Of a stretch of DNA of 54,602 nt, positions 1 to 54,602 are shown piece after piece (within the stretch, counting starts at the first letter, position 1; every line of letters starts with the position of its first letter). The stretch is from IMG/VR virus record IMGVR_UViG_3300006101_000015, positions 1 through 54,602 of that record, one strand, 5' to 3'. Under the pieces are notes generated by a model. That model was given only the letters and a program-made list of their open reading frames with translations, did not search any database and was not told the DNA's origin. This DNA comes from a virus. A program made the translations under genes and the position numbers.

Positions 1-329
1 CCTGTAAGATTACCAACACTCGAATTAAGAGTATCCATTTCTTCTTTGTCTTGAGTAATTAATCTCTCAAGTTTTTCATCATTATTATTTTCTTTTATGG
101 CAGCTGCTAATGTTTTTGATAATCCAGAAACAATTGATTCACTGATAGCTTGTGCTAACATTTTATTTGATTGTTTTACTGCTGGTGAATTAGCAGTAGC
201 ATTTGCTAAATTTGTATCTTTTAATTCAGCAAGCCTTTCTTGAAGATGTGTTGCACCACCACCTTGTTCTTCAATTTTTTTAAGCATCTGTTGAAATGCT
301 TTTTCGCTGAGTTCGATTGTACCTGCCAT
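1..329 (-). CDS. Probable tail tape measure protein, N-terminal fragment
   Basis: The first 109 codons of a leftward gene run off the window edge. The start ATG overlaps the stop of the preceding membrane-protein gene as TAATG, so translational coupling is likely. The visible part starts MAGTIELSEKAFQQMLKKI and is helical and charged, rich in Ala, Lys, Glu and Asn, with stretches able to form coiled coil. No enzyme motif is seen. In long-tailed phages the large tape measure gene follows the tail-assembly chaperone pair, and here it lies two genes after gp26 and the gp51-like ORF (T4 counterpart gp29). The assignment rests mainly on this position, because size and C-terminus cannot be seen. 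Another large baseplate-hub or internal tail protein is possible. Confidence 0.5.
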   Translation of the reverse strand, partial: MAGTIELSEKAFQQMLKKIEEQGGGATHLQERLAELKDTNLANATANSPAVKQSNKMLAQAISESIVSGLSKTLAAAIKENNNDEKLERLITQDKEEMDTLNSSVGNLT

Positions 330-835
330 TAGTTGCTACCTACTTTTGCTAATTTTTCTTGTCCTCTTGTCCATGCCGAAACGCCAAGAATACCACCAAA
401 TGCAAGATGAATGAGACCGCCATTGGATAATGTTAAAGATACCCATGGCGTATATGTAAATTGAACTCCCAATCCTTTATAAATTACTGGAAGAAATATT
501 GTTACCATTGGAAATCCAACGAAATCCATAAAACAAATAATCATATAGAGCCAGCCCATTGCTGGTCTCCAATATGCCTTTACCCAATGCTCTTCTTCTT
601 GTCTTAACTGTTCTTCGATAATTTGTTTATCAATAGAAGTTTGCGCAAGACCGACAGAAGCCTGTGATTGAGCTTGTGCAGTAGCTAACTGCATGGTTTG
701 TAGATTTTGCGAATTATTATTTGTTGAATTATTATTGTCTATGATAACAACGGAAGGCTGGACAACAGGCGCAGGTGTTGGTGCTACTGGATCAGGAGCA
801 TTTTCATCAGCTGTAGTGTTCGTAAATTTAGCCAT
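329..835 (-). CDS. Holin-like membrane protein (GTA_holin_3TM type)
   Basis: The protein has 168 aa. Residues 1-45 are Pro/Asn-rich and probably disordered. Residues 46-85 are Gln/Glu-rich and helical. Two to three hydrophobic segments follow, at about 92-119 and 132-156. The pattern Trp-Arg-Pro-x-x-Gly-Trp (89-95), an N-in hydrophobic hairpin and a terminal RGQEK segment resemble the three-TM holin family first described in gene transfer agents. If so, it would permeabilise the inner membrane at lysis. No endolysin gene is adjacent. It sits between the tail chaperones and the probable tape measure gene, so a virion or tail-assembly membrane role is a real alternative. Its ATG overlaps the end of the gp51-like ORF by 8 bases and its stop overlaps the next ATG by one. 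Confidence 0.55.
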   Translation of the reverse strand: MAKFTNTTADENAPDPVAPTPAPVVQPSVVIIDNNNSTNNNSQNLQTMQLATAQAQSQASVGLAQTSIDKQIIEEQLRQEEEHWVKAYWRPAMGWLYMIICFMDFVGFPMVTIFLPVIYKGLGVQFTYTPWVSLTLSNGGLIHLAFGGILGVSAWTRGQEKLAKVGSN

Positions 836-971
836 TTTGTTGTTTCATCTTTTCTTCTTTTTCTTGGAGATAATCCATAATCATTTCATAATACACATCT
901 CTTTCGAAAGGAAATAAATTTTCAATTTCAGTTATAGAATATTTATGGTGCTGGGCCAATGAAAATATCAT
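828..971 (-). CDS. 51: Small gp51-like ORF, probably the frameshift extension of gp26
   Basis: This 47-codon ORF starts MIFSLAQHHKYSITEIENLF and ends in a charged helix (YLQEKEEKMKQQNG). Short proteins of this kind follow gp26 in marine T4-like phages and are labelled baseplate hub assembly catalyst (gp51), although T4 gp51 itself is much longer. There is no Shine-Dalgarno sequence before the ATG; the upstream bases are only A/T/C-rich. The frame is open upstream without a stop all the way back into the end of gp26, where an in-frame run of seven T residues allows a -1 slip. I therefore infer that it is mostly made as the C-terminal part of a gp26-gp51 fusion of about 293 aa. It overlaps the next gene by 8 bases (ATGGCTAA). 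Confidence 0.6.
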   Translation of the reverse strand: MIFSLAQHHKYSITEIENLFPFERDVYYEMIMDYLQEKEEKMKQQNG

Positions 972-1001
972 AGTATAATAATTTTGTAGAGTATTATGAC
1001 T
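972..1001 (-). other. Possible stimulatory hairpin downstream of the slip site
   Basis: In the mRNA sense, AGTC-ATAATA and TATTAT-ACT can pair around an 11-base loop. This gives nine base pairs with one bulged C, starting about 11 bases after the slippery heptamer. The stem is A/U-rich and weak, so it may be incidental. A shorter GAGT/ACTC stem in the same place is an alternative. Confidence 0.3.
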
Positions 1002-1708
1002 CAGCGTAAGGTAAAAAAATCGGTTAACGAAGATAAACTAATAGTTCTTTCTTTGCCATTAGAATTAGTATATTTGATATCATATGACATTTTTGGTTGG
1101 TCGGTCATAAAATTTTTAATTTTTTCAAAAGTTTTAACATCTAAACTTTCTAAGAAATTTTCTACATCTTCTTTTTTGTAGCTTTTAACATCATACATTT
1201 CTTCGCCATCATAAATTTTATCAATACATTTAATGATAAGATTAAACAATGCATCGTCACCAGAATTTAAAAATTCTTTATCGTCATAAAGAGAAGCATT
1301 GGGGTATTTCATTAAAATTCCAGTATCATCACCAATTTTAATGTTATTTTCTATTTTATCAGGAAAATTAATTTTAATATCATTAAGATTAACTTCAAAA
1401 TCATAAATTTTATTGTCTTCATTATCCCTATACGCTACCTTTACTATATCTTCAACAGAAGCTGCACGAATTTTAATAAACAAATATTCTAAATCAAAAA
1501 TTGATAAATTGTCAACATCGAATAATTCATCAACTGCACAGTTGTTTACAATTTGTTTGATGGCTGTTAAAATATCTTCGTCTTTTTCTGAAAGTTTAGC
1601 CATAAGAAGAATTTTTTCTTCTTTTACAAGAAACGGTCTAAACATTTCTTTTTTCTTAGTAGAAGGTATTTCGATAGTAAAAGTAGGGAATGAAATTTTA
1701 GGTAACAT
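1001..1708 (-). CDS. 26: Baseplate hub subunit gp26 / tail assembly chaperone
   Basis: This 235-aa protein matches the T4_baseplate (gp26) family in character: MLPKISFPTFTIEIPSTKKK at the start, then RPFLVKEEKILLMAK, which is the typical beginning of these chaperone-like proteins, and a central helical and acidic region. T4 gp26 is 208 aa. I chose the ATG at 1708 rather than the TTG four codons upstream because GGAG lies seven bases before it. The gene follows gp54 by 22 bases. In T4 it acts in central hub assembly. By position before the tape measure gene, and because of the slippery heptamer at codons 230-232, it looks like the short partner of a frameshifted tail-assembly chaperone pair. 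Confidence 0.75.
   Translation of the reverse strand: MLPKISFPTFTIEIPSTKKKEMFRPFLVKEEKILLMAKLSEKDEDILTAIKQIVNNCAVDELFDVDNLSIFDLEYLFIKIRAASVEDIVKVAYRDNEDNKIYDFEVNLNDIKINFPDKIENNIKIGDDTGILMKYPNASLYDDKEFLNSGDDALFNLIIKCIDKIYDGEEMYDVKSYKKEDVENFLESLDVKTFEKIKNFMTDQPKMSYDIKYTNSNGKERTISLSSLTDFFTLR
1013..1019 (-). promoter_or_regulatory. Candidate programmed -1 ribosomal frameshift site (T-TTT-TTT)
   Basis: On the minus strand gp26 reads GAT TTT TTT ACC TTA CGC TGA, so the seven Ts are phased as T TTT TTT, a canonical X-XXY-YYZ heptamer four codons before the stop. After a -1 slip the reading continues TAC CTT ACG CTG AGT with no stop until the end of the gp51-like ORF at 828. Position (end of the chaperone, before the tape measure) and direction match the G/GT frameshift conserved in dsDNA tailed phages. 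Slippage itself is inferred, not observed. Confidence 0.65.
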
Positions 1709-1730
1709 GATATACTCCAATTGTTAATAA

Positions 1731-2525
1731 TTATACAGTGCCAAGTATTTTCGTTCCATTTGACGAAACATTAGGAACATCAGCAAATCCAAAAGAACCA
1801 GTAGCTCCAGTTTGTGTTACTAAAGAACCTCCAACTGGTTCTCCGTTGCCTCCAAAAATACTACTACTTAAACCAGAAGAAAAGAAATTCGATGCAGCCG
1901 ATACGATACCGCCAACAATATTGTTTATTCCATATATTCCCCAACGAGTATACGCAAATTTTACAGTAAATTTCATTGGTCTATCTCTGTCGGACCAATC
2001 TAATGGTATCTCGGTAATAGAATCTGGATATGCTTCATAAAGGATAATTTGTTTTGTTAAATTACCAAAATTATCATAAACTAATATTGATATATCTGTA
2101 ATATAATCTGATTTATAACCGATTGAATAAGAAGGAGAAGGAAAAAATGAAAAACTAGAACCAGTAAAATCGATTATGTTAGAAAACCAAGAATAAAAAT
2201 ATTTGTAAATATCTCCACGACTGTCAGCAAGAAACGTAACATTAACATCTGGAAACAATGCATTAAACGGCATTTTTTGATTTACGCCAGTACCCTGAAC
2301 ACGTACGTCTTGAGTTTGTAAACTAAATCCAGGAACAGAAGCTGCTTCAGCACGGAACTGTAAAGCTCTCATGCTATCAATAGTAAAAAGTGGATCTAAT
2401 GTATTTGTAAATGTGCTTACTAAAACATTCGGAGATATTGGAATAAAAACAGAAAATTTATTGTTCTGTAAAATACCATATTCTGATATGTTAGATTTAA
2501 ATTCTGATATATTGAATGCTGGCAT
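1731..2525 (-). CDS. 54: Baseplate tail-tube initiator, gp54-like
   Basis: This 264-aa protein belongs to the T4 tube-protein fold group. It begins FNISEFKS, close to FNISTFKS of the gp19 tube protein elsewhere in this window. It shares gp19's layout: a beta strand at about 24-30, FRAEAASVPGFSLQTQDV at 57-74, then a VQGTG and MPF loop and a DVNVTFLAD strand at 93-101, followed by YFYSWFSNI. In T4, gp54 sits on gp48 at the top of the baseplate and primes tube polymerisation. T4 gp54 is 320 aa, so this one is shorter, with a Gly/Ser-rich C-terminus. Its start overlaps the preceding stop as TAATG. The choice between gp54 and gp48 rests on the better gp48 candidate at 3613. Confidence 0.6.
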   Translation of the reverse strand: MPAFNISEFKSNISEYGILQNNKFSVFIPISPNVLVSTFTNTLDPLFTIDSMRALQFRAEAASVPGFSLQTQDVRVQGTGVNQKMPFNALFPDVNVTFLADSRGDIYKYFYSWFSNIIDFTGSSFSFFPSPSYSIGYKSDYITDISILVYDNFGNLTKQIILYEAYPDSITEIPLDWSDRDRPMKFTVKFAYTRWGIYGINNIVGGIVSAASNFFSSGLSSSIFGGNGEPVGGSLVTQTGATGSFGFADVPNVSSNGTKILGTV

Positions 2526-3127
2526 TATCTTGTTGCTCTTACTGAATCTTTAAACACAGTTTCTTTTGATGCTTTCTTAAATCTTTCAGTCGGTAACATT
2601 AAAGCGGCATCCCAATTTTTCGTTTCGACGTTAAGGTAATTACTTCCAACGACATGATCCCAAAGATACATTTTTAAACAAGGTTTGAAGTAACTTAATT
2701 GCGAAGAACTGTTTAATATTTGATATGAAATTTTTAATTTTGTACTATTGTCATATTTAGTGTTGTTTACGGTGTTGTATAAACTATCCATCAACTTTGC
2801 ACGAAGATATGGTGGTAGATAATGAAGATTAATTCCTAAAAAACCATTTTCTTTGAAATCTATTGGAAATACTAAGGGAAATGTGTCATAATATGGAAGA
2901 GTTGCTTTCATTTTTGGGTCGTAGAAAAACATATACATTTTTCCGATTGAATTGATATCAAGTTTACTTACGATATTTTGTTTATCATTCATCAACCTAA
3001 CAGTATTAACTGTTTTAAAATTTGATGCTGCATTACGATACCATTCACGTGAAGATTGTTCTGTTTGATTTTCTGAATAGTATTTTATCGTCGCATTATC
3101 AGCAATTTGTTGAAAAATGTATGCCAT
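2525..3127 (-). CDS. Conserved T4-like virion protein, unassigned (DNA end-protector gp2 position)
   Basis: This 200-aa protein has a conserved-looking core, KMYMFFYDPKMKATLPYYD, then FPLVFPIDF and GFLGINLHYLPPYLRAKLMD (residues about 63-113). I recognise this pattern from many T4-like and other myoviruses, but I cannot tie it to an experimentally defined function. In T4, gene 2 (DNA end protector) lies next to gene 4, and this gene is next to gp4, which makes gp2 the first hypothesis. It has no signal peptide or membrane segment and a basic C-terminus (FKKASKETVFKDSVRATR). It is coupled to gp4 by a TAATG overlap and to gp54 in the same way. The assignment is by position only. Confidence 0.45.
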   Translation of the reverse strand: MAYIFQQIADNATIKYYSENQTEQSSREWYRNAASNFKTVNTVRLMNDKQNIVSKLDINSIGKMYMFFYDPKMKATLPYYDTFPLVFPIDFKENGFLGINLHYLPPYLRAKLMDSLYNTVNNTKYDNSTKLKISYQILNSSSQLSYFKPCLKMYLWDHVVGSNYLNVETKNWDAALMLPTERFKKASKETVFKDSVRATR

Positions 3128-3567
3128 TAAAAGTTAAGTCCTAATTCTCTTTCGGTTAATACATGGAAAGTCCATTTACGATCAGAACAATATGAAGCAG
3201 CAGCTTTCCATTTCGCATCGTTTTTACCCCAAGTAGCTACTTCATTAAGATATCTTCTTGTTATATTACTTTGTTTCTCAGGTGGTTTAGTTTGAGCATA
3301 TGGTTTAATCTCAATCATTTTTGTTTCAATTAAACCTTGTTTGTTTTTTATCTTTACGATAAAATCAGGAAAATAACGATGAATTTTACCGTCAATCGGA
3401 GAACGATAAGGAACAATAACTTCTTCTGACGACCATTTAATTACGTTTGGGTCATCATCAAAACGCATCATACATACTAATTCCCATCTAGATCGATAAA
3501 TAATGTTTGATGGATTTCCATCATATTTATTTGGTTTTTTTGGACGAAATGTGCCTTTGTAAGCCAT
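3127..3567 (-). CDS. 4: Head completion protein gp4
   Basis: This 146-aa protein matches T4 gp4 (150 aa) in length and sequence style: MAYKGTFRPKKPNKYDGNPS, then IIYRSRWELVCM, NVIKWSSEEVIVPYRSPIDG, HRYFPDFIVKI and MIEIKPYAQTKPP. This is the TnsA/endonuclease-like fold, with a Glu in YRSRWE, the Asp in FPDF and E-I-K as the usual nuclease-like positions. In T4 it completes packaged heads before tail joining. I chose the ATG at 3567; a GTG four codons upstream extends the ORF, but gp4 proteins begin MAYKG. It is first in the leftward operon, about 28 bases downstream of a TATAAATA promoter. Confidence 0.88.
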   Translation of the reverse strand: MAYKGTFRPKKPNKYDGNPSNIIYRSRWELVCMMRFDDDPNVIKWSSEEVIVPYRSPIDGKIHRYFPDFIVKIKNKQGLIETKMIEIKPYAQTKPPEKQSNITRRYLNEVATWGKNDAKWKAAASYCSDRKWTFHVLTERELGLNF

Positions 3568-3594
3568 ACAAATTCTCACTAAATAATAATAAAG

Positions 3595-3602
3595 TATTTA
3601 TA
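3595..3602 (-). promoter_or_regulatory. T4-type late promoter, leftward
   Basis: A perfect TATAAATA lies on the minus strand in the 45-base gap between the divergent gp4 and gp48 genes. T4 late promoters are this octamer, read by the gp55 sigma-like factor with gp45 and gp33. The predicted start would fall shortly before the gp4 ATG at 3567. The only rightward candidate in the gap is the weaker CTAAATAATAA around 3580. Confidence 0.75.
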
Positions 3603-3612
3603 GGAAATTCAT

Positions 3613-4638
3613 ATGTCTTTACTTTCGATGGCTGCAAGTGCTTTAGTTTATAACGGTGAAAATGTTATAGGAGATGCTGCGGCTGGTGTTACAAATTTTG
3701 TAAGCTCTGTATTTAACGCTCCTCCTGGATCTCCAGCTGCGTTTGCTGGCGGTCAGCAAATGAGATATCCTATGGATCTTCCACAAAATTACAATATCAA
3801 TTTTCAATTCGTAAAATATCAAAGACGTTCTATATTAGATCAACCATCATTTCCAAGAGTTGGTGGCGTACAACTTCCTATTCCTGTAAATTTGTTAGAC
3901 AGCCAAAGTATTACTTGGGAAGGAACCAGCTCTGATCCTGTTGTCGGTGCAGCAATTGAAAATGGGCTACAAGAATATCAACAAGGTGGCGGTAATGCTA
4001 GTCTAGCAAGTGTAGTAAAATCTGCAGCTATTGGTGGATTAGCTGGCGCAGCCGTTAATCTTGTAGATTTAGCAACAAATAAAATAACTAATGCTCTAGG
4101 AATAAGTGGTAATTTAACAGATCAAGGTTACCAATTACTTGGTCTTGCTCAAAATCCATTTTTAACTATGTTATTCAAATCACCGACTTTTAAAACGCAT
4201 TCTTTTAGTTGGAGATTTGCACCAAGAACGCCACAAGAATCAAATGCTATAGTAGCAATTATTCAAACATTTAAAATAAATGCTTTGCCAGCACTACAGC
4301 CTGGAACTAAAGGTGTATTTTTATCCTACCCAAATTTAGCTTTGATTACATTAACACCAAGCTATTACCTTTACCAATTTAAACCATGCGCTATTACAAA
4401 TATAAGTGTTAATTATGCTGGTGGTGGCGTTCCTTCTTTTTTCCATGGAACAAATGCACCAACAATAATTGATTTTAGAGTTGATCTACAAGAAATCGAA
4501 TATTGGTTGAGAGATAATATTCTTTCGCCAAATTCTACTAATTTAGATCAATCTGTTTCTGCACCTAGTCCTACATCTAGTTCAATTCAACCATCAGCTC
4601 CTGCACCTATTTCACAAGCCGCAAGAGCTGGGTTTTAA
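3613..4638 (+). CDS. 48: Baseplate tail-tube cap gp48
   Basis: This 341-aa protein is close in size to T4 gp48 (364 aa). Characteristic segments are RYPMDLPQNYNINFQFVKYQ (about 51-70), a long Gly/Ala-rich middle, then NPFLTMLFKSPTFKTHSFSW (about 182-201), FKINALPALQPG and a C-terminal strand set ending DLQEIEYWL. The HSFSWRFAPRTPQES segment is the tube-like part shared with gp19 and gp54. In T4, gp48 caps the hub and starts tail-tube assembly. The last 40 residues are Ser/Pro/Ala-rich and probably flexible. It is the first gene of the rightward run and has a poor ribosome binding site (AGGAAATTCAT). Confidence 0.75.
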   Translation: MSLLSMAASALVYNGENVIGDAAAGVTNFVSSVFNAPPGSPAAFAGGQQMRYPMDLPQNYNINFQFVKYQRRSILDQPSFPRVGGVQLPIPVNLLDSQSITWEGTSSDPVVGAAIENGLQEYQQGGGNASLASVVKSAAIGGLAGAAVNLVDLATNKITNALGISGNLTDQGYQLLGLAQNPFLTMLFKSPTFKTHSFSWRFAPRTPQESNAIVAIIQTFKINALPALQPGTKGVFLSYPNLALITLTPSYYLYQFKPCAITNISVNYAGGGVPSFFHGTNAPTIIDFRVDLQEIEYWLRDNILSPNSTNLDQSVSAPSPTSSSIQPSAPAPISQAARAGF

Positions 4639-4665
4639 TAGTCAAAATAATAGGTAAATAAAAAA

Positions 4666-5565
4666 ATGGCTGAAAGATATTTTGTAAAATTTCCCATTAT
4701 AAATTATGCGAACACCACCGTAATCAATATTATGGAACGAGCAATAGTATATAATACGCCAAAGAATTCACCTAATTTATATTATGCTTTTGATGTTGTT
4801 CAAGGTCAAAGACCAGATCAAATTGCAGATCATTATTATTCTGATCAATATATAAGTTGGTTGATGTATCTTACTAATGGTATTATCGATCCATACTATC
4901 AGTGGTATCTTTCTTCTTCAGATTTTAATAAACATTTAACAACAAAATATAATACTTCTATTCCTGTATTACAAAATAGTGTTATGTTTTATAGAAATAA
5001 TTGGTATAATAGTCCTGGAACAATTAGTGTTTCGAATTATAATGCATTAGACCCGAGTCTTTATAAATTCTATCAACCGTATTACGATAATCAAGGTAAT
5101 ATTTTCAGTTATTCTAGAATACAAATCGATACTACAATTAATACCAATTCAATTATAAATTATAGCGCGAATGGAGTTTATGCTAATGGCGTTTCGAAAT
5201 TTATAGAAGGTGAAATCGTAACGATTAATTTTGATACTAGTCATACAGGTAAAGGGCAGGTTGTAACATCTAATAGTACATCAGTATTAATTAATAATGT
5301 TTCTGGAACTCTTTATCCAAATAGTACTGTTATAATTACTGGTAGTAGTTATCTATTCGGTAATGCAAGTTTAAGTAATGTAGCATTTACAGCAGTTGCT
5401 TCTGTGGCTAATAATATTCCAGCTATAGAAGCAAGTTATTGGGATCCAGTTTACATATATGATTATGAAAATGATTTAAACGAAGCAAATAAATCTATAA
5501 ATTTGATAAACAAATCAATAGCTCTTCCAATTTCTAAACAGTTGACAAAGATATTAAATGGTTGA
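4666..5565 (+). CDS. 53: Baseplate wedge subunit gp53
   Basis: The N-terminal 160 residues match T4 gp53 in style: YFVKFPIINY at 5-14, then YYAFDVVQGQRPDQIADHYY (39-58), W65 and the LTNGIIDPYYQWYLSSSDF segment at 69-87. The LysM-like piece around DVVQGQRPDQIADHYY is the usual recognition feature. T4 gp53 has 196 aa and this one has 299. The excess is explained by an inserted beta-rich domain at about 178-247 (FIEGEIVTINF, then VLINNVSGTL) of the type repeated in the other wedge proteins of this window. The C-terminal tail (YWDPVYIYDYENDLNEAN) is the normal gp53 ending. In T4 the protein clamps neighbouring wedges around the hub. It overlaps the next gene by 8 bases. Confidence 0.8.
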   Translation: MAERYFVKFPIINYANTTVINIMERAIVYNTPKNSPNLYYAFDVVQGQRPDQIADHYYSDQYISWLMYLTNGIIDPYYQWYLSSSDFNKHLTTKYNTSIPVLQNSVMFYRNNWYNSPGTISVSNYNALDPSLYKFYQPYYDNQGNIFSYSRIQIDTTINTNSIINYSANGVYANGVSKFIEGEIVTINFDTSHTGKGQVVTSNSTSVLINNVSGTLYPNSTVIITGSSYLFGNASLSNVAFTAVASVANNIPAIEASYWDPVYIYDYENDLNEANKSINLINKSIALPISKQLTKILNG

Positions 5566-6796
5566 TAATTTCGTTCCAGGTGATATAGCAATAACTTCAT
5601 TTAAATTATCCTCGCCTAGAGGATCATTAGATTTAGGTTATGCGTTTTCTTCAGCATCAATTTTTGAAACAATTTTTCATCCAGGAACTATTGCTTACAT
5701 AAAAGTATTAGATATGGATGATCAAATAGGTCAGTTAAAAATTGTAGGCGATGAAACCGTTGATTTACAAATTCAAATGCCCGATGGTACATCTAGTGAA
5801 TTTAAGTTCGCATTATATACTTTAGAAGATGCAAACATGGCAACACAATCCCTTAATTCAAAAATGTATACTTTGAAATGCGTTTCTGAAGAAGCGTTGC
5901 ATGCGAAAACAAATTTTGTTCAAAAAAGTTATAAGGGATTGTTATCGGATGCTATTAAAGACATTCATAAAAATTATTTAAAAAGTACAAAACCGATTAC
6001 AGTAGAAAATACTAAAGGTAATCAAAATATTGTTATCCCGCATCACGACCCATTCAAAGCAATTGAAATGTTGAGAAAAAGGTCTATTTCTGATCAAAAT
6101 AAATCATCACTTTATGTTTATTTTGAAACTAGAGATAAAGGTAAACAATCATATACATTTTCTACAATAGAAAAATTATTTAAAAGTTCTCCGGTAAAAA
6201 CATTTACTCAAAGCGATTCTATTAATAGTAGCATCTATAATAAACCTGAAGATAATATTATCTCTTTAGAAATTCCTAAAGTTTTTAATACGGTTGATAG
6301 AATTAAATTTGGCGGTACTAGACGTGTTAGTCAATTCGAATATAGAACACAGTCATATGTTCAAAAAGATATTGTTACCGATTCAACAAAATATACTACT
6401 GGGGGTAAAGGTTCATATGATTCTTCTTCCTTTAGACAAAAATATCTTACATCAAAAATTCCACCACAGTCATTAATTCCAGCTGATACTTCTCAAAGAG
6501 CCAATACTCATATTCCTGATAATACGGCAGATTTACAATCGTATCTATCGACTCTTTTACAAAATAGTTTAAAGATGAGAGTATATGGTAATTTCAATTT
6601 AACTCCAGGTTCTGTTATTAAAATTAACTTACCAAAGAAAATAGGAACGACCGGACCAAGAGAAGATGATGAAATGTTAGATGGTAATTTTTTAATATCA
6701 AGAATACATCATGACATAGGTATGCTTGGAGAAAGACCAAGATATACATGTGTTGTTGAATGTATTAAGGGTAATTTAGAAAATGGTGTAAAATGA
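5558..6796 (+). CDS. 27: Baseplate hub subunit, gp27-like
   Basis: This 412-aa protein opens with PGDIAITSFKLSSPRGSLDL, followed by FETIFHPGTIAYIKVLD and IGQLKIVGDETVDLQI. This is the first beta domain of trimeric hub proteins (T4 gp27, Mu gp44). PHHDPFKAIEMLRKRSIS (about 168-185) and FNLTPGSVIKINLP (near 346) are also typical hub segments. T4 gp27 has 391 aa. The gene lies directly before gp5 with an ATGA overlap, which fits a gp27-gp5 hub and spike pair, although in T4 gene 27 lies elsewhere. I see no catalytic motif. The assignment combines fold-level resemblance with position. Confidence 0.65.
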   Translation: MVDNFVPGDIAITSFKLSSPRGSLDLGYAFSSASIFETIFHPGTIAYIKVLDMDDQIGQLKIVGDETVDLQIQMPDGTSSEFKFALYTLEDANMATQSLNSKMYTLKCVSEEALHAKTNFVQKSYKGLLSDAIKDIHKNYLKSTKPITVENTKGNQNIVIPHHDPFKAIEMLRKRSISDQNKSSLYVYFETRDKGKQSYTFSTIEKLFKSSPVKTFTQSDSINSSIYNKPEDNIISLEIPKVFNTVDRIKFGGTRRVSQFEYRTQSYVQKDIVTDSTKYTTGGKGSYDSSSFRQKYLTSKIPPQSLIPADTSQRANTHIPDNTADLQSYLSTLLQNSLKMRVYGNFNLTPGSVIKINLPKKIGTTGPREDDEMLDGNFLISRIHHDIGMLGERPRYTCVVECIKGNLENGVK

Positions 6797-8442
6797 CCGA
6801 AAGAAATTTAGGACAAACATACGCTGGCGAATTTACTGCAAAAGTCGTAAATGTATATGATCCTGATCAGTCGGGTCGTGTTCAGATACGTGTATTTGGT
6901 CAACATGATGATGTAAGTAATATTCCGGATGCGGATTTACCTTGGGCATTAGTGCATCAACCTGTTACTTCTGCAGCATTTGGTAAAATAGGAACAGCAC
7001 CATTAGGATTAGTAAAAGGTTCTATAGTAAAAGGTTACTGGAACGATAAAGATCAACAGCAGCCAATTATTACTGGTTCTGTCGGCAAAGCTGGTAATTT
7101 TATTGACGGAACAACTTCTGATGGTATTCCGAAAGTTAATACTTCATTCGGTAGTATTCCAGCAGCAGCTCAAAATCATAGTCCTCCACCGTTTATAAAT
7201 CCGTTTAGTATTCTTAATGCTGGTCGTATGTTGATTACTGAAATTAATGAAGGTAAAAAAGATCCATCGAAATTAACGAGTAAAGATGGCGTTGAAACTA
7301 GAACTGTCCTTGATACAATTTTCAAACAACCATCAACGCCAACAGTAGCAAGTACTTCAGCTGGCCAACATGTTCTTGATACAATTAAACAAGTTGATCC
7401 ACAAAGTTTAAGTGCTTCGTTACCAAATATGGTTTCTAATTTTTCAGATATTCGTAATATAATATCTATGTCTAGCCCACTTGGTCAAACTAATATGATG
7501 GGAAATATTCTTGGTAGTGTGATTGGAAATTTAGCAAATCAATTTGGTTTTACAAATACTATAAGTTCTATTCTTGGTTCTATTGGAGGAGCTAATCTTG
7601 GTCCAATATTAGGAAAGGCATTAAGCATTGGTATAAATTTAGCAATATCTAGTGCAGTAAATAATAATGGAACTACTTCAGCTTATAAACCTCCAAAATC
7701 AAATATTATTGGCACAAATACACCTAGACCACCAGCAAATCTTATTGTTAAAACAGTACCTAATCTTTACATACAGCAATATTATGCAGCTGTTAGTGAT
7801 CCATTTCCAGGATATATTCAATGGAAAGGTCCAAGTGGTGATTTTGTTTATACATTAAGAAATGGTCAACCTAATTACGCATCTGCACAAGAACATGTAC
7901 AGGGAAATTCTATATTATCAATGACGGCTGCTTTTTTACCTCATTTTAATATAGGTGCTGGATTAAATCCTTTAATTCTTGGTGGATTATTAACAGGCGG
8001 TTTAACTGGAATGAATGCCGATAGTTTAACAAAAATTCTTGGAGTTGGTGTTAATGTTGGATCAATGCTTGGATTAGCAAAAAGTTTACTTGGCGGTAAT
8101 CTTGGCGGAGCGATTAACAGCACTATACAAAATCATTTACCCCAATCAGTTTTAAATGGTTCTGTTCAGAATACAATGAATGTATTTACTCAAAATCAAG
8201 CAAATCTTCAAAAGAAAAAGAAAAGTATGCAAGCAGCTCTTACTCCTACACCAGACCAAGCTGATGCCGAATTAATTCATGGTTGTAAATATCTCGCGTT
8301 AAAAAAATCATATAATGATCAGCTTGCTGGCGGAAGTGGAATTATAAATGAAACAATAACTTCACCAGATACAGGTCAAAAATATAATTTAACATTTGTT
8401 CCTAGTGCTACTGTTCACGAACCAACTGTAACGAAAATTTAA
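6793..8442 (+). CDS. 5: Central spike base gp5 (OB-fold), without lysozyme domain
   Basis: Residues 10-105 form the gp5/VgrG OB-fold: YAGEFTAKVVNVYDPDQSG, VQIRVFGQHDD, LPWALVHQP, GSIVKGYWNDKDQQQPIITG. T4 gp5 (575 aa) continues with a lysozyme domain and a beta-helix. Here I find no E...D...T lysozyme signature. Residues 130-330 are hydrophobic, Gly/Asn/Ile-rich and of unknown fold. A Trp/Tyr-containing patch at about 339-355 (DPFPGYIQWKGPSGDFVY) follows, then another Gly/Leu-rich stretch and a C-terminal 50-residue piece with HGCKYLAL. The beta-helix is supplied by the next gene, which starts one base after this stop. Confidence 0.75.
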   Translation: MTERNLGQTYAGEFTAKVVNVYDPDQSGRVQIRVFGQHDDVSNIPDADLPWALVHQPVTSAAFGKIGTAPLGLVKGSIVKGYWNDKDQQQPIITGSVGKAGNFIDGTTSDGIPKVNTSFGSIPAAAQNHSPPPFINPFSILNAGRMLITEINEGKKDPSKLTSKDGVETRTVLDTIFKQPSTPTVASTSAGQHVLDTIKQVDPQSLSASLPNMVSNFSDIRNIISMSSPLGQTNMMGNILGSVIGNLANQFGFTNTISSILGSIGGANLGPILGKALSIGINLAISSAVNNNGTTSAYKPPKSNIIGTNTPRPPANLIVKTVPNLYIQQYYAAVSDPFPGYIQWKGPSGDFVYTLRNGQPNYASAQEHVQGNSILSMTAAFLPHFNIGAGLNPLILGGLLTGGLTGMNADSLTKILGVGVNVGSMLGLAKSLLGGNLGGAINSTIQNHLPQSVLNGSVQNTMNVFTQNQANLQKKKKSMQAALTPTPDQADAELIHGCKYLALKKSYNDQLAGGSGIINETITSPDTGQKYNLTFVPSATVHEPTVTKI

Positions 8443-8443
8443 A

Positions 8444-9220
8444 ATGGCAGATAATATGTTACCTACACAAGATACAGATTATAATTTAAAACATCCAAAG
8501 TTACCATGGCAAGGAACCTATCCTTATCTTCATGTAACACAAGATGCAGGTGGTGGTCAAACATTAAAAAGCATCCAGCCTGGAAATGAAGCATATTTCG
8601 AAATACAACCTTCAGGTTCTTATTATGGTCATGCTGCCGACGGATCTAAAGTTGAAGCAGTTGCTAATGGAACTTGGTCGTATAGTGGCAACGGTGCTTC
8701 TACTACAGTTGATGGAAACCATGACGTAAAAATCAGTGGTGTGTCTAGACAAAACTATGATAGTGGTCGTAGTGCTGAAGTTGCTGGGGATGATTATCAC
8801 GGTTCATCGGGTCATCAAGTATTCGGTACAGCCGATACTCAATACCATCATTCTAGTGGTGACGTTTTTAATACAATCGACGGAAACCTTGTAGCTGATC
8901 GTGTTGGCGATATTCATGAAAATATTTTAGGCGATAGCGTACAACAAGTTACTGGCAATCGTTCTGATATAGTTAATGGCGAATGGGCTCTAAATAACCA
9001 AAGCGGTAATGTTGATTTCCAAATCGATATTGGCAAATTTAGATTAAAAGATGCAAGTGATATTCTAATTGATAGTGATACTTCAATAACATTAAAAGTA
9101 GGTAAATCAAGTATTGTTATCAATCCATCAAGTATCGTTTTGACTATTGGAAGTTCTATCATTAATATGACAAGTCAATTGATTGTAATCGATTCTACCA
9201 CTGTCAGAGTTAATGAATAA
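8444..9220 (+). CDS. Cell-puncturing needle, gp5C/VgrG-type beta-helix
   Basis: This 258-aa protein has an N-terminal attachment part (residues 1-60, with LPWQGTYPYLHVTQDAGGGQ) and then a long run of short beta repeats: DGNHDVKISG, QNYDSGRSAEVAGDDYHGSS, FNTIDGNLVADRVGDIHENI, LGDSVQQVTGNRSDIV. The V-x-G-D/N spacing of about eight residues is that of the triple-stranded beta-helix of T4 gp5C and VgrG tips. The C-terminus is Ile/Ser-rich beta repeat (SITLKVGKSSIVINPSSIVL). It lies between gp5 and the PAAR gene, so it most likely forms the shaft between the OB-fold base and the PAAR point. Making the shaft as a separate gene differs from T4. Confidence 0.75.
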   Translation: MADNMLPTQDTDYNLKHPKLPWQGTYPYLHVTQDAGGGQTLKSIQPGNEAYFEIQPSGSYYGHAADGSKVEAVANGTWSYSGNGASTTVDGNHDVKISGVSRQNYDSGRSAEVAGDDYHGSSGHQVFGTADTQYHHSSGDVFNTIDGNLVADRVGDIHENILGDSVQQVTGNRSDIVNGEWALNNQSGNVDFQIDIGKFRLKDASDILIDSDTSITLKVGKSSIVINPSSIVLTIGSSIINMTSQLIVIDSTTVRVNE

Positions 9221-9228
9221 GGACTAAT

Positions 9229-9552
9229 ATGGCAAACGTAGTAAGAATTGGAGATATAAGTGACCATGGTGGTGTAGTAATATCATCTGCTGCTAGAACA
9301 TACGTAGATGGTATTCTCGTAGCACGTGCTGGGGATCTTCATAGTTGCCCAATTCCTGGTCATGGCGTTACTCCGATTATTAATGGCTCTGGAAATTTTT
9401 ACTGTGAAGATTCTGTTACTGCAGTTACAGGTAGTATATGTTATTGTGGTGCTATAATAATAACAGGTAGTGCCGACACACTAGCTCCACTAGAATCACC
9501 GAGCAATGCAATCGCTCTTGATTCTGGGACTGTTGGAGGAATTATAGGTTAA
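9229..9552 (+). CDS. PAAR-repeat spike tip protein (gp5.4-like)
   Basis: This 107-aa protein has the PAAR pattern: RIGDISDHGG at the start, VDGILVARAGDLHSCPIPGH in the middle and a beta-rich end. H13, H38 and H45 with C40, C59, C71 or C73 are candidate metal ligands; PAAR tips bind one Zn or Fe with three His and one Cys. In T4, gp5.4 caps the gp5 needle and forms the point that meets the membrane. The four cysteines are more than usual. A short GGA lies before the start, and the stop overlaps the next ATG (TAATG). Confidence 0.85.
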   Translation: MANVVRIGDISDHGGVVISSAARTYVDGILVARAGDLHSCPIPGHGVTPIINGSGNFYCEDSVTAVTGSICYCGAIIITGSADTLAPLESPSNAIALDSGTVGGIIG

Positions 9553-12332
9553 TGGCAAATTTACATATATTCATCCAAGGACAAACACTTACAGCTAATG
9601 ATCTAAACAGTAACTTCGCAATAGTTGCTAATGGCGGTGGTGGAGGTAGTGTAAACACATCACAACAATATACCTTTACGAATGTTATTACGTTTGCTTC
9701 TAATCTTATTGTTAATTCTTATTTCCTTGACTCAAGTAATTCAGCTGGTACTAATGGTCAAGTTCTATCAACGAATGGAAGCGCAGTAATATGGCAATCA
9801 TTAGGTGCTGTTGGCGTAAATACTTCCGCACAGTATATTTGGTCGAATACCCAAACATTTACTAACACAATTACATTTAATTCAACGATTAATGGTACTG
9901 CTAATAATTCATTATATATTGGTGGTCTACCAGCTGCTAACGTAGTAAGTAATGCACAGTTAATTGCTAATCTTGCCAATTACGTTACTGCTACAAATTT
10001 AACTAACAATTTAGCTAACTATCAAACTACTGCTGGTTTATCTGCTAACGTAGCTACACTAACTTCAAATAATACATCTTTCGTTGGTTCTGTATCTGCA
10101 GCTAATGTCGTATCGAATGCTCAATTAGTTGCTAATCTTGCCAACTATCAAACTACTGCTGGGTTATCTGCTAACGTAGCTACTTTAACTGCAAATAATA
10201 CAAATTTTGTTGGTTCTGTATCTGCGGCTAACGTAGTAAGTAATTCCCAGCTATCATCTAACTTAACTAACTACCAAACCACAGCTGGTTTGTCGGCAAA
10301 TGTAGCTACACTAACTTCAAATAATACAAATTTTGTTGGTTCTGTATCTGCAGCTAATGTCGTATCAAATGCCCAGTTATCAAGCAACTTGAGTAATTAT
10401 CAAACTACTGCTGGGTTATCTGCTAACGTAGCTACTTTAACTTCAAATAATACAAATTTTGTTGGTTCTGTATCTGCAGCTAATGTTGTATCAAATGCCC
10501 AGTTATCAAGCAACTTGAGTAATTATGTTACTGCTACAAATTTAAATAACAACTTAGCTAACTACCAAACAACAGCTGGTTTGTCTGCTAACGTAGCTAC
10601 TTTAACTGCTAATAATACGTTATTCGTTGGTTCTGTATCTGCAGCTAACGTAGTTTCTAATGGTCAACTGTCTTCTAACCTCACAAATTATGCAGCTCTT
10701 ACTGGAGCAACATTTACAGGCAATGTCACAGCAAATAATATACAAACAACATATGATCTTAATGTTGGAAGAAACGTAACTATTTCTGGAAATTTAAATG
10801 TTTATGGTACAACTGTTACTGTTAATGCAGCTAACTTTACGACAGTGGATAATATGTTGTACCTTAATGAACCTGCCACTGCAACAGTTACTAATGCTTC
10901 TGGTAACGGTTCTGTTATTACGTATACTGCACTTAATGCTTTTAGTAATTTAGGTGTCGTTTCTATAACAGGAATTGTACCTTCTGGTTTCAATAATGCA
11001 AATTATGTTCCTGTATTATTCGCAAATTCTTCTACATTTCAAGTTTCGAATACATTTACTGGTACATTTACATCAAATGGTACTGCATCTTATAAATCAG
11101 GAATAAATCCAGATCTTGGTATCGTTGGTGGTTATAATGATGGATCTTATCACCATTCTGGTATAATGAGAGATTATGCGGACGGTTACTGGAAAGTATT
11201 TGATAATTATACTCCAGAACCAGACCAAGCTATAAATATTGTAACAACAGATCCTTCTTTTCATATCGCAAATTTTTGGGCTAATACTATAAACATTGGC
11301 AATACTTCTGTTTATGCTATAATCAACACCACGAATTACAGTCAAACATCAAATAATACATTATACGTTGGGTCTGTTACAGCAGCTAACGTAGTTTCTA
11401 ATGCGCAGTTATCATCTAATCTTAGTAATTATGCATTACTTTCTGGAGCAACATTTACAAGTAATATTGCTGTTACTTTTGGTAGCAATACATTAAGCAT
11501 AAACTCAAGTTCGATTACTCTTAAACAAATTATCGCAAACGGTGCATTTGGTGCTAATGGTACAGTACTAGCTTCTAATGGTACTGGTGTTTACTGGGCT
11601 AGTGATTCTGCTGTAGGTAATATTGTTGCAAATTCTATTACTACGAATAGTTTATCGGCTAACCATGTATCTGTAAATAATGATATATCTGTTGGTAATA
11701 GTAGCGTAAACTCGGCTATGTACTCAGATCATATATTTACTGGTAATGCAACTCTTAATATATCTATTTCTCCAAATCTTCTTGGCGGAGGTGGCGGTAG
11801 TACTCAATATGGACCTGCTATTACAATTGGAGGTCCTCTTAATAATGGTCCTGGAGGTTATCCAGTTTATGCTCCTCAAGGTGCTGCGTTTGCTACTACT
11901 GCTAATCTTTTATATGTAAACACTTCACTAATTCAACTTGGTAATAGTATAGCATATGCTAATATTTCTTCTTCTAATATTTTCATTGGTAATACATCAG
12001 TTAGTGTAGTAATTAATTCTACAGCATTTAGTGGTACTGCGAATAATACATCTTTCGTTGGAACTGTATCTGCAGCTAACGTAGTTTCTAATGCGCAGTT
12101 ATCATCTAATCTTAGTAATTATGCAACCACAGGTTCTGTTACTTCTAATGCAACAACTGCTTATTCTAATGCTGTAAATGCATATACTTCTAATAACACA
12201 ACTTATACTGGAAATAATACATTTGGTGGAACCAATACAATATTCAATTCAAACGTAACATATACAGCTGCTCTTTATACTGCAAATCTTATATTTACTT
12301 CGCCAATTAATTTAGACGGCGGAACTTTCTAA
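9552..12332 (+). CDS. Tail fibre protein with 42-residue tandem repeats
   Basis: This 926-aa fibre starts MANLHIFIQGQTLTANDLNS, a short head-like N-terminus, then a GGGGGS linker. Residues about 156-378 hold five near-identical 42-aa units (YQTTAGLSANVATLT, then SNNTNFVGSVSAANVVSNAQ, then LSSNLSN), with two further single copies near 600 and 840. Other modules are GQVLSTNGSAVIW followed by VNTSAQYIWSNTQTF (about 73-100), a non-repetitive domain at about 410-590, and a GGGGGSTQYGPAIT patch near 745. The beta-rich, Asn/Thr/Ser-dominated composition indicates an elongated trimeric fibre. The same modules occur in the 1871-, 465- and 835-aa fibres. It lies straight after the PAAR gene, so attachment near the central spike or baseplate is possible but inferred. 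No C-terminal self-cleaving chaperone is visible. Confidence 0.7.
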   Translation: MANLHIFIQGQTLTANDLNSNFAIVANGGGGGSVNTSQQYTFTNVITFASNLIVNSYFLDSSNSAGTNGQVLSTNGSAVIWQSLGAVGVNTSAQYIWSNTQTFTNTITFNSTINGTANNSLYIGGLPAANVVSNAQLIANLANYVTATNLTNNLANYQTTAGLSANVATLTSNNTSFVGSVSAANVVSNAQLVANLANYQTTAGLSANVATLTANNTNFVGSVSAANVVSNSQLSSNLTNYQTTAGLSANVATLTSNNTNFVGSVSAANVVSNAQLSSNLSNYQTTAGLSANVATLTSNNTNFVGSVSAANVVSNAQLSSNLSNYVTATNLNNNLANYQTTAGLSANVATLTANNTLFVGSVSAANVVSNGQLSSNLTNYAALTGATFTGNVTANNIQTTYDLNVGRNVTISGNLNVYGTTVTVNAANFTTVDNMLYLNEPATATVTNASGNGSVITYTALNAFSNLGVVSITGIVPSGFNNANYVPVLFANSSTFQVSNTFTGTFTSNGTASYKSGINPDLGIVGGYNDGSYHHSGIMRDYADGYWKVFDNYTPEPDQAINIVTTDPSFHIANFWANTINIGNTSVYAIINTTNYSQTSNNTLYVGSVTAANVVSNAQLSSNLSNYALLSGATFTSNIAVTFGSNTLSINSSSITLKQIIANGAFGANGTVLASNGTGVYWASDSAVGNIVANSITTNSLSANHVSVNNDISVGNSSVNSAMYSDHIFTGNATLNISISPNLLGGGGGSTQYGPAITIGGPLNNGPGGYPVYAPQGAAFATTANLLYVNTSLIQLGNSIAYANISSSNIFIGNTSVSVVINSTAFSGTANNTSFVGTVSAANVVSNAQLSSNLSNYATTGSVTSNATTAYSNAVNAYTSNNTTYTGNNTFGGTNTIFNSNVTYTAALYTANLIFTSPINLDGGTF
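10019..10688 (+). repeat. 126-bp tandem coding repeat, five copies
   Basis: Units start near 10020, 10146, 10272 and 10398, exactly 126 bases apart. A fifth unit at about 10563 follows a 39-base insertion. Copies 3 and 4 are nearly identical at DNA level, which suggests recent expansion or gene conversion. The same unit recurs singly near 11360 and 12060, and in another fibre gene near 42700-42880. Confidence 0.85.
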
Positions 12333-12338
12333 TAAATA
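12331..12338 (+). promoter_or_regulatory. Late-promoter-like octamer AATAAATA
   Basis: A 7/8 match to TATAAATA overlaps the stop codon of the 926-aa fibre gene and lies 44 bases before the next start. It is the most likely promoter for the 1871-aa fibre gene. Confidence 0.5.
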
Positions 12339-12354
12339 CATTAAATTGATACCT

Positions 12355-12366
12355 CGGTATATACCG
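12355..12366. other. Perfect palindrome CGGTATATACCG in a leader
   Basis: This 12-base perfect dyad lies between the late-promoter-like octamer and the ribosome binding site (AGAGGA) of the 1871-aa fibre gene. It would be in the 5' leader of the transcript. An overlapping ATACC/GGTAT pairing just upstream is an alternative. It is too short and lacks a T-run, so it is not a convincing terminator; an operator or leader hairpin is possible. Confidence 0.35.
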
Positions 12367-12382
12367 TTAAAGAGGATGCCAT

Positions 12383-15300
12383 ATGGCTAATACAATATTA
12401 CAAATTAAAAGAACTACGGTGGCTGGTAGACAACCAAACACCACAAGTTCTAGTAATGGACAATATATAAATCCAGGTGAGTTAGCAATTAACTTAACCG
12501 ATGGAATTTTGTACTCTTCGAATGGTAGTGCTCTTATTGCTATTGGTGCATCTCAATCTTCATTAACTGCTTGTACTATAACGGCAACTTCTTTAAATGC
12601 AACTAATGTAACGATTGACCAAGGTATCAGTGTCGGTAATAGCAGTGTTAATAGCTCTATTAATGCTATTGGTTTGTTCGCTGGTAATAGCAGTATAAAT
12701 TCTGTTATAAATTCTATATTTATTTCTGTAAGTAATTCGGTTAGCAATTCTCAGATGTCACCGAAAATTATTTTCAGTGGTAATAGTATCGCTAATGCGC
12801 AGTTTAATCTTAATGCTTTTTCGCAATCATTAACAGTTAATACTTATTCGTATGATGGTTCTAATTTAACAATTTATACGACAACGAATACTAATTTCGT
12901 TGCGCCAACAAAAGGTCAGTATGTAACATTATCGAGTTTACCTGGAGCTGCGGCAAAATTTAATAATACTTATGAAGTTTCGGGTATAGTAGCGGCTAAC
13001 GGTTTTACAATTTATACTCCTTTTGCTGCTAATATTGCCTCTGTTCAAAGAACATCTGGCGTAGCTACTATTATTACAACAAGTCCTCATGGATTTAATA
13101 CATCAGATCCAATAGCTGTTTCTGGTATTCCTGTTGATCCAAATTATGCACCTTTAACATATAATGGTTCTTATACAGTAACTTCTACTCCTAATAGTAA
13201 CACTTTAACTTATGCTAATTTTCCATCGATTACGAATACTATTTCTTCATATTGGACTACTGGTGGCGCAAGTAATTTACATTTTAACACAACAACCGTT
13301 CATGGTCTATCTAATGGTATGTATGTAAATATACCTTCATTTACAGATACAGCAAGTATATCTGTAACGGGTATGTCGTTTGATCCATTTTCTGGTTCTC
13401 CAAATGCATATTTTTCTTTATCGAGTCCTTATCTTTTTACTGGCGCACAAGCTGTAACTTTATCTTCATCTTCAACTAATGTTTATTCTGCTTCAGTATC
13501 ATCATTTAAATCTATTGGTACTGCGCCAACGGCTCTTTCTGCAACTCTTACAGTAGCAATGCCAACGGCACATAATCTTGATGTTGGTTCTTATATTCAA
13601 TTTAATGGCGTTACTTCTGGGGCGATTAATACTACGGCATTTTCGTTTGGCGGTACTATTTCCGGAACGGTTCTTACAGTAAATTCTGTTCCTACAGGAG
13701 TTACATTTGCGGCTGGTCAAGTTATAAGTGGAAGTGGTGTTACTTCCGGAACTTATATTACTGGAGCAGGATCATCTCCTAATACTTATAATCTTAGTGC
13801 ATCATCAACTGTTGCAGTCGGTGGTACATTTACTGCATCTATCGCAACTACTGGTATTATGACGGTTACGGGTTCGCCAACTGGTATTGCTGTTGGACAA
13901 TATCTTTCTGGAACGAACGTACCACAGGGAACATACATCGCTTCATTAGGAACTGGCACTGGTGGTGCTGGTACATACAACGTATTACCAAAACCTGGAT
14001 CGGCTGTCGGATCTACAACAATTACTAGATACACTCCAATAACTATGAGTAGTGTTTCGTTAGTTTATTTGTTGAATAATAAAATTTTTAGTATTGCATC
14101 AGTTCCTACATCGACACCAAACTCTTTTAATATTACACTTCCAACTACTGGTGGTTATTCATATTATACAACTGCTGCTGTAACAGGAACTGGTGCAAAT
14201 GCTTACGTACAATTAGCAGCAAATTTAAGTTTAGGTACAGCATCATTACCGACAGCTGGAAGTAGTTCAGATTTTAGTGGACAAAGACAATTTCCTTATA
14301 CTGGAGCATCTGCTTCTAGTAATACTTTTGTTTTATTTAATTTAAATTCTGTAGTTGGTACACCTTATACTCCAGCAGCATTAACTACAGCCGCAGGTAC
14401 GATTTCTCTACCAAGATGGAAATATCTTTTTCAGGGAACTTCTTTCGTTAGCGGCACAAGTACAATATATGGTTCAACTTGGGCATTAACAACTTCTTCG
14501 TTTACTGCTTCTATTTCCGGAACCGCTCTTACAGTTACTGGAAGTCCAACAGGCACGATTGCGATCGGTCAATATCTTACTGGTTCAAACGTATTAAACG
14601 GTACTTATATTGTAAGTGGTAGTGGAAATAACTGGGTCGTTAACCAATCCCAGACTGTTAGCTCAACGACAATTACTGGAAATGCATTTGTAATATCAGC
14701 ACAATATCATCCATTTACGACAGGACAATGGGTGTTTTTAAAAGCAGAACCTGGAATTTATACTACTACAGGAACGAATATTCCAGCAGGATCTATAGGA
14801 GGTTCGCTGGGCGGTTGGGTAATAATTACTAATACTTCGGGCACTGGAGCATCTGCTACATTTACTGTCGGCAACAGTCTTAATAATTTAGGATCAAATT
14901 TATCTGGAATAATTTCTGGATATGTTGCTTTTGCTGGCTCTGTTTCCGGAATGACTTTAAATACAACAATAACGAGAGGACCATATACTGGTACTTTAGT
15001 TAGTAATGCAGTTCCAACTGCTAATACTTTTGATATTGCTCCAAGTAGTACTGATATAGCTTTTACTTTAGCGGCTGGATCATTAGGTTCGCCTAAATCA
15101 GTTTCAAGTTCAGTGTCTTGGGTTACCGATAGACCTATCAGTTATCCTACATCTTCTGTTGTAAAATATTCGATAGCTTCAACTACTGCAACTTCTGGTA
15201 CAGTTTCAGCTTATAATTCTATTTACATGGAAGTTGCTAATTCTTCAACAGCTGTTAGGGTAACACCTTCTACGATTTATACTGGTAACAGTACTGCTAA

Positions 15301-17998
15301 TATGTTTGCTAACTCTTCATCATTAGCAATTTCTGGATTAACGAGTGCTCTACAATTACAGCCAAGTCAAATTACAGTTGGAACTTCAGTTAATGGATTA
15401 GTAGATCCAACACAAAATGCATTTTTTGTTAACAGTTCAGTTTTTAGATTAGGTGGCGGTACTTCAAAATATACTTTAATGCAAGCTGGGCAGGTTACTG
15501 TTTACGGTTCTAATCTTGTTATTGGTACTGAAATTGCAAACATCAGTATGAACCAAAGTAATCTTGTTATTTCTTCTAATAGTATCGTCACAACAATTAA
15601 TTCTAATAATGCTACTTTTGGCGGTGACGTTACTGTAACTGGCGGTTTAATTGCAAATGGTTCGTATGGTAATAGTGGAAGTATATTAATCAGTACTGGA
15701 ACAAATACTTATTGGGGAAATGTTCCTGGATTAGACACAACACAAAATTATAGTTTTACTGGAGGTTTGTCATTTTATTCAACAACAAACGTATACAGCA
15801 ATTCTATTAATTTTATTGATAATATTGGAAATTACCAATCAGTAGCTGCTAACGGAATATCATTAGCAGATACTAATGGATTCAATTCATTACTTACTGC
15901 AAATACCTTTACATTATCAGACAACAATACAATTGTTAACTCTACAACAATTACTCCAACTTTAATTTCGATTGGTAATTCTACTGTTAATACGCAAACT
16001 AATTCTACTGTTTTCTTTACTGGTAATAGCAGTTTTTATAGTTACATTAATGTTTCATCTCAAGGTGTTGTTAATACGTCAGGAAATGTTACTTTAACAC
16101 CAACCTCTATTTCATTCAGTAATACTACATCATCTAACTTTTTTGTTGCGAATGATTCTGGTACTTTTGTTAAAAATATAATTACTGGTACATCTGTTTA
16201 TGTAAATTCTACAAATAGAATTGCAGCATTACAAGTCGGTATGAATGATTCGACTGGCGGAGGCACTGCATGGGATAAAACTTATGCTGTATTCGGACCA
16301 CCAACTCTTGGAACAACAACACCAGCTCTTGGTATAGGTTGGAACAGTGCTGGTGGTTATGGAGAAATTATTTCAGTAACTCCTGGAACTGGCTGGAACA
16401 ATTTAAGATTAAAAGGTAATCTTGTACAATTATATTATATGGTTTCTGGTGGTGGTGCTGAAATAGAAGGTTTTAGATTAGATGCCGGATCCGGTAACGT
16501 AGGTATTGGAAATACTGCTCCAGGAGACAAATTATCAATTAACGGAACAACATATCTAGGTGGCAATTTAAAAATTTCTACTGGTATTTCTATTATTGAT
16601 TCTGCTGGTTCACAAGGAACAGTTGGACAAGTTCTTACATCAAATGGCGCCAGTAACGTATACTGGTCGACTATAAGTGCAGCAGCTTCCGTTAATACTG
16701 CTGCCCAGTATGCTTGGACTAATACTCAATCGTTCAGCAACGTAGTTACTTTTAACGGTAACGTAGTTATGAGTGCTGCTAATAACGTAATAAATGCTAC
16801 ATCTTATACTGTAGGTACTGCATTTGTTGCCAATGCTACTGGCGTCTACACTACTGGTACCGTAAACGCTGCATCATTTACAACGACTGGTAATGCTAAT
16901 GCTGTTAATTTTTATTCTGGTTCTAACTTAATTGTTAATAGTGCTAGTATATTATGGACTGGTAACACGAGTACTTCTCCAACAATTACATTAGCAAATA
17001 CTGGCGCATTTAGTATTGGTAATAGTAGTACTACTCAAACTACTGGTTCTATAACAGTAGCTAACTCTGCTGGTAACGTACAGATAACTGCTGGAGCAAC
17101 AAGTATACTTGCGACTGGTATCGTTAATGCTTCTGCGTTTACAACGACTGGTAATGCTAATGCTGCTAATCATTATTCAGGTGCTAATGCGGTATTCAAT
17201 TCTACTAATCTTTTATGGACTGGTAATACGAGTACTTCACCAACAATTACATTGGCGAATACTGGCGCATTTACAATTGGTAATAGTAGCACTACCCAAA
17301 CTACTGGAACTATTTCAGTAGCAAACTCTGCAGGAAACGTAACAATAACTGCAGTTTCTGTTGCGATTAGTAACGCTACTGCAAGCGTATTAATCGCTAA
17401 CTTATCGGGTATGTACACCACTGGTACAGTTAATGCTTCTACAATTAATTCTACTTCATATACAATCGGCAGTTCGTTTATTGCAAACACTTTAGGTGTT
17501 TATACTACTGGTACTGTAAATGCAGCTTCATATACAATCGGTGCTGTAGTCACTGCTAACAATAATGGTATTTTCACAACCAACGTAGTAAGTTCGATAT
17601 CTCATCTTACAACTGGCGGCACATTTGTTGCGAACAATACTGCTCTTTATGTTAACTCTGCAATTTTTCTTGCAGGTTCGAACGGTACTGTAGGACAAGT
17701 TCTTACTTCTAACGGAACAAGTAATGCATACTGGGCATCTGTAACAGTAACAATTAATACTGCCGCTCAATATAGCTGGACGAATACTCAAACATTTTCT
17801 GCTAACCAAACATTATTTACTAGCACCAACGCTTCTCCTAATGCTATCGCTGGTGCTATTATTTCATATGGTGGTATAGCTGCAAACGGTAACGTGTATA
17901 CTGCAGGTCGTATCGGTTATGCTAACTCAGCTGGTGCCAATCAGGCGTATACATATTATAATGCATCAACTGGTAGTCTCGATACGGTATTTGGATAA
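12383..17998 (+). CDS. Very large tail fibre protein (1871 aa)
   Basis: The N-terminus, LQIKRTTVAGRQPNTTSSSN followed by GELAINLTDGILYSSNG, is a head module common in phage fibres and appendages. Residues about 230-900 are unlike the rest of the cassette: repeated loops such as TTSPHGFNTSDPIAVSGI, TTTVHGLSNGMYVNIPSF and AQYHPFTTGQWVFL, and three copies (about 427, 490 and 711) of a 50-residue unit, LTVTGSPTGTIAIGQYLTG then a GTYI segment. Residues 900-1280 return to Asn/Ser/Thr-rich fibre repeats with VGNSSVN motifs. Near 1372 is VGIGNTAPGDKLSINGTTYL, followed by GQVLTSNGASNVYW and a tandem 87-aa duplication. It ends GSLDTVFG. The AGAGGA leader supports the start. It is probably the longest fibre or fibre shaft of the virion. 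No enzymatic domain is recognised. Confidence 0.7.
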   Translation: MANTILQIKRTTVAGRQPNTTSSSNGQYINPGELAINLTDGILYSSNGSALIAIGASQSSLTACTITATSLNATNVTIDQGISVGNSSVNSSINAIGLFAGNSSINSVINSIFISVSNSVSNSQMSPKIIFSGNSIANAQFNLNAFSQSLTVNTYSYDGSNLTIYTTTNTNFVAPTKGQYVTLSSLPGAAAKFNNTYEVSGIVAANGFTIYTPFAANIASVQRTSGVATIITTSPHGFNTSDPIAVSGIPVDPNYAPLTYNGSYTVTSTPNSNTLTYANFPSITNTISSYWTTGGASNLHFNTTTVHGLSNGMYVNIPSFTDTASISVTGMSFDPFSGSPNAYFSLSSPYLFTGAQAVTLSSSSTNVYSASVSSFKSIGTAPTALSATLTVAMPTAHNLDVGSYIQFNGVTSGAINTTAFSFGGTISGTVLTVNSVPTGVTFAAGQVISGSGVTSGTYITGAGSSPNTYNLSASSTVAVGGTFTASIATTGIMTVTGSPTGIAVGQYLSGTNVPQGTYIASLGTGTGGAGTYNVLPKPGSAVGSTTITRYTPITMSSVSLVYLLNNKIFSIASVPTSTPNSFNITLPTTGGYSYYTTAAVTGTGANAYVQLAANLSLGTASLPTAGSSSDFSGQRQFPYTGASASSNTFVLFNLNSVVGTPYTPAALTTAAGTISLPRWKYLFQGTSFVSGTSTIYGSTWALTTSSFTASISGTALTVTGSPTGTIAIGQYLTGSNVLNGTYIVSGSGNNWVVNQSQTVSSTTITGNAFVISAQYHPFTTGQWVFLKAEPGIYTTTGTNIPAGSIGGSLGGWVIITNTSGTGASATFTVGNSLNNLGSNLSGIISGYVAFAGSVSGMTLNTTITRGPYTGTLVSNAVPTANTFDIAPSSTDIAFTLAAGSLGSPKSVSSSVSWVTDRPISYPTSSVVKYSIASTTATSGTVSAYNSIYMEVANSSTAVRVTPSTIYTGNSTANMFANSSSLAISGLTSALQLQPSQITVGTSVNGLVDPTQNAFFVNSSVFRLGGGTSKYTLMQAGQVTVYGSNLVIGTEIANISMNQSNLVISSNSIVTTINSNNATFGGDVTVTGGLIANGSYGNSGSILISTGTNTYWGNVPGLDTTQNYSFTGGLSFYSTTNVYSNSINFIDNIGNYQSVAANGISLADTNGFNSLLTANTFTLSDNNTIVNSTTITPTLISIGNSTVNTQTNSTVFFTGNSSFYSYINVSSQGVVNTSGNVTLTPTSISFSNTTSSNFFVANDSGTFVKNIITGTSVYVNSTNRIAALQVGMNDSTGGGTAWDKTYAVFGPPTLGTTTPALGIGWNSAGGYGEIISVTPGTGWNNLRLKGNLVQLYYMVSGGGAEIEGFRLDAGSGNVGIGNTAPGDKLSINGTTYLGGNLKISTGISIIDSAGSQGTVGQVLTSNGASNVYWSTISAAASVNTAAQYAWTNTQSFSNVVTFNGNVVMSAANNVINATSYTVGTAFVANATGVYTTGTVNAASFTTTGNANAVNFYSGSNLIVNSASILWTGNTSTSPTITLANTGAFSIGNSSTTQTTGSITVANSAGNVQITAGATSILATGIVNASAFTTTGNANAANHYSGANAVFNSTNLLWTGNTSTSPTITLANTGAFTIGNSSTTQTTGTISVANSAGNVTITAVSVAISNATASVLIANLSGMYTTGTVNASTINSTSYTIGSSFIANTLGVYTTGTVNAASYTIGAVVTANNNGIFTTNVVSSISHLTTGGTFVANNTALYVNSAIFLAGSNGTVGQVLTSNGTSNAYWASVTVTINTAAQYSWTNTQTFSANQTLFTSTNASPNAIAGAIISYGGIAANGNVYTAGRIGYANSAGANQAYTYYNASTGSLDTVFG
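16880..17350 (+). repeat. 261-bp tandem duplication in the large fibre gene
   Basis: Two copies start at 16880 and 17141 with a constant 261-base offset. Both contain ACAACGACTGGTAATGCTAA and the segment coding for GNTSTSPTITLANTGAF. Each encodes 87 aa. A diverged copy occurs in the 835-aa fibre gene around 41800-41900. Confidence 0.8.
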
Positions 17999-19386
17999 TG
18001 GCAACTAAAGTTATAATTCTTACTACTGCTAGTGGATCAACATGGACTGTTCCTTCTGATTTTTCATCTAGTAATAATACTATTGAAGCCATCGGTGGTG
18101 GCGGTGGATCGGGTTCTGCTTGGCCAGCTGGCGGTGCAGGTGGTGGCGGTGGTGCATATACTAAATTAAGTAATTTTTCTTTAACTCCAGGACAAGTAGT
18201 TAATATTAGTGTTGGTACGGGTGCTGCAACCCCTACAGCTAATGGCGGAGATACTTGGTTTAATACAGCAGCTGCTTCTGCGCCATCATCTTCTGCAACT
18301 GGATTACTTGCAAAAGGCGGTTCTTTTAGTTCTAATACTACAGGTGGTTTAGGTGGACAAGCATCTGCTTCTATTCCTTCAGCTGCTGCTTTTAGTGGTG
18401 GTAATGGAGGCACTGGTGGTGTAAATGGCGGTGGCGGTGGCGGTGGTGGCGCTGCAGGACCAAATGGAGCTGGTGGTACTGGTGGTCCATCAAATAACGG
18501 TACTGGTGGCGGTGGCGGTGGCGGTAATGGTGGTACTAATGGTAGTGCTAGCGTAGGTGGTACAGGAGGTGGAACGCCGACTGGTTCTGCTGGTAGTGGT
18601 TTTAATTCGCCAGGAGGTACAGGAGCAGGTGGCGGTGGTGGTGGCGGCGGAGCAGGTGGAGGAAACTATAGAGGCGGAGAAGGTGGCGTAGGTGTTTACT
18701 GGACTGCAACCAGCACTACTTCCCAAACTGTTACTATTAGTATTGCTAATCCAGGCGTATTTACTGTTGCTACTGCTCCTCAATCTGGAACACCTGTTGT
18801 ATTTTCTACTACTGGTGCACTTCCAACAGGTATTACAGCTGGTACAACTTATTACGTTCTTGCTATTTTTTCTGGTGGCGTTACCTCTACTACCACATTT
18901 AATATAGCTGCCACTCTTAATGGAACAGCTATTAATACAACTGGTACACAATCTGGTACACATACTGCAACATTTACTGCAGTTGCAGGTCCAGGAGGTG
19001 GTTCTGGTGCGGGTACTTCTACTAATGGTCCTAATACAACAACGGGTTCTGGCGGAAAATATGGTGGTGGTCAAGGAAACCAGAATGGCGATACTAGTGG
19101 TGCTGCTGGTGCGGGTATCATTGTTATTACCTACACACCACCAACATACGTAACAAGATTAAATTCATCTGGTAATTTTTATACTGTTGGAACATTTGAT
19201 GAAGTAACTGGTTTAACGGGTGTAGCTACTAGAACATATAGTAATGGTACATTTTTAATTGCCAATACAGGAATATTTGATGAAGTTACGATAAATCCAA
19301 TTACTGCTGGGTTAGCCCAAAAACTTTTTGCAAATGGAACTTTACGAATTTCTGGCATATTTGATGAAGTTACAAAACCAACATAA
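17998..19386 (+). CDS. Glycine-rich fibre-tip adhesin candidate
   Basis: This 462-aa protein opens with a short beta segment (ATKVIILTTASGSTWTVPSD). Residues about 36-235 are dominated by glycine clusters (GGGGGSGSAWPAGGAGGGGG and similar runs), which resemble the polyglycine-II sandwiches of T4-like gp38 adhesins. A non-glycine domain at about 238-325 (SIANPGVFTVATAPQSGTPV then LPTGITAGTTYYVLA), a module seen in many phage structural proteins, interrupts the lattice, which resumes with GPGGGSGAG. The last 75 residues hold three FDEVT repeats. The gene overlaps the stop of the 1871-aa fibre as TAATG and has no obvious Shine-Dalgarno sequence, so it is probably coupled to it and may form its receptor-binding tip. 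Confidence 0.65.
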   Translation: MATKVIILTTASGSTWTVPSDFSSSNNTIEAIGGGGGSGSAWPAGGAGGGGGAYTKLSNFSLTPGQVVNISVGTGAATPTANGGDTWFNTAAASAPSSSATGLLAKGGSFSSNTTGGLGGQASASIPSAAAFSGGNGGTGGVNGGGGGGGGAAGPNGAGGTGGPSNNGTGGGGGGGNGGTNGSASVGGTGGGTPTGSAGSGFNSPGGTGAGGGGGGGGAGGGNYRGGEGGVGVYWTATSTTSQTVTISIANPGVFTVATAPQSGTPVVFSTTGALPTGITAGTTYYVLAIFSGGVTSTTTFNIAATLNGTAINTTGTQSGTHTATFTAVAGPGGGSGAGTSTNGPNTTTGSGGKYGGGQGNQNGDTSGAAGAGIIVITYTPPTYVTRLNSSGNFYTVGTFDEVTGLTGVATRTYSNGTFLIANTGIFDEVTINPITAGLAQKLFANGTLRISGIFDEVTKPT

Positions 19387-19389
19387 ATA
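19382..19389 (+). promoter_or_regulatory. Late-promoter-like octamer CATAAATA
   Basis: A 7/8 match to TATAAATA contains the TAA stop of the glycine-rich adhesin gene and precedes the next fibre gene by 22 bases, with TTAGGA as ribosome binding site in between. Confidence 0.5.
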
Positions 19390-19411
19390 ACTATTAATTA
19401 GGAAAATTTAT

Positions 19412-20809
19412 ATGGCAAATTTACAAAGTGGTACTAGAATTTATGGAACAGCAACTATTGATACATCAGTTACTGTTGGATCAGGCAACGTAACTATTAA
19501 TTCTAGTGGTGTTGCTGCAAGAACAGGTTCAGGAAATTTTAGTTATAGAGCATATGCTGGTGGTGGAACTGATACTACGGCTGGTATTTTCCAAATAACA
19601 GATTCTGCACAATCATCTCAATTAGCTCTTTTTAGTGCAAATACTTTAACCGCAATAGTAGCAGCTAGTGGCTCTGGAAGTTCTCTCGTTTTTCAAGCCA
19701 ACGCAACAACATCGATGACACTAGCCGCTAACGGTGGCGTTTATGCTGTTGGTACTATTAACGCAGCATCGTATACTGTTTCTACTTCTTTTATCGCGAA
19801 TACGTTAGGCGTATACCATACTGGTGTTGTTAATGCTGCATCTTATGCGGTAGGGACTGCATTCACCGCCAACTCGACAATGACTAACACAGCTTCACTA
19901 GTAGTCTCGACCAATACAGCTACCATCGGTACGGCTGCATATTTCGTATCAAACGGTAATATCGGTGTTAGCGGTTATAGTACTCCTTCGTTTAAGATAG
20001 ACATGGGTAACAGCGGTGGTGCTCTTGGTGCTACCGCCAACAGTCAGATTTTTTATCAGAGGTATGGAAGTACAGATGGTAATGCTGACTCTCTAGAAAT
20101 TACTAATACTAGAATGATAGCAAACACCGGTTGGGACGGTGCTGGTACCAGACTGCAGCAAAAGATAGACGCTACTTGGATGGCATTTATTCAGTTCAAC
20201 GGCGGGACTGGAACGAGCTACAATGACAGCGGCATAACATTTGGTACCGGTAGTTCTACGTTAAACGGTGTTGCAGTTCCAGAAACAATGCGTTTAGCTT
20301 CTAACGGCAACTTGGGTATCGGCAACACCACTCCTGTAGATAAGTTATCAGTTAATGGTAACGCATATATTCAAGGTACATTACTTAATGCGCCATCGGC
20401 TGCTATAAATGCTGCTTCACACACAGTCGGTACTACCTTTATAGCTAATACTACACAGCTAACTATCACAACGCCATTTTCTGCCAATGCTTCAGTTGGT
20501 ACATCTGGTCAAGTTCTTATTTCAAACGGTGTTACTGGTTCGCCTTACTGGGGTACGGCATCTGCAGGTGTAAATACAGCGGCGCAATATCTATTCAGTA
20601 ACAATATTTCTTTCGGTAACTCAACTGTAAATACTGTTGTTAACTCTGTAGTTGTTTCAGTCGGTGGTGTATTTCACGAAAACAGTAAAACATTAACTTC
20701 TAGTTATACAATTACGACTGGTAAATCTGCAATGTCAGTTGGTCCATTAACAATAAATAGTGGTGTTGTGGTAACAATTCCTTCAGGTAGTAAGTGGGTG
20801 GTATTATGA
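19412..20809 (+). CDS. Tail fibre protein (465 aa)
   Basis: The sequence is Ala/Asn/Thr/Ser-rich and beta-prone. It carries the cassette-wide modules: GVYAVGTINAASYTVSTSFI (about 111-130), an inserted globular part near 185-295 with GNADSLEITNTRMIANTGWD, then LGIGNTTPVDKLSVNGNAYI (about 305-324), GQVLISNGVTGSPYW and VNTAAQYLFSNNISFGNSTV. The C-terminal 60 residues (TLTSSYTITTGKSAMSVGPL then GVVVTIPSGSKWVVL) are a common end cap of phage fibres. It has a TTAGGA Shine-Dalgarno sequence and overlaps the next gene as ATGA. A role in host attachment is inferred from composition and shared modules only. Confidence 0.65.
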   Translation: MANLQSGTRIYGTATIDTSVTVGSGNVTINSSGVAARTGSGNFSYRAYAGGGTDTTAGIFQITDSAQSSQLALFSANTLTAIVAASGSGSSLVFQANATTSMTLAANGGVYAVGTINAASYTVSTSFIANTLGVYHTGVVNAASYAVGTAFTANSTMTNTASLVVSTNTATIGTAAYFVSNGNIGVSGYSTPSFKIDMGNSGGALGATANSQIFYQRYGSTDGNADSLEITNTRMIANTGWDGAGTRLQQKIDATWMAFIQFNGGTGTSYNDSGITFGTGSSTLNGVAVPETMRLASNGNLGIGNTTPVDKLSVNGNAYIQGTLLNAPSAAINAASHTVGTTFIANTTQLTITTPFSANASVGTSGQVLISNGVTGSPYWGTASAGVNTAAQYLFSNNISFGNSTVNTVVNSVVVSVGGVFHENSKTLTSSYTITTGKSAMSVGPLTINSGVVVTIPSGSKWVVL

Positions 20810-21396
20810 GTTCAATAACAATCAATGGCGACACTAGCGGTTCGGTAATCCTTCAGGCTAATGCTACTGCTGGCTCTAGTACTCTTTATCTTCCAGTAGG
20901 TACTGGTACTATTACAGCACAAAATGTTTCTACGAATATTGTCAGCGGAACTGTTCAAAGCCCATCCTCAGGAACGGCAGTTTTATTCACAGGTATTCCC
21001 TCATGGGCAAAACGTATTACGGCGTGTTTATCCAACCTTAGCACAGGTTCAACGTCATCTCAGCCTATTTTGCAGCTTGGTAGTGGTTCAATTCAATCAT
21101 CTGGATATACCGCATTGGTATCTCAGTTGAACAATAGTTCGGCATTAACTTCAACAACACAATTTCCTTTATCTTTTGCAGCTGCTGCGAATTTAGGACT
21201 TTCTGGTCAATTTATTCTCAGCTACTTGGGTAACAATATTTGGACCGCATCCTTTATGTTTTACTCTAGTGCTGGCTCAGGCTATGTCGGTGGCGGGTCA
21301 GTCACAATGTCTGGTACTGTAGATCGTTTGCAAATTGGAACTACCGGTGGATCTGCGGTATTTTCTACTGGCTCTGTCAACATCCTTTACGAATGA
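20806..21396 (+). CDS. Fibre-associated paralogue A (SVNILYE family)
   Basis: This 196-aa protein is the first of three adjacent paralogues. The start at 20806 is chosen because it overlaps the previous stop as ATGA and follows GGTGG; a longer ORF reading is less likely. The fold-defining region is SGTAVLFTGIPSWAKRITAC, then LSTGSTSSQPILQLGSGSIQ and SSGYTALVSQLN, a beta-rich domain seen in phage fibre tips. It ends in GSVNILYE, identical to the other two. The N-terminal 30 residues (SSITINGDTSGSVILQANAT) look like a fibre-shaft repeat. Likely role: tip or decoration subunit of the neighbouring fibre. The exact function is unknown. Confidence 0.55.
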   Translation: MSSITINGDTSGSVILQANATAGSSTLYLPVGTGTITAQNVSTNIVSGTVQSPSSGTAVLFTGIPSWAKRITACLSNLSTGSTSSQPILQLGSGSIQSSGYTALVSQLNNSSALTSTTQFPLSFAAAANLGLSGQFILSYLGNNIWTASFMFYSSAGSGYVGGGSVTMSGTVDRLQIGTTGGSAVFSTGSVNILYE

Positions 21397-21412
21397 GAGA
21401 AAATAAATGGCA
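21370..21412 (+). repeat. 43-bp junction repeat, copy 1
   Basis: The repeat spans the last eight codons of paralogue A, its stop, the ribosome binding site GAGAG and the first codons of paralogue B. It matches the copy at 22001-22043 at 42 of 43 positions. Confidence 0.85.
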
Positions 21413-22027
21413 GTCACAATAAACGCAACTACGGCATCTGGTCTTCAGGTAACATCTGATAACTCTGGTGTAATTCAGTTTCAACAAAATGGTACTAACA
21501 CTGTTACTATTCCAGCTGGTACAGGCACGGCTGCGGTGCAGGGTGTGTCTACGAATATCGTATCTGCGACGGTGCAAGCAACCACATCTGGAACTACAAT
21601 TACATTTGGTTCGATTCCAAGTTGGGTAAAACGTATTACTCTTATGTATAGTGGTATAACAACAAACGGTTCGAATGTTATCCAATTCCAATTAGGAACC
21701 AGCGGTGGAGCAACTACAACAGGATACACGGCTGCTTCGACACAATATAATGGCGCAGGTTCTGGTGCTACTGGAGCGTTAACAACAGGTTTCCCAATTG
21801 GTCAAAATACTGGTTCTGGTACTACATACACTGGAACAATGGTATTTACTCTTTTGACAGGAAATACTTGGATAGCAACAGGTGTTGGTTTATTTAACGG
21901 AACGAATGGAATGACTACGAGTTCTGGATCAATTGCATTGGGTTCTACATTAACTCAAGTTATACTTACATCAGTGGGTAGCACAAGTACTTTTACTGCT
22001 GGCTCCGTCAACATCCTTTACGAATGA
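21407..22027 (+). CDS. Fibre-associated paralogue B (SVNILYE family)
   Basis: This 206-aa protein has the same plan as its two neighbours: an N-terminal shaft-like piece (SGLQVTSDNSGVIQFQQNGT), QGVSTNIVSATVQATTSGTT, then FGSIPSWVKRITLMYSGITT and FQLGTSGGATTTGYTAASTQ, ending GSVNILYE. The central loop region (about 100-140, GAGSGATGALTTGFPIGQNT) is the most different from paralogues A and C. It follows paralogue A by ten bases with GAGAGAAAAT as ribosome binding region. The conserved ends with a diverged middle suggest a set of alternative or jointly assembled tip subunits. Confidence 0.55.
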   Translation: MAVTINATTASGLQVTSDNSGVIQFQQNGTNTVTIPAGTGTAAVQGVSTNIVSATVQATTSGTTITFGSIPSWVKRITLMYSGITTNGSNVIQFQLGTSGGATTTGYTAASTQYNGAGSGATGALTTGFPIGQNTGSGTTYTGTMVFTLLTGNTWIATGVGLFNGTNGMTTSSGSIALGSTLTQVILTSVGSTSTFTAGSVNILYE

Positions 22028-22043
22028 GAGAAAATAAATGGCA
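22001..22043 (+). repeat. 43-bp junction repeat, copy 2
   Basis: This is the same segment as 21370-21412, at the paralogue B/C junction. A shortened and diverged third copy lies at 22584-22620 after paralogue C. The arrangement fits gene duplication through the junction and gives homology for recombination between copies. Confidence 0.85.
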
Positions 22044-22610
22044 ATAACGATTGATGGTACAAACGGTATTACACTGCCATCGGGTAGCACGGGTGTAGGC
22101 ACAACTGATGCTCAGATACTTACAAATAAAACTCTAGGAAGTAGTTTAATTACTTCTGCAACTGCAGTTGCATCTACTTCTGGAACTGCAATTCAATTTA
22201 CAGCAATTCCTTCTTGGGTGAAAAGAATTACTGTAATGTTGAGTGGTGTTTCAACAAGTGGAACAAACTCAATAATAGTTCAGCTTGGAACAGGTTCCAC
22301 AACTTATACAACTTCTGGTTATCTTGGAATTGCAACAGCTATTGGTGCTTCTTCTACTAATTTTACAACAGCATTTGTAATTTTTATATCTCCTGCGGCA
22401 ACATCATTGATGAATGGTATAGCAACTTTTGTTAATTTATCTGGAAATACATGGGCTATGACTGGTTCTATTGGAGAATCTAACGGTGGTGGATTTAGAA
22501 TTAGTACTGGATCAGTACCACTATCTGCACAATTAACTGCAATTCAAGTTACAACAGTTGGTGGCACTGATACTTTTGATGCTGGCTCCGTTAACATACT
22601 TTACGAATGA
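22038..22610 (+). CDS. Fibre-associated paralogue C (SVNILYE family)
   Basis: This 190-aa protein is the third paralogue. The N-terminus differs: ITIDGTNGITLPSGSTGVGT then DAQILTNKTL, a leader common in phage fibre proteins. The family core follows (SGTAIQFTAIPSWVKRITVM, then VSTSGTNSIIVQLGTGSTTY and SGYLG), and the end is again GSVNILYE. The gene has the same GAGAGAAAAT leader as paralogue B. The swapped N-terminus with constant core and end suggests modular assembly. The function beyond fibre association is unknown. Confidence 0.55.
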   Translation: MAITIDGTNGITLPSGSTGVGTTDAQILTNKTLGSSLITSATAVASTSGTAIQFTAIPSWVKRITVMLSGVSTSGTNSIIVQLGTGSTTYTTSGYLGIATAIGASSTNFTTAFVIFISPAATSLMNGIATFVNLSGNTWAMTGSIGESNGGGFRISTGSVPLSAQLTAIQVTTVGGTDTFDAGSVNILYE

Positions 22611-22617
22611 GGAAAAC

Positions 22618-22743
22618 ATGTCAATTATTCAAGTAGATGTTCAAACAGGAATTGTAACTATTATCGAAGACGATGGAAGTATTACTGTTGTTACAGATCC
22701 AAATCTACCAGATACTTCTAATACATCAACATCAAATACTTAA
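22618..22743 (+). CDS. Small acidic protein (41 aa)
   Basis: The ORF is preceded by GAGGAAAAC, a good ribosome binding site, and reads MSIIQVDVQTGIVTIIEDDG then SITVVTDPNLPDTSNTSTSN. It is beta-rich with a flexible Ser/Thr/Asn tail and no Lys or Arg. It sits at the end of the first fibre cassette, seven bases after paralogue C. I do not recognise a family. Position suggests a fibre-linked accessory, or it may be a spacer ORF. A longer reading in the same frame would start inside paralogue C without a ribosome binding site. Confidence 0.5.
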   Translation: MSIIQVDVQTGIVTIIEDDGSITVVTDPNLPDTSNTSTSNT

Positions 22744-22750
22744 CTAAATA
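22743..22750 (+). promoter_or_regulatory. Weak late-promoter-like sequence ACTAAATA
   Basis: A 6/8 match to TATAAATA overlaps the preceding stop and lies 18 bases before the gp25 start. It is reported because it sits where a new transcription unit (baseplate wedge) begins. Confidence 0.3.
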
Positions 22751-22768
22751 TCCATAAAAGGATTTAAA

Positions 22769-23197
22769 ATGGTTGGGACTACGAGAGCAGATAAATTTAC
22801 TCAATTACAGAAGAAACAGATTCTGTTCTCGGATTTTTTAGACAATTTTGATAGAGTACCATTTAATAATCAGTTAGCAAAAGTAACTAACGAGAACTCA
22901 GTTCGTCAGTCGATAACTAATCTCGTATTAACAAATTATAACGAAAGATTATTTCAACCGAATGTTGGTGGTAACGTAAACGGTTCTCTTTTTGAATTTG
23001 CTGATGAAATTACCGCACAAAATTTAACTTATGATATAAAAACAACAATTCAAAATTTCGAACCAAGAGCAAATTTATTAAATGTTGTTGTATATCCTTC
23101 ACCCGACAAAAATTCATTTATCGTAGATATTATATTTTCTATTATAAATAGCACAACACCAGTAAATATCAATTTAACTGTATCGAGAGCAAGATAA
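22769..23197 (+). CDS. 25: Baseplate wedge subunit gp25
   Basis: This 142-aa protein matches the GPW/gp25 family in size (T4 132 aa) and pattern: FSDFLDNFDRVPFNNQLAKV, NENSVRQSITNLVLTNYNER, then LFQPNVGGNVNGSLFEFADE, and the C-terminal beta strands NLLNVVVYPSPDKNSF. The EPR core piece typical of wedge gp25 appears as FEPRANL (about 92-98). In contractile tails gp25 staples the sheath to the baseplate wedge (with gp6 and gp53). It has an AAAGGA ribosome binding site, and gp6 follows one base after its stop. Confidence 0.88.
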   Translation: MVGTTRADKFTQLQKKQILFSDFLDNFDRVPFNNQLAKVTNENSVRQSITNLVLTNYNERLFQPNVGGNVNGSLFEFADEITAQNLTYDIKTTIQNFEPRANLLNVVVYPSPDKNSFIVDIIFSIINSTTPVNINLTVSRAR

Positions 23198-23198
23198 C

Positions 23199-24977
23199 AT
23201 GGCTAATAGTTCTTTTAATTTAACATCTCTTGATTTTGATACTCTTAAATCTAGTTTACAAACATATCTACAGTCACAAACTATTTTTCAAGATTATGAT
23301 TTTACTGGTTCGAATATGAATGTCCTTTTAGACGTTCTTTCGTATAATACATATTTAAATTCATTTTATCTTAATATGGTTGCTGCTGAAAGTTTTCTTG
23401 ATAGCGCACAATTAAGAGATAGTGTTGTTTCGCATGCCAAAGAATTAAATTATATTCCATCATCGGCAACTTCTGCTGAAGCTGTTGTTAATTTGTCATT
23501 TGATACTACTGGTATTACAACTGGCTCGTTTGTAATACCAAAAGGTACTTCTTTTTCTGGTACGAATTCTAACGGTTCATTTACATTTTCAACTAATACT
23601 AATCTAACATCAATATCTTCATCGAATACATTTACGTTTAGTAACGTGTCAATCTATGAAGGCACATATATCAACGAATCATTTATTGTTGATTATACTC
23701 AACTATCTCAAAGATTTATTCTTTCGAATGCATCGGTTGATACTGGAAGTATAGCTGTTACTGTTTCAGAAAACAACGGAAGCAATAATATAATCTATAC
23801 ACAGGCGACTAGTCTATTTGGATTAAACTCTAATTCAACGGTATATTTTTTACAAGCTGCTCAAAATGGCCAATATGAAATCGTATTTGGCGATGGAGTT
23901 TTTGGCGACTATCCTCTAAACACTTCTGTTATTATCATCACATATAGAATTACAAAAGGTTCATCAGGTAGTGGTGTTTCTACATTTTTCTTAAATCAAG
24001 ATCTCGGTTCGTATAATGGCGGTACAGCTATATCTACTGTTACTACTGTTTCAAATAGTTCAAACGGTTCTGATCCAGAAAGTATTGAGTCAATTCGTTT
24101 TAGAGCACCTCGTTCATACCAAGTTCAGGATAGAGCTGTAACAACCAGCGATTATAAAACATTAATTCTTGATAACTTTAATGATGTTGAAGATGTAAAC
24201 GTATTCGGAGGAGAAACTCTTCCTAATCCAGAGTATGGTGTAGTTTATATTTCACCTTCGACATACAGTGGAGCACCACTTGCTAATCAAAGAAAAGCTG
24301 ACATATTAACATATCTTTTAACAAAAAAAGTAATTAATATCACAAATAAAATTATCGATCCTAATTATGTTTACATAGTTCCAACGGTTGTTATAAATGT
24401 CAATTTTACGAATACTTCATTAACACCAGTTGATTTTCAATCAGCTGTATTGAATAGTATTTCTAATTTTAATTTAACATATCTTCAAAAATTCGATACT
24501 ACATTTAGATATTCTAAATTGCTTGAGGCTATCGATAATACGAATTCGAGTATTAATGGCAATTTAACATCGATACAAATTTATAAATTGCTAGAGCCTA
24601 CTCTTAATACTGTTACTTCATTAACAACTTCTTTTGGTAATGAACTTAATATGGGAAGTATTACAAGTAGCAGTTTTATTTTAACTGATGGTAATACATA
24701 CCAGATTACCGATGTTAATCCAAATGCTGTTGGAATTACTGGAATTTTATACTTAAAACAAATTACAACAAATAATACTCAAAATTATATAAATGTCGGA
24801 ACAATCGATTATATGAGCGGTACTTTAAGTATTAAAAATATAACAGTTTATAGTTTCATAGATGGTATTGGTATAAAAGTATTTGCAACTTCTACGTATA
24901 ATGATATTATCGGCAATTCGAATAATATTGTAGAAATCGATTTGGGTTCAACTACTGTAATGGTAAATGCTGTATAA
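23199..24977 (+). CDS. 6: Baseplate wedge subunit gp6 (J-like)
   Basis: This 592-aa protein (T4 gp6 660 aa) has the hallmark N-terminus LDFDTLKSSLQTYLQSQTIF, NMNVLLDVLSYNTYLNSFYL and AESFLDSAQLRDSVVSHAKE, where residues 35-85 form the helical core. The central FGDGVFGDYPLNTSVIIITY and APRSYQVQDRAVTTSDYKTL are the baseplate J-like signatures. T4 gp6 dimers form the inner ring that joins wedges and expands on infection. The C-terminal part is beta-rich with more Asn and Ser. The gene overlaps the next start as TAATG. Confidence 0.88.
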   Translation: MANSSFNLTSLDFDTLKSSLQTYLQSQTIFQDYDFTGSNMNVLLDVLSYNTYLNSFYLNMVAAESFLDSAQLRDSVVSHAKELNYIPSSATSAEAVVNLSFDTTGITTGSFVIPKGTSFSGTNSNGSFTFSTNTNLTSISSSNTFTFSNVSIYEGTYINESFIVDYTQLSQRFILSNASVDTGSIAVTVSENNGSNNIIYTQATSLFGLNSNSTVYFLQAAQNGQYEIVFGDGVFGDYPLNTSVIIITYRITKGSSGSGVSTFFLNQDLGSYNGGTAISTVTTVSNSSNGSDPESIESIRFRAPRSYQVQDRAVTTSDYKTLILDNFNDVEDVNVFGGETLPNPEYGVVYISPSTYSGAPLANQRKADILTYLLTKKVINITNKIIDPNYVYIVPTVVINVNFTNTSLTPVDFQSAVLNSISNFNLTYLQKFDTTFRYSKLLEAIDNTNSSINGNLTSIQIYKLLEPTLNTVTSLTTSFGNELNMGSITSSSFILTDGNTYQITDVNPNAVGITGILYLKQITTNNTQNYINVGTIDYMSGTLSIKNITVYSFIDGIGIKVFATSTYNDIIGNSNNIVEIDLGSTTVMVNAV

Positions 24978-27019
24978 TGCAAATTTCAAAGATAATATCT
25001 CCATTAATTGCTTCTCAATTTCCAGCGTTTTATAAAACACAGGGACCGAATTTCATTGCATTTATTGAAAGTTATTATCAGTGGCTCGAAGAGATAGGTC
25101 AAGTTACATTCGAAGCTAGATCGATGCTTGAGTATACTGATATCGATACAACTCTACCTAAGTTCATTCAATACTTTAAAGACAAGTATATTCAATCACT
25201 CCCAATATCTATTATAGCGGATCCTAAACTTTTAGTCAAGCATATTATTGACTTATATAGATCAAAAGGCACAGATAATTCATACAGACTTTTATTCCGT
25301 ATGTTGTTCAATGAAGATATTGACATTTATATTCCTGGAAATTATCTTTTTAAATCATCAGATGCAGTTTGGAATATCCCAAGATATATTGAAGTAACGA
25401 ATTTTTCAAATTTACAGCAATTAGTTGGTTATGAAATTTATAGTAGTTCTGGCGCGACAGCTGTCGTCGAAAGTTATTTTAAAAAAACAGTTAATCAAAA
25501 AACAGTAAATATTTTATTCTTATCAAATTTAAACGGCACATTTAAATACGACGATCAAATATTTTCACGTCAGTTTCCTAATATTACTGTTAGCAATGCA
25601 CCGATTATAATTGGGTCTCTTTCGGCTATTGCTATAACAAGCGGCGGAGCAAATTATAAAACTGGCGATCTGTTGACAGTTCAGGGCAGCGGCACTGGCG
25701 GTGTTGCGCAAGTTGTTGCGACTCAAGTTGACAATGGTAAAGTTTCATTCACTCTTGTTAATGGCGGTTATGGATATGGCACAGATGCTGTTGTTACAGT
25801 AACAGGCGGTTATGGTTCTGGTGCTACGTTTAAAGTTGGCGGCATCACAAATATTCAAATTTTTAACTATAATACTGATATTATAAACAACGTATATAAT
25901 ACTGTACTTGATATTAGTACTGAAGGTTTTTCAATTAATACTGTATCTTCTACAGGAGCTTTTACAAATAACGAATTGGTAACTGCATCCGCAAATGTTA
26001 AACATCTAGATGTTTCATATATTTCTGGATCTATATCAAATGGCGAATCGATATCAAATACATCACTTGGGATTTCAGGATTAACAGTTTATAATTCTGA
26101 CGGATCTATGTTATACATTACAGGTACCGATACAAATTTAAACAACGCTAATGTTGTTCCAGGAACTTATTTGATAAGTAATACAACAGGATCCGTTGTT
26201 AAAGTAAATGCAACATTTCCTAAAGTTACAGTTACTGGTAATGGTGTTGTAAATGCTGTAGTATCTAATACGACATTAGTAACAGTGTTTAATTCTACCA
26301 ATACTATTGGTTATTTTATTCCAGGAAGTACTCTTACGGGTCAAAGCTCTGGAAAAACTGCAGTTGTTTCTGCTGTTAATAGATTAACAGATTGGAATTA
26401 TTTTCCAGCAAATCCATCAGCTAGTAATTTAGATACAAAAATATTTAATGCATTAAATATTATTGCAAAACAAATTGGTCAGATAACTTATATTAATGGC
26501 GTGAATCCAGGAGTTGGTTATTCCGCAAATCCTACTGTTACAATAGTAGAACCATATGTTGCCGATGTTGGTATACCTGATGGATTTGGCGGTGTTTGGG
26601 GAAAAAATGCTACTGTTACTGCAGTAGCAGGTATTTCGTCTGGCGTTGTTTCTGCTGTAAAAATAGTTGACTCTGGATTCGGTTATAACCCAGAAGAATA
26701 TATAAATTTAGTAAGCACAAATAATGTTTCATCAATAACAGGTTTTGCTATAGTTGATAAAGATGGCGCTGGGCAAGGTTTTTATGAAAATAATAGTGGT
26801 TTTACTAGCGATACTATATATCTTCAGGATGACGAATTTTATCAAGTTTATTCGTATCAAATTATCGCAACAAGAATGATTGATACATATGAAAAATTCG
26901 TAAGAGATTTAGTTCATCCATCAGGTGTTGCTCTTTACGGAAAATTTTCTGTTGTTAGTAATATAACAAATCAAGAATCAGCACCAGTATCTTTCTCACT
27001 TGTCCAAACAACATCATAA
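24977..27019 (+). CDS. Baseplate wedge protein, gp7-like by position
   Basis: The N-terminal 130 residues of this 680-aa protein are helical and distinctive: QISKIISPLIASQFPAFYKT, FIAFIESYYQWLEEIGQ, then DLYRSKGTDNSYRLLFRMLF. This is a tail-protein-I-like segment found in marine T4-like baseplate proteins. The remainder is built from beta repeats: AITSGGANYKTGDLLTVQGS and VNGGYGYGTDAVVTVTGGYG (about 217-285), two copies of the wedge domain near 320-400, and GVNPGVGYSANPTVTIVEP near 510. The end (YQIIATRMIDTYEKFVRDLV) returns to helix. T4 gp7 is longer (1032 aa), so the gp7 name rests on its place between gp6 and the gp8-like gene. Confidence 0.55.
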   Translation: MQISKIISPLIASQFPAFYKTQGPNFIAFIESYYQWLEEIGQVTFEARSMLEYTDIDTTLPKFIQYFKDKYIQSLPISIIADPKLLVKHIIDLYRSKGTDNSYRLLFRMLFNEDIDIYIPGNYLFKSSDAVWNIPRYIEVTNFSNLQQLVGYEIYSSSGATAVVESYFKKTVNQKTVNILFLSNLNGTFKYDDQIFSRQFPNITVSNAPIIIGSLSAIAITSGGANYKTGDLLTVQGSGTGGVAQVVATQVDNGKVSFTLVNGGYGYGTDAVVTVTGGYGSGATFKVGGITNIQIFNYNTDIINNVYNTVLDISTEGFSINTVSSTGAFTNNELVTASANVKHLDVSYISGSISNGESISNTSLGISGLTVYNSDGSMLYITGTDTNLNNANVVPGTYLISNTTGSVVKVNATFPKVTVTGNGVVNAVVSNTTLVTVFNSTNTIGYFIPGSTLTGQSSGKTAVVSAVNRLTDWNYFPANPSASNLDTKIFNALNIIAKQIGQITYINGVNPGVGYSANPTVTIVEPYVADVGIPDGFGGVWGKNATVTAVAGISSGVVSAVKIVDSGFGYNPEEYINLVSTNNVSSITGFAIVDKDGAGQGFYENNSGFTSDTIYLQDDEFYQVYSYQIIATRMIDTYEKFVRDLVHPSGVALYGKFSVVSNITNQESAPVSFSLVQTTS

Positions 27020-27022
27020 ATA
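27015..27022 (+). promoter_or_regulatory. Late-promoter-like octamer CATAAATA
   Basis: A 7/8 match to TATAAATA contains the stop codon of the gp7-like gene, 27 bases before the start of the gp8-like gene. Confidence 0.5.
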
Positions 27023-27049
27023 TAACAATAAACAACCGTTGGAATTAAA

Positions 27050-30000
27050 ATGGCAGTACTAACTATTCACCAATATCTTGATGCTGTAAATTCGTTTATT
27101 ACAAACATAACGAATTCTAGAAAAGCATATTTTATGTATTTTGGCAAACCAACACCGTGGACGGATGCGAATGGTCAAATTAATGATTCGAATGTTCTTG
27201 TAGCAAATGCTTCGGTTTCTCAACACGAATCAGTAATTTATGATGACCTTACTTTTGGTTTAAGAATCAGTAACAATAATATCATTCAAATGATTCCTAG
27301 ATATGACTGGGCTAATAATACATATTTTGATAGATATGATCAAAATGATGGTAATATGTATTCTAAAAAGTTTTTCGTTGTTACGGACAATTACGAAGTT
27401 TATAAAGTAATCGATAATAATAATGGTGCCAACTCAACAGTAAAACCATCTCTCACAACTCCATATGGTACATTTAATACATCTGATGGGTATACGTGGA
27501 AATATATGTATAGCATTAGTACTAATGCTAATACTAATTTCACATCAAACACATACATTCCAGTAACGCCAAATGCAAACGTAACTTCAAATGCTGTCGG
27601 AGGAACTATCGACGTTATTCGTGTTACTGCTGGCGGTAATAATTATCAAACATATTATTCTGGATATTTAACATCAACTGTTAATAATCACACAGTAAGT
27701 ATCGATAGTGGAGCATCTCCATATAATGATTACTATACTGGTTCATCGATGTATTTAAATGCTGGTTTCGGTGCGGGACAAGTTAGTAAAATTACAAAAT
27801 ATGATGGACTTAACAAATTAGTTACTGTAACACCTGCATTTAACACTTATGCCGTATTCAATTTATCAGCACAAACTGGTTCTATTTCTGTTGGAAATAT
27901 TTTAACTCAAAATATCGACAGCATTGCTTACTATTATCCTCAAGGAATTTTTCAAGTTGGCGATACAATTATTCAAACAGATACTGGTGCAAATGGTACA
28001 ATTATAACTGCCAATTCAACAGTTCTTAAAGTTGTTCGTAATAGTGGCGCAAACGTATTTTCTCTTAATATTCCTATCTATGATACTACTCAAGGCGGAT
28101 CGATACAATCAGGTACTGCTACTGTCCAGCCATTTCAAGTATTAAATATAACTTCGAATACTGGCGCATTTACAGTTGGCGAAACAATTTATCAAAGTAA
28201 CGGTTCTGCCAATACAGCAAATGGTATTGTTTTTAGTTCGAATAGTTCTACAATTTATGTTGGCAAATCAACTGGTTCTTGGTCAAATTCTTATCAAGCT
28301 AAAGGTGTTAGTTCTAGTTCGAATGCGGTTATTAATACTGTATCGACAAGCAATAATGGTTTAAGTTACGTTTATATTTCAACTGGAACAGCGAATACTA
28401 CATTTTCTGTAAATAATTATATTCGTGTTGGTTCTAATGCAAATACTAATATGCGAAGAATTACAGCTGTTAATACTACAGTTGTAACTACAGCAACTGC
28501 ATTTTCAAATACTCTTGTTGCTAATTCATATTATTTAATGCCTTATGCAGCCGACATATTATCGACCACATTAACTTCTGCAAATGCTTATATTTCGAAT
28601 ACAAATCTTAATGGTATCAATTTAACTTATAATAACGTAGCTACTATCGGTCAAAGTTTTATCATCGGTGAAAAAATAGACCAAGTAGATATTAACAATA
28701 TCTATCAAGGTGCAAATGCTATTATATCATATGCTAATTCATCGACACTTATCCTTAGCAATGTAAATGGAACAATTACTCCTGGACTTTTTGTAAGAGG
28801 CGAATCGTCATTACAAAAAGCATCTATTGTTTCTCAAATTAGTTATCCTAATATAACAACTACTGCTCCTACTGGAACTTTTGTTCTTGGGCAAACTCTT
28901 ACTGCTAGAGATTCATCAACTTATGTTTCTCTTGGAACTGCTAATTTAATTTCATATTACACGATTCCAAATGCTCTTACTCAATATATAATTTCACCGA
29001 CAGTAACGGTTACTGGAGATGGATCGAATGCATCGGCATATACAGTTGTTAATACTGCAACGAATTCTACAAATAACATTCAGCAAATTGTAGTAATTAA
29101 TCCTGGATCTAATTACTCTAATGCTACAATTGCAATCTCAGCTAATTCGAATTATGGTAGTGGTGCAAAAGCTGCTCCTACTATTTCGCCAGCAACTGGT
29201 CATGGCTCAAATACATATTCTGAACTTGGCGCATCGTATGTTGGCATAACTGTTAATATCGCTAATGGTTCAACTCAAGGATATACTTTCCCAGTATATG
29301 GCAAATATCGTAAAGTTGGTATTTTAGAAGATCCGTTGTATAATGACATTACAGTAAATCTTAATAATTTTAATAGAGTAAAGTTGCAACTTACAAATGT
29401 TTCTGGCGTGTTTTCTAATAACGAAAGCGTGTTGCAATTAGGTAATATGGAAATGAATGGATTAAATATCTCTTCTAATACAGGTCCATTTACTCTTAAA
29501 GAAATAGTATATCAAAGTAATGGTTCTGCAAATACTGCATACGGAATCGTTTTTTCAGCCAATACTACTCAAATTGTTGTTAATCCTACAAATGGATATT
29601 TTGATACGTATCGCCAACTTAAAGGTGTTACTTCAGGATCAAATGCTGTAGTAAATACTATTTCTACAGTATTTTCAAATCAACAAACCGTTGGTGTTGG
29701 TATGGTTCTTTCATACACAGCTAATGTTGCTAATTCTACTCAAGGAACTCTTGTTCTTTATAATGCTCAAGGAACTTTTGCCGCAAATATGATGTTTGCT
29801 AACGGTGTTCCGTCAAACGATAATATTATCGGTATAAATTCTGGTTCTACAGCCAACGTAGCTGCTCAAAATACGGTATATTTTAGTTTAATTTCTAATG
29901 TTGAAATTGTTACTGAAAACACTTCATTATCTACTGCTCAAATTGTTGCATTGAATACTAACACTCAAATCGCTTTATCGAATGTTGAAGGTACATTTAC

Positions 30001-30661
30001 TTCTAATAGTTATATCACTGATTTTCTTACTGGTGCTCAGGCTAATGTAACTTCACTTTATGGTTCTAATAATACGATTAATGTTACAAATATATTCGGT
30101 CAATATTTTAATCAAACATTAAGAATGCCATTAACTTCGAATACTTTACCATTTCAACAATTTGAAGTGCTAACTCAAGCTAGCACTAATGCTTATGGTA
30201 CTATTATTTCAACAAATAATGATGTTGATATTGTATATACTGGAGCGAATGGTACATTTAATGTCGGAGATATTATCTCGAGCCAAAATGCAAGTTCAAA
30301 TGGTACGGGTATCGTTACATTCGCGAATACTACATATTTGAGAGTGACAGCAAAGAATAAATCATTTGCGAATGGAGACATCTTTAAAAATATACTAAAT
30401 ACAGGTGCAACTATAGCTAATGTTTATACTGTTTTAGTATTAAATAATATCGGTGGACCAAATAGATTCCAGAGTGGAATATTATCTGCTAATATGGTTG
30501 GTTCTAATTCTGGGGCAATAGGATTAAATACAGTTAATAATAGTATCGTTTATCCTGATCTTGTAAGACTCTCTGGTGACGTTATCTATCTTGAAAATTT
30601 TGCACCCGTTACTTTATCAAATACTTCTACTGAAGTTGTTAAAATAGTTATTCAGTTCTAA
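27050..30661 (+). CDS. 8: Large baseplate wedge protein with gp8-like N-terminus
   Basis: The first 190 residues of this 1203-aa protein match T4 gp8 in pattern: KAYFMYFGKPTPWTDANGQ, MIPRYDWANNTYFDRYDQND, then FFVVTDNYEVYKVIDNNNGA and TSDGYTWKYMYSIST. T4 gp8 is only 334 aa. The remaining thousand residues are repeated beta domains. The best are two copies of the wedge domain near residues 364-440 and 804-880, each with YQSNGSANTA then GIVFS, plus several looser copies and an INPGSNYSNATIAISANSNY module near 685. The C-terminus (SGDVIYLENFAPVTLSNTST) ends in a beta strand cluster. The enlargement suggests that this wedge carries extra connections to fibres. Start supported by TTGGA. Confidence 0.65.
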   Translation: MAVLTIHQYLDAVNSFITNITNSRKAYFMYFGKPTPWTDANGQINDSNVLVANASVSQHESVIYDDLTFGLRISNNNIIQMIPRYDWANNTYFDRYDQNDGNMYSKKFFVVTDNYEVYKVIDNNNGANSTVKPSLTTPYGTFNTSDGYTWKYMYSISTNANTNFTSNTYIPVTPNANVTSNAVGGTIDVIRVTAGGNNYQTYYSGYLTSTVNNHTVSIDSGASPYNDYYTGSSMYLNAGFGAGQVSKITKYDGLNKLVTVTPAFNTYAVFNLSAQTGSISVGNILTQNIDSIAYYYPQGIFQVGDTIIQTDTGANGTIITANSTVLKVVRNSGANVFSLNIPIYDTTQGGSIQSGTATVQPFQVLNITSNTGAFTVGETIYQSNGSANTANGIVFSSNSSTIYVGKSTGSWSNSYQAKGVSSSSNAVINTVSTSNNGLSYVYISTGTANTTFSVNNYIRVGSNANTNMRRITAVNTTVVTTATAFSNTLVANSYYLMPYAADILSTTLTSANAYISNTNLNGINLTYNNVATIGQSFIIGEKIDQVDINNIYQGANAIISYANSSTLILSNVNGTITPGLFVRGESSLQKASIVSQISYPNITTTAPTGTFVLGQTLTARDSSTYVSLGTANLISYYTIPNALTQYIISPTVTVTGDGSNASAYTVVNTATNSTNNIQQIVVINPGSNYSNATIAISANSNYGSGAKAAPTISPATGHGSNTYSELGASYVGITVNIANGSTQGYTFPVYGKYRKVGILEDPLYNDITVNLNNFNRVKLQLTNVSGVFSNNESVLQLGNMEMNGLNISSNTGPFTLKEIVYQSNGSANTAYGIVFSANTTQIVVNPTNGYFDTYRQLKGVTSGSNAVVNTISTVFSNQQTVGVGMVLSYTANVANSTQGTLVLYNAQGTFAANMMFANGVPSNDNIIGINSGSTANVAAQNTVYFSLISNVEIVTENTSLSTAQIVALNTNTQIALSNVEGTFTSNSYITDFLTGAQANVTSLYGSNNTINVTNIFGQYFNQTLRMPLTSNTLPFQQFEVLTQASTNAYGTIISTNNDVDIVYTGANGTFNVGDIISSQNASSNGTGIVTFANTTYLRVTAKNKSFANGDIFKNILNTGATIANVYTVLVLNNIGGPNRFQSGILSANMVGSNSGAIGLNTVNNSIVYPDLVRLSGDVIYLENFAPVTLSNTSTEVVKIVIQF

Positions 30662-30674
30662 TACAGAGGAAAAT

Positions 30675-33600
30675 ATGACTCTACAAATTGATCTATCTCA
30701 GTCACCTTATTTTGACGATTTTAATGCTAATTCAAATTATTATCAAATTTTATATCGTCCTGGCGTTGCTGTTCAGACAAGAGAACTTAATGCTATGCAA
30801 TCGATCTTACAAGATCAGATTAGCAAATTTGGTAGAAATTTAATTAAAGATGGATCAGTAACTGAAGGTTGCGCATTTACATTCGATAACAATTATCAGT
30901 TTGTAAAAATTAATGATAACTATGCAAACGGTACAGCATTTACAATTAGCAATTTTATCGGTAATATTATCTATAACACAAACGGTCTAAAAGCCAGTAT
31001 TGTTAATGCAGTTCAAGGTTTTCAATCACAAGATCCATATCTTAATACTCTTTACGTTAAGTATATTAATACTGCAGTTTATTCGAACGGTTCGCCACAA
31101 TCAACATTTAATGCAAACGATACTCTTGTAATCGCAACTACAGCTAATGTTGCCGTTGGTAATGTTACTGTTGCCACTTCGGCTAATGGTGTTACTGGAG
31201 TAGGCTACGCATTTACAACGACAAGTGGTACTATTTTTAAAGATGGTTACTTCATTAACGTATTGCCACAAACTATCGTTATTGATGCATTCAATAATGC
31301 TCCTGATAATATTTCAGTTGGTTTTGAAGCAGTTGAAAATATTATTACACCACAAGCAAATTCCGCTCTTTATGATAATGCTTCTGGAACGCCAAATTAT
31401 CTTGCTCCTGGAGCACACAGACTCCAGCTTATTCCGACACTTGTTACTCGTCAAACAAATGCTGTTTCGAACACTATTTCGTTTTTCTCACTTTGCGATT
31501 TCGTTGCAGGTTATCCAGTTTCAATTAAAAATAATACTCAATTTGCTTCAATCGAAGATGAAATGGCTCGTCGTACGTATGAGACGAATGGAGATTTTAT
31601 CGTATCGCCTTTCGTTCTTTCGACTACTCCAAGAATCGAAACTAATACCGCAAGTAACAGCACCTATTCGAATACAACTTATCTTAATTTAATTTCTTCG
31701 GCTGGTGAAGGTTATGTTGAAGGATACAATGTAAATTTCCTAAACAATAATGTAACGCCATTAAGAAAAGCAACTGACCTCGCGCCATCCACTGGTGCTG
31801 TGGTAACTACAAATTATGGCTATTATACTATTGTTCAAGAATATGTTGGTGATTTTCAAACAAATACATTACAACAAGTTCAACTTCATAGTGTAGCAAA
31901 ACGTGCTATTTCTTCTGATTCGTTCCTTGGTGTTGGTTATTCTTCAACAACACAAATCGGTACTGCATACATCAGAGGCGTAGAAATTAATTCCGGTACT
32001 GCTGGTACTCCATCAGGTCAATATATTGTTTATCTATTCAATGTTCAGATGTATCCAGGGCAAAATTTTAGTAGTGTAAAAAGTATTATCAATTATAATT
32101 CAAGTTCGGTTAATGGTGTTGCTGATATTGTATTATCATTAGACAATACAGCCGTTATCCAACAATCTAATTATAACTCAATGATTTTCCCGTTTGGGCA
32201 AAAAGCTCTTTCTTCGAATGGATTTACAAATCAGCAATATGTATATCGCCGTGCTAATACATCTACATTTAGTACTTCAGGTATTATGACTGTTTCTGTT
32301 GGAGCTCCTAAAGGTTCGGCAACTGAAATATTTCAAGTTGAAGGAACTGAAACAGGAATTGGCACGTCAACATTTATTATCATACCAACTACTAATGGTA
32401 CTACTGCAAATAAAAATGGTAACGTGTCTGTAACAGCTTCTCAATCTAATGTTACTGCAGTTGGATCAACTGCATTTCTAACTGATTATTCGGTCGGTGA
32501 TTTTATTAGTGTTAATGGTCAAGTTAGACAAATTAATGTAATTTCAAATAATACATTAATGACTGTATCTAATACTTTTAGTAGCACAAATACAAACAGT
32601 AACCATTTTAAAATATTCCCAGCTGGTGTACCTTTAGATTTTACTAAAAGAGTTGGCGCGAATACGAGATCTATTGTTTCGACAGCTACTACTGCAACAT
32701 TTACTCTTGGTGAAAGTCTTACTGGAACTATGGGCGCAAATGTTTACTATGATATTTTAAGAGAAGCTACAGTTCCTGTTAAAAAAGTTTTAAAATCTAG
32801 CGTATATGTTGCTATTAACTGTGCTAGTCATTCAGCTGGTTCAAATGGTCCTTGGTCTTTAGGTCTTGCTGATGTTTATAGCATCAACGGTATCTATATT
32901 AATAACGGAACATTTAGTAATACAGTTACGAATAGTAGATCATTATTTTCTGTTGATAACGGGCAGAGAGATAACTATTACGGTCTTGCTCAAATATATG
33001 CACTCGGAAATAGTCTAACTACAAACTCAAGAATTCTTGTTGATGTTAGTATATTTACATATGACCAATCTCAAGGTGTTGGTTTCTTTAATGCAAATTC
33101 ATATCCGATTGATGATACTAATACTTCAAATACAACAGCTATTCAAACTCAACTTATTCCACAGTATAAATCAACTTCTGGAACAGTATACGATTTAAGA
33201 GATAGTATTGATTTTCGCCCTTGGGCAAATAACACTGCTAATACATTAGCTAATTCAACAAATTGGTCAACTGTAGCGACTATCAACCCTTCTGCCGTAT
33301 TAACATATTATATCGATCCTTCTTATGGTTCTTTTATTCCAACTCCAGACACTAATTATCAAGCGAATATTCAATCATATTATGCACGTACAGATATTGC
33401 GGTTATTACTACTTCTGGCCAATTCAAAGTATATGAGGGAAAACCATCAGTCAATCCTAGTTCTCCACAACCTCCGAATGGTACAATGACTCTTGGTATT
33501 GTTAATATTCCGCCATACCCTTCATTATCTACACCAGAAGCAAAAACTGCTAATAGATATGATTATGCTATTACATCTACGATTACTCAGCAAAAACGCT

Positions 33601-35132
33601 ATACTATGAAAGATATTGGCGGTCTTGCAAATCAAATTAATAATCTTCAATATTATACATCATTATCATTGCTTGAACAGTCAGCAACAAATCTTCTTGT
33701 TCGTTCAGGAACTACTGGTCAAAATAGATTTCAAAATGGTGTCCTTGTAGAACCATTTACCGATCACAGCATTGGTAATACCAAAGATCCAACATATAAT
33801 ATTGCTATTGATTCAAATTCTGGAAATATGAGACCTGCATTTTCGCAAATGCAAAGACCTTTAACATATAACAATAATGCTAGTTCTAATACTGTCAAAG
33901 CAGGTAAATATGTGATGCTAGCGTATACAGAAAATGCATATCTTTCACAACCTTATGCATCAGCATATAGAAATGCAATCGAAGGAAATATATATCATTG
34001 GAATGGAACTATATCATTTAATCCATCTGGATCAACTCAACCTGATATAACAGTATCGCCAGATGTTGTTACTGATTTAGATCTTTCGTCGAATTGGGTA
34101 AATCTTGCAGCTGCATATGGAACTCAATGGAGCAATTGGAAAGCAGTAAGTACTAAAACTGTTAATACATCAAACAGTACATATAATAGTTCTACAAAAA
34201 CTACAACTGTTCAAAGATCTGCTAATTCATACACAGCTAATGTTGCCACTAGTAATTATAATCTTGGAACTTATGTAACTAATGTTTCTATTCTTCCGTA
34301 TATACAGCCAATCATAACACGCTTGACTGCTACTGGTTTAAAACCAAATACTCGTGTTTATTCGTTCGTAAATAATGTTGATGTTAATAATTTTGTTATG
34401 CCAGCTGCCATTACATATAAAATTAATAATAAAGTAGTTCCGCACAAATATTGGGCTAATCCATCAGTAGGTGCTAATTCGGTTGTTTCTGCTAATACAA
34501 TATTCAGCCCAGCAAATTCTAGTGTAACTTATGGTTCTCCAGTTTATTCAGATAATACTGGTACGGTATATGCATATTTCAAAATACCAGCTAATACATT
34601 TACTGCAACTACTTTAAATTTTAGTATGGTTGATGTGCCAAATATAATAACTGGTGCTAATGCTATTACAACTCAGGCAATTGGTACTTTTTATGGTACT
34701 AATCTTTCATTAGGTAAAGGATCTTCAATTCTTTCCGCTCAAGAAGCTACTTTTAATATTTCTCAAGTAACTCAAACAGCAAATGTTGTAGTAAAAACTA
34801 GTCAGTCGAATATTACAGTAACTATAGTAAGTAACGACGGTGGCGGTGGTGGTGGTGGTAATAATTTTGTTGTTGATACGGTACAAGCTGATAATCCTAC
34901 CGAAACAACTGGAGCAGCTGATACCTCCGGAACTTCTAGTACAGGTAGTACTGGAACTACTACTGGTCCTGGCGATCCACGTGGCGCAGCAGAAGCAGCA
35001 GGTCTCGGTAGTGCTACTGGACCTGCCACGAATGGATCTTCAGCAGATCCACGTGGAACTGGAGAAGCAAATAGTCTTGGAAATAACGATACTTCTAGCC
35101 CAGAACCAGAAAAAAGCGATCCAGAAGGATGA
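30675..35132 (+). CDS. DUF4815-type baseplate-periphery/fibre-network protein
   Basis: The N-terminus of this 1485-aa protein is characteristic: DLSQSPYFDDFNANSNYYQI, LYRPGVAVQTRELNAMQSIL, then QISKFGRNLIKDGSVTEGC (residues 5-75). I recall this as the DUF4815 domain found in marine T4-like virion proteins. Conserved-looking central parts are EDEMARRTYETNGDFIVSPF (about 295) and DSIDFRPWANNTAN (about 843), and a YTMKDIGGLANQINNLQYYT helix near 978, which could trimerise. The last 95 residues are Gly/Ser/Pro/Asp/Glu-rich and disordered, with a GGGGGG run and two DPRG repeats. In related phages this protein seems to continue into the piece that starts the next gene here. AGAGGA ribosome binding site. 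Confidence 0.6.
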   Translation: MTLQIDLSQSPYFDDFNANSNYYQILYRPGVAVQTRELNAMQSILQDQISKFGRNLIKDGSVTEGCAFTFDNNYQFVKINDNYANGTAFTISNFIGNIIYNTNGLKASIVNAVQGFQSQDPYLNTLYVKYINTAVYSNGSPQSTFNANDTLVIATTANVAVGNVTVATSANGVTGVGYAFTTTSGTIFKDGYFINVLPQTIVIDAFNNAPDNISVGFEAVENIITPQANSALYDNASGTPNYLAPGAHRLQLIPTLVTRQTNAVSNTISFFSLCDFVAGYPVSIKNNTQFASIEDEMARRTYETNGDFIVSPFVLSTTPRIETNTASNSTYSNTTYLNLISSAGEGYVEGYNVNFLNNNVTPLRKATDLAPSTGAVVTTNYGYYTIVQEYVGDFQTNTLQQVQLHSVAKRAISSDSFLGVGYSSTTQIGTAYIRGVEINSGTAGTPSGQYIVYLFNVQMYPGQNFSSVKSIINYNSSSVNGVADIVLSLDNTAVIQQSNYNSMIFPFGQKALSSNGFTNQQYVYRRANTSTFSTSGIMTVSVGAPKGSATEIFQVEGTETGIGTSTFIIIPTTNGTTANKNGNVSVTASQSNVTAVGSTAFLTDYSVGDFISVNGQVRQINVISNNTLMTVSNTFSSTNTNSNHFKIFPAGVPLDFTKRVGANTRSIVSTATTATFTLGESLTGTMGANVYYDILREATVPVKKVLKSSVYVAINCASHSAGSNGPWSLGLADVYSINGIYINNGTFSNTVTNSRSLFSVDNGQRDNYYGLAQIYALGNSLTTNSRILVDVSIFTYDQSQGVGFFNANSYPIDDTNTSNTTAIQTQLIPQYKSTSGTVYDLRDSIDFRPWANNTANTLANSTNWSTVATINPSAVLTYYIDPSYGSFIPTPDTNYQANIQSYYARTDIAVITTSGQFKVYEGKPSVNPSSPQPPNGTMTLGIVNIPPYPSLSTPEAKTANRYDYAITSTITQQKRYTMKDIGGLANQINNLQYYTSLSLLEQSATNLLVRSGTTGQNRFQNGVLVEPFTDHSIGNTKDPTYNIAIDSNSGNMRPAFSQMQRPLTYNNNASSNTVKAGKYVMLAYTENAYLSQPYASAYRNAIEGNIYHWNGTISFNPSGSTQPDITVSPDVVTDLDLSSNWVNLAAAYGTQWSNWKAVSTKTVNTSNSTYNSSTKTTTVQRSANSYTANVATSNYNLGTYVTNVSILPYIQPIITRLTATGLKPNTRVYSFVNNVDVNNFVMPAAITYKINNKVVPHKYWANPSVGANSVVSANTIFSPANSSVTYGSPVYSDNTGTVYAYFKIPANTFTATTLNFSMVDVPNIITGANAITTQAIGTFYGTNLSLGKGSSILSAQEATFNISQVTQTANVVVKTSQSNITVTIVSNDGGGGGGGNNFVVDTVQADNPTETTGAADTSGTSSTGSTGTTTGPGDPRGAAEAAGLGSATGPATNGSSADPRGTGEANSLGNNDTSSPEPEKSDPEG

Positions 35133-35156
35133 CGGATAATTTTATTCGAATTATTT

Positions 35157-35164
35157 AATAAATA
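35157..35164 (+). promoter_or_regulatory. Late-promoter-like octamer AATAAATA
   Basis: A 7/8 match to TATAAATA lies in the 55-base gap between two large virion genes, 23 bases before the next start. TTAGAGG between them is the ribosome binding site. Confidence 0.55.
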
Positions 35165-35187
35165 TGTTAATTAACTTAGAGGTATAA

Positions 35188-37746
35188 ATGACTGTTCCAA
35201 TTGCCCAAACATTTTATGTTAACGAGCCAGTAGGTGGTGTAGAAGGTGTTATTTTAACATCTGTTGATGTTTATTTTCAACAAGTAAGTTCTGCTTACGG
35301 TGTTGAACTTAGAATTTGCACAACTCAAAATGGTCAACCAACTCCATATATGCTACCAGAAGCTACTTTAACTCTTAATCCTTCCGATACATATAGTAAC
35401 GGAACGCCAATTATAAGAGCTTCTACTGATGCAACTGTACCTACTAGATTTACATTCGATTCCCCAATTACTTTACAAACACAAACTTCATATGCATTAG
35501 TAATTATTCCTGTCGGCGGCAATCCGGATTATACTATTTGGACTGGTTCAATCGGTGGTTCAGACGTTACTACAAATACACCGATTTACCAATCAGCTAC
35601 TACTTACGGAACTTTATATCTTTCTACAAATGATATTGATTTTACGCCTGTTAAATCTGAAGCTATGAAATATACTCTTTATACTGCAGATTTTACCACT
35701 AGTGGTGGTGTAGGTACTGCAGTTTATAATATTGCTAATTGCGAACAACTATTAATAAGTACGATGACTGGTAGTTTTAATCCAAATGAACGTGTTTATG
35801 TAAGTAATAATGTTTTTAAACAAGCTCTATTGACCATATCTTCTAATACTGGTTCGTTTACTTCTGGCGAAACAGTTTACCAAAGTAATGGTTCTGCTAA
35901 TGTTGCGACTGGTTATTTGGTATTTGCAAATACTACTAAGTTAATAATTGGATCTTCAAATGGGGCATGGGTAGTTTCTTCTTCTAATACTACATTTAAT
36001 GTTAAAGGTTCAACATCGGCGGCTAATGGTGTTGTTTCTGTGGTTTCCCAAAATGCGGCAACTTATTCTAATACAACAATAACATTACCTACTACAAGTA
36101 ATGGTACATCAAATATATTTTATTCGAACCAAACTATTTTTGTTGCTACTAGCAGCAGATCTATAGCACAACCTCGTCTTGTTGTAAGCACTGTAAATTC
36201 TACTGCTATTACTGTTGATGCTAATGTTACCTTTACTGATCCTAATGCATTAGTTGGCAAAATTAATGGCGATAATTATTCTCTTTATGGTTATTATAGC
36301 GGAACAAAAGGGGTATATAATACAAGCGTACCAATTAATCTTTATGGGTCTACTGCAAATAGTTCAGTAAATTTTAGTAATTCATATATGCAACTTTTAA
36401 TTGGTTCTAGTTCTGGAAGTTCTGCAACAATTCGTTATAATAGTGATTCATTATACGATGCTGTTATACCTAAAATGGCTCAAAATGATACACAATCAAC
36501 GAATATCGATTGGTCTTTACAAGGAATAACATCTTCTAATACTTATGATGCTACAACAACTTCTCTTACGGATTTTGTAGTAACTGAATTTTCTGATACA
36601 GAAAGATCAATTAAATCTAGAAGTACCGAGTACATATTATATTCTGGAAATAGTACAACTAGTGTTACTGCATCAATAACAACTTCTAATAATAAAATAT
36701 CTCCATATATCGATACGATTAGTAATTCATTAACATTAACTAAAAATTTATTATATAACTCAAATGATATATCTGGTTATGTTATAACTCGTAGCATTAG
36801 TAGCAATAATTATTCTTATTTTAAAACAGGAATGCAAGTAACACAAAATAATGGTGTGACTAATACTGCTACTGGTACCGTACTTGGTGTTGATCCAATT
36901 TATATTTCAATAAGTAATGTTACAGGTAATTTTGTTTCTGGTAATACGATTTATCAGGTAGGTAATCAAAATGTCAATGCTCTAGTAACATCTTCAACTG
37001 AAATTAATGAAAAATATTCTTCTAATGTTTTCCTTGGCCAATCAAGATATATTTCTAAAAGCGTTGTTCTTGCTACTGGTCAAGATGCAGAAGATCTTGT
37101 AGTTTATATTGGTGCATATCGTCCAGCTGGTTCTAACCTTCAAGTATATGGACAATTATTGAATGCCCACGATCCAGATCCATTAACATCAAAAATTTAT
37201 TCAAGACTTATCGAACAGCCAACATCAACTGCATTAGTTAGTAGTTCTACTAATACGAATGATTTCGTTGAACTTGTTTATGGTTTACCACAGAGCCAGT
37301 TAGTTTATTCTAATTCCGTTGCTTGTAGTAATGCTTCGGCTAACATAACTATTAATTCGCCATATACAGTAGCACCATTTTCAAACGGTCAATATATCTA
37401 TTTAAATAATGCGAATACTGGCGGTTCAAATACTTCTACGTTCAATGTTCGTCAAATCGTTGGTGTTAATTTAAATTCGAACAGCACTGTTCTTACTCTT
37501 AACTCACCGCCATCTGTTGTTGGTAACTCTACATGGTATGCGGATATTGGTATTATTCCAGGGCTTGAACATCAATCCGGCGCATTTAATTATATGAATA
37601 ATCTTGGTATTACTCGATACGTATCTAATACAGATATCGTTTATGATACATATTTAACTTTTGCAATTAAAATTGTACCAACATCAAATAATCCAGTTAT
37701 TGTACCTCGTTGTACAGATATGAGAGCTTTGGCGCTTCAAGTATGA
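35188..37746 (+). CDS. Large virion protein, probable continuation of the DUF4815-type protein
   Basis: This 852-aa protein starts VPIAQTFYVNEPVGGVEGVI, followed by LTSVDVYFQQVSSAYGVELR and FDSPITLQTQTSYALVIIPV. In related phage proteins a D-P-x-A-Q-T-F segment of this type lies in the middle of one long chain after a DUF4815 region, so this gene looks like the separated C-terminal half. Two wedge-type beta domains follow (near 217-290, with YQSNGSANVATGYLVFANTT, and near 570-600). The C-terminal 200 residues contain DLVVYIGAYRPAGSNLQVYG and a final VPRCTDMRALALQV, typical of the end of these proteins. Likely role: outer baseplate or fibre attachment. It overlaps the next gene as ATGA. Confidence 0.55.
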   Translation: MTVPIAQTFYVNEPVGGVEGVILTSVDVYFQQVSSAYGVELRICTTQNGQPTPYMLPEATLTLNPSDTYSNGTPIIRASTDATVPTRFTFDSPITLQTQTSYALVIIPVGGNPDYTIWTGSIGGSDVTTNTPIYQSATTYGTLYLSTNDIDFTPVKSEAMKYTLYTADFTTSGGVGTAVYNIANCEQLLISTMTGSFNPNERVYVSNNVFKQALLTISSNTGSFTSGETVYQSNGSANVATGYLVFANTTKLIIGSSNGAWVVSSSNTTFNVKGSTSAANGVVSVVSQNAATYSNTTITLPTTSNGTSNIFYSNQTIFVATSSRSIAQPRLVVSTVNSTAITVDANVTFTDPNALVGKINGDNYSLYGYYSGTKGVYNTSVPINLYGSTANSSVNFSNSYMQLLIGSSSGSSATIRYNSDSLYDAVIPKMAQNDTQSTNIDWSLQGITSSNTYDATTTSLTDFVVTEFSDTERSIKSRSTEYILYSGNSTTSVTASITTSNNKISPYIDTISNSLTLTKNLLYNSNDISGYVITRSISSNNYSYFKTGMQVTQNNGVTNTATGTVLGVDPIYISISNVTGNFVSGNTIYQVGNQNVNALVTSSTEINEKYSSNVFLGQSRYISKSVVLATGQDAEDLVVYIGAYRPAGSNLQVYGQLLNAHDPDPLTSKIYSRLIEQPTSTALVSSSTNTNDFVELVYGLPQSQLVYSNSVACSNASANITINSPYTVAPFSNGQYIYLNNANTGGSNTSTFNVRQIVGVNLNSNSTVLTLNSPPSVVGNSTWYADIGIIPGLEHQSGAFNYMNNLGITRYVSNTDIVYDTYLTFAIKIVPTSNNPVIVPRCTDMRALALQV

Positions 37747-37961
37747 AAAAACATCTTTTGGTAACAGATCGTAAAGATCTTATTCGTGATGCTGATAGTA
37801 AAGCAATATTAAATACAGATCCTTCTTTGCTTAATAAATACAAAGAAGAACGTGAATTTAAATTAAAGTTGGTAAAAGTTGTCGATGAACAAGAGCAACT
37901 TAAAACTGATGTAACAGAAATAAAACAAATGCTAAAAGATCTTTTAGGAAAATTACAGTAA
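37743..37961 (+). CDS. Small coiled-coil protein (72 aa)
   Basis: The start at 37743 overlaps the preceding stop (ATGA). It reads MKKHLLVTDRKDLIRDADSK, then a charged helix with heptad-like spacing to the end (KLVKVVDEQEQLKTDVTEIK then QMLKDLLGKLQ, about 42-72). A C-terminal parallel coiled coil and an N-terminal basic tail are all that can be seen. It lies between a large baseplate-periphery protein and a fibre gene with no gaps, so it may be an assembly factor or trimerisation clip for one of them. I know similar short ORFs at this place in marine T4-like phages but no function for them. Confidence 0.6.
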   Translation: MKKHLLVTDRKDLIRDADSKAILNTDPSLLNKYKEEREFKLKLVKVVDEQEQLKTDVTEIKQMLKDLLGKLQ

Positions 37962-37962
37962 A

Positions 37963-40659
37963 ATGACAATCAATTTATCACAAGTAGGTAATACTCAAAG
38001 TTTTGGTACGTGGTTACAGAGAACCAATGATTTGGTCGTTGCTATGGGTTCGAACGTCGTAACTGTAGATACTACTGTTGGCGGATCTGTTTCTACTGGT
38101 AACGCATTCGTTAATGGTATTTTTGGTTCTAATACTCTTTATGTTACTAATATTATAGCTGGTAATATTTCAGTTAATGGCGCATCAGTTAATATTAATT
38201 CGAATCTTAACGTAACTGGCGTTACCGCAGTATTCGGTAACTCTTCTTCAAACGTACAACTTGGTTATCTTTCAGCTCCTAGTTCTATTCAAGAGAGTTT
38301 TGGTAACCAAAATAATTATGTTCAAATATTTCTACAAAATGCAAACAGTGGCCAATCTGCTTCTGCAGATTATGCCGCATATAATGATCAAGGCACAAAT
38401 GGCAACGTATTTACTAATATGGGTATTCTTAGTTCCCTTTGGTCAAATACTACTTGGACTATAAATGGACCAAACGATGGTTATGTTTATAGCGGAAATA
38501 ATAATTTTTCAGTTGGTACTGCTGGTCAAGCATACATTAACTTTTTCGCGAATGGTACTTTAGCCACTAATGAAATTATGCGTTTAACTTCTGGTGCCAA
38601 TGTTGGTATCGGTAATACAAATCCAAACGCTCGTTTACAAGTAACTGGTACTGCTAATGTTGATGGTGTTTTTAATGTCGGCGGTGCTACTACTTTAGCA
38701 AATACTATTATTGTAACTGGAAATGCCACTTTTAGCAATCAAACAATACATACTGGTAATGTTTCGTTTAGTAATCAGATTACAGTTACAGGTAATGCTA
38801 TTTTTAGCAATTCTGTTTTAATTGTTGGCGCAACTGTTCATTCTAATACAATAAATGTCGTTGGTGCTTCTAATTTACAATCATCAGCTAACGTGGGCGG
38901 GACATTAGGTGTTGCTGGTGCAGCTAACTTATTAAGCACTCTAGGTGTAAATGGTGCTGTTACTATTGCGAATACACTAGCTGTAACAAATGCGGTAACA
39001 TTATCAAATACTTTATCTGTTACGAATTCTGCTAATTTATTAAGTACTGTTGGTATTACAGGTGCAGCTAATTTATTAAGTACTGTTGGTATCGCTGGTG
39101 CAGCTAACTTATCTTCTACAATTGGCGTAGTTGGGGCAGCTACATTATCTAATACTATCGCAGTTACTGGTGCGGCTACTTTCAGCAATACATTAGCAGT
39201 TACTAATACAGCTACTTTTAGTAATAATATAACAGTTGGCGGAACTGCTACTATTAATTTAGCTGCTACTTTTAGTAACACTATAGCAGTTACTGGTAAC
39301 GCTACTTTCAGTAATCAAACAACATATACTGGAAATGTTGTTTTCAGTAATACTATCGCTGTAACTGGTGCGGCTACTTTATCAAATATATTATCAGTAA
39401 CTGGTGCGGCTACTTTAAGTAATACTATCGCCGTAACTGGTAATGCTACTTTCAGTAACACTATCGCTGTAACTGGTGTCGCTACTCTTAGTAGTACTAT
39501 AGCAATTACTGGTGCTGCTACTTTAAGTAATACTATCGCTGTAACTGGTAATGCTACCTTTAGTAACACTATCGCTGTAACTGGTGCGGCTACTTTATCG
39601 AATACATTATCTGTAACAAATACAGCTACTTTTAGTAATACGATAACAATATCTGGTCTTACAACAGTTAATAGTATTTCTGTTGGTAATGCGGTGACTA
39701 TTGGTGGTCTTGCAACATTTAGCGGAAATGCAGTATTCAATAATCCTATAAATGCAACTAATGTTTATATTAGTACCATTAATTCGTCATCAAATGGTTT
39801 TTATGCTAACTCTACAACAATCGTCGTCGGAAACTCTTCTACCAATACATCGATTGTTGGTGGTAACGTATATGCAAACTCAGTAACGACATATAATCTT
39901 AATGTTACGGGTACTATAGTTGGTGGGTTCTCTGCTGTTGGTAGCATTATACCTTCGCCAAATAATTCTCTTGTTATTGGAAATGCATCAAATACATTTG
40001 CTAATGCATACATAACAAATGTTTATTCAGGTTTTGTAAGTACAACTAATGTTACTGCAACTGTAGCGAATCTTACAACTCTTAATGTTTCTGGAACATA
40101 CAATGGCGTACTAAACGTCAATGGTAATATTACATCAGTTGGAAATGCGGTATTTTCGATAGGTACTGTTTCTAACGTATTTACTTCAGCTTATGTTACT
40201 AATGTATATACTAATGCTATTATTTCTCAAAGCGGTTCGTTGTTTTTAAATGCGAATTCAGTTATTAATGGATCATTAAGTTTAAATACTAATACTTCAA
40301 CAAATACTACTCTTATAGTTGCCAATACTTATCAATTTACAAGTAACGTAGCTCAAATAGCCGATAGTTTCTCGGCTTCTACTTATAGAACTGCTGAATA
40401 TACTATTCAAGTCGTTGATAATACATCACCAACATCGCTTGGGTATCAAATGAGCAGACTTCTTCTTGTTCAAGATGGCACTAATGCATATATTACTGAA
40501 TATGGTCAAATTTATAGCAACACAACATTAGGTGCTGTTGCTACATTTACTGCAAACATATCAGCTGGTGTGGTTCGTCTTTATGGAACAGCGACAGTTG
40601 GAACTGTATCTACTTCAAACGTCGTAGCAAAAATACTAAGAACAACATTCACGGTGTAA
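37963..40659 (+). CDS. Tail fibre protein with 12-residue repeats
   Basis: The N-terminus of this 898-aa protein, TINLSQVGNTQSFGTWLQRT then NDLVVAMGSNVVTVDTTVGG, is a head module found at the start of many T4-like fibres. A globular insert (about 90-200) precedes VGIGNTNPNARLQVTGTANV (about 211-230). Residues about 249-563 are roughly 26 consecutive 12-aa units of the form IAVTGAATLSNT, which fit a trimeric beta-helix or beta-spiral shaft. The C-terminal domain (about 780-898) is non-repetitive: YRTAEYTIQVVDNTSPTSLG then YQMSRLLLVQDGTNAYITEY, a widely seen phage fibre tip fold. It follows the coiled-coil protein by one base. Confidence 0.7.
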   Translation: MTINLSQVGNTQSFGTWLQRTNDLVVAMGSNVVTVDTTVGGSVSTGNAFVNGIFGSNTLYVTNIIAGNISVNGASVNINSNLNVTGVTAVFGNSSSNVQLGYLSAPSSIQESFGNQNNYVQIFLQNANSGQSASADYAAYNDQGTNGNVFTNMGILSSLWSNTTWTINGPNDGYVYSGNNNFSVGTAGQAYINFFANGTLATNEIMRLTSGANVGIGNTNPNARLQVTGTANVDGVFNVGGATTLANTIIVTGNATFSNQTIHTGNVSFSNQITVTGNAIFSNSVLIVGATVHSNTINVVGASNLQSSANVGGTLGVAGAANLLSTLGVNGAVTIANTLAVTNAVTLSNTLSVTNSANLLSTVGITGAANLLSTVGIAGAANLSSTIGVVGAATLSNTIAVTGAATFSNTLAVTNTATFSNNITVGGTATINLAATFSNTIAVTGNATFSNQTTYTGNVVFSNTIAVTGAATLSNILSVTGAATLSNTIAVTGNATFSNTIAVTGVATLSSTIAITGAATLSNTIAVTGNATFSNTIAVTGAATLSNTLSVTNTATFSNTITISGLTTVNSISVGNAVTIGGLATFSGNAVFNNPINATNVYISTINSSSNGFYANSTTIVVGNSSTNTSIVGGNVYANSVTTYNLNVTGTIVGGFSAVGSIIPSPNNSLVIGNASNTFANAYITNVYSGFVSTTNVTATVANLTTLNVSGTYNGVLNVNGNITSVGNAVFSIGTVSNVFTSAYVTNVYTNAIISQSGSLFLNANSVINGSLSLNTNTSTNTTLIVANTYQFTSNVAQIADSFSASTYRTAEYTIQVVDNTSPTSLGYQMSRLLLVQDGTNAYITEYGQIYSNTTLGAVATFTANISAGVVRLYGTATVGTVSTSNVVAKILRTTFTV
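38707..39650 (+). repeat. 36-bp coding repeat array, about 26 units
   Basis: The array encodes 12-aa units (I/L-A/S-V-T-G-A/N-A-T-L/F-S-N-T). Units in 39350-39600 are the most alike (ACTATCGCTGTAACTGGT recurs several times), and outer units have diverged. Length variation by slippage or unequal recombination would keep the frame. Confidence 0.85.
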
Positions 40660-40660
40660 T

Positions 40661-40984
40661 ATGGCAGTAAAAGCTAACATAACAATCGACCAAGGTACTA
40701 CTTTTAGTACTCAGATTACATTAACAGACGCAAATAATAATCCATTAAACCTTACTGGTTATACTGGCGAATCTCAAATGCGTAAATGGTATACATCAAA
40801 TACTGCTACAAATTTTAATATTGCTTTAGCAAACAATATAATAACACTATCAATGGATGCGAATACAACAGCAAGTATTACTAATGGGCGTTATGTTTAT
40901 GATGTTAAACTTACAGATGGATCAGGAAACGTAACTAGAATCGTCGAAGGACAAGTTACTGTTACTCCAGAGGTATCTATGTAA
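40661..40984 (+). CDS. Small beta-rich virion protein (Ig/BppU-like)
   Basis: This 107-aa protein reads AVKANITIDQGTTFSTQITL, TDANNNPLNLTGYTGESQMR, a helix-free middle with NNIITLSMDANTTASITNGR, and YVYDVKLTDGSGNVTRIVEG. The pattern (dipping strand, NLTGYT, then GRYVYDV and a final G-x-V-x-V-x-PEV) is a recurrent small domain in phage structural genes, resembling the N-terminal domain of baseplate upper proteins. It probably binds to or decorates a fibre or baseplate. It starts one base after the 898-aa fibre and its stop overlaps the next ATG (TAATG). Confidence 0.65.
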   Translation: MAVKANITIDQGTTFSTQITLTDANNNPLNLTGYTGESQMRKWYTSNTATNFNIALANNIITLSMDANTTASITNGRYVYDVKLTDGSGNVTRIVEGQVTVTPEVSM

Positions 40985-41160
40985 TGACTATGGTATTAGT
41001 CTCTAATACATCTGTTATTATAGCAAATGTAGTAGCTACTGTAAATGTGATTTCGGCTAACGTAACATCATTAACATCATATGCTGTAAATACTGCAGTT
41101 AATGCGATAACACTTTATAATAATGGAAATGCGAATTTATATTTTGTCACAGGTGTTTAA
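40984..41160 (+). CDS. Small Val/Asn/Thr-rich protein (58 aa)
   Basis: This short ORF starts at a TAATG overlap and reads MTMVLVSNTSVIIANVVATV, NVISANVTSLTSYAVNTAVN, then AITLYNNGNANLYFVTGV. Its composition and words such as SANVTSLTS resemble fibre-shaft repeats, so it may be a small fibre accessory or the remnant of a larger fibre gene. A perfect late promoter begins two bases after its stop. No family is recognised. Confidence 0.45.
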   Translation: MTMVLVSNTSVIIANVVATVNVISANVTSLTSYAVNTAVNAITLYNNGNANLYFVTGV

Positions 41161-41161
41161 T

Positions 41162-41169
41162 TATAAATA
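41162..41169 (+). promoter_or_regulatory. T4-type late promoter
   Basis: A perfect TATAAATA immediately after the 58-aa ORF lies 33 bases before the start of the 835-aa fibre gene, with GAGGGAG as its ribosome binding site. Confidence 0.75.
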
Positions 41170-41202
41170 ATAAAAATAACTATCTGAGGGAGATTGAACC
41201 AG

Positions 41203-43710
41203 ATGACCGATAATATATTTAGAATCAAAAATGGTTTACAGGTAAATAATAACCTGATTTTTGCCAACAACGGTCAAGTTGGCATCAACAATACTTCTCC
41301 CGATGCAAATTTAACGATTACTGGTACTGCTAACGTACAGGGCGCATTTGGCGTAACTGGCGTTACATCGCTTGTTGGTAACGTAACTATAGTAGGTAAT
41401 ACATTTACAGTCACATCAGCCAACGTAACTGCTAACATTGTTACTATTGCTAACAGTGGTATTTTAACTGTAGGTAACTCTAGCGTAAATACACAAACTA
41501 ATTCTACTTACTATTATACTGGTAACACATCAATATACGGATTTTCAAATTCATTAACTCATGGTGTAGTCAATACTGTCGGTAACGTAGCTATAACACC
41601 AACATATGTTGCAATTAGTAATGCTACCGTTTCAAACGTATTCATCGCTAACTTATCGGGTATCTATACAACTGGTGTTGTTAATGCTGGTTCTATTCAA
41701 GTTGGTTCGTCTGACGTAATTAATACATCAGGTATCTATACAGTTGGTGGCGTTAATGCTACATCGTTTACAGCCGCTAGTCTTTCGGTAAGTAATGCTG
41801 GCGTTACGATAACTGGTAATACAAGCGTTCCGACAGTAACACTAGCTAACAGCGGTTTAATTACTATCGGTAATAATAGTACAACACAAATTACTGCTGG
41901 TTTTAATATAGCCAATTCTACTGGTAACGTAACAATATCTCCAATATCTCTAGCAGTTCAAAACTCTACTGCTGCGGTAACTTCGCTTACTCTTACGGGT
42001 ATTACTACTGCTAACCTAGCCGTAACGAATGCTGCTACTTTTAGTAATACTATGGCTGTTACTGGTGCTGTAACTTTATCAAATACGTTATCGGTTACTA
42101 ATACGGCTACTTTCGCTAATACTATAGCTGTTACTGGTGCTGTAACTTTATCAAATACGTTATCGGTCACTAATGCTGTTACTTTTTCAAATACTCTATC
42201 AGTAACTGGCGTTATTAATACTACTTCATTTACTGCTGGCACAACTGGCACAGGTACTGGTGGTTTAATAGCTAATACATCAGCTGTTTTTGTTGGTAAT
42301 AATAGTATTAACGCTCAAATTAATACAACTTCTCTTTCTATTGGTGGCAACCCAATCGCCAACTCTACTGGAGCAAACAACGCATTTAATCTTGGCGGAA
42401 CTTCAGCAGCATCTTATCAATTAAATAGTACTCTTAATGCAAACATTGCATCATATTTACCAACATATGCTGGCGTTGTTAATGCTTCTTCGATTAATAC
42501 TGGTGCAACTGGCACAGGTGCTGGTGGTTTAGTAGCTAATACATCAGCCTTGTTTATCGGTAATAATAGCATCAATGTTAATATTAATACGACTGCTCTT
42601 TCTATCGGCGGTAATCCGATTGCTAATAGTACTGGTGCTAATAACGCATTTAACCTTGGCGGAACTGCAGCTGCCTCATACCAATTAAATTCCACGTTAT
42701 CTGCTAACGTAGCGACATTAACATCAAATAACACTAATTTTGTTGGGACAGTTTCGGCTGCTAACGTAGTTTCTAATGCCCAGTTATCATCTAATTTAAC
42801 CAACTACCAAACAACTGCTGGTTTATCTGCTAACGTAGCTACATTAACATCAAACAACGCTACTAATCTTGGCGGAACTGCAGCTGCCTCATACCAATTA
42901 AATTCCACGTTATCTGCTAACGTAGCGACATTAACTTCTAATAATTCTACATATTTTAATGGTCAAGCTGCATCATATTATACTAATGCTACTAATTTAG
43001 CAACTGGTACTGTAGGAACAGCTCGTCTTGCTTCAGGAACTGCTAGTTCGACTACATATTTACGTGGCGATCAAACTTGGGCTACAGTTTCTACAGCAAA
43101 TGGTATTTTAGATTATCAAGCATTTACTTCTTCAGGAACATGGACAAAACCAACAGGTCTAATAGGTGGTGATCTTGTAGTAGGTGTTCTAGTAGGCGGA
43201 GGTGGTGGTGGTGGCGGAACTGGAGGTACTGTTGGTAATGCTGGTGGAGCTTCTGGTGGTTATGCAACTTATTTTTCGGTATTAGCAGATTCATTGCCAG
43301 CTACTTGTACAGTCACTATCGGTGCTGGTGGTGGAGCTGCTGATAACGGTGCCAGAGGAGGAAATACTACTTTTGGAAATACTACTTTTTACGCATCTGC
43401 TTATGGCGGAACTGGAGGTAGTGTTGGTGCTGCTGGATTAAATTGGGACGTTACTGGCACCTCTCTTAATAGCGTCGCACCTCCAATCAATTATGGTGGC
43501 AACGGTGGATCTCCTGGCGGCACATCGGCAATGGGTGGCGGAGGTGGTGGTGGTCCAGGAACTAGCGCTAAAGGTGGAATATCTTTTGGCGGTGGTAATG
43601 GCGGCAATTATGGTCTGTCTGGCGTAGCTCCAGGCGGTGGGGGTGGAGGTGGCGGTAATGGTGCTGCTGGCGGTGCTAAAATTTGGGTTATTAGAAAACA
43701 AGCGTATTAA
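41203..43710 (+). CDS. Tail fibre protein with glycine-rich tip domain
   Basis: I start this 835-aa protein at the ATG at 41203, ten bases after GAGGGAG; an in-frame TTG nine bases earlier is too close to it. The N-terminus (TDNIFRIKNGLQVNNNLIFA then GQVGINNTSPDANLTITGTA) is fibre-like. Shaft modules shared with the first cassette follow: VGNSSVNTQTNSTYYYTGNT, GVYTT-like units, six 12-aa repeats at about 271-340, two repeats with FNLGGT then AASYQLNSTL, and the 42-aa SANVATLT/SAANVVSN unit. The last 200 residues (TSSGTWTKPTG onward) are a glycine-rich domain with several GGGGGG clusters ending GGAKIWVIRKQAY, a likely polyglycine-II receptor-binding tip. Confidence 0.7.
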   Translation: MTDNIFRIKNGLQVNNNLIFANNGQVGINNTSPDANLTITGTANVQGAFGVTGVTSLVGNVTIVGNTFTVTSANVTANIVTIANSGILTVGNSSVNTQTNSTYYYTGNTSIYGFSNSLTHGVVNTVGNVAITPTYVAISNATVSNVFIANLSGIYTTGVVNAGSIQVGSSDVINTSGIYTVGGVNATSFTAASLSVSNAGVTITGNTSVPTVTLANSGLITIGNNSTTQITAGFNIANSTGNVTISPISLAVQNSTAAVTSLTLTGITTANLAVTNAATFSNTMAVTGAVTLSNTLSVTNTATFANTIAVTGAVTLSNTLSVTNAVTFSNTLSVTGVINTTSFTAGTTGTGTGGLIANTSAVFVGNNSINAQINTTSLSIGGNPIANSTGANNAFNLGGTSAASYQLNSTLNANIASYLPTYAGVVNASSINTGATGTGAGGLVANTSALFIGNNSINVNINTTALSIGGNPIANSTGANNAFNLGGTAAASYQLNSTLSANVATLTSNNTNFVGTVSAANVVSNAQLSSNLTNYQTTAGLSANVATLTSNNATNLGGTAAASYQLNSTLSANVATLTSNNSTYFNGQAASYYTNATNLATGTVGTARLASGTASSTTYLRGDQTWATVSTANGILDYQAFTSSGTWTKPTGLIGGDLVVGVLVGGGGGGGGTGGTVGNAGGASGGYATYFSVLADSLPATCTVTIGAGGGAADNGARGGNTTFGNTTFYASAYGGTGGSVGAAGLNWDVTGTSLNSVAPPINYGGNGGSPGGTSAMGGGGGGGPGTSAKGGISFGGGNGGNYGLSGVAPGGGGGGGGNGAAGGAKIWVIRKQAY
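42016..42220 (+). repeat. 36-bp coding repeat, about six units
   Basis: This is the same 12-aa unit (LSVTNTATFANTIAVTGAVT and similar) as the long array in the 898-aa fibre gene. ACTGGTGCTGTAACTTTATC recurs within it. Confidence 0.8.
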
Positions 43711-43722
43711 TACGAGGATAAT

Positions 43723-43983
43723 ATGGCAACTTATGCAATAGTTAATAGCAATACTAATATTGTTGAAAATCATATCGAATGGGATGGTATCACTGAATAT
43801 GAACCGCCCGAGGGAACAATTTTAATTGAAGTAGTCAATCAGATGGTAGATTTTGGTTACACTTGGAATGGAAGTACTTTTATTGCTCCAGAACCTACAC
43901 CTAAACCTCAGCCAACATTAGCAGAATTACAGGCTCAACTAGCTACAATAACAGCACATATACAAGCATTAGCAAATACATAA
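43723..43983 (+). CDS. Possible tail-fibre assembly chaperone (86 aa)
   Basis: Residues 1-55 (ATYAIVNSNTNIVENHIEWD, then PEGTILIEVVNQMVDFGYTW and NGSTFIAPEP) have the order of the short tail-fibre-assembly/XkdW-like proteins: a strand, an N-x-V/I-x-N-x-I-x-W-D-G turn, P-E-G and a W-N-G-x-x-F-x-x-P end. A Pro-rich linker and a C-terminal helix (LAELQAQLATITAHIQALAN) follow. It comes right after a glycine-rich fibre, as assembly or adhesin accessory genes often do. It has an ACGAGGA ribosome binding site. An accessory structural part is an alternative. Confidence 0.5.
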   Translation: MATYAIVNSNTNIVENHIEWDGITEYEPPEGTILIEVVNQMVDFGYTWNGSTFIAPEPTPKPQPTLAELQAQLATITAHIQALANT

Positions 43984-44013
43984 TTTATTTAATACTGTTG
44001 GTAATCGAGTAAC

Positions 44014-44021
44014 TATAAATA
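44014..44021 (+). promoter_or_regulatory. T4-type late promoter
   Basis: A perfect TATAAATA in the 60-base gap lies 22 bases before the gp13 start, with CGAGG as the ribosome binding site. It probably drives the neck-terminase genes. Confidence 0.8.
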
Positions 44022-44043
44022 CAAATAAAACACGAGGTATCCA

Positions 44044-44784
44044 ATGGCAGTTCCACAATCAAGAGCAGATTTTATTGAGTATTGCTTACGTAAACTTGGT
44101 AAACCTGTAATCGAAATTAACGTCGATGATGATCAAGTAAGTGATCGTGTTGATGAAGCAATTCGTTGGTGGTGGGATTATCATTTTGACGGTGCCGATA
44201 AAGTATACTACAAATACAGAGTAACTCAAAACGATATTATCAATCGTTATGTTACAATGCCAGATAACATTATTGGTGCTGTTAATATTTTTCCAATCGG
44301 TCAGGCTCTTAATACTAACAATATGTTTAATATTCGTTATCAGATCGCATTAAACGATTTGTATACGTTGACTTCGGTTTCGATGGTTCCATACTATATG
44401 GCACTGCAGCACGTTCAATTTCTTGAACAGATGCTTGTTGGTCAACAGCCTTTACGTTATAACCGTCATATGAATCAAGTATTCATTGATATGGATTGGA
44501 CAATTGTTAACGTAGGCGATTATCTTATTATCGAAGCATACCAAGTAGTTGATCCAGACGTATACACTCGCGCATGGGGCGACCGTTGGTTAGCTCGTTA
44601 TGCCGAAGCACTGATTAAACAGCAGTGGGGAACTAATATTAAAAAGTATCAAGGAATGCAACTTCCTGGAGGTATGACTTTTAATGGTCAGCAAATATAC
44701 GATGAAGCTACGCAGGAACGTAGAGAATTAGAACAAGAAATGATTACTAATTATACAATTCCTGTTTCTGATATGATCGGCTAA
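44044..44784 (+). CDS. 13: Neck protein gp13
   Basis: This 246-aa protein (T4 gp13 309 aa) carries recognisable gp13 parts: SRADFIEYCLRKLGKPVIEI, DEAIRWWWDYHFDGADKVYY, the PYYMALQHVQFLEQML helix and WTIVNVGDYLIIEAYQVVDP, followed by RYAEALIKQQWGTNIKKYQG. In T4, gp13 and gp14 form the neck that closes the packaged head and receives the tail. The gene is first behind a perfect late promoter and three bases before gp14. I see nothing unusual in it. Confidence 0.85.
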   Translation: MAVPQSRADFIEYCLRKLGKPVIEINVDDDQVSDRVDEAIRWWWDYHFDGADKVYYKYRVTQNDIINRYVTMPDNIIGAVNIFPIGQALNTNNMFNIRYQIALNDLYTLTSVSMVPYYMALQHVQFLEQMLVGQQPLRYNRHMNQVFIDMDWTIVNVGDYLIIEAYQVVDPDVYTRAWGDRWLARYAEALIKQQWGTNIKKYQGMQLPGGMTFNGQQIYDEATQERRELEQEMITNYTIPVSDMIG

Positions 44785-44787
44785 TTT

Positions 44788-45516
44788 ATGTCAGGAAGCA
44801 CCAATTTTTTCTTTAATAATTTTAATAGCTCTCAGGAACAAAATCTTCTTGAAAGTCTCATCATAGAAGCAATTTCTATCTATGGTGAACAGATGTATTT
44901 TATTCCTAGAAATATTAATAATTTTGATCAGCTTTATACAGCTGATGATCAGTCATCTTATACCCAAACATATGCTGTTCCTATCTATATTGAAAACATC
45001 AATGGTTTTACTGGCGACGGTAATTTTATGTCGAAGTTTGGTCTTGAAATTCGTGACCAAGTTACGTTCTCTATTGCTCAACGTGTATTCAGTGAACAAG
45101 TTGGTATATACACTAAATTAATAAGACCACGTGAAGGTGATATTTTATATTTTCCATTAAACAATAAATGTTTTCAAATTAAATTTGTTGATAAGTTCGA
45201 AATGTACTATCAACTTGGAAAACTTTATACTTGGAAAATGACTTGCGAGTTGTTCGAATATTCAGATGAAGTATTCAATACTGGTATACCAGCTATTGAT
45301 TCTATGCAACAAAATCTTAGTACCAATATTCTTGACTATAGCGTTATGGACGAACAAGGAAATTGGCTTACTGATGAAGATGATAACTATCTAGTTATGG
45401 AACAATATAATCTTAATACAATCCTTCCAGGATCTGATAATGAATACCTAGCAACTACTTCTGCTGGATTTATTGATTTTAGTGAAGTTGATCCATTCAG
45501 TGAAGGCACTTATTAA
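44788..45516 (+). CDS. 14: Neck protein gp14
   Basis: This 242-aa protein matches T4 gp14 (256 aa) in size and order. Typical segments are QNLLESLIIEAISIYGEQMY, then FIPRNINNFDQLYTADDQSS, FTGDGNFMSKFGLEIRDQVT and REGDILYFPLNNKCFQIKFV, followed by YQLGKLYTWKMTCELFEYSD. It works with gp13 in the head-neck connector. It is coupled to gp15 by a TAATG overlap. The ribosome binding site is poor, which suits coupling to gp13. Confidence 0.85.
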   Translation: MSGSTNFFFNNFNSSQEQNLLESLIIEAISIYGEQMYFIPRNINNFDQLYTADDQSSYTQTYAVPIYIENINGFTGDGNFMSKFGLEIRDQVTFSIAQRVFSEQVGIYTKLIRPREGDILYFPLNNKCFQIKFVDKFEMYYQLGKLYTWKMTCELFEYSDEVFNTGIPAIDSMQQNLSTNILDYSVMDEQGNWLTDEDDNYLVMEQYNLNTILPGSDNEYLATTSAGFIDFSEVDPFSEGTY

Positions 45517-46364
45517 TGTTTCGTCAAACTTTCTACTTTAGTTTAATAAGAAAATATGTAACTCTTTTCGGTACGTTGTTTGATGACATCGCTATTGAAA
45601 GAACAGATAGTGCTGGTAACGAAACAGCTTTCATTAAAGTTCCAATTACGTATGGGCCAAAAGAAAAGATGTTGGCTCGTATTTTACAAGATCCAACTAT
45701 TCAACGTCAGTCAGCAACTCCAACGATGCCTTTTATGTCATTCGAGATGACTAATATAACATACGATTCTACTAGAAAACTAAATACAGTTAACAAGTAT
45801 GCACATACTAGTAATACAACTACAAGTTCTTTGATTTATCAATACACTCCAGTTCCATATAATATTGGTTTCCGTCTTTATATTATGGTAAAAAATACTG
45901 AAGATGCGACTAAAATTATAGAACAAATTCTTCCATTTTTTACTCCTGACTGGACAACGACAGTTCGTCTTATTCCCGAAATGAATGTCGAGCATGATAT
46001 ACCAGTTGTTCTTGGTACAGTTCAACAGGAAGATACATATACTGGCGACTTTAAAGAAAGACAAGCTCTAACTTGGACTCTCGATTTTACGATGAAATCT
46101 TATCTATATGGTCCAGTAAAATCTGGTGCTATTATTCTTTTTACAAATACAGTTTTTTATTCGCCAGACGCAAACAATTATAATACATCAAATAGTATTT
46201 CTGCAGCTGTTGGATTTACTAATCCAGTATTATACGAAACAATTCAGCCTGGATTAACATCAAACGGTCAGCCTACTTCAAACGCTGCTCAGTCTCTTGC
46301 TGCTAATCTTATTTCCGCAACGAGTGATTTTGGATATATCTCTAATACATTTAACTTATCATGA
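45516..46364 (+). CDS. 15: Tail completion / proximal sheath stabiliser gp15
   Basis: This 282-aa protein (T4 gp15 272 aa) has the expected segments FYFSLIRKYVTLFGTLFDDI, ITYGPKEKMLARILQDPTIQ, then PTMPFMSFEMTNITYDSTRK, QYTPVPYNIGFRLYIMVKNT and IEQILPFFTPDWTTTVRLIP. In T4 it forms the hexameric ring ending the sheath and tube and binds the neck. The start overlaps gp14 (TAATG) and the end overlaps gp16 (ATGA). Confidence 0.88.
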   Translation: MFRQTFYFSLIRKYVTLFGTLFDDIAIERTDSAGNETAFIKVPITYGPKEKMLARILQDPTIQRQSATPTMPFMSFEMTNITYDSTRKLNTVNKYAHTSNTTTSSLIYQYTPVPYNIGFRLYIMVKNTEDATKIIEQILPFFTPDWTTTVRLIPEMNVEHDIPVVLGTVQQEDTYTGDFKERQALTWTLDFTMKSYLYGPVKSGAIILFTNTVFYSPDANNYNTSNSISAAVGFTNPVLYETIQPGLTSNGQPTSNAAQSLAANLISATSDFGYISNTFNLS

Positions 46365-46774
46365 CAAATGCAAACAACGACCCATTAGGAAATGCACTTA
46401 ACATATCGCCGATGCCAAAAAACGATGCTATAAAAGACATCGTTGCTTTAGCACATGATGATAGTGCAAAAACAGATTTCGAATTAGCACGCTCGAATAT
46501 CCATGAAATTATTCAAAGCGGTTCTTTCGCTATAGAAAAACTATCTCAAATTGCCGATCAAAGTCAACATCCAAGAGCATTTGAAGTTCTTGGTGGACTT
46601 ATGAAAACTATGCTTGATGCTAATAAAGATCTTATGGCATTACAGAAACAAATTCGTGAAATTAGTGCAGCCGATATTCCAATGAACGAAGAAGCTAGAA
46701 ACGTAACAAATAATCTTTTCGTTGGTTCTACAGCTGAACTCCAAAAAGCTATCGAGAATATGAAAAATGGCTAA
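46361..46774 (+). CDS. 16: Small terminase subunit gp16
   Basis: This 137-aa protein (T4 gp16 164 aa) is mostly helical: NIHEIIQSGSFAIEKLSQIA at about 46-65 and RAFEVLGGLMKTMLDANKDL then MALQKQIREI at about 72-101, a coiled-coil oligomerisation core, ending NVTNNLFVGSTAELQKAIEN. Small terminases form a ring that regulates gp17 ATPase and DNA cleavage. Position directly before gp17, with an 8-base overlap (ATGGCTAA), supports the call. Confidence 0.85.
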   Translation: MTNANNDPLGNALNISPMPKNDAIKDIVALAHDDSAKTDFELARSNIHEIIQSGSFAIEKLSQIADQSQHPRAFEVLGGLMKTMLDANKDLMALQKQIREISAADIPMNEEARNVTNNLFVGSTAELQKAIENMKNG

Positions 46775-48401
46775 TGCAGTAAAAGGTTATAACGGTAATT
46801 CTCTTATTAAGAGATCTAATCAAGCCATAGAGTTTGATCAAACGATGGTCGAAGAGTATATAAAATGCTCTAAAGATCCAGTATACTTTACCGAAACATA
46901 TATGAAAATTATTAATATCGATAAAGGTCTTGTTAATTTTACATTATATGATTATCAAAAAGAAATGCTTAAATCCATGGCAGATAATCGTTTTACGATT
47001 ATTGCTACAGCTCGTCAGGCAGGTAAATCTACAACAACTTGTGCATTTATTCTTTGGTATATTTTATTCCAAGCCGATAAAACTGTTGCTCTTCTTGCCA
47101 ATAAAGGCGACACTGCTAGAGAAATTCTTGGTCGTGTTCAACTTGCGTATGAGCATCTTCCTAAATGGCTCCAGCAAGGTGTTGTTGAATGGAACAAAGG
47201 TTCATTCGTATTAGAAAATAATTCTCGTGTTATAGCTTCTGCTACTTCAACCGATTCTATTCGTGGTTATTCGATCAATCTTCTATTCATCGACGAAGCA
47301 GCATTTATCGAAAACTGGGATGAATTTTTTACATCGGTTTATCCTACAATTTCATCTGGTCTTGAATCTAAAATTGTTCTTGTTTCAACACCAAACGGTT
47401 TAAATCATTTTTATTCTATTTGGCATAATGCTAGTGAAAATAAAAATGGTTATCATCCAATCAGGGTAGGTTACGAAAGAGTTCCTGGACGTGATGAAAA
47501 ATGGAGACTTGATACTTTAGCAGCAATGAACTTTGATACCGAGAAGTTTGACCAAGAATATAACGTCGAATTTATGGGTAGCTCTGGTACTCTTATTGCA
47601 GGTTGGAAGTTAAAACAACTTGTTGCTCAAACTCCAATACACAAAGATAATGGTCTTTTCCTCTATGCTCCGCCAGTACAAAATAATGCTTATGTTATAA
47701 TTGCTGACGTTTCAAGAGGTAAAGGATTAGATTATTCGGCATTTAGCGTTATTAATGTTACGACGATGCCATACGTTCAAGTTTGTGTTTTTCGTAGTAA
47801 TATATTAACGCCAGCTGACTATGCTGATGTCGTTCATCAAATTGCTAAACGATACAATAATGCATCCGTTCTTGTAGAAATTAATGATATCGGCGAACAA
47901 GTTTCACATACACTTCATGGCGAGTTTGAATACGAAAACGTATTATTTACAGAGCATGCTGGCAGAAGTGGTAAACGTATTACTTCTGGATTCGGCGCAA
48001 ATGTTGATAAAGGTATTCGTACGACTAAAACTGTTAAATCAGTTGGTTGTTCCATAGTTAAACTTTTAATTGAACAAAACCAACTTATTATTAATGATTT
48101 TAATACAATTAGTGAGCTTTCAACTTTTTCGAAAAAAGGTCAAAGCTACGAAGCCGAGCCTGGAAATCATGACGATTTAGTAATGGGTCTTGTACTTTTT
48201 GGGTGGTTATCTGACCAACAATATTTCAAAGAATATACTAACATAAATACACTTATGAAGTTAAGAGAGAAAACTGAAGAGGACATTGAAAATGACCTTC
48301 TGCCTTTTGGTTTCGTAGATTTTGGAGATGATTTTGAAAGTATAGTTGAACCCGTTTCAGCCAAAAACTGGATGACGGAGCTTGAAAACCAAAATTTATA
48401 A
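46767..48401 (+). CDS. 17: Large terminase subunit gp17
   Basis: This 544-aa packaging ATPase/nuclease is shorter than T4 gp17 (610 aa). Q motif DYQKEM at 62-67. Walker A is ARQAGKST at 82-89, the variant R-Q-x-G-K-S/T form of T4-like terminases. Walker B is LLFIDEA at 172-178 with catalytic E177. The coupling motif is LVSTPNG at 205-211. The RNase H-like nuclease has D314 (IIADVSRG), E371 (VLVEINDIG) and D469/D470 (HDDLVMG). The motor docks on the portal gp20 encoded downstream. No intein or intron is present. The stop codon lies inside the late promoter of gp18. Confidence 0.95.
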   Translation: MANAVKGYNGNSLIKRSNQAIEFDQTMVEEYIKCSKDPVYFTETYMKIINIDKGLVNFTLYDYQKEMLKSMADNRFTIIATARQAGKSTTTCAFILWYILFQADKTVALLANKGDTAREILGRVQLAYEHLPKWLQQGVVEWNKGSFVLENNSRVIASATSTDSIRGYSINLLFIDEAAFIENWDEFFTSVYPTISSGLESKIVLVSTPNGLNHFYSIWHNASENKNGYHPIRVGYERVPGRDEKWRLDTLAAMNFDTEKFDQEYNVEFMGSSGTLIAGWKLKQLVAQTPIHKDNGLFLYAPPVQNNAYVIIADVSRGKGLDYSAFSVINVTTMPYVQVCVFRSNILTPADYADVVHQIAKRYNNASVLVEINDIGEQVSHTLHGEFEYENVLFTEHAGRSGKRITSGFGANVDKGIRTTKTVKSVGCSIVKLLIEQNQLIINDFNTISELSTFSKKGQSYEAEPGNHDDLVMGLVLFGWLSDQQYFKEYTNINTLMKLREKTEEDIENDLLPFGFVDFGDDFESIVEPVSAKNWMTELENQNL

Positions 48402-48404
48402 ATA
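48397..48404 (+). promoter_or_regulatory. T4-type late promoter
   Basis: A perfect TATAAATA contains the gp17 stop codon. It lies 41 bases before gp18, whose ribosome binding site AAGGAG is the strongest in the window, consistent with high expression of sheath protein. Confidence 0.8.
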
Positions 48405-48445
48405 ATAAAGAAAATTAAAATTATCTTCCAAAGAAGGAGAATAAA

Positions 48446-50587
48446 ATGGCATTTCAAGTTAGTCCTGGAGTAAATGTTACTGAAGTTGATTTAACTACGA
48501 TTGTTCCTACAGTTGCTACAACTACTGGTGCTCATGCTGGTATTTTTAACTGGGGACCAGTAAGTTTACCAACTCTTGTCGGTTCTGAAACACAAGTAGT
48601 TTCTCAGTTTGGTTATCCAAACGCAAACAATGCAGAAACTTGGTTCACCGCAGCTAACTTTTTAACATATGGCAACAGCCTTTACATCACTCGTGCTGCT
48701 AATACTTCTGGATCATATGTTTCAAACTCATCAGCAACAACTGCTAACTCATTAGCTGTTGCTCTAAATGCTTATGCTCCTGCAAATGCTGCCGCAAATA
48801 CTGTTAATCCAGCAGTTCTTAACCAAACAAATTATTTCAGCGTTTGGTCAAATACTAATTCAAACGGTTTTATTTCAACTACATTTGATTCGAACATCTA
48901 TTATGCTGCTAAATATCCTGGCCAGTACGGTAGTTCTATCCGTGTTGCAGTTTGCGATAGCCCAAATGCTTATACTTCAAATCTTAATTCAAATGGAACA
49001 ACTGAATTTGCCAATATAACAGTAAGCATCGGAAGCAGCAATCTTGTTATTGCAGCTGCAAATGCTACTGGCGGCGTTGATGCGGGATCGATAACTTTTG
49101 CTAACAGTTTAGTATCTACCCTTACTGCTGGTGATATTTTAGTTATTGGTAACACTTCTATCGGTTATCAAAGAGTACAAGTAAAATCTATTGGCACTGT
49201 TAACTCTACTGCTTCTGCTAATATTACTCTAGTAGCTCCTTATCGTTTACCATCAGACTATGTATCAAATAGCAGCGTAAATACAGTAACTCCAAGATAT
49301 TGGGAATTTTCTACTGTTATTGGTACTGCACCTGGAACGAGCGCATGGCAAACACAATATGGAAATACTTCCGTAGTTGATCAGTTACATGTTGTTGTAG
49401 TCGACCAAAATGGTGTATTTACTGGTACTCCAGGAAAAATTCTTGAAACATTCTCTAATCTTTCTCGTGGTGTTGATAACAACAGTCAAGGTGGTGCTAA
49501 TAATTACTACGCAACTGTTTTAAATCAATCATCAAATTATATTTGGTGGGCAAACGATCGTTCTGGTGCTGTTTCTAATACAACATCAAAATTAATAAAT
49601 TCAACTAACCAAACTCCGTATACCCAACAAATGATTCAAGGTATGGATGGTTATAACGAATCAAACGCACCTTTAGCAACTATTGCTGCTGCTTATAACT
49701 ATTATGCTTCGGCTTCAAATATCGATATTTCTCTTCTTCTTCAAGGTAAACCAATTTCTGGTACAACTACTGTTAATGGCCAAACTGTTAACAACTTCCA
49801 GCTTGCTAACTACCTTACTCAAAATATCGCTGAAGTTCGTAAAGATTGTGTTGTATTCATTACTCCAGATGATGCTGTTGTAAAAGGAAATTCTGGCCAA
49901 GAAGCAACTTCTACAGTTAATTGGAGAAATGCTTTAGTATCTAGTTCTTATGCTGTAATGGATTCTGGTTACAAGTATATGTACGATCGCTATAATGACG
50001 TATACCGTTATGTACCATTAAATGGTGATATCGCTGGTTTATGTGCTCGTACGGACTTTACAAATGATCCATGGTGGTCACCTGCTGGTTATACTCGTGG
50101 TGGTATTAAAAATATCGTTAAGCTACGTTGGAACCCAACTCAAACCGATCGTGATCTTCTATATCCAAACGGAATCAATCCAGTAGTTACATTCCCAGGA
50201 CAAGGAACAATTCTTTACGGTGATAAAACACTTCAAACACAGCCTTCTGCATTTGATCATATCAATGTTCGTCGTCTGTTTATTGTTCTTGAAAAATCTA
50301 TTGCAACTGCTGCAAAATATTTCCTATTCAACTTCAACGATGCATTTACTCAAGCTCAATTTAAAGCTCTTGTAAATCCATACCTAAGACAAGTTCAAGG
50401 TCGTCGTGGTATTACTGATTATCTTGTTGTTTGTGACGGAACTAATAATCCGCCAGTAGTTGTTGATGCAAATCAGTTTGTCGGTGATATTTACATCAAG
50501 CCAAGTCGCTCAATCAACTACATTCAGTTGAACTTCGTAGCGGTTGCGACTGGTGTTCAGTTCTCTGAAGTCGTTGGCCAGTTTTAA
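48446..50587 (+). CDS. 18: Tail sheath protein gp18
   Basis: This 713-aa protein (T4 gp18 659 aa) begins FQVSPGVNVTEVDLTTIVPT and AHAGIFNWGPVSLPTLVGSE, the usual sheath N-terminus. The variable protruding domain is in the Asn/Ser-rich region about 110-330. The conserved C-terminal contraction domain includes DHINVRRLFIVLEKSIATAA, the FNFNDAFTQAQFKALVNPYL segment, QVQGRRGITDYLVVCDGTNN and DIYIKPSRSINYIQLNFVAV. Sheath subunits stack on the gp19 tube and contract at infection. Codon use is a little more G/C-ending than in the fibre genes, as expected for an abundant protein. Confidence 0.95.
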   Translation: MAFQVSPGVNVTEVDLTTIVPTVATTTGAHAGIFNWGPVSLPTLVGSETQVVSQFGYPNANNAETWFTAANFLTYGNSLYITRAANTSGSYVSNSSATTANSLAVALNAYAPANAAANTVNPAVLNQTNYFSVWSNTNSNGFISTTFDSNIYYAAKYPGQYGSSIRVAVCDSPNAYTSNLNSNGTTEFANITVSIGSSNLVIAAANATGGVDAGSITFANSLVSTLTAGDILVIGNTSIGYQRVQVKSIGTVNSTASANITLVAPYRLPSDYVSNSSVNTVTPRYWEFSTVIGTAPGTSAWQTQYGNTSVVDQLHVVVVDQNGVFTGTPGKILETFSNLSRGVDNNSQGGANNYYATVLNQSSNYIWWANDRSGAVSNTTSKLINSTNQTPYTQQMIQGMDGYNESNAPLATIAAAYNYYASASNIDISLLLQGKPISGTTTVNGQTVNNFQLANYLTQNIAEVRKDCVVFITPDDAVVKGNSGQEATSTVNWRNALVSSSYAVMDSGYKYMYDRYNDVYRYVPLNGDIAGLCARTDFTNDPWWSPAGYTRGGIKNIVKLRWNPTQTDRDLLYPNGINPVVTFPGQGTILYGDKTLQTQPSAFDHINVRRLFIVLEKSIATAAKYFLFNFNDAFTQAQFKALVNPYLRQVQGRRGITDYLVVCDGTNNPPVVVDANQFVGDIYIKPSRSINYIQLNFVAVATGVQFSEVVGQF

Positions 50588-50593
50588 TAAATA
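50586..50593 (+). promoter_or_regulatory. Late-promoter-like octamer AATAAATA
   Basis: A 7/8 match to TATAAATA overlaps the gp18 stop and lies 21 bases before gp19, followed by AAGGAGC as ribosome binding site. Confidence 0.55.
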
Positions 50594-50614
50594 GAATAAA
50601 AAGGAGCAATTAAA

Positions 50615-51208
50615 ATGGCTACAGGATTTAATATCAGTACCTTTAAGTCAAGAGGACTTACCCAAGGTGGTGCACGTCCTACTCTCTTCGAGGTATATCT
50701 AACTATTCCAACAGGAGTTGGTGCACAAGCTGGTTCTACTGACAAGTTTAGATTTACTTGCAGCGCAACTTCACTTCCGCCATCTACAATCGGTCAAGTA
50801 ACAACATCTTACTTCGGTCGTCAAATTAAATTTGCTGGCGATCGTACTTTTGGCGATTGGTCAGTAACAGTAGAAAACGATGAAGATTTTCTTGTACGTT
50901 CAATGTTTGAAAAATGGTCAAACTCATTGAATCGTCTTGAAGCTAATATTCGTGATAGTGTTTACAACAGCGAAAATGATTATAAATCTCAGCTTTCTGT
51001 AATTCAGTATAGCAAAGAAGGTCAAGCAATTCGTCAATATGATATCATCGGTGCTTATCCGTCGGCTATCGATGCTATTGGATTAAACTGGACTTCTTCA
51101 AACCAGATTGAAACATTTGGCGTAACATTTACTTACGATTATTGGTTACCAGCCAATGAAATTAACAATGCTTATCTTGCTCAGGCAATAACTCCTATTG
51201 CAACTTAA
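50615..51208 (+). CDS. 19: Tail tube protein gp19
   Basis: This 197-aa protein (T4 gp19 163 aa) reads FNISTFKSRGLTQGGARPTL, FRFTCSATSLPPSTIGQVTT, then FGRQIKFAGDRTFGDWSVTV, ENDEDFLVRSMFEKWSNSLN and a C-terminal IETFGVTFTYDYW strand. This is the classic T4 gp19/Hcp-like tube fold. Hexamers stack to make the inner tail tube. A strong Shine-Dalgarno sequence and frequent codons indicate high expression. It is followed by the only convincing terminator in the window. Confidence 0.95.
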   Translation: MATGFNISTFKSRGLTQGGARPTLFEVYLTIPTGVGAQAGSTDKFRFTCSATSLPPSTIGQVTTSYFGRQIKFAGDRTFGDWSVTVENDEDFLVRSMFEKWSNSLNRLEANIRDSVYNSENDYKSQLSVIQYSKEGQAIRQYDIIGAYPSAIDAIGLNWTSSNQIETFGVTFTYDYWLPANEINNAYLAQAITPIAT

Positions 51209-51221
51209 TATATAGTAGTGA

Positions 51222-51258
51222 AAGCCTCTTGAACATTATATTATTCAGGAAGGGGCTA
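51222..51258 (+). other. Competing upstream hairpin (possible antiterminator)
   Basis: AAGCCTCTTGAA at 51222-51233 can pair with TTCAGGAAGGGGCT at 51244-51257 (bulged, with one G-U pair). The segment AAGGGGCT used here is the same one that forms the left arm of the terminator stem, so the two structures exclude each other. Confidence 0.4.
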
Positions 51259-51282
51259 GTTTAAAATAGCCTCTTCTTTTTT
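51251..51282 (+). terminator. Intrinsic terminator between gp19 and gp20
   Basis: AGGGGCTA and TAGCCTCT form an eight-pair stem with one G-U, an eight-base loop (GTTTAAAA) and a following TCTTTTTT run. It would end transcripts from the gp18 and gp19 promoters and lower the amount of portal relative to tube. The gp20 ribosome binding site (GAAGGAAAG) follows directly. Confidence 0.7.
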
Positions 51283-51295
51283 GAAGGAAAGTTAA

Positions 51296-53038
51296 ATGGA
51301 ATTATTCGGTTTCGAATTTAAACGTAAGGTACCACAAGACACCCAACCATCATTTGTACCATCCACTACAGATGATGGCGCAGTAGTTGTTGCTGCTGGC
51401 GGTTCGTATGGTACTTACGTTGATCTTGATGGTACAGTAAGAACAGAAGCAGAGTTAGTAACAAAATATCGTGAAATGGCATTACAGCCTGAATGTGATG
51501 CAGCCGTTGATGAAATTGTCAACGAAACAATGTCAATTGATGAAAAAGTAATCGTTTCAATTAATCTCGATAATCTTGACATTTCAGATCAAATGAAAAA
51601 AGCAATTAACGATGAATTCGAAAATTGCCTTAATATTTTAGATTTTCAAAAACATGCTTATGAAATTTGTCGTCGTTGGTACGTTGATGGACGTTTGTAC
51701 TATCATGTTATTATCGATGATAAAGACGTAAAAGCTGGTATCAAAGAAATTAGATACATTGATCCTCGTAAAATTCGTAAAATTCGCGAAGTAACAAAAC
51801 GTAAAGTAAGAGGCGGTGCTGACGCCGAAGCTGTTATTCAAAGAACCCAAAACGAATACTTTATTTTTAATGATAAAGGATTCAACTATGGCAATAAAAC
51901 TGTAGGACCATCTACTACTGGTTTAAAAATTGCTAAAGATTCTATCATTCACATTACATCAGGTCTAACTGATACTAATGGTACGATGGTTCTTTCATAT
52001 CTTCATAAAGCAATTAAAGCACTCAATCAACTACGTACATTAGAAGATGCTTTAGTTATCTATCGTCTTGCACGTGCACCTGAACGCCGTGTATGGTATA
52101 TTGATGTCGGTAACCTTCCTAAAATGAAAGCCGAACAATATCTTCGTGATATCATGGTTAAGCATAAAAATCGTTTAATTTATGATGCATCATCTGGTGA
52201 AGTACGTGATGATCGAAAATTTATGACGATGCTCGAAGATTATTGGTTGCCTCGTCGTGAAGGTGGTCGTGGTACGGAAGTTACTACACTTCCAGGAGGT
52301 CAAACACTAGGTCAGATGGATGACGTATTATATTTCCAAAAGAAATTTCTTCAAACACTTAGCGTTCCTGTAAATCGTCTTAACTCAGATGCATTATTTT
52401 CATTAGGTCGTGCGACTGAAGTAACACGTGATGAATTAAAATTTGCTCGTTTTATATCAAGACTTCGTAATAAATTTGCTGTGTTATTTACTAATATGCT
52501 CGAAAAGCAACTAGTATTAAAACAAATTATGTCTATTGAAGATTTCCATAATATTCAACAAGACATTAAATATGACTTTTCTAAAGATAATTACTTTACA
52601 GAACTTAAAGATGCTGAAGTTATCGAAAATCGTATTAATCTTGCTCGTAATGTTCAGGATATGGTTGGTAAATATTATTCACATGAATGGGTTCGTAAAA
52701 ATATTCTTCAGCAAACTGATCCAGATATTGAAGAAGCTGATGAACAAATCGAAGAAGAAGTTAATTCTGGTGATCCACGTTGGATTAATCCTGCAATTAT
52801 GCAGAACCAGCAAATGGAACAACAAGAGCAACAACAACAGCAACAAATGCAGCAAACTAATGTAAAACCATTAGCCAATGATAGTGATACTGATGCTACT
52901 CCAGAAACTGATGAAACAAATAAAAAAGTTAGAGATGCTGAAGCAACCGTAGCTCTATTAGGTAAACAGAAAAATAGAACTATGCAGGATGAAACTAAGT
53001 ATAAGTCTGCAGTGCAGATATTGGCTAAAAATAAATAA
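51296..53038 (+). CDS. 20: Portal vertex protein gp20
   Basis: This 580-aa protein (T4 gp20 524 aa) matches the T4 portal family: TKYREMALQPECDAAVDEIV, then NETMSIDEKVIVSINLDNLD, RRWYVDGRLYYHVIIDD, IRYIDPRKIRKIREVTKR, and RLARAPERRVWYIDVGNLPK with DYWLPRREGGRGTEVTTLPG. These cover wing, stem and crown-side parts. The dodecameric portal is the prohead initiator, packaging channel and neck binding site. The C-terminal 85 residues are unusual: a Gln-rich tract near 500-520 (EQQEQQQQQQMQQ) followed by an Asp/Thr/Glu-rich linker and a basic helix. GAAGGA ribosome binding site just after the terminator. Confidence 0.95.
   Translation: MELFGFEFKRKVPQDTQPSFVPSTTDDGAVVVAAGGSYGTYVDLDGTVRTEAELVTKYREMALQPECDAAVDEIVNETMSIDEKVIVSINLDNLDISDQMKKAINDEFENCLNILDFQKHAYEICRRWYVDGRLYYHVIIDDKDVKAGIKEIRYIDPRKIRKIREVTKRKVRGGADAEAVIQRTQNEYFIFNDKGFNYGNKTVGPSTTGLKIAKDSIIHITSGLTDTNGTMVLSYLHKAIKALNQLRTLEDALVIYRLARAPERRVWYIDVGNLPKMKAEQYLRDIMVKHKNRLIYDASSGEVRDDRKFMTMLEDYWLPRREGGRGTEVTTLPGGQTLGQMDDVLYFQKKFLQTLSVPVNRLNSDALFSLGRATEVTRDELKFARFISRLRNKFAVLFTNMLEKQLVLKQIMSIEDFHNIQQDIKYDFSKDNYFTELKDAEVIENRINLARNVQDMVGKYYSHEWVRKNILQQTDPDIEEADEQIEEEVNSGDPRWINPAIMQNQQMEQQEQQQQQQMQQTNVKPLANDSDTDATPETDETNKKVRDAEATVALLGKQKNRTMQDETKYKSAVQILAKNK
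53030..53037 (+). promoter_or_regulatory. Late-promoter-like octamer AATAAATA
   Basis: A 7/8 match to TATAAATA lies over the gp20 stop, 14 bases before the gp67-like start. The spacing is short and the match partly comes from Lys and Asn codons, so it is less certain than the others. Confidence 0.35.
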
Positions 53039-53051
53039 TTAGAGGTGGAAA

Positions 53052-53267
53052 ATGGATAAATATACAGTACAAGATTTAATTAATTATTCTTATGCGCAAC
53101 AGCCTATCGAATTTGATAATGCATTTCAAGATATTTTAACTGATAAAATTGCAGCTGCTGTGGATAACAAAAAATTTGAATTGTCCCAAACAATGTTTAC
53201 TGGAGAAGATCCAGAATTTGAAGACGATGAATGGGATGATGAAGAAACCGAATCAGAGGAAGAATAA
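53052..53267 (+). CDS. 67: Prohead core protein, gp67-like
   Basis: The 71-aa protein has an N-terminal helix region (DKYTVQDLINYSYAQQPIEF then DILTDKIAAAVDNKKFELS) and a strongly acidic tail (about 51-71: GEDPEFEDDEWDDEETESEE). T4 gp67 (80 aa, highly acidic) is a core component encoded immediately after gp20. The match is to size, acidity and place. In T4 it is degraded to small internal peptides by the gp21 protease. It has an AGAGGTGG ribosome binding site and lies two bases before the next gene. Confidence 0.75.
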   Translation: MDKYTVQDLINYSYAQQPIEFDNAFQDILTDKIAAAVDNKKFELSQTMFTGEDPEFEDDEWDDEETESEEE

Positions 53268-53269
53268 AA

Positions 53270-54565
53270 ATGGCGAAGCCACTTAAAGCTATCATCGGCA
53301 AAGATAAAAGATTAGATGGTGTCAACAAATCTTCTGTTGAGCCTGGAGAAGTTTATGGCGGCAAAGATGCTACCACAAACGAAAATGATCCAGCAACTGT
53401 AGGGTTAGTAAAGAAACATACAGTTCAAAAACATTCTGATCGTGTAGGCAATGGCGAAGATATCTATAATGGTACTAACGTCAAGTATTCAATGAATGAT
53501 GCAGTTATGAAAAATTTCGGTCGCAAGAGAGAAGATGCTGCAAAAGTTTACGAAGCTAAAGAAGCTGAAGAAGCTGTATGTAATCATTCACCAAAAGGTA
53601 AACCATGTCCAGTTCATGGAATGAATGAATGCATGGAAGCAAAACAAATTAAAGAAGCAGCAAAAACTAATGCTGCTCATATTAAAAGAATGAAGAAAAA
53701 AGATATTCGTGTAAATGAGCCTCATTCTAATTTTGATATGGATACACATAAAGTTACTCTTACTGTATCAAAAGATGGCAACTCAGAAAAAATTAAGCAT
53801 ACATTAAAAGCAAAAGATAAACATGCTGCTGTTGCTGCTGCTCAAAGAGAATTTCATAAAAAGGGCTATAAAGTCCATGATGCAGTTCATAAAGGCATTC
53901 TTGGTGAAGAAACTCTTGGCGAAAGACATCTTTCTCCAGCTGAATTAAGCAAGCGTGAAGAAATTGCAAAAGCTATTGCTAAAAATAATCCTGATATGCC
54001 AATGGCTAAAAAAATGGCAATTGCTACAGCACAGGCTAAGAAAAGCGTAAAAGAAGAAACACAGCTTGGCGAAGGTCATTATCACGTTTCTTGGGGTCCA
54101 GGCGTTGAGCATTCTGTAATTGCAATGAATCCAATGCATGCGATTGAAAAAGCAAAAGCTCATATTACTAAGAAAACTCCAAAACTTACTGAACCAAAAT
54201 ATTCTGACACTTTTTCTAAAAAACCAGCAGTGCATAAAATTAAAGAAGCAGTAGAACCATTACTTCAAAGTGCTGATATTGCAAAATATAAAACTGATGA
54301 TACTCAATCTGAAATTGATATGGTCCGCACCGAGCTAAAAGCAATCGCAAGTAAAGTAATGCATATGCTTGCTAATATGCCAGCTGATCATCATATTGAG
54401 CCATGGGTTCAGTCAAAAATTGCAGCTGCAAAAGAAATGATTGGATCTGTTCATGATTATATGGTTTACAGCGAAGAAGAAAATGAACAAGCGGATACAC
54501 CATCAGTAACACCAAACATGTATCCAAATATGGCAAACGATAGTGCAGCAGGGATTAACGTATAA
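53270..54565 (+). CDS. Modular prohead core/internal protein with protease-like cleavage sites
   Basis: This 431-aa basic protein lies where T4 has the core genes 68, 21 and 22. It has T4-prohead-protease-like sites (hydrophobic-x-Glu before a small residue): VYE95|A, IKE129|A, LGE268|G and IKE326|A, with weaker LGE213|E and LGE218|R. They divide it into: an N-terminal region with the VEPGEVYGGKD segment; 96-129 with a Cys/His cluster (C104, H106, C113, H116, C121); 130-213, a small beta-beta-alpha-like unit; 219-262, helical (KREEIAKAIAKNNPDMPMAK); 269-326, another small unit (GHYHVSWGPGVEHSVIAMNP); and a helical end (EPWVQSKIAAAKEMIGSVHD). It shows no Ser protease motif. I infer a scaffold processed into packaged internal peptides. 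Family identity is unknown. Confidence 0.5.
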   Translation: MAKPLKAIIGKDKRLDGVNKSSVEPGEVYGGKDATTNENDPATVGLVKKHTVQKHSDRVGNGEDIYNGTNVKYSMNDAVMKNFGRKREDAAKVYEAKEAEEAVCNHSPKGKPCPVHGMNECMEAKQIKEAAKTNAAHIKRMKKKDIRVNEPHSNFDMDTHKVTLTVSKDGNSEKIKHTLKAKDKHAAVAAAQREFHKKGYKVHDAVHKGILGEETLGERHLSPAELSKREEIAKAIAKNNPDMPMAKKMAIATAQAKKSVKEETQLGEGHYHVSWGPGVEHSVIAMNPMHAIEKAKAHITKKTPKLTEPKYSDTFSKKPAVHKIKEAVEPLLQSADIAKYKTDDTQSEIDMVRTELKAIASKVMHMLANMPADHHIEPWVQSKIAAAKEMIGSVHDYMVYSEEENEQADTPSVTPNMYPNMANDSAAGINV

Positions 54566-54602
54566 TGTCTAATACATACGCAGTAAGCACAAACAACTAT
54601 AC
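54565..54602 (+). CDS. Start of next head gene (partial)
   Basis: The ATG overlaps the preceding stop (TAATG) and the frame stays open to the window end, reading MSNTYAVSTNNY. By T4 gene order this could be another prohead core protein, the gp21 protease or gp22. The visible part is too short to identify. Confidence 0.4.
   Translation, partial: MSNTYAVSTNNY

Follow-up and report, generated by a model that had tools for sequence, protein, structure and literature searches.

Background

Frameshifted tail assembly chaperones (TACs) are best known from phage lambda, where a short chaperone, gpG, is accompanied by a long form, gpGT, that arises by a -1 shift between overlapping frames upstream of the tape measure gene. 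gpG outnumbers gpGT by about 30:1. Each of them binds to the tape measure protein, the T part attaches to the tube protein, and the virion contains neither (PMC5009743). In the Vandenendeviridae/Andersonviridae (phage Adele) a conserved -1 frameshift at a T-rich site joins the short chaperone domain (TAC-N) to a downstream ORF that is routinely annotated as a separate gene (PMC12846349). T4 has long been listed as an exception to the frameshifted chaperones of long-tailed phages (PMC5009743); its gp26 and gp51 both figure as hub assembly chaperones in PMC3004832, gp51 being required for assembly and absent from the particle. Vladimirov, Gautam and Davidson (2022, Virology 566:9-15) are cited for poly-T frameshift signals in the TAC-N genes of T4-like phages (in PMC12846349), as well as for members of the T4-like group in which a short gene is accompanied by a fused long gene and frameshifting is not used (in PMC10885494). 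As their work is reported in these citing papers, the gp26/gp51-type genes were identified as a tail assembly chaperone pair already in 2022, and frameshifting in T4-like phages is not new.

Here, we describe the corresponding locus of an uncultured lineage, as found in the window, i.e. the whole stretch of 54,602 nucleotides that was analysed (IMG/VR virus record IMGVR_UViG_3300006101_000015). What is added to the above is broad evidence of conservation and a conserved RNA stem beside the slip site. Judged from the sequence, -1 frameshifting is very probably the route by which the tail encoded downstream of gp26 is reached, which would yield a short chaperone of 235 aa and a long one of 293 aa.

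Results and discussion

A phased slippery heptamer near the end of gp26

The features of the locus are collected in Table 1. On the minus strand of the window the 3' end of gp26 reads GAT TTT TTT ACC TTA CGC TGA, in which the T run at 1019..1013 constitutes a phased heptamer of the type X XXY YYZ, precisely as the original prediction had it. Its further claims, namely that reading in the -1 frame continues past the slip site without a stop and that this produces a fusion of about 293 aa beside the 235-aa gp26, hold as well: 63 codons follow up to the stop at 828 and the computed fusion (TAC-NC) measures 293 aa. Among the 36 ORFs of the window, gp26 is the only one that combines a phased heptamer near its end with a long -1 extension (57 aa beyond its stop); one other ORF has such a heptamer, with an extension of 5 aa.

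Table 1. Coordinates of the features at the gp26 locus of the window
Feature	Position	Strand	Remarks
gp26, predicted short tail assembly chaperone (TAC-N)	1001..1708	-	235 aa; stop TGA 1003..1001
GGAG, Shine-Dalgarno-like, of gp26	1715..1718	-	6 nt before gp26 ATG
Slippery heptamer T TTT TTT	1013..1019	-	phased with gp26 (GAT TTT TTT)
-1 frame tail (TAC-C, 'gp51')	828..1019	-	63 aa from slip site; stop 830..828
Annotatable separate gp51 ORF	828..971	-	47 aa from ATG 971; judged not to be an independent gene
Spacer between heptamer and stem	1006..1012	-	7 nt
Stem 5' arm GCUGAGUCA	997..1005	-	candidate stimulatory 9-bp stem
Stem 3' arm UGGCCCAGC	950..958	-	38-nt loop separates the arms
Holin-like three-TM ORF	329..835	-	168 aa; PF11351 GTA_holin_3TM E=2.2e-6; phrog_3427 holin E=2.2e-9
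Putative tape measure protein, N-terminus	3..329	-	cut by window edge

The locus resembles the T4-like TACs of 2022, as these are cited, in having the same genes, a poly-T -1 site close to where the short form ends, and a long and a short product; it differs in belonging to an uncultured group, whose gp26 is at most about 40% identical to that of the phage relatives listed, all isolates. The lambda slip sequence is G GGA AAG, unlike the T TTT TTT of the window. The Adele-type system, which belongs to a different myovirus family, differs in its slip motif as well (GTTTTT versus U UUU UUY; PMC12846349).

Conservation of the heptamer

The original prediction proposed conservation of the heptamer and of a stop-free -1 overlap among relatives as a check. 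We compiled 265 gp26 loci from six protein scans of viral contigs, 15 annotated phage regions, T4 and the record of the window itself; one of the loci is incomplete. (A scan with the gp26 of Atu_ph04 as query found no loci.) A phased T TTT TTY is present in the last gp26 codons of 259 of the 264 complete loci and T TTT TTA in one more, so that the phased heptamer occurs together with a stop-free -1 tail in 260 of the 264; in related loci the gp26 stop follows 0 to 9 nt after the heptamer. The exceptions are T4 and KP15, which have the long and short forms as two separate genes, and the Vibrio phages SUMAE and K475, in which an open -1 tail runs past the gp26 stop in the absence of a canonical heptamer. 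In the latter two (L094 2492..3226 and L095 2252..3073, respectively) ACTTTTC and GCTTTTTG take the place of the heptamer.

When only loci below 85% identity are considered, NNT-TTT-TTN is found in 145 of 145, against about 65 expected from codon use, a difference with a nominal log10P of -57 that is uncorrected for kinship, the sequences being related and not independent. At the other codon positions of gp26 a phased T6 occurs in 0.09% of cases. In one locus (L265) the heptamer reads T TTT TTA, by which the second Phe of the zero frame has become Leu while the heptamer is kept, and this implies that it is the nucleotide run that is retained rather than Phe-Phe.

A conserved RNA stem downstream of the slip site

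One element of the original prediction was not borne out: the weak hairpin about 11 bases downstream of the slip site does not rise above background (z = +0.44, 63rd percentile). This candidate was rejected, as local structure is at background on average in the group of the window too when folded in windows of 45-50 nt, which are too short to contain the stem described below.

RNAalifold applied to the window's group indicated a long-range stem between columns 15-23 and 62-70, counted from the heptamer. At least 8 of its 9 pairs can form in 61 of the 78 non-redundant loci of the group, sliding one of the arms abolishes the pairing, and in an unbiased scan the stem ranks first among all 9-bp stems. 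All nine pairs are present in 46 of the 78 loci, compared with 24.0 +/- 2.7 when synonymous codons are permuted among the sequences (46 was reached in 0 of 2000 permutations) and with 1.5 when synonymous codons are drawn at random. Cells changed on both sides of the stem number 22, against 9.3 after shuffling, and four of the pairs show such two-sided changes (e.g. CTG/CAG versus TTG/CAA, both synonymous). The stem of the window itself has 8 of the 9 pairs, with an A-C mismatch at pair 5 that makes it weaker than the group consensus; it folds only modestly better than shuffled sequences do (z -1.69; 12 of 200). An RNA structure at a spacing of 5-9 nt is a common, though not obligatory, companion of this type of frameshift site, and the 9-bp stem begins at 7 nt. 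In the window's group no additional stem emerged that would make a pseudoknot of the 38-nt loop, and a search of Rfam returned nothing at curated thresholds. The stem is not mentioned in the literature that we searched, a body of papers that did not include Vladimirov, Gautam and Davidson (2022).

The T run also invites a reading in which not the ribosome but RNA polymerase slips. Homopolymer slippage is a known route to two products (PMC5009743) and runs of 7-8 T's stand at the site in 93 of the 145 non-redundant loci, but the other 52 have six T's only (TTTTTTC or TTTTTTA), no run exceeds eight, the phase of the run is in every case that of a tandem-slip heptamer, and the stem stands 7 nt away, a spacing typical of ribosomal -1 frameshifting. 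Transcriptional slippage is, in our judgement, very unlikely.

Different signals in the cyanophages

The cyanophage loci, which have T TTT TTC, are without the 9-bp stem of the window's group. Local hairpins are commoner in them than in the background (mean z -1.16). A consensus structure computed on the cyanophage set contained no pairs, because the hairpins differ in position among lineages; a stem scan yielded at least two alternative hairpins. Upstream of the slip site, 26 of 51 cyanophages have a Shine-Dalgarno-like motif, versus 6 of 93 loci of the T TTT TTT group (background 1.8%), an enrichment that is confounded by the protein, since GAGGG overlaps a conserved Leu-Glu-Gly. In L083, L090, L116, L120, L158 and other cyanophage loci, strong hairpins lie 4-8 nt after T TTT TTC and GAGGG precedes the slip site by about 10 nt.

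We consider it reasonably likely that the T4-like phages share one chaperone pair and slip site and differ in the accompanying RNA signals. The window's group would then combine U UUU UUU with a 9-bp stem (38-nt loop) located 7 nt downstream, and the cyanophages U UUU UUC with local hairpins that vary between lineages and, in about half of them, an upstream Shine-Dalgarno-like GAGGG as in dnaX, while the T4 group would have dropped frameshifting in favour of a duplicated, fused gene.

The tail evolves as a coding sequence in the -1 frame

Read in the -1 frame from the heptamer onwards, the tail begins FFYLTLSHNTLQNYYTMIFSLAQ... (also written FFYLTLSHNTLQNYY...). In a profile search phrog_634, 'baseplate hub assembly catalyst', matches residues 2-62 of this reading (E=5.4e-25). 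If gp51 is read from its own ATG only, the match starts at the second residue and the first 16 residues of the tail are lost. The family profile therefore reaches upstream of the ATG, into a region that would be decoded solely by frameshifting. These 16 residues, absent from the ATG-started ORF, are conserved: the tail can be aligned with 37 relatives and with the C-terminus of T4 gp51, and a conserved motif, FFYxALSHNxLxNYY...QHHKYS...ENLIPFERD, runs through it.

For codons 6-14 of the tail, which lie after the gp26 stop, base changes were compared in loci whose tails are free of ATG up to codon 15. Third positions account for 56% of the differences, and the single-base differences divide into 2400 synonymous and 584 nonsynonymous ones in the -1 frame, against 249:2428 and 758:2200 in the other two frames (pairwise counts, which are not independent). 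The region is thus under coding evolution in the -1 frame, ahead of any possible ATG start. Moreover, the position of the gp51 start codon is not conserved among relatives: no ATG occurs in the first 16 codons of 97 of 140 tails, in the first 30 of 48 and in the first 40 of 32, the tail having about 62 codons. Many relatives lack any start codon that would allow gp51 to be produced on its own.

Relation to T4 gp26 and gp51

At the level of sequence families, gp26 is matched by PF12322 (T4_baseplate, E=1.3e-54) and phrog_150 (E=6.8e-60), so that, as befits the T4 gp26/gp51 family, the short form has a full-length profile match and the tail a profile match of its own. An AF2 model of gp26 (pLDDT 89.3) has the HK97 tail assembly chaperone 2OB9 as its best PDB fold match, albeit a weak one (E=0.35, prob 0.89; TM 0.21/0.42 over about 70 of 235 residues). 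Sequence searches of solved structures with gp26 and with T4 gp51 gave no match, and an NCBIfam search returned nothing.

Genes 26 and 51 of T4 lie on opposite strands. Their products each match PF12322 over the full length and align with each other by BLAST (E=2e-6), and gp51 runs 48 residues further, into phrog_634, with an extension that aligns with the -1 tail. By their sequences, T4 gp26 and gp51 are paralogues. Thus gp51 is the counterpart of the frameshifted long form, and gp26 that of the short one. In KP15 the same two proteins are encoded by adjacent genes. The window shows no such arrangement of two full-length genes: its record, which is incomplete, holds one PF12322 copy, and the tail is present only as the -1 extension.

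These data bear on the alternative that the tail is a separate gp51 gene, whose translation would begin either at an ATG of its own (971) or, through termination-reinitiation, at the stop of gp26. Most phage records annotate such an ORF, the window does have the ATG, and the gp51 start annotated for Cr30 overlaps the region of the gp26 stop. Against it, a Shine-Dalgarno sequence is missing at ATG 971, as the original prediction had noted, start positions are not conserved, many tails are free of ATG over 30-40 codons, and the peptide ahead of the ATG is conserved and covered by the phrog_634 match from residue 2. A separate gene would also leave the invariant heptamer and the stem unexplained, and T4 has this tail joined in frame to a gp26-like domain. 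Relatives that lack a slippery run or have stops in the -1 frame, and synthesis of gp51 from its own ATG alone, had been named beforehand as observations that would speak against frameshifting; on each of these points the computation favours frameshifting, 32 of the 140 tails being ATG-free over 40 codons, and a separate gene retains a very small probability.

That the pattern is a coincidence, i.e. that Phe-Phe is kept for protein reasons in an AT-rich genome next to a -1 frame open by chance, is practically out of the question, for although DFF is found in gp26 without exception and codon use leans towards a final T (1213 TTT versus 585 TTC elsewhere), this reading is refuted by the comparative tests, namely the T TTT TT in every non-redundant locus against the 65 expected, the rarity of a phased T6 at other gp26 positions, the locus that has Leu for the second Phe and yet retains the heptamer, and the evolution of the tail as -1 coding sequence.

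Proposed mechanism and implications

The proposal that gp26 and gp51 are one chaperone pair made by frameshifting is supported by the heptamer and -1 tail in 260 of 264 loci and by the T4 paralogy. In this scheme gp26 would be the short chaperone (TAC-N). The tRNA-Phe in both the P- and the A-site would, in a minority of ribosomes, slip back one base on U UUU UUU, aided by the 9-bp stem that starts 7 nt downstream, and -1 decoding would then run through the 'gp51' frame to give the 293-aa TAC-NC. By analogy with gpG/gpGT of lambda, the tape measure protein would be coated by many copies of the short form and few of the long one, which would recruit tube subunits and then leave. In the T4 group both products would come from paralogous genes, the short one from 26 and the long one from 51. 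The occurrence of the slip, its efficiency and the chaperone role are matters that we infer. Points that count against the scheme are the weak fold match, the mismatch and modest folding of the window's own stem, the status of the downstream ORF as a tape measure candidate by position and length, and the reported finding that in E. coli U UUU UUU shifts less readily than A AAA AAG does (PMC5009743).

As a consequence, annotation of these phages should treat 'gp51' as the part of gp26 that is reached by frameshifting and no longer as a catalyst in its own right; two genes are still shown in hundreds of phage records. The approximately 145 non-redundant loci lend comparative support to the view that T4 gp26 and gp51 are the short and long chaperone that elsewhere are made by frameshifting. 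In addition, the conserved stem offers a compact cassette (about 1060..940) with which -1 frameshifting on U UUU UUU can be tested in bacteria.

Neighbouring genes

The original prediction placed the pair just before the tape measure gene. A candidate for that gene is indeed nearby, but the placement is off by one gene: unlike in lambda, a holin-like ORF of 168 aa lies between. The downstream ORF is a putative tape measure gene on account of its position and length, there being no family match that proves it; in contig G001, which is near-identical, the frame stays open for 800 aa, and phiM12 and Cr30 annotate the gene at this position as tape measure-like. The putative tape measure ORF of the window's lineage (L001 3880..5703) has weak endolysin/peptidase phrog matches in its middle. 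A small ORF between the chaperone and tape measure positions is also found in phiM12, Cr30, Melnitz and IC12, that of IC12 showing two weak matches, one to holin/anti-holin and one to EF-hand. Directly upstream of gp26, the ORF at 1731..2525 on the minus strand of the window is tail-tube-like (Phage_TTP_2, 4e-7; gp19, weak), and its counterpart in phiM12 is annotated as tail tube gp19.2.
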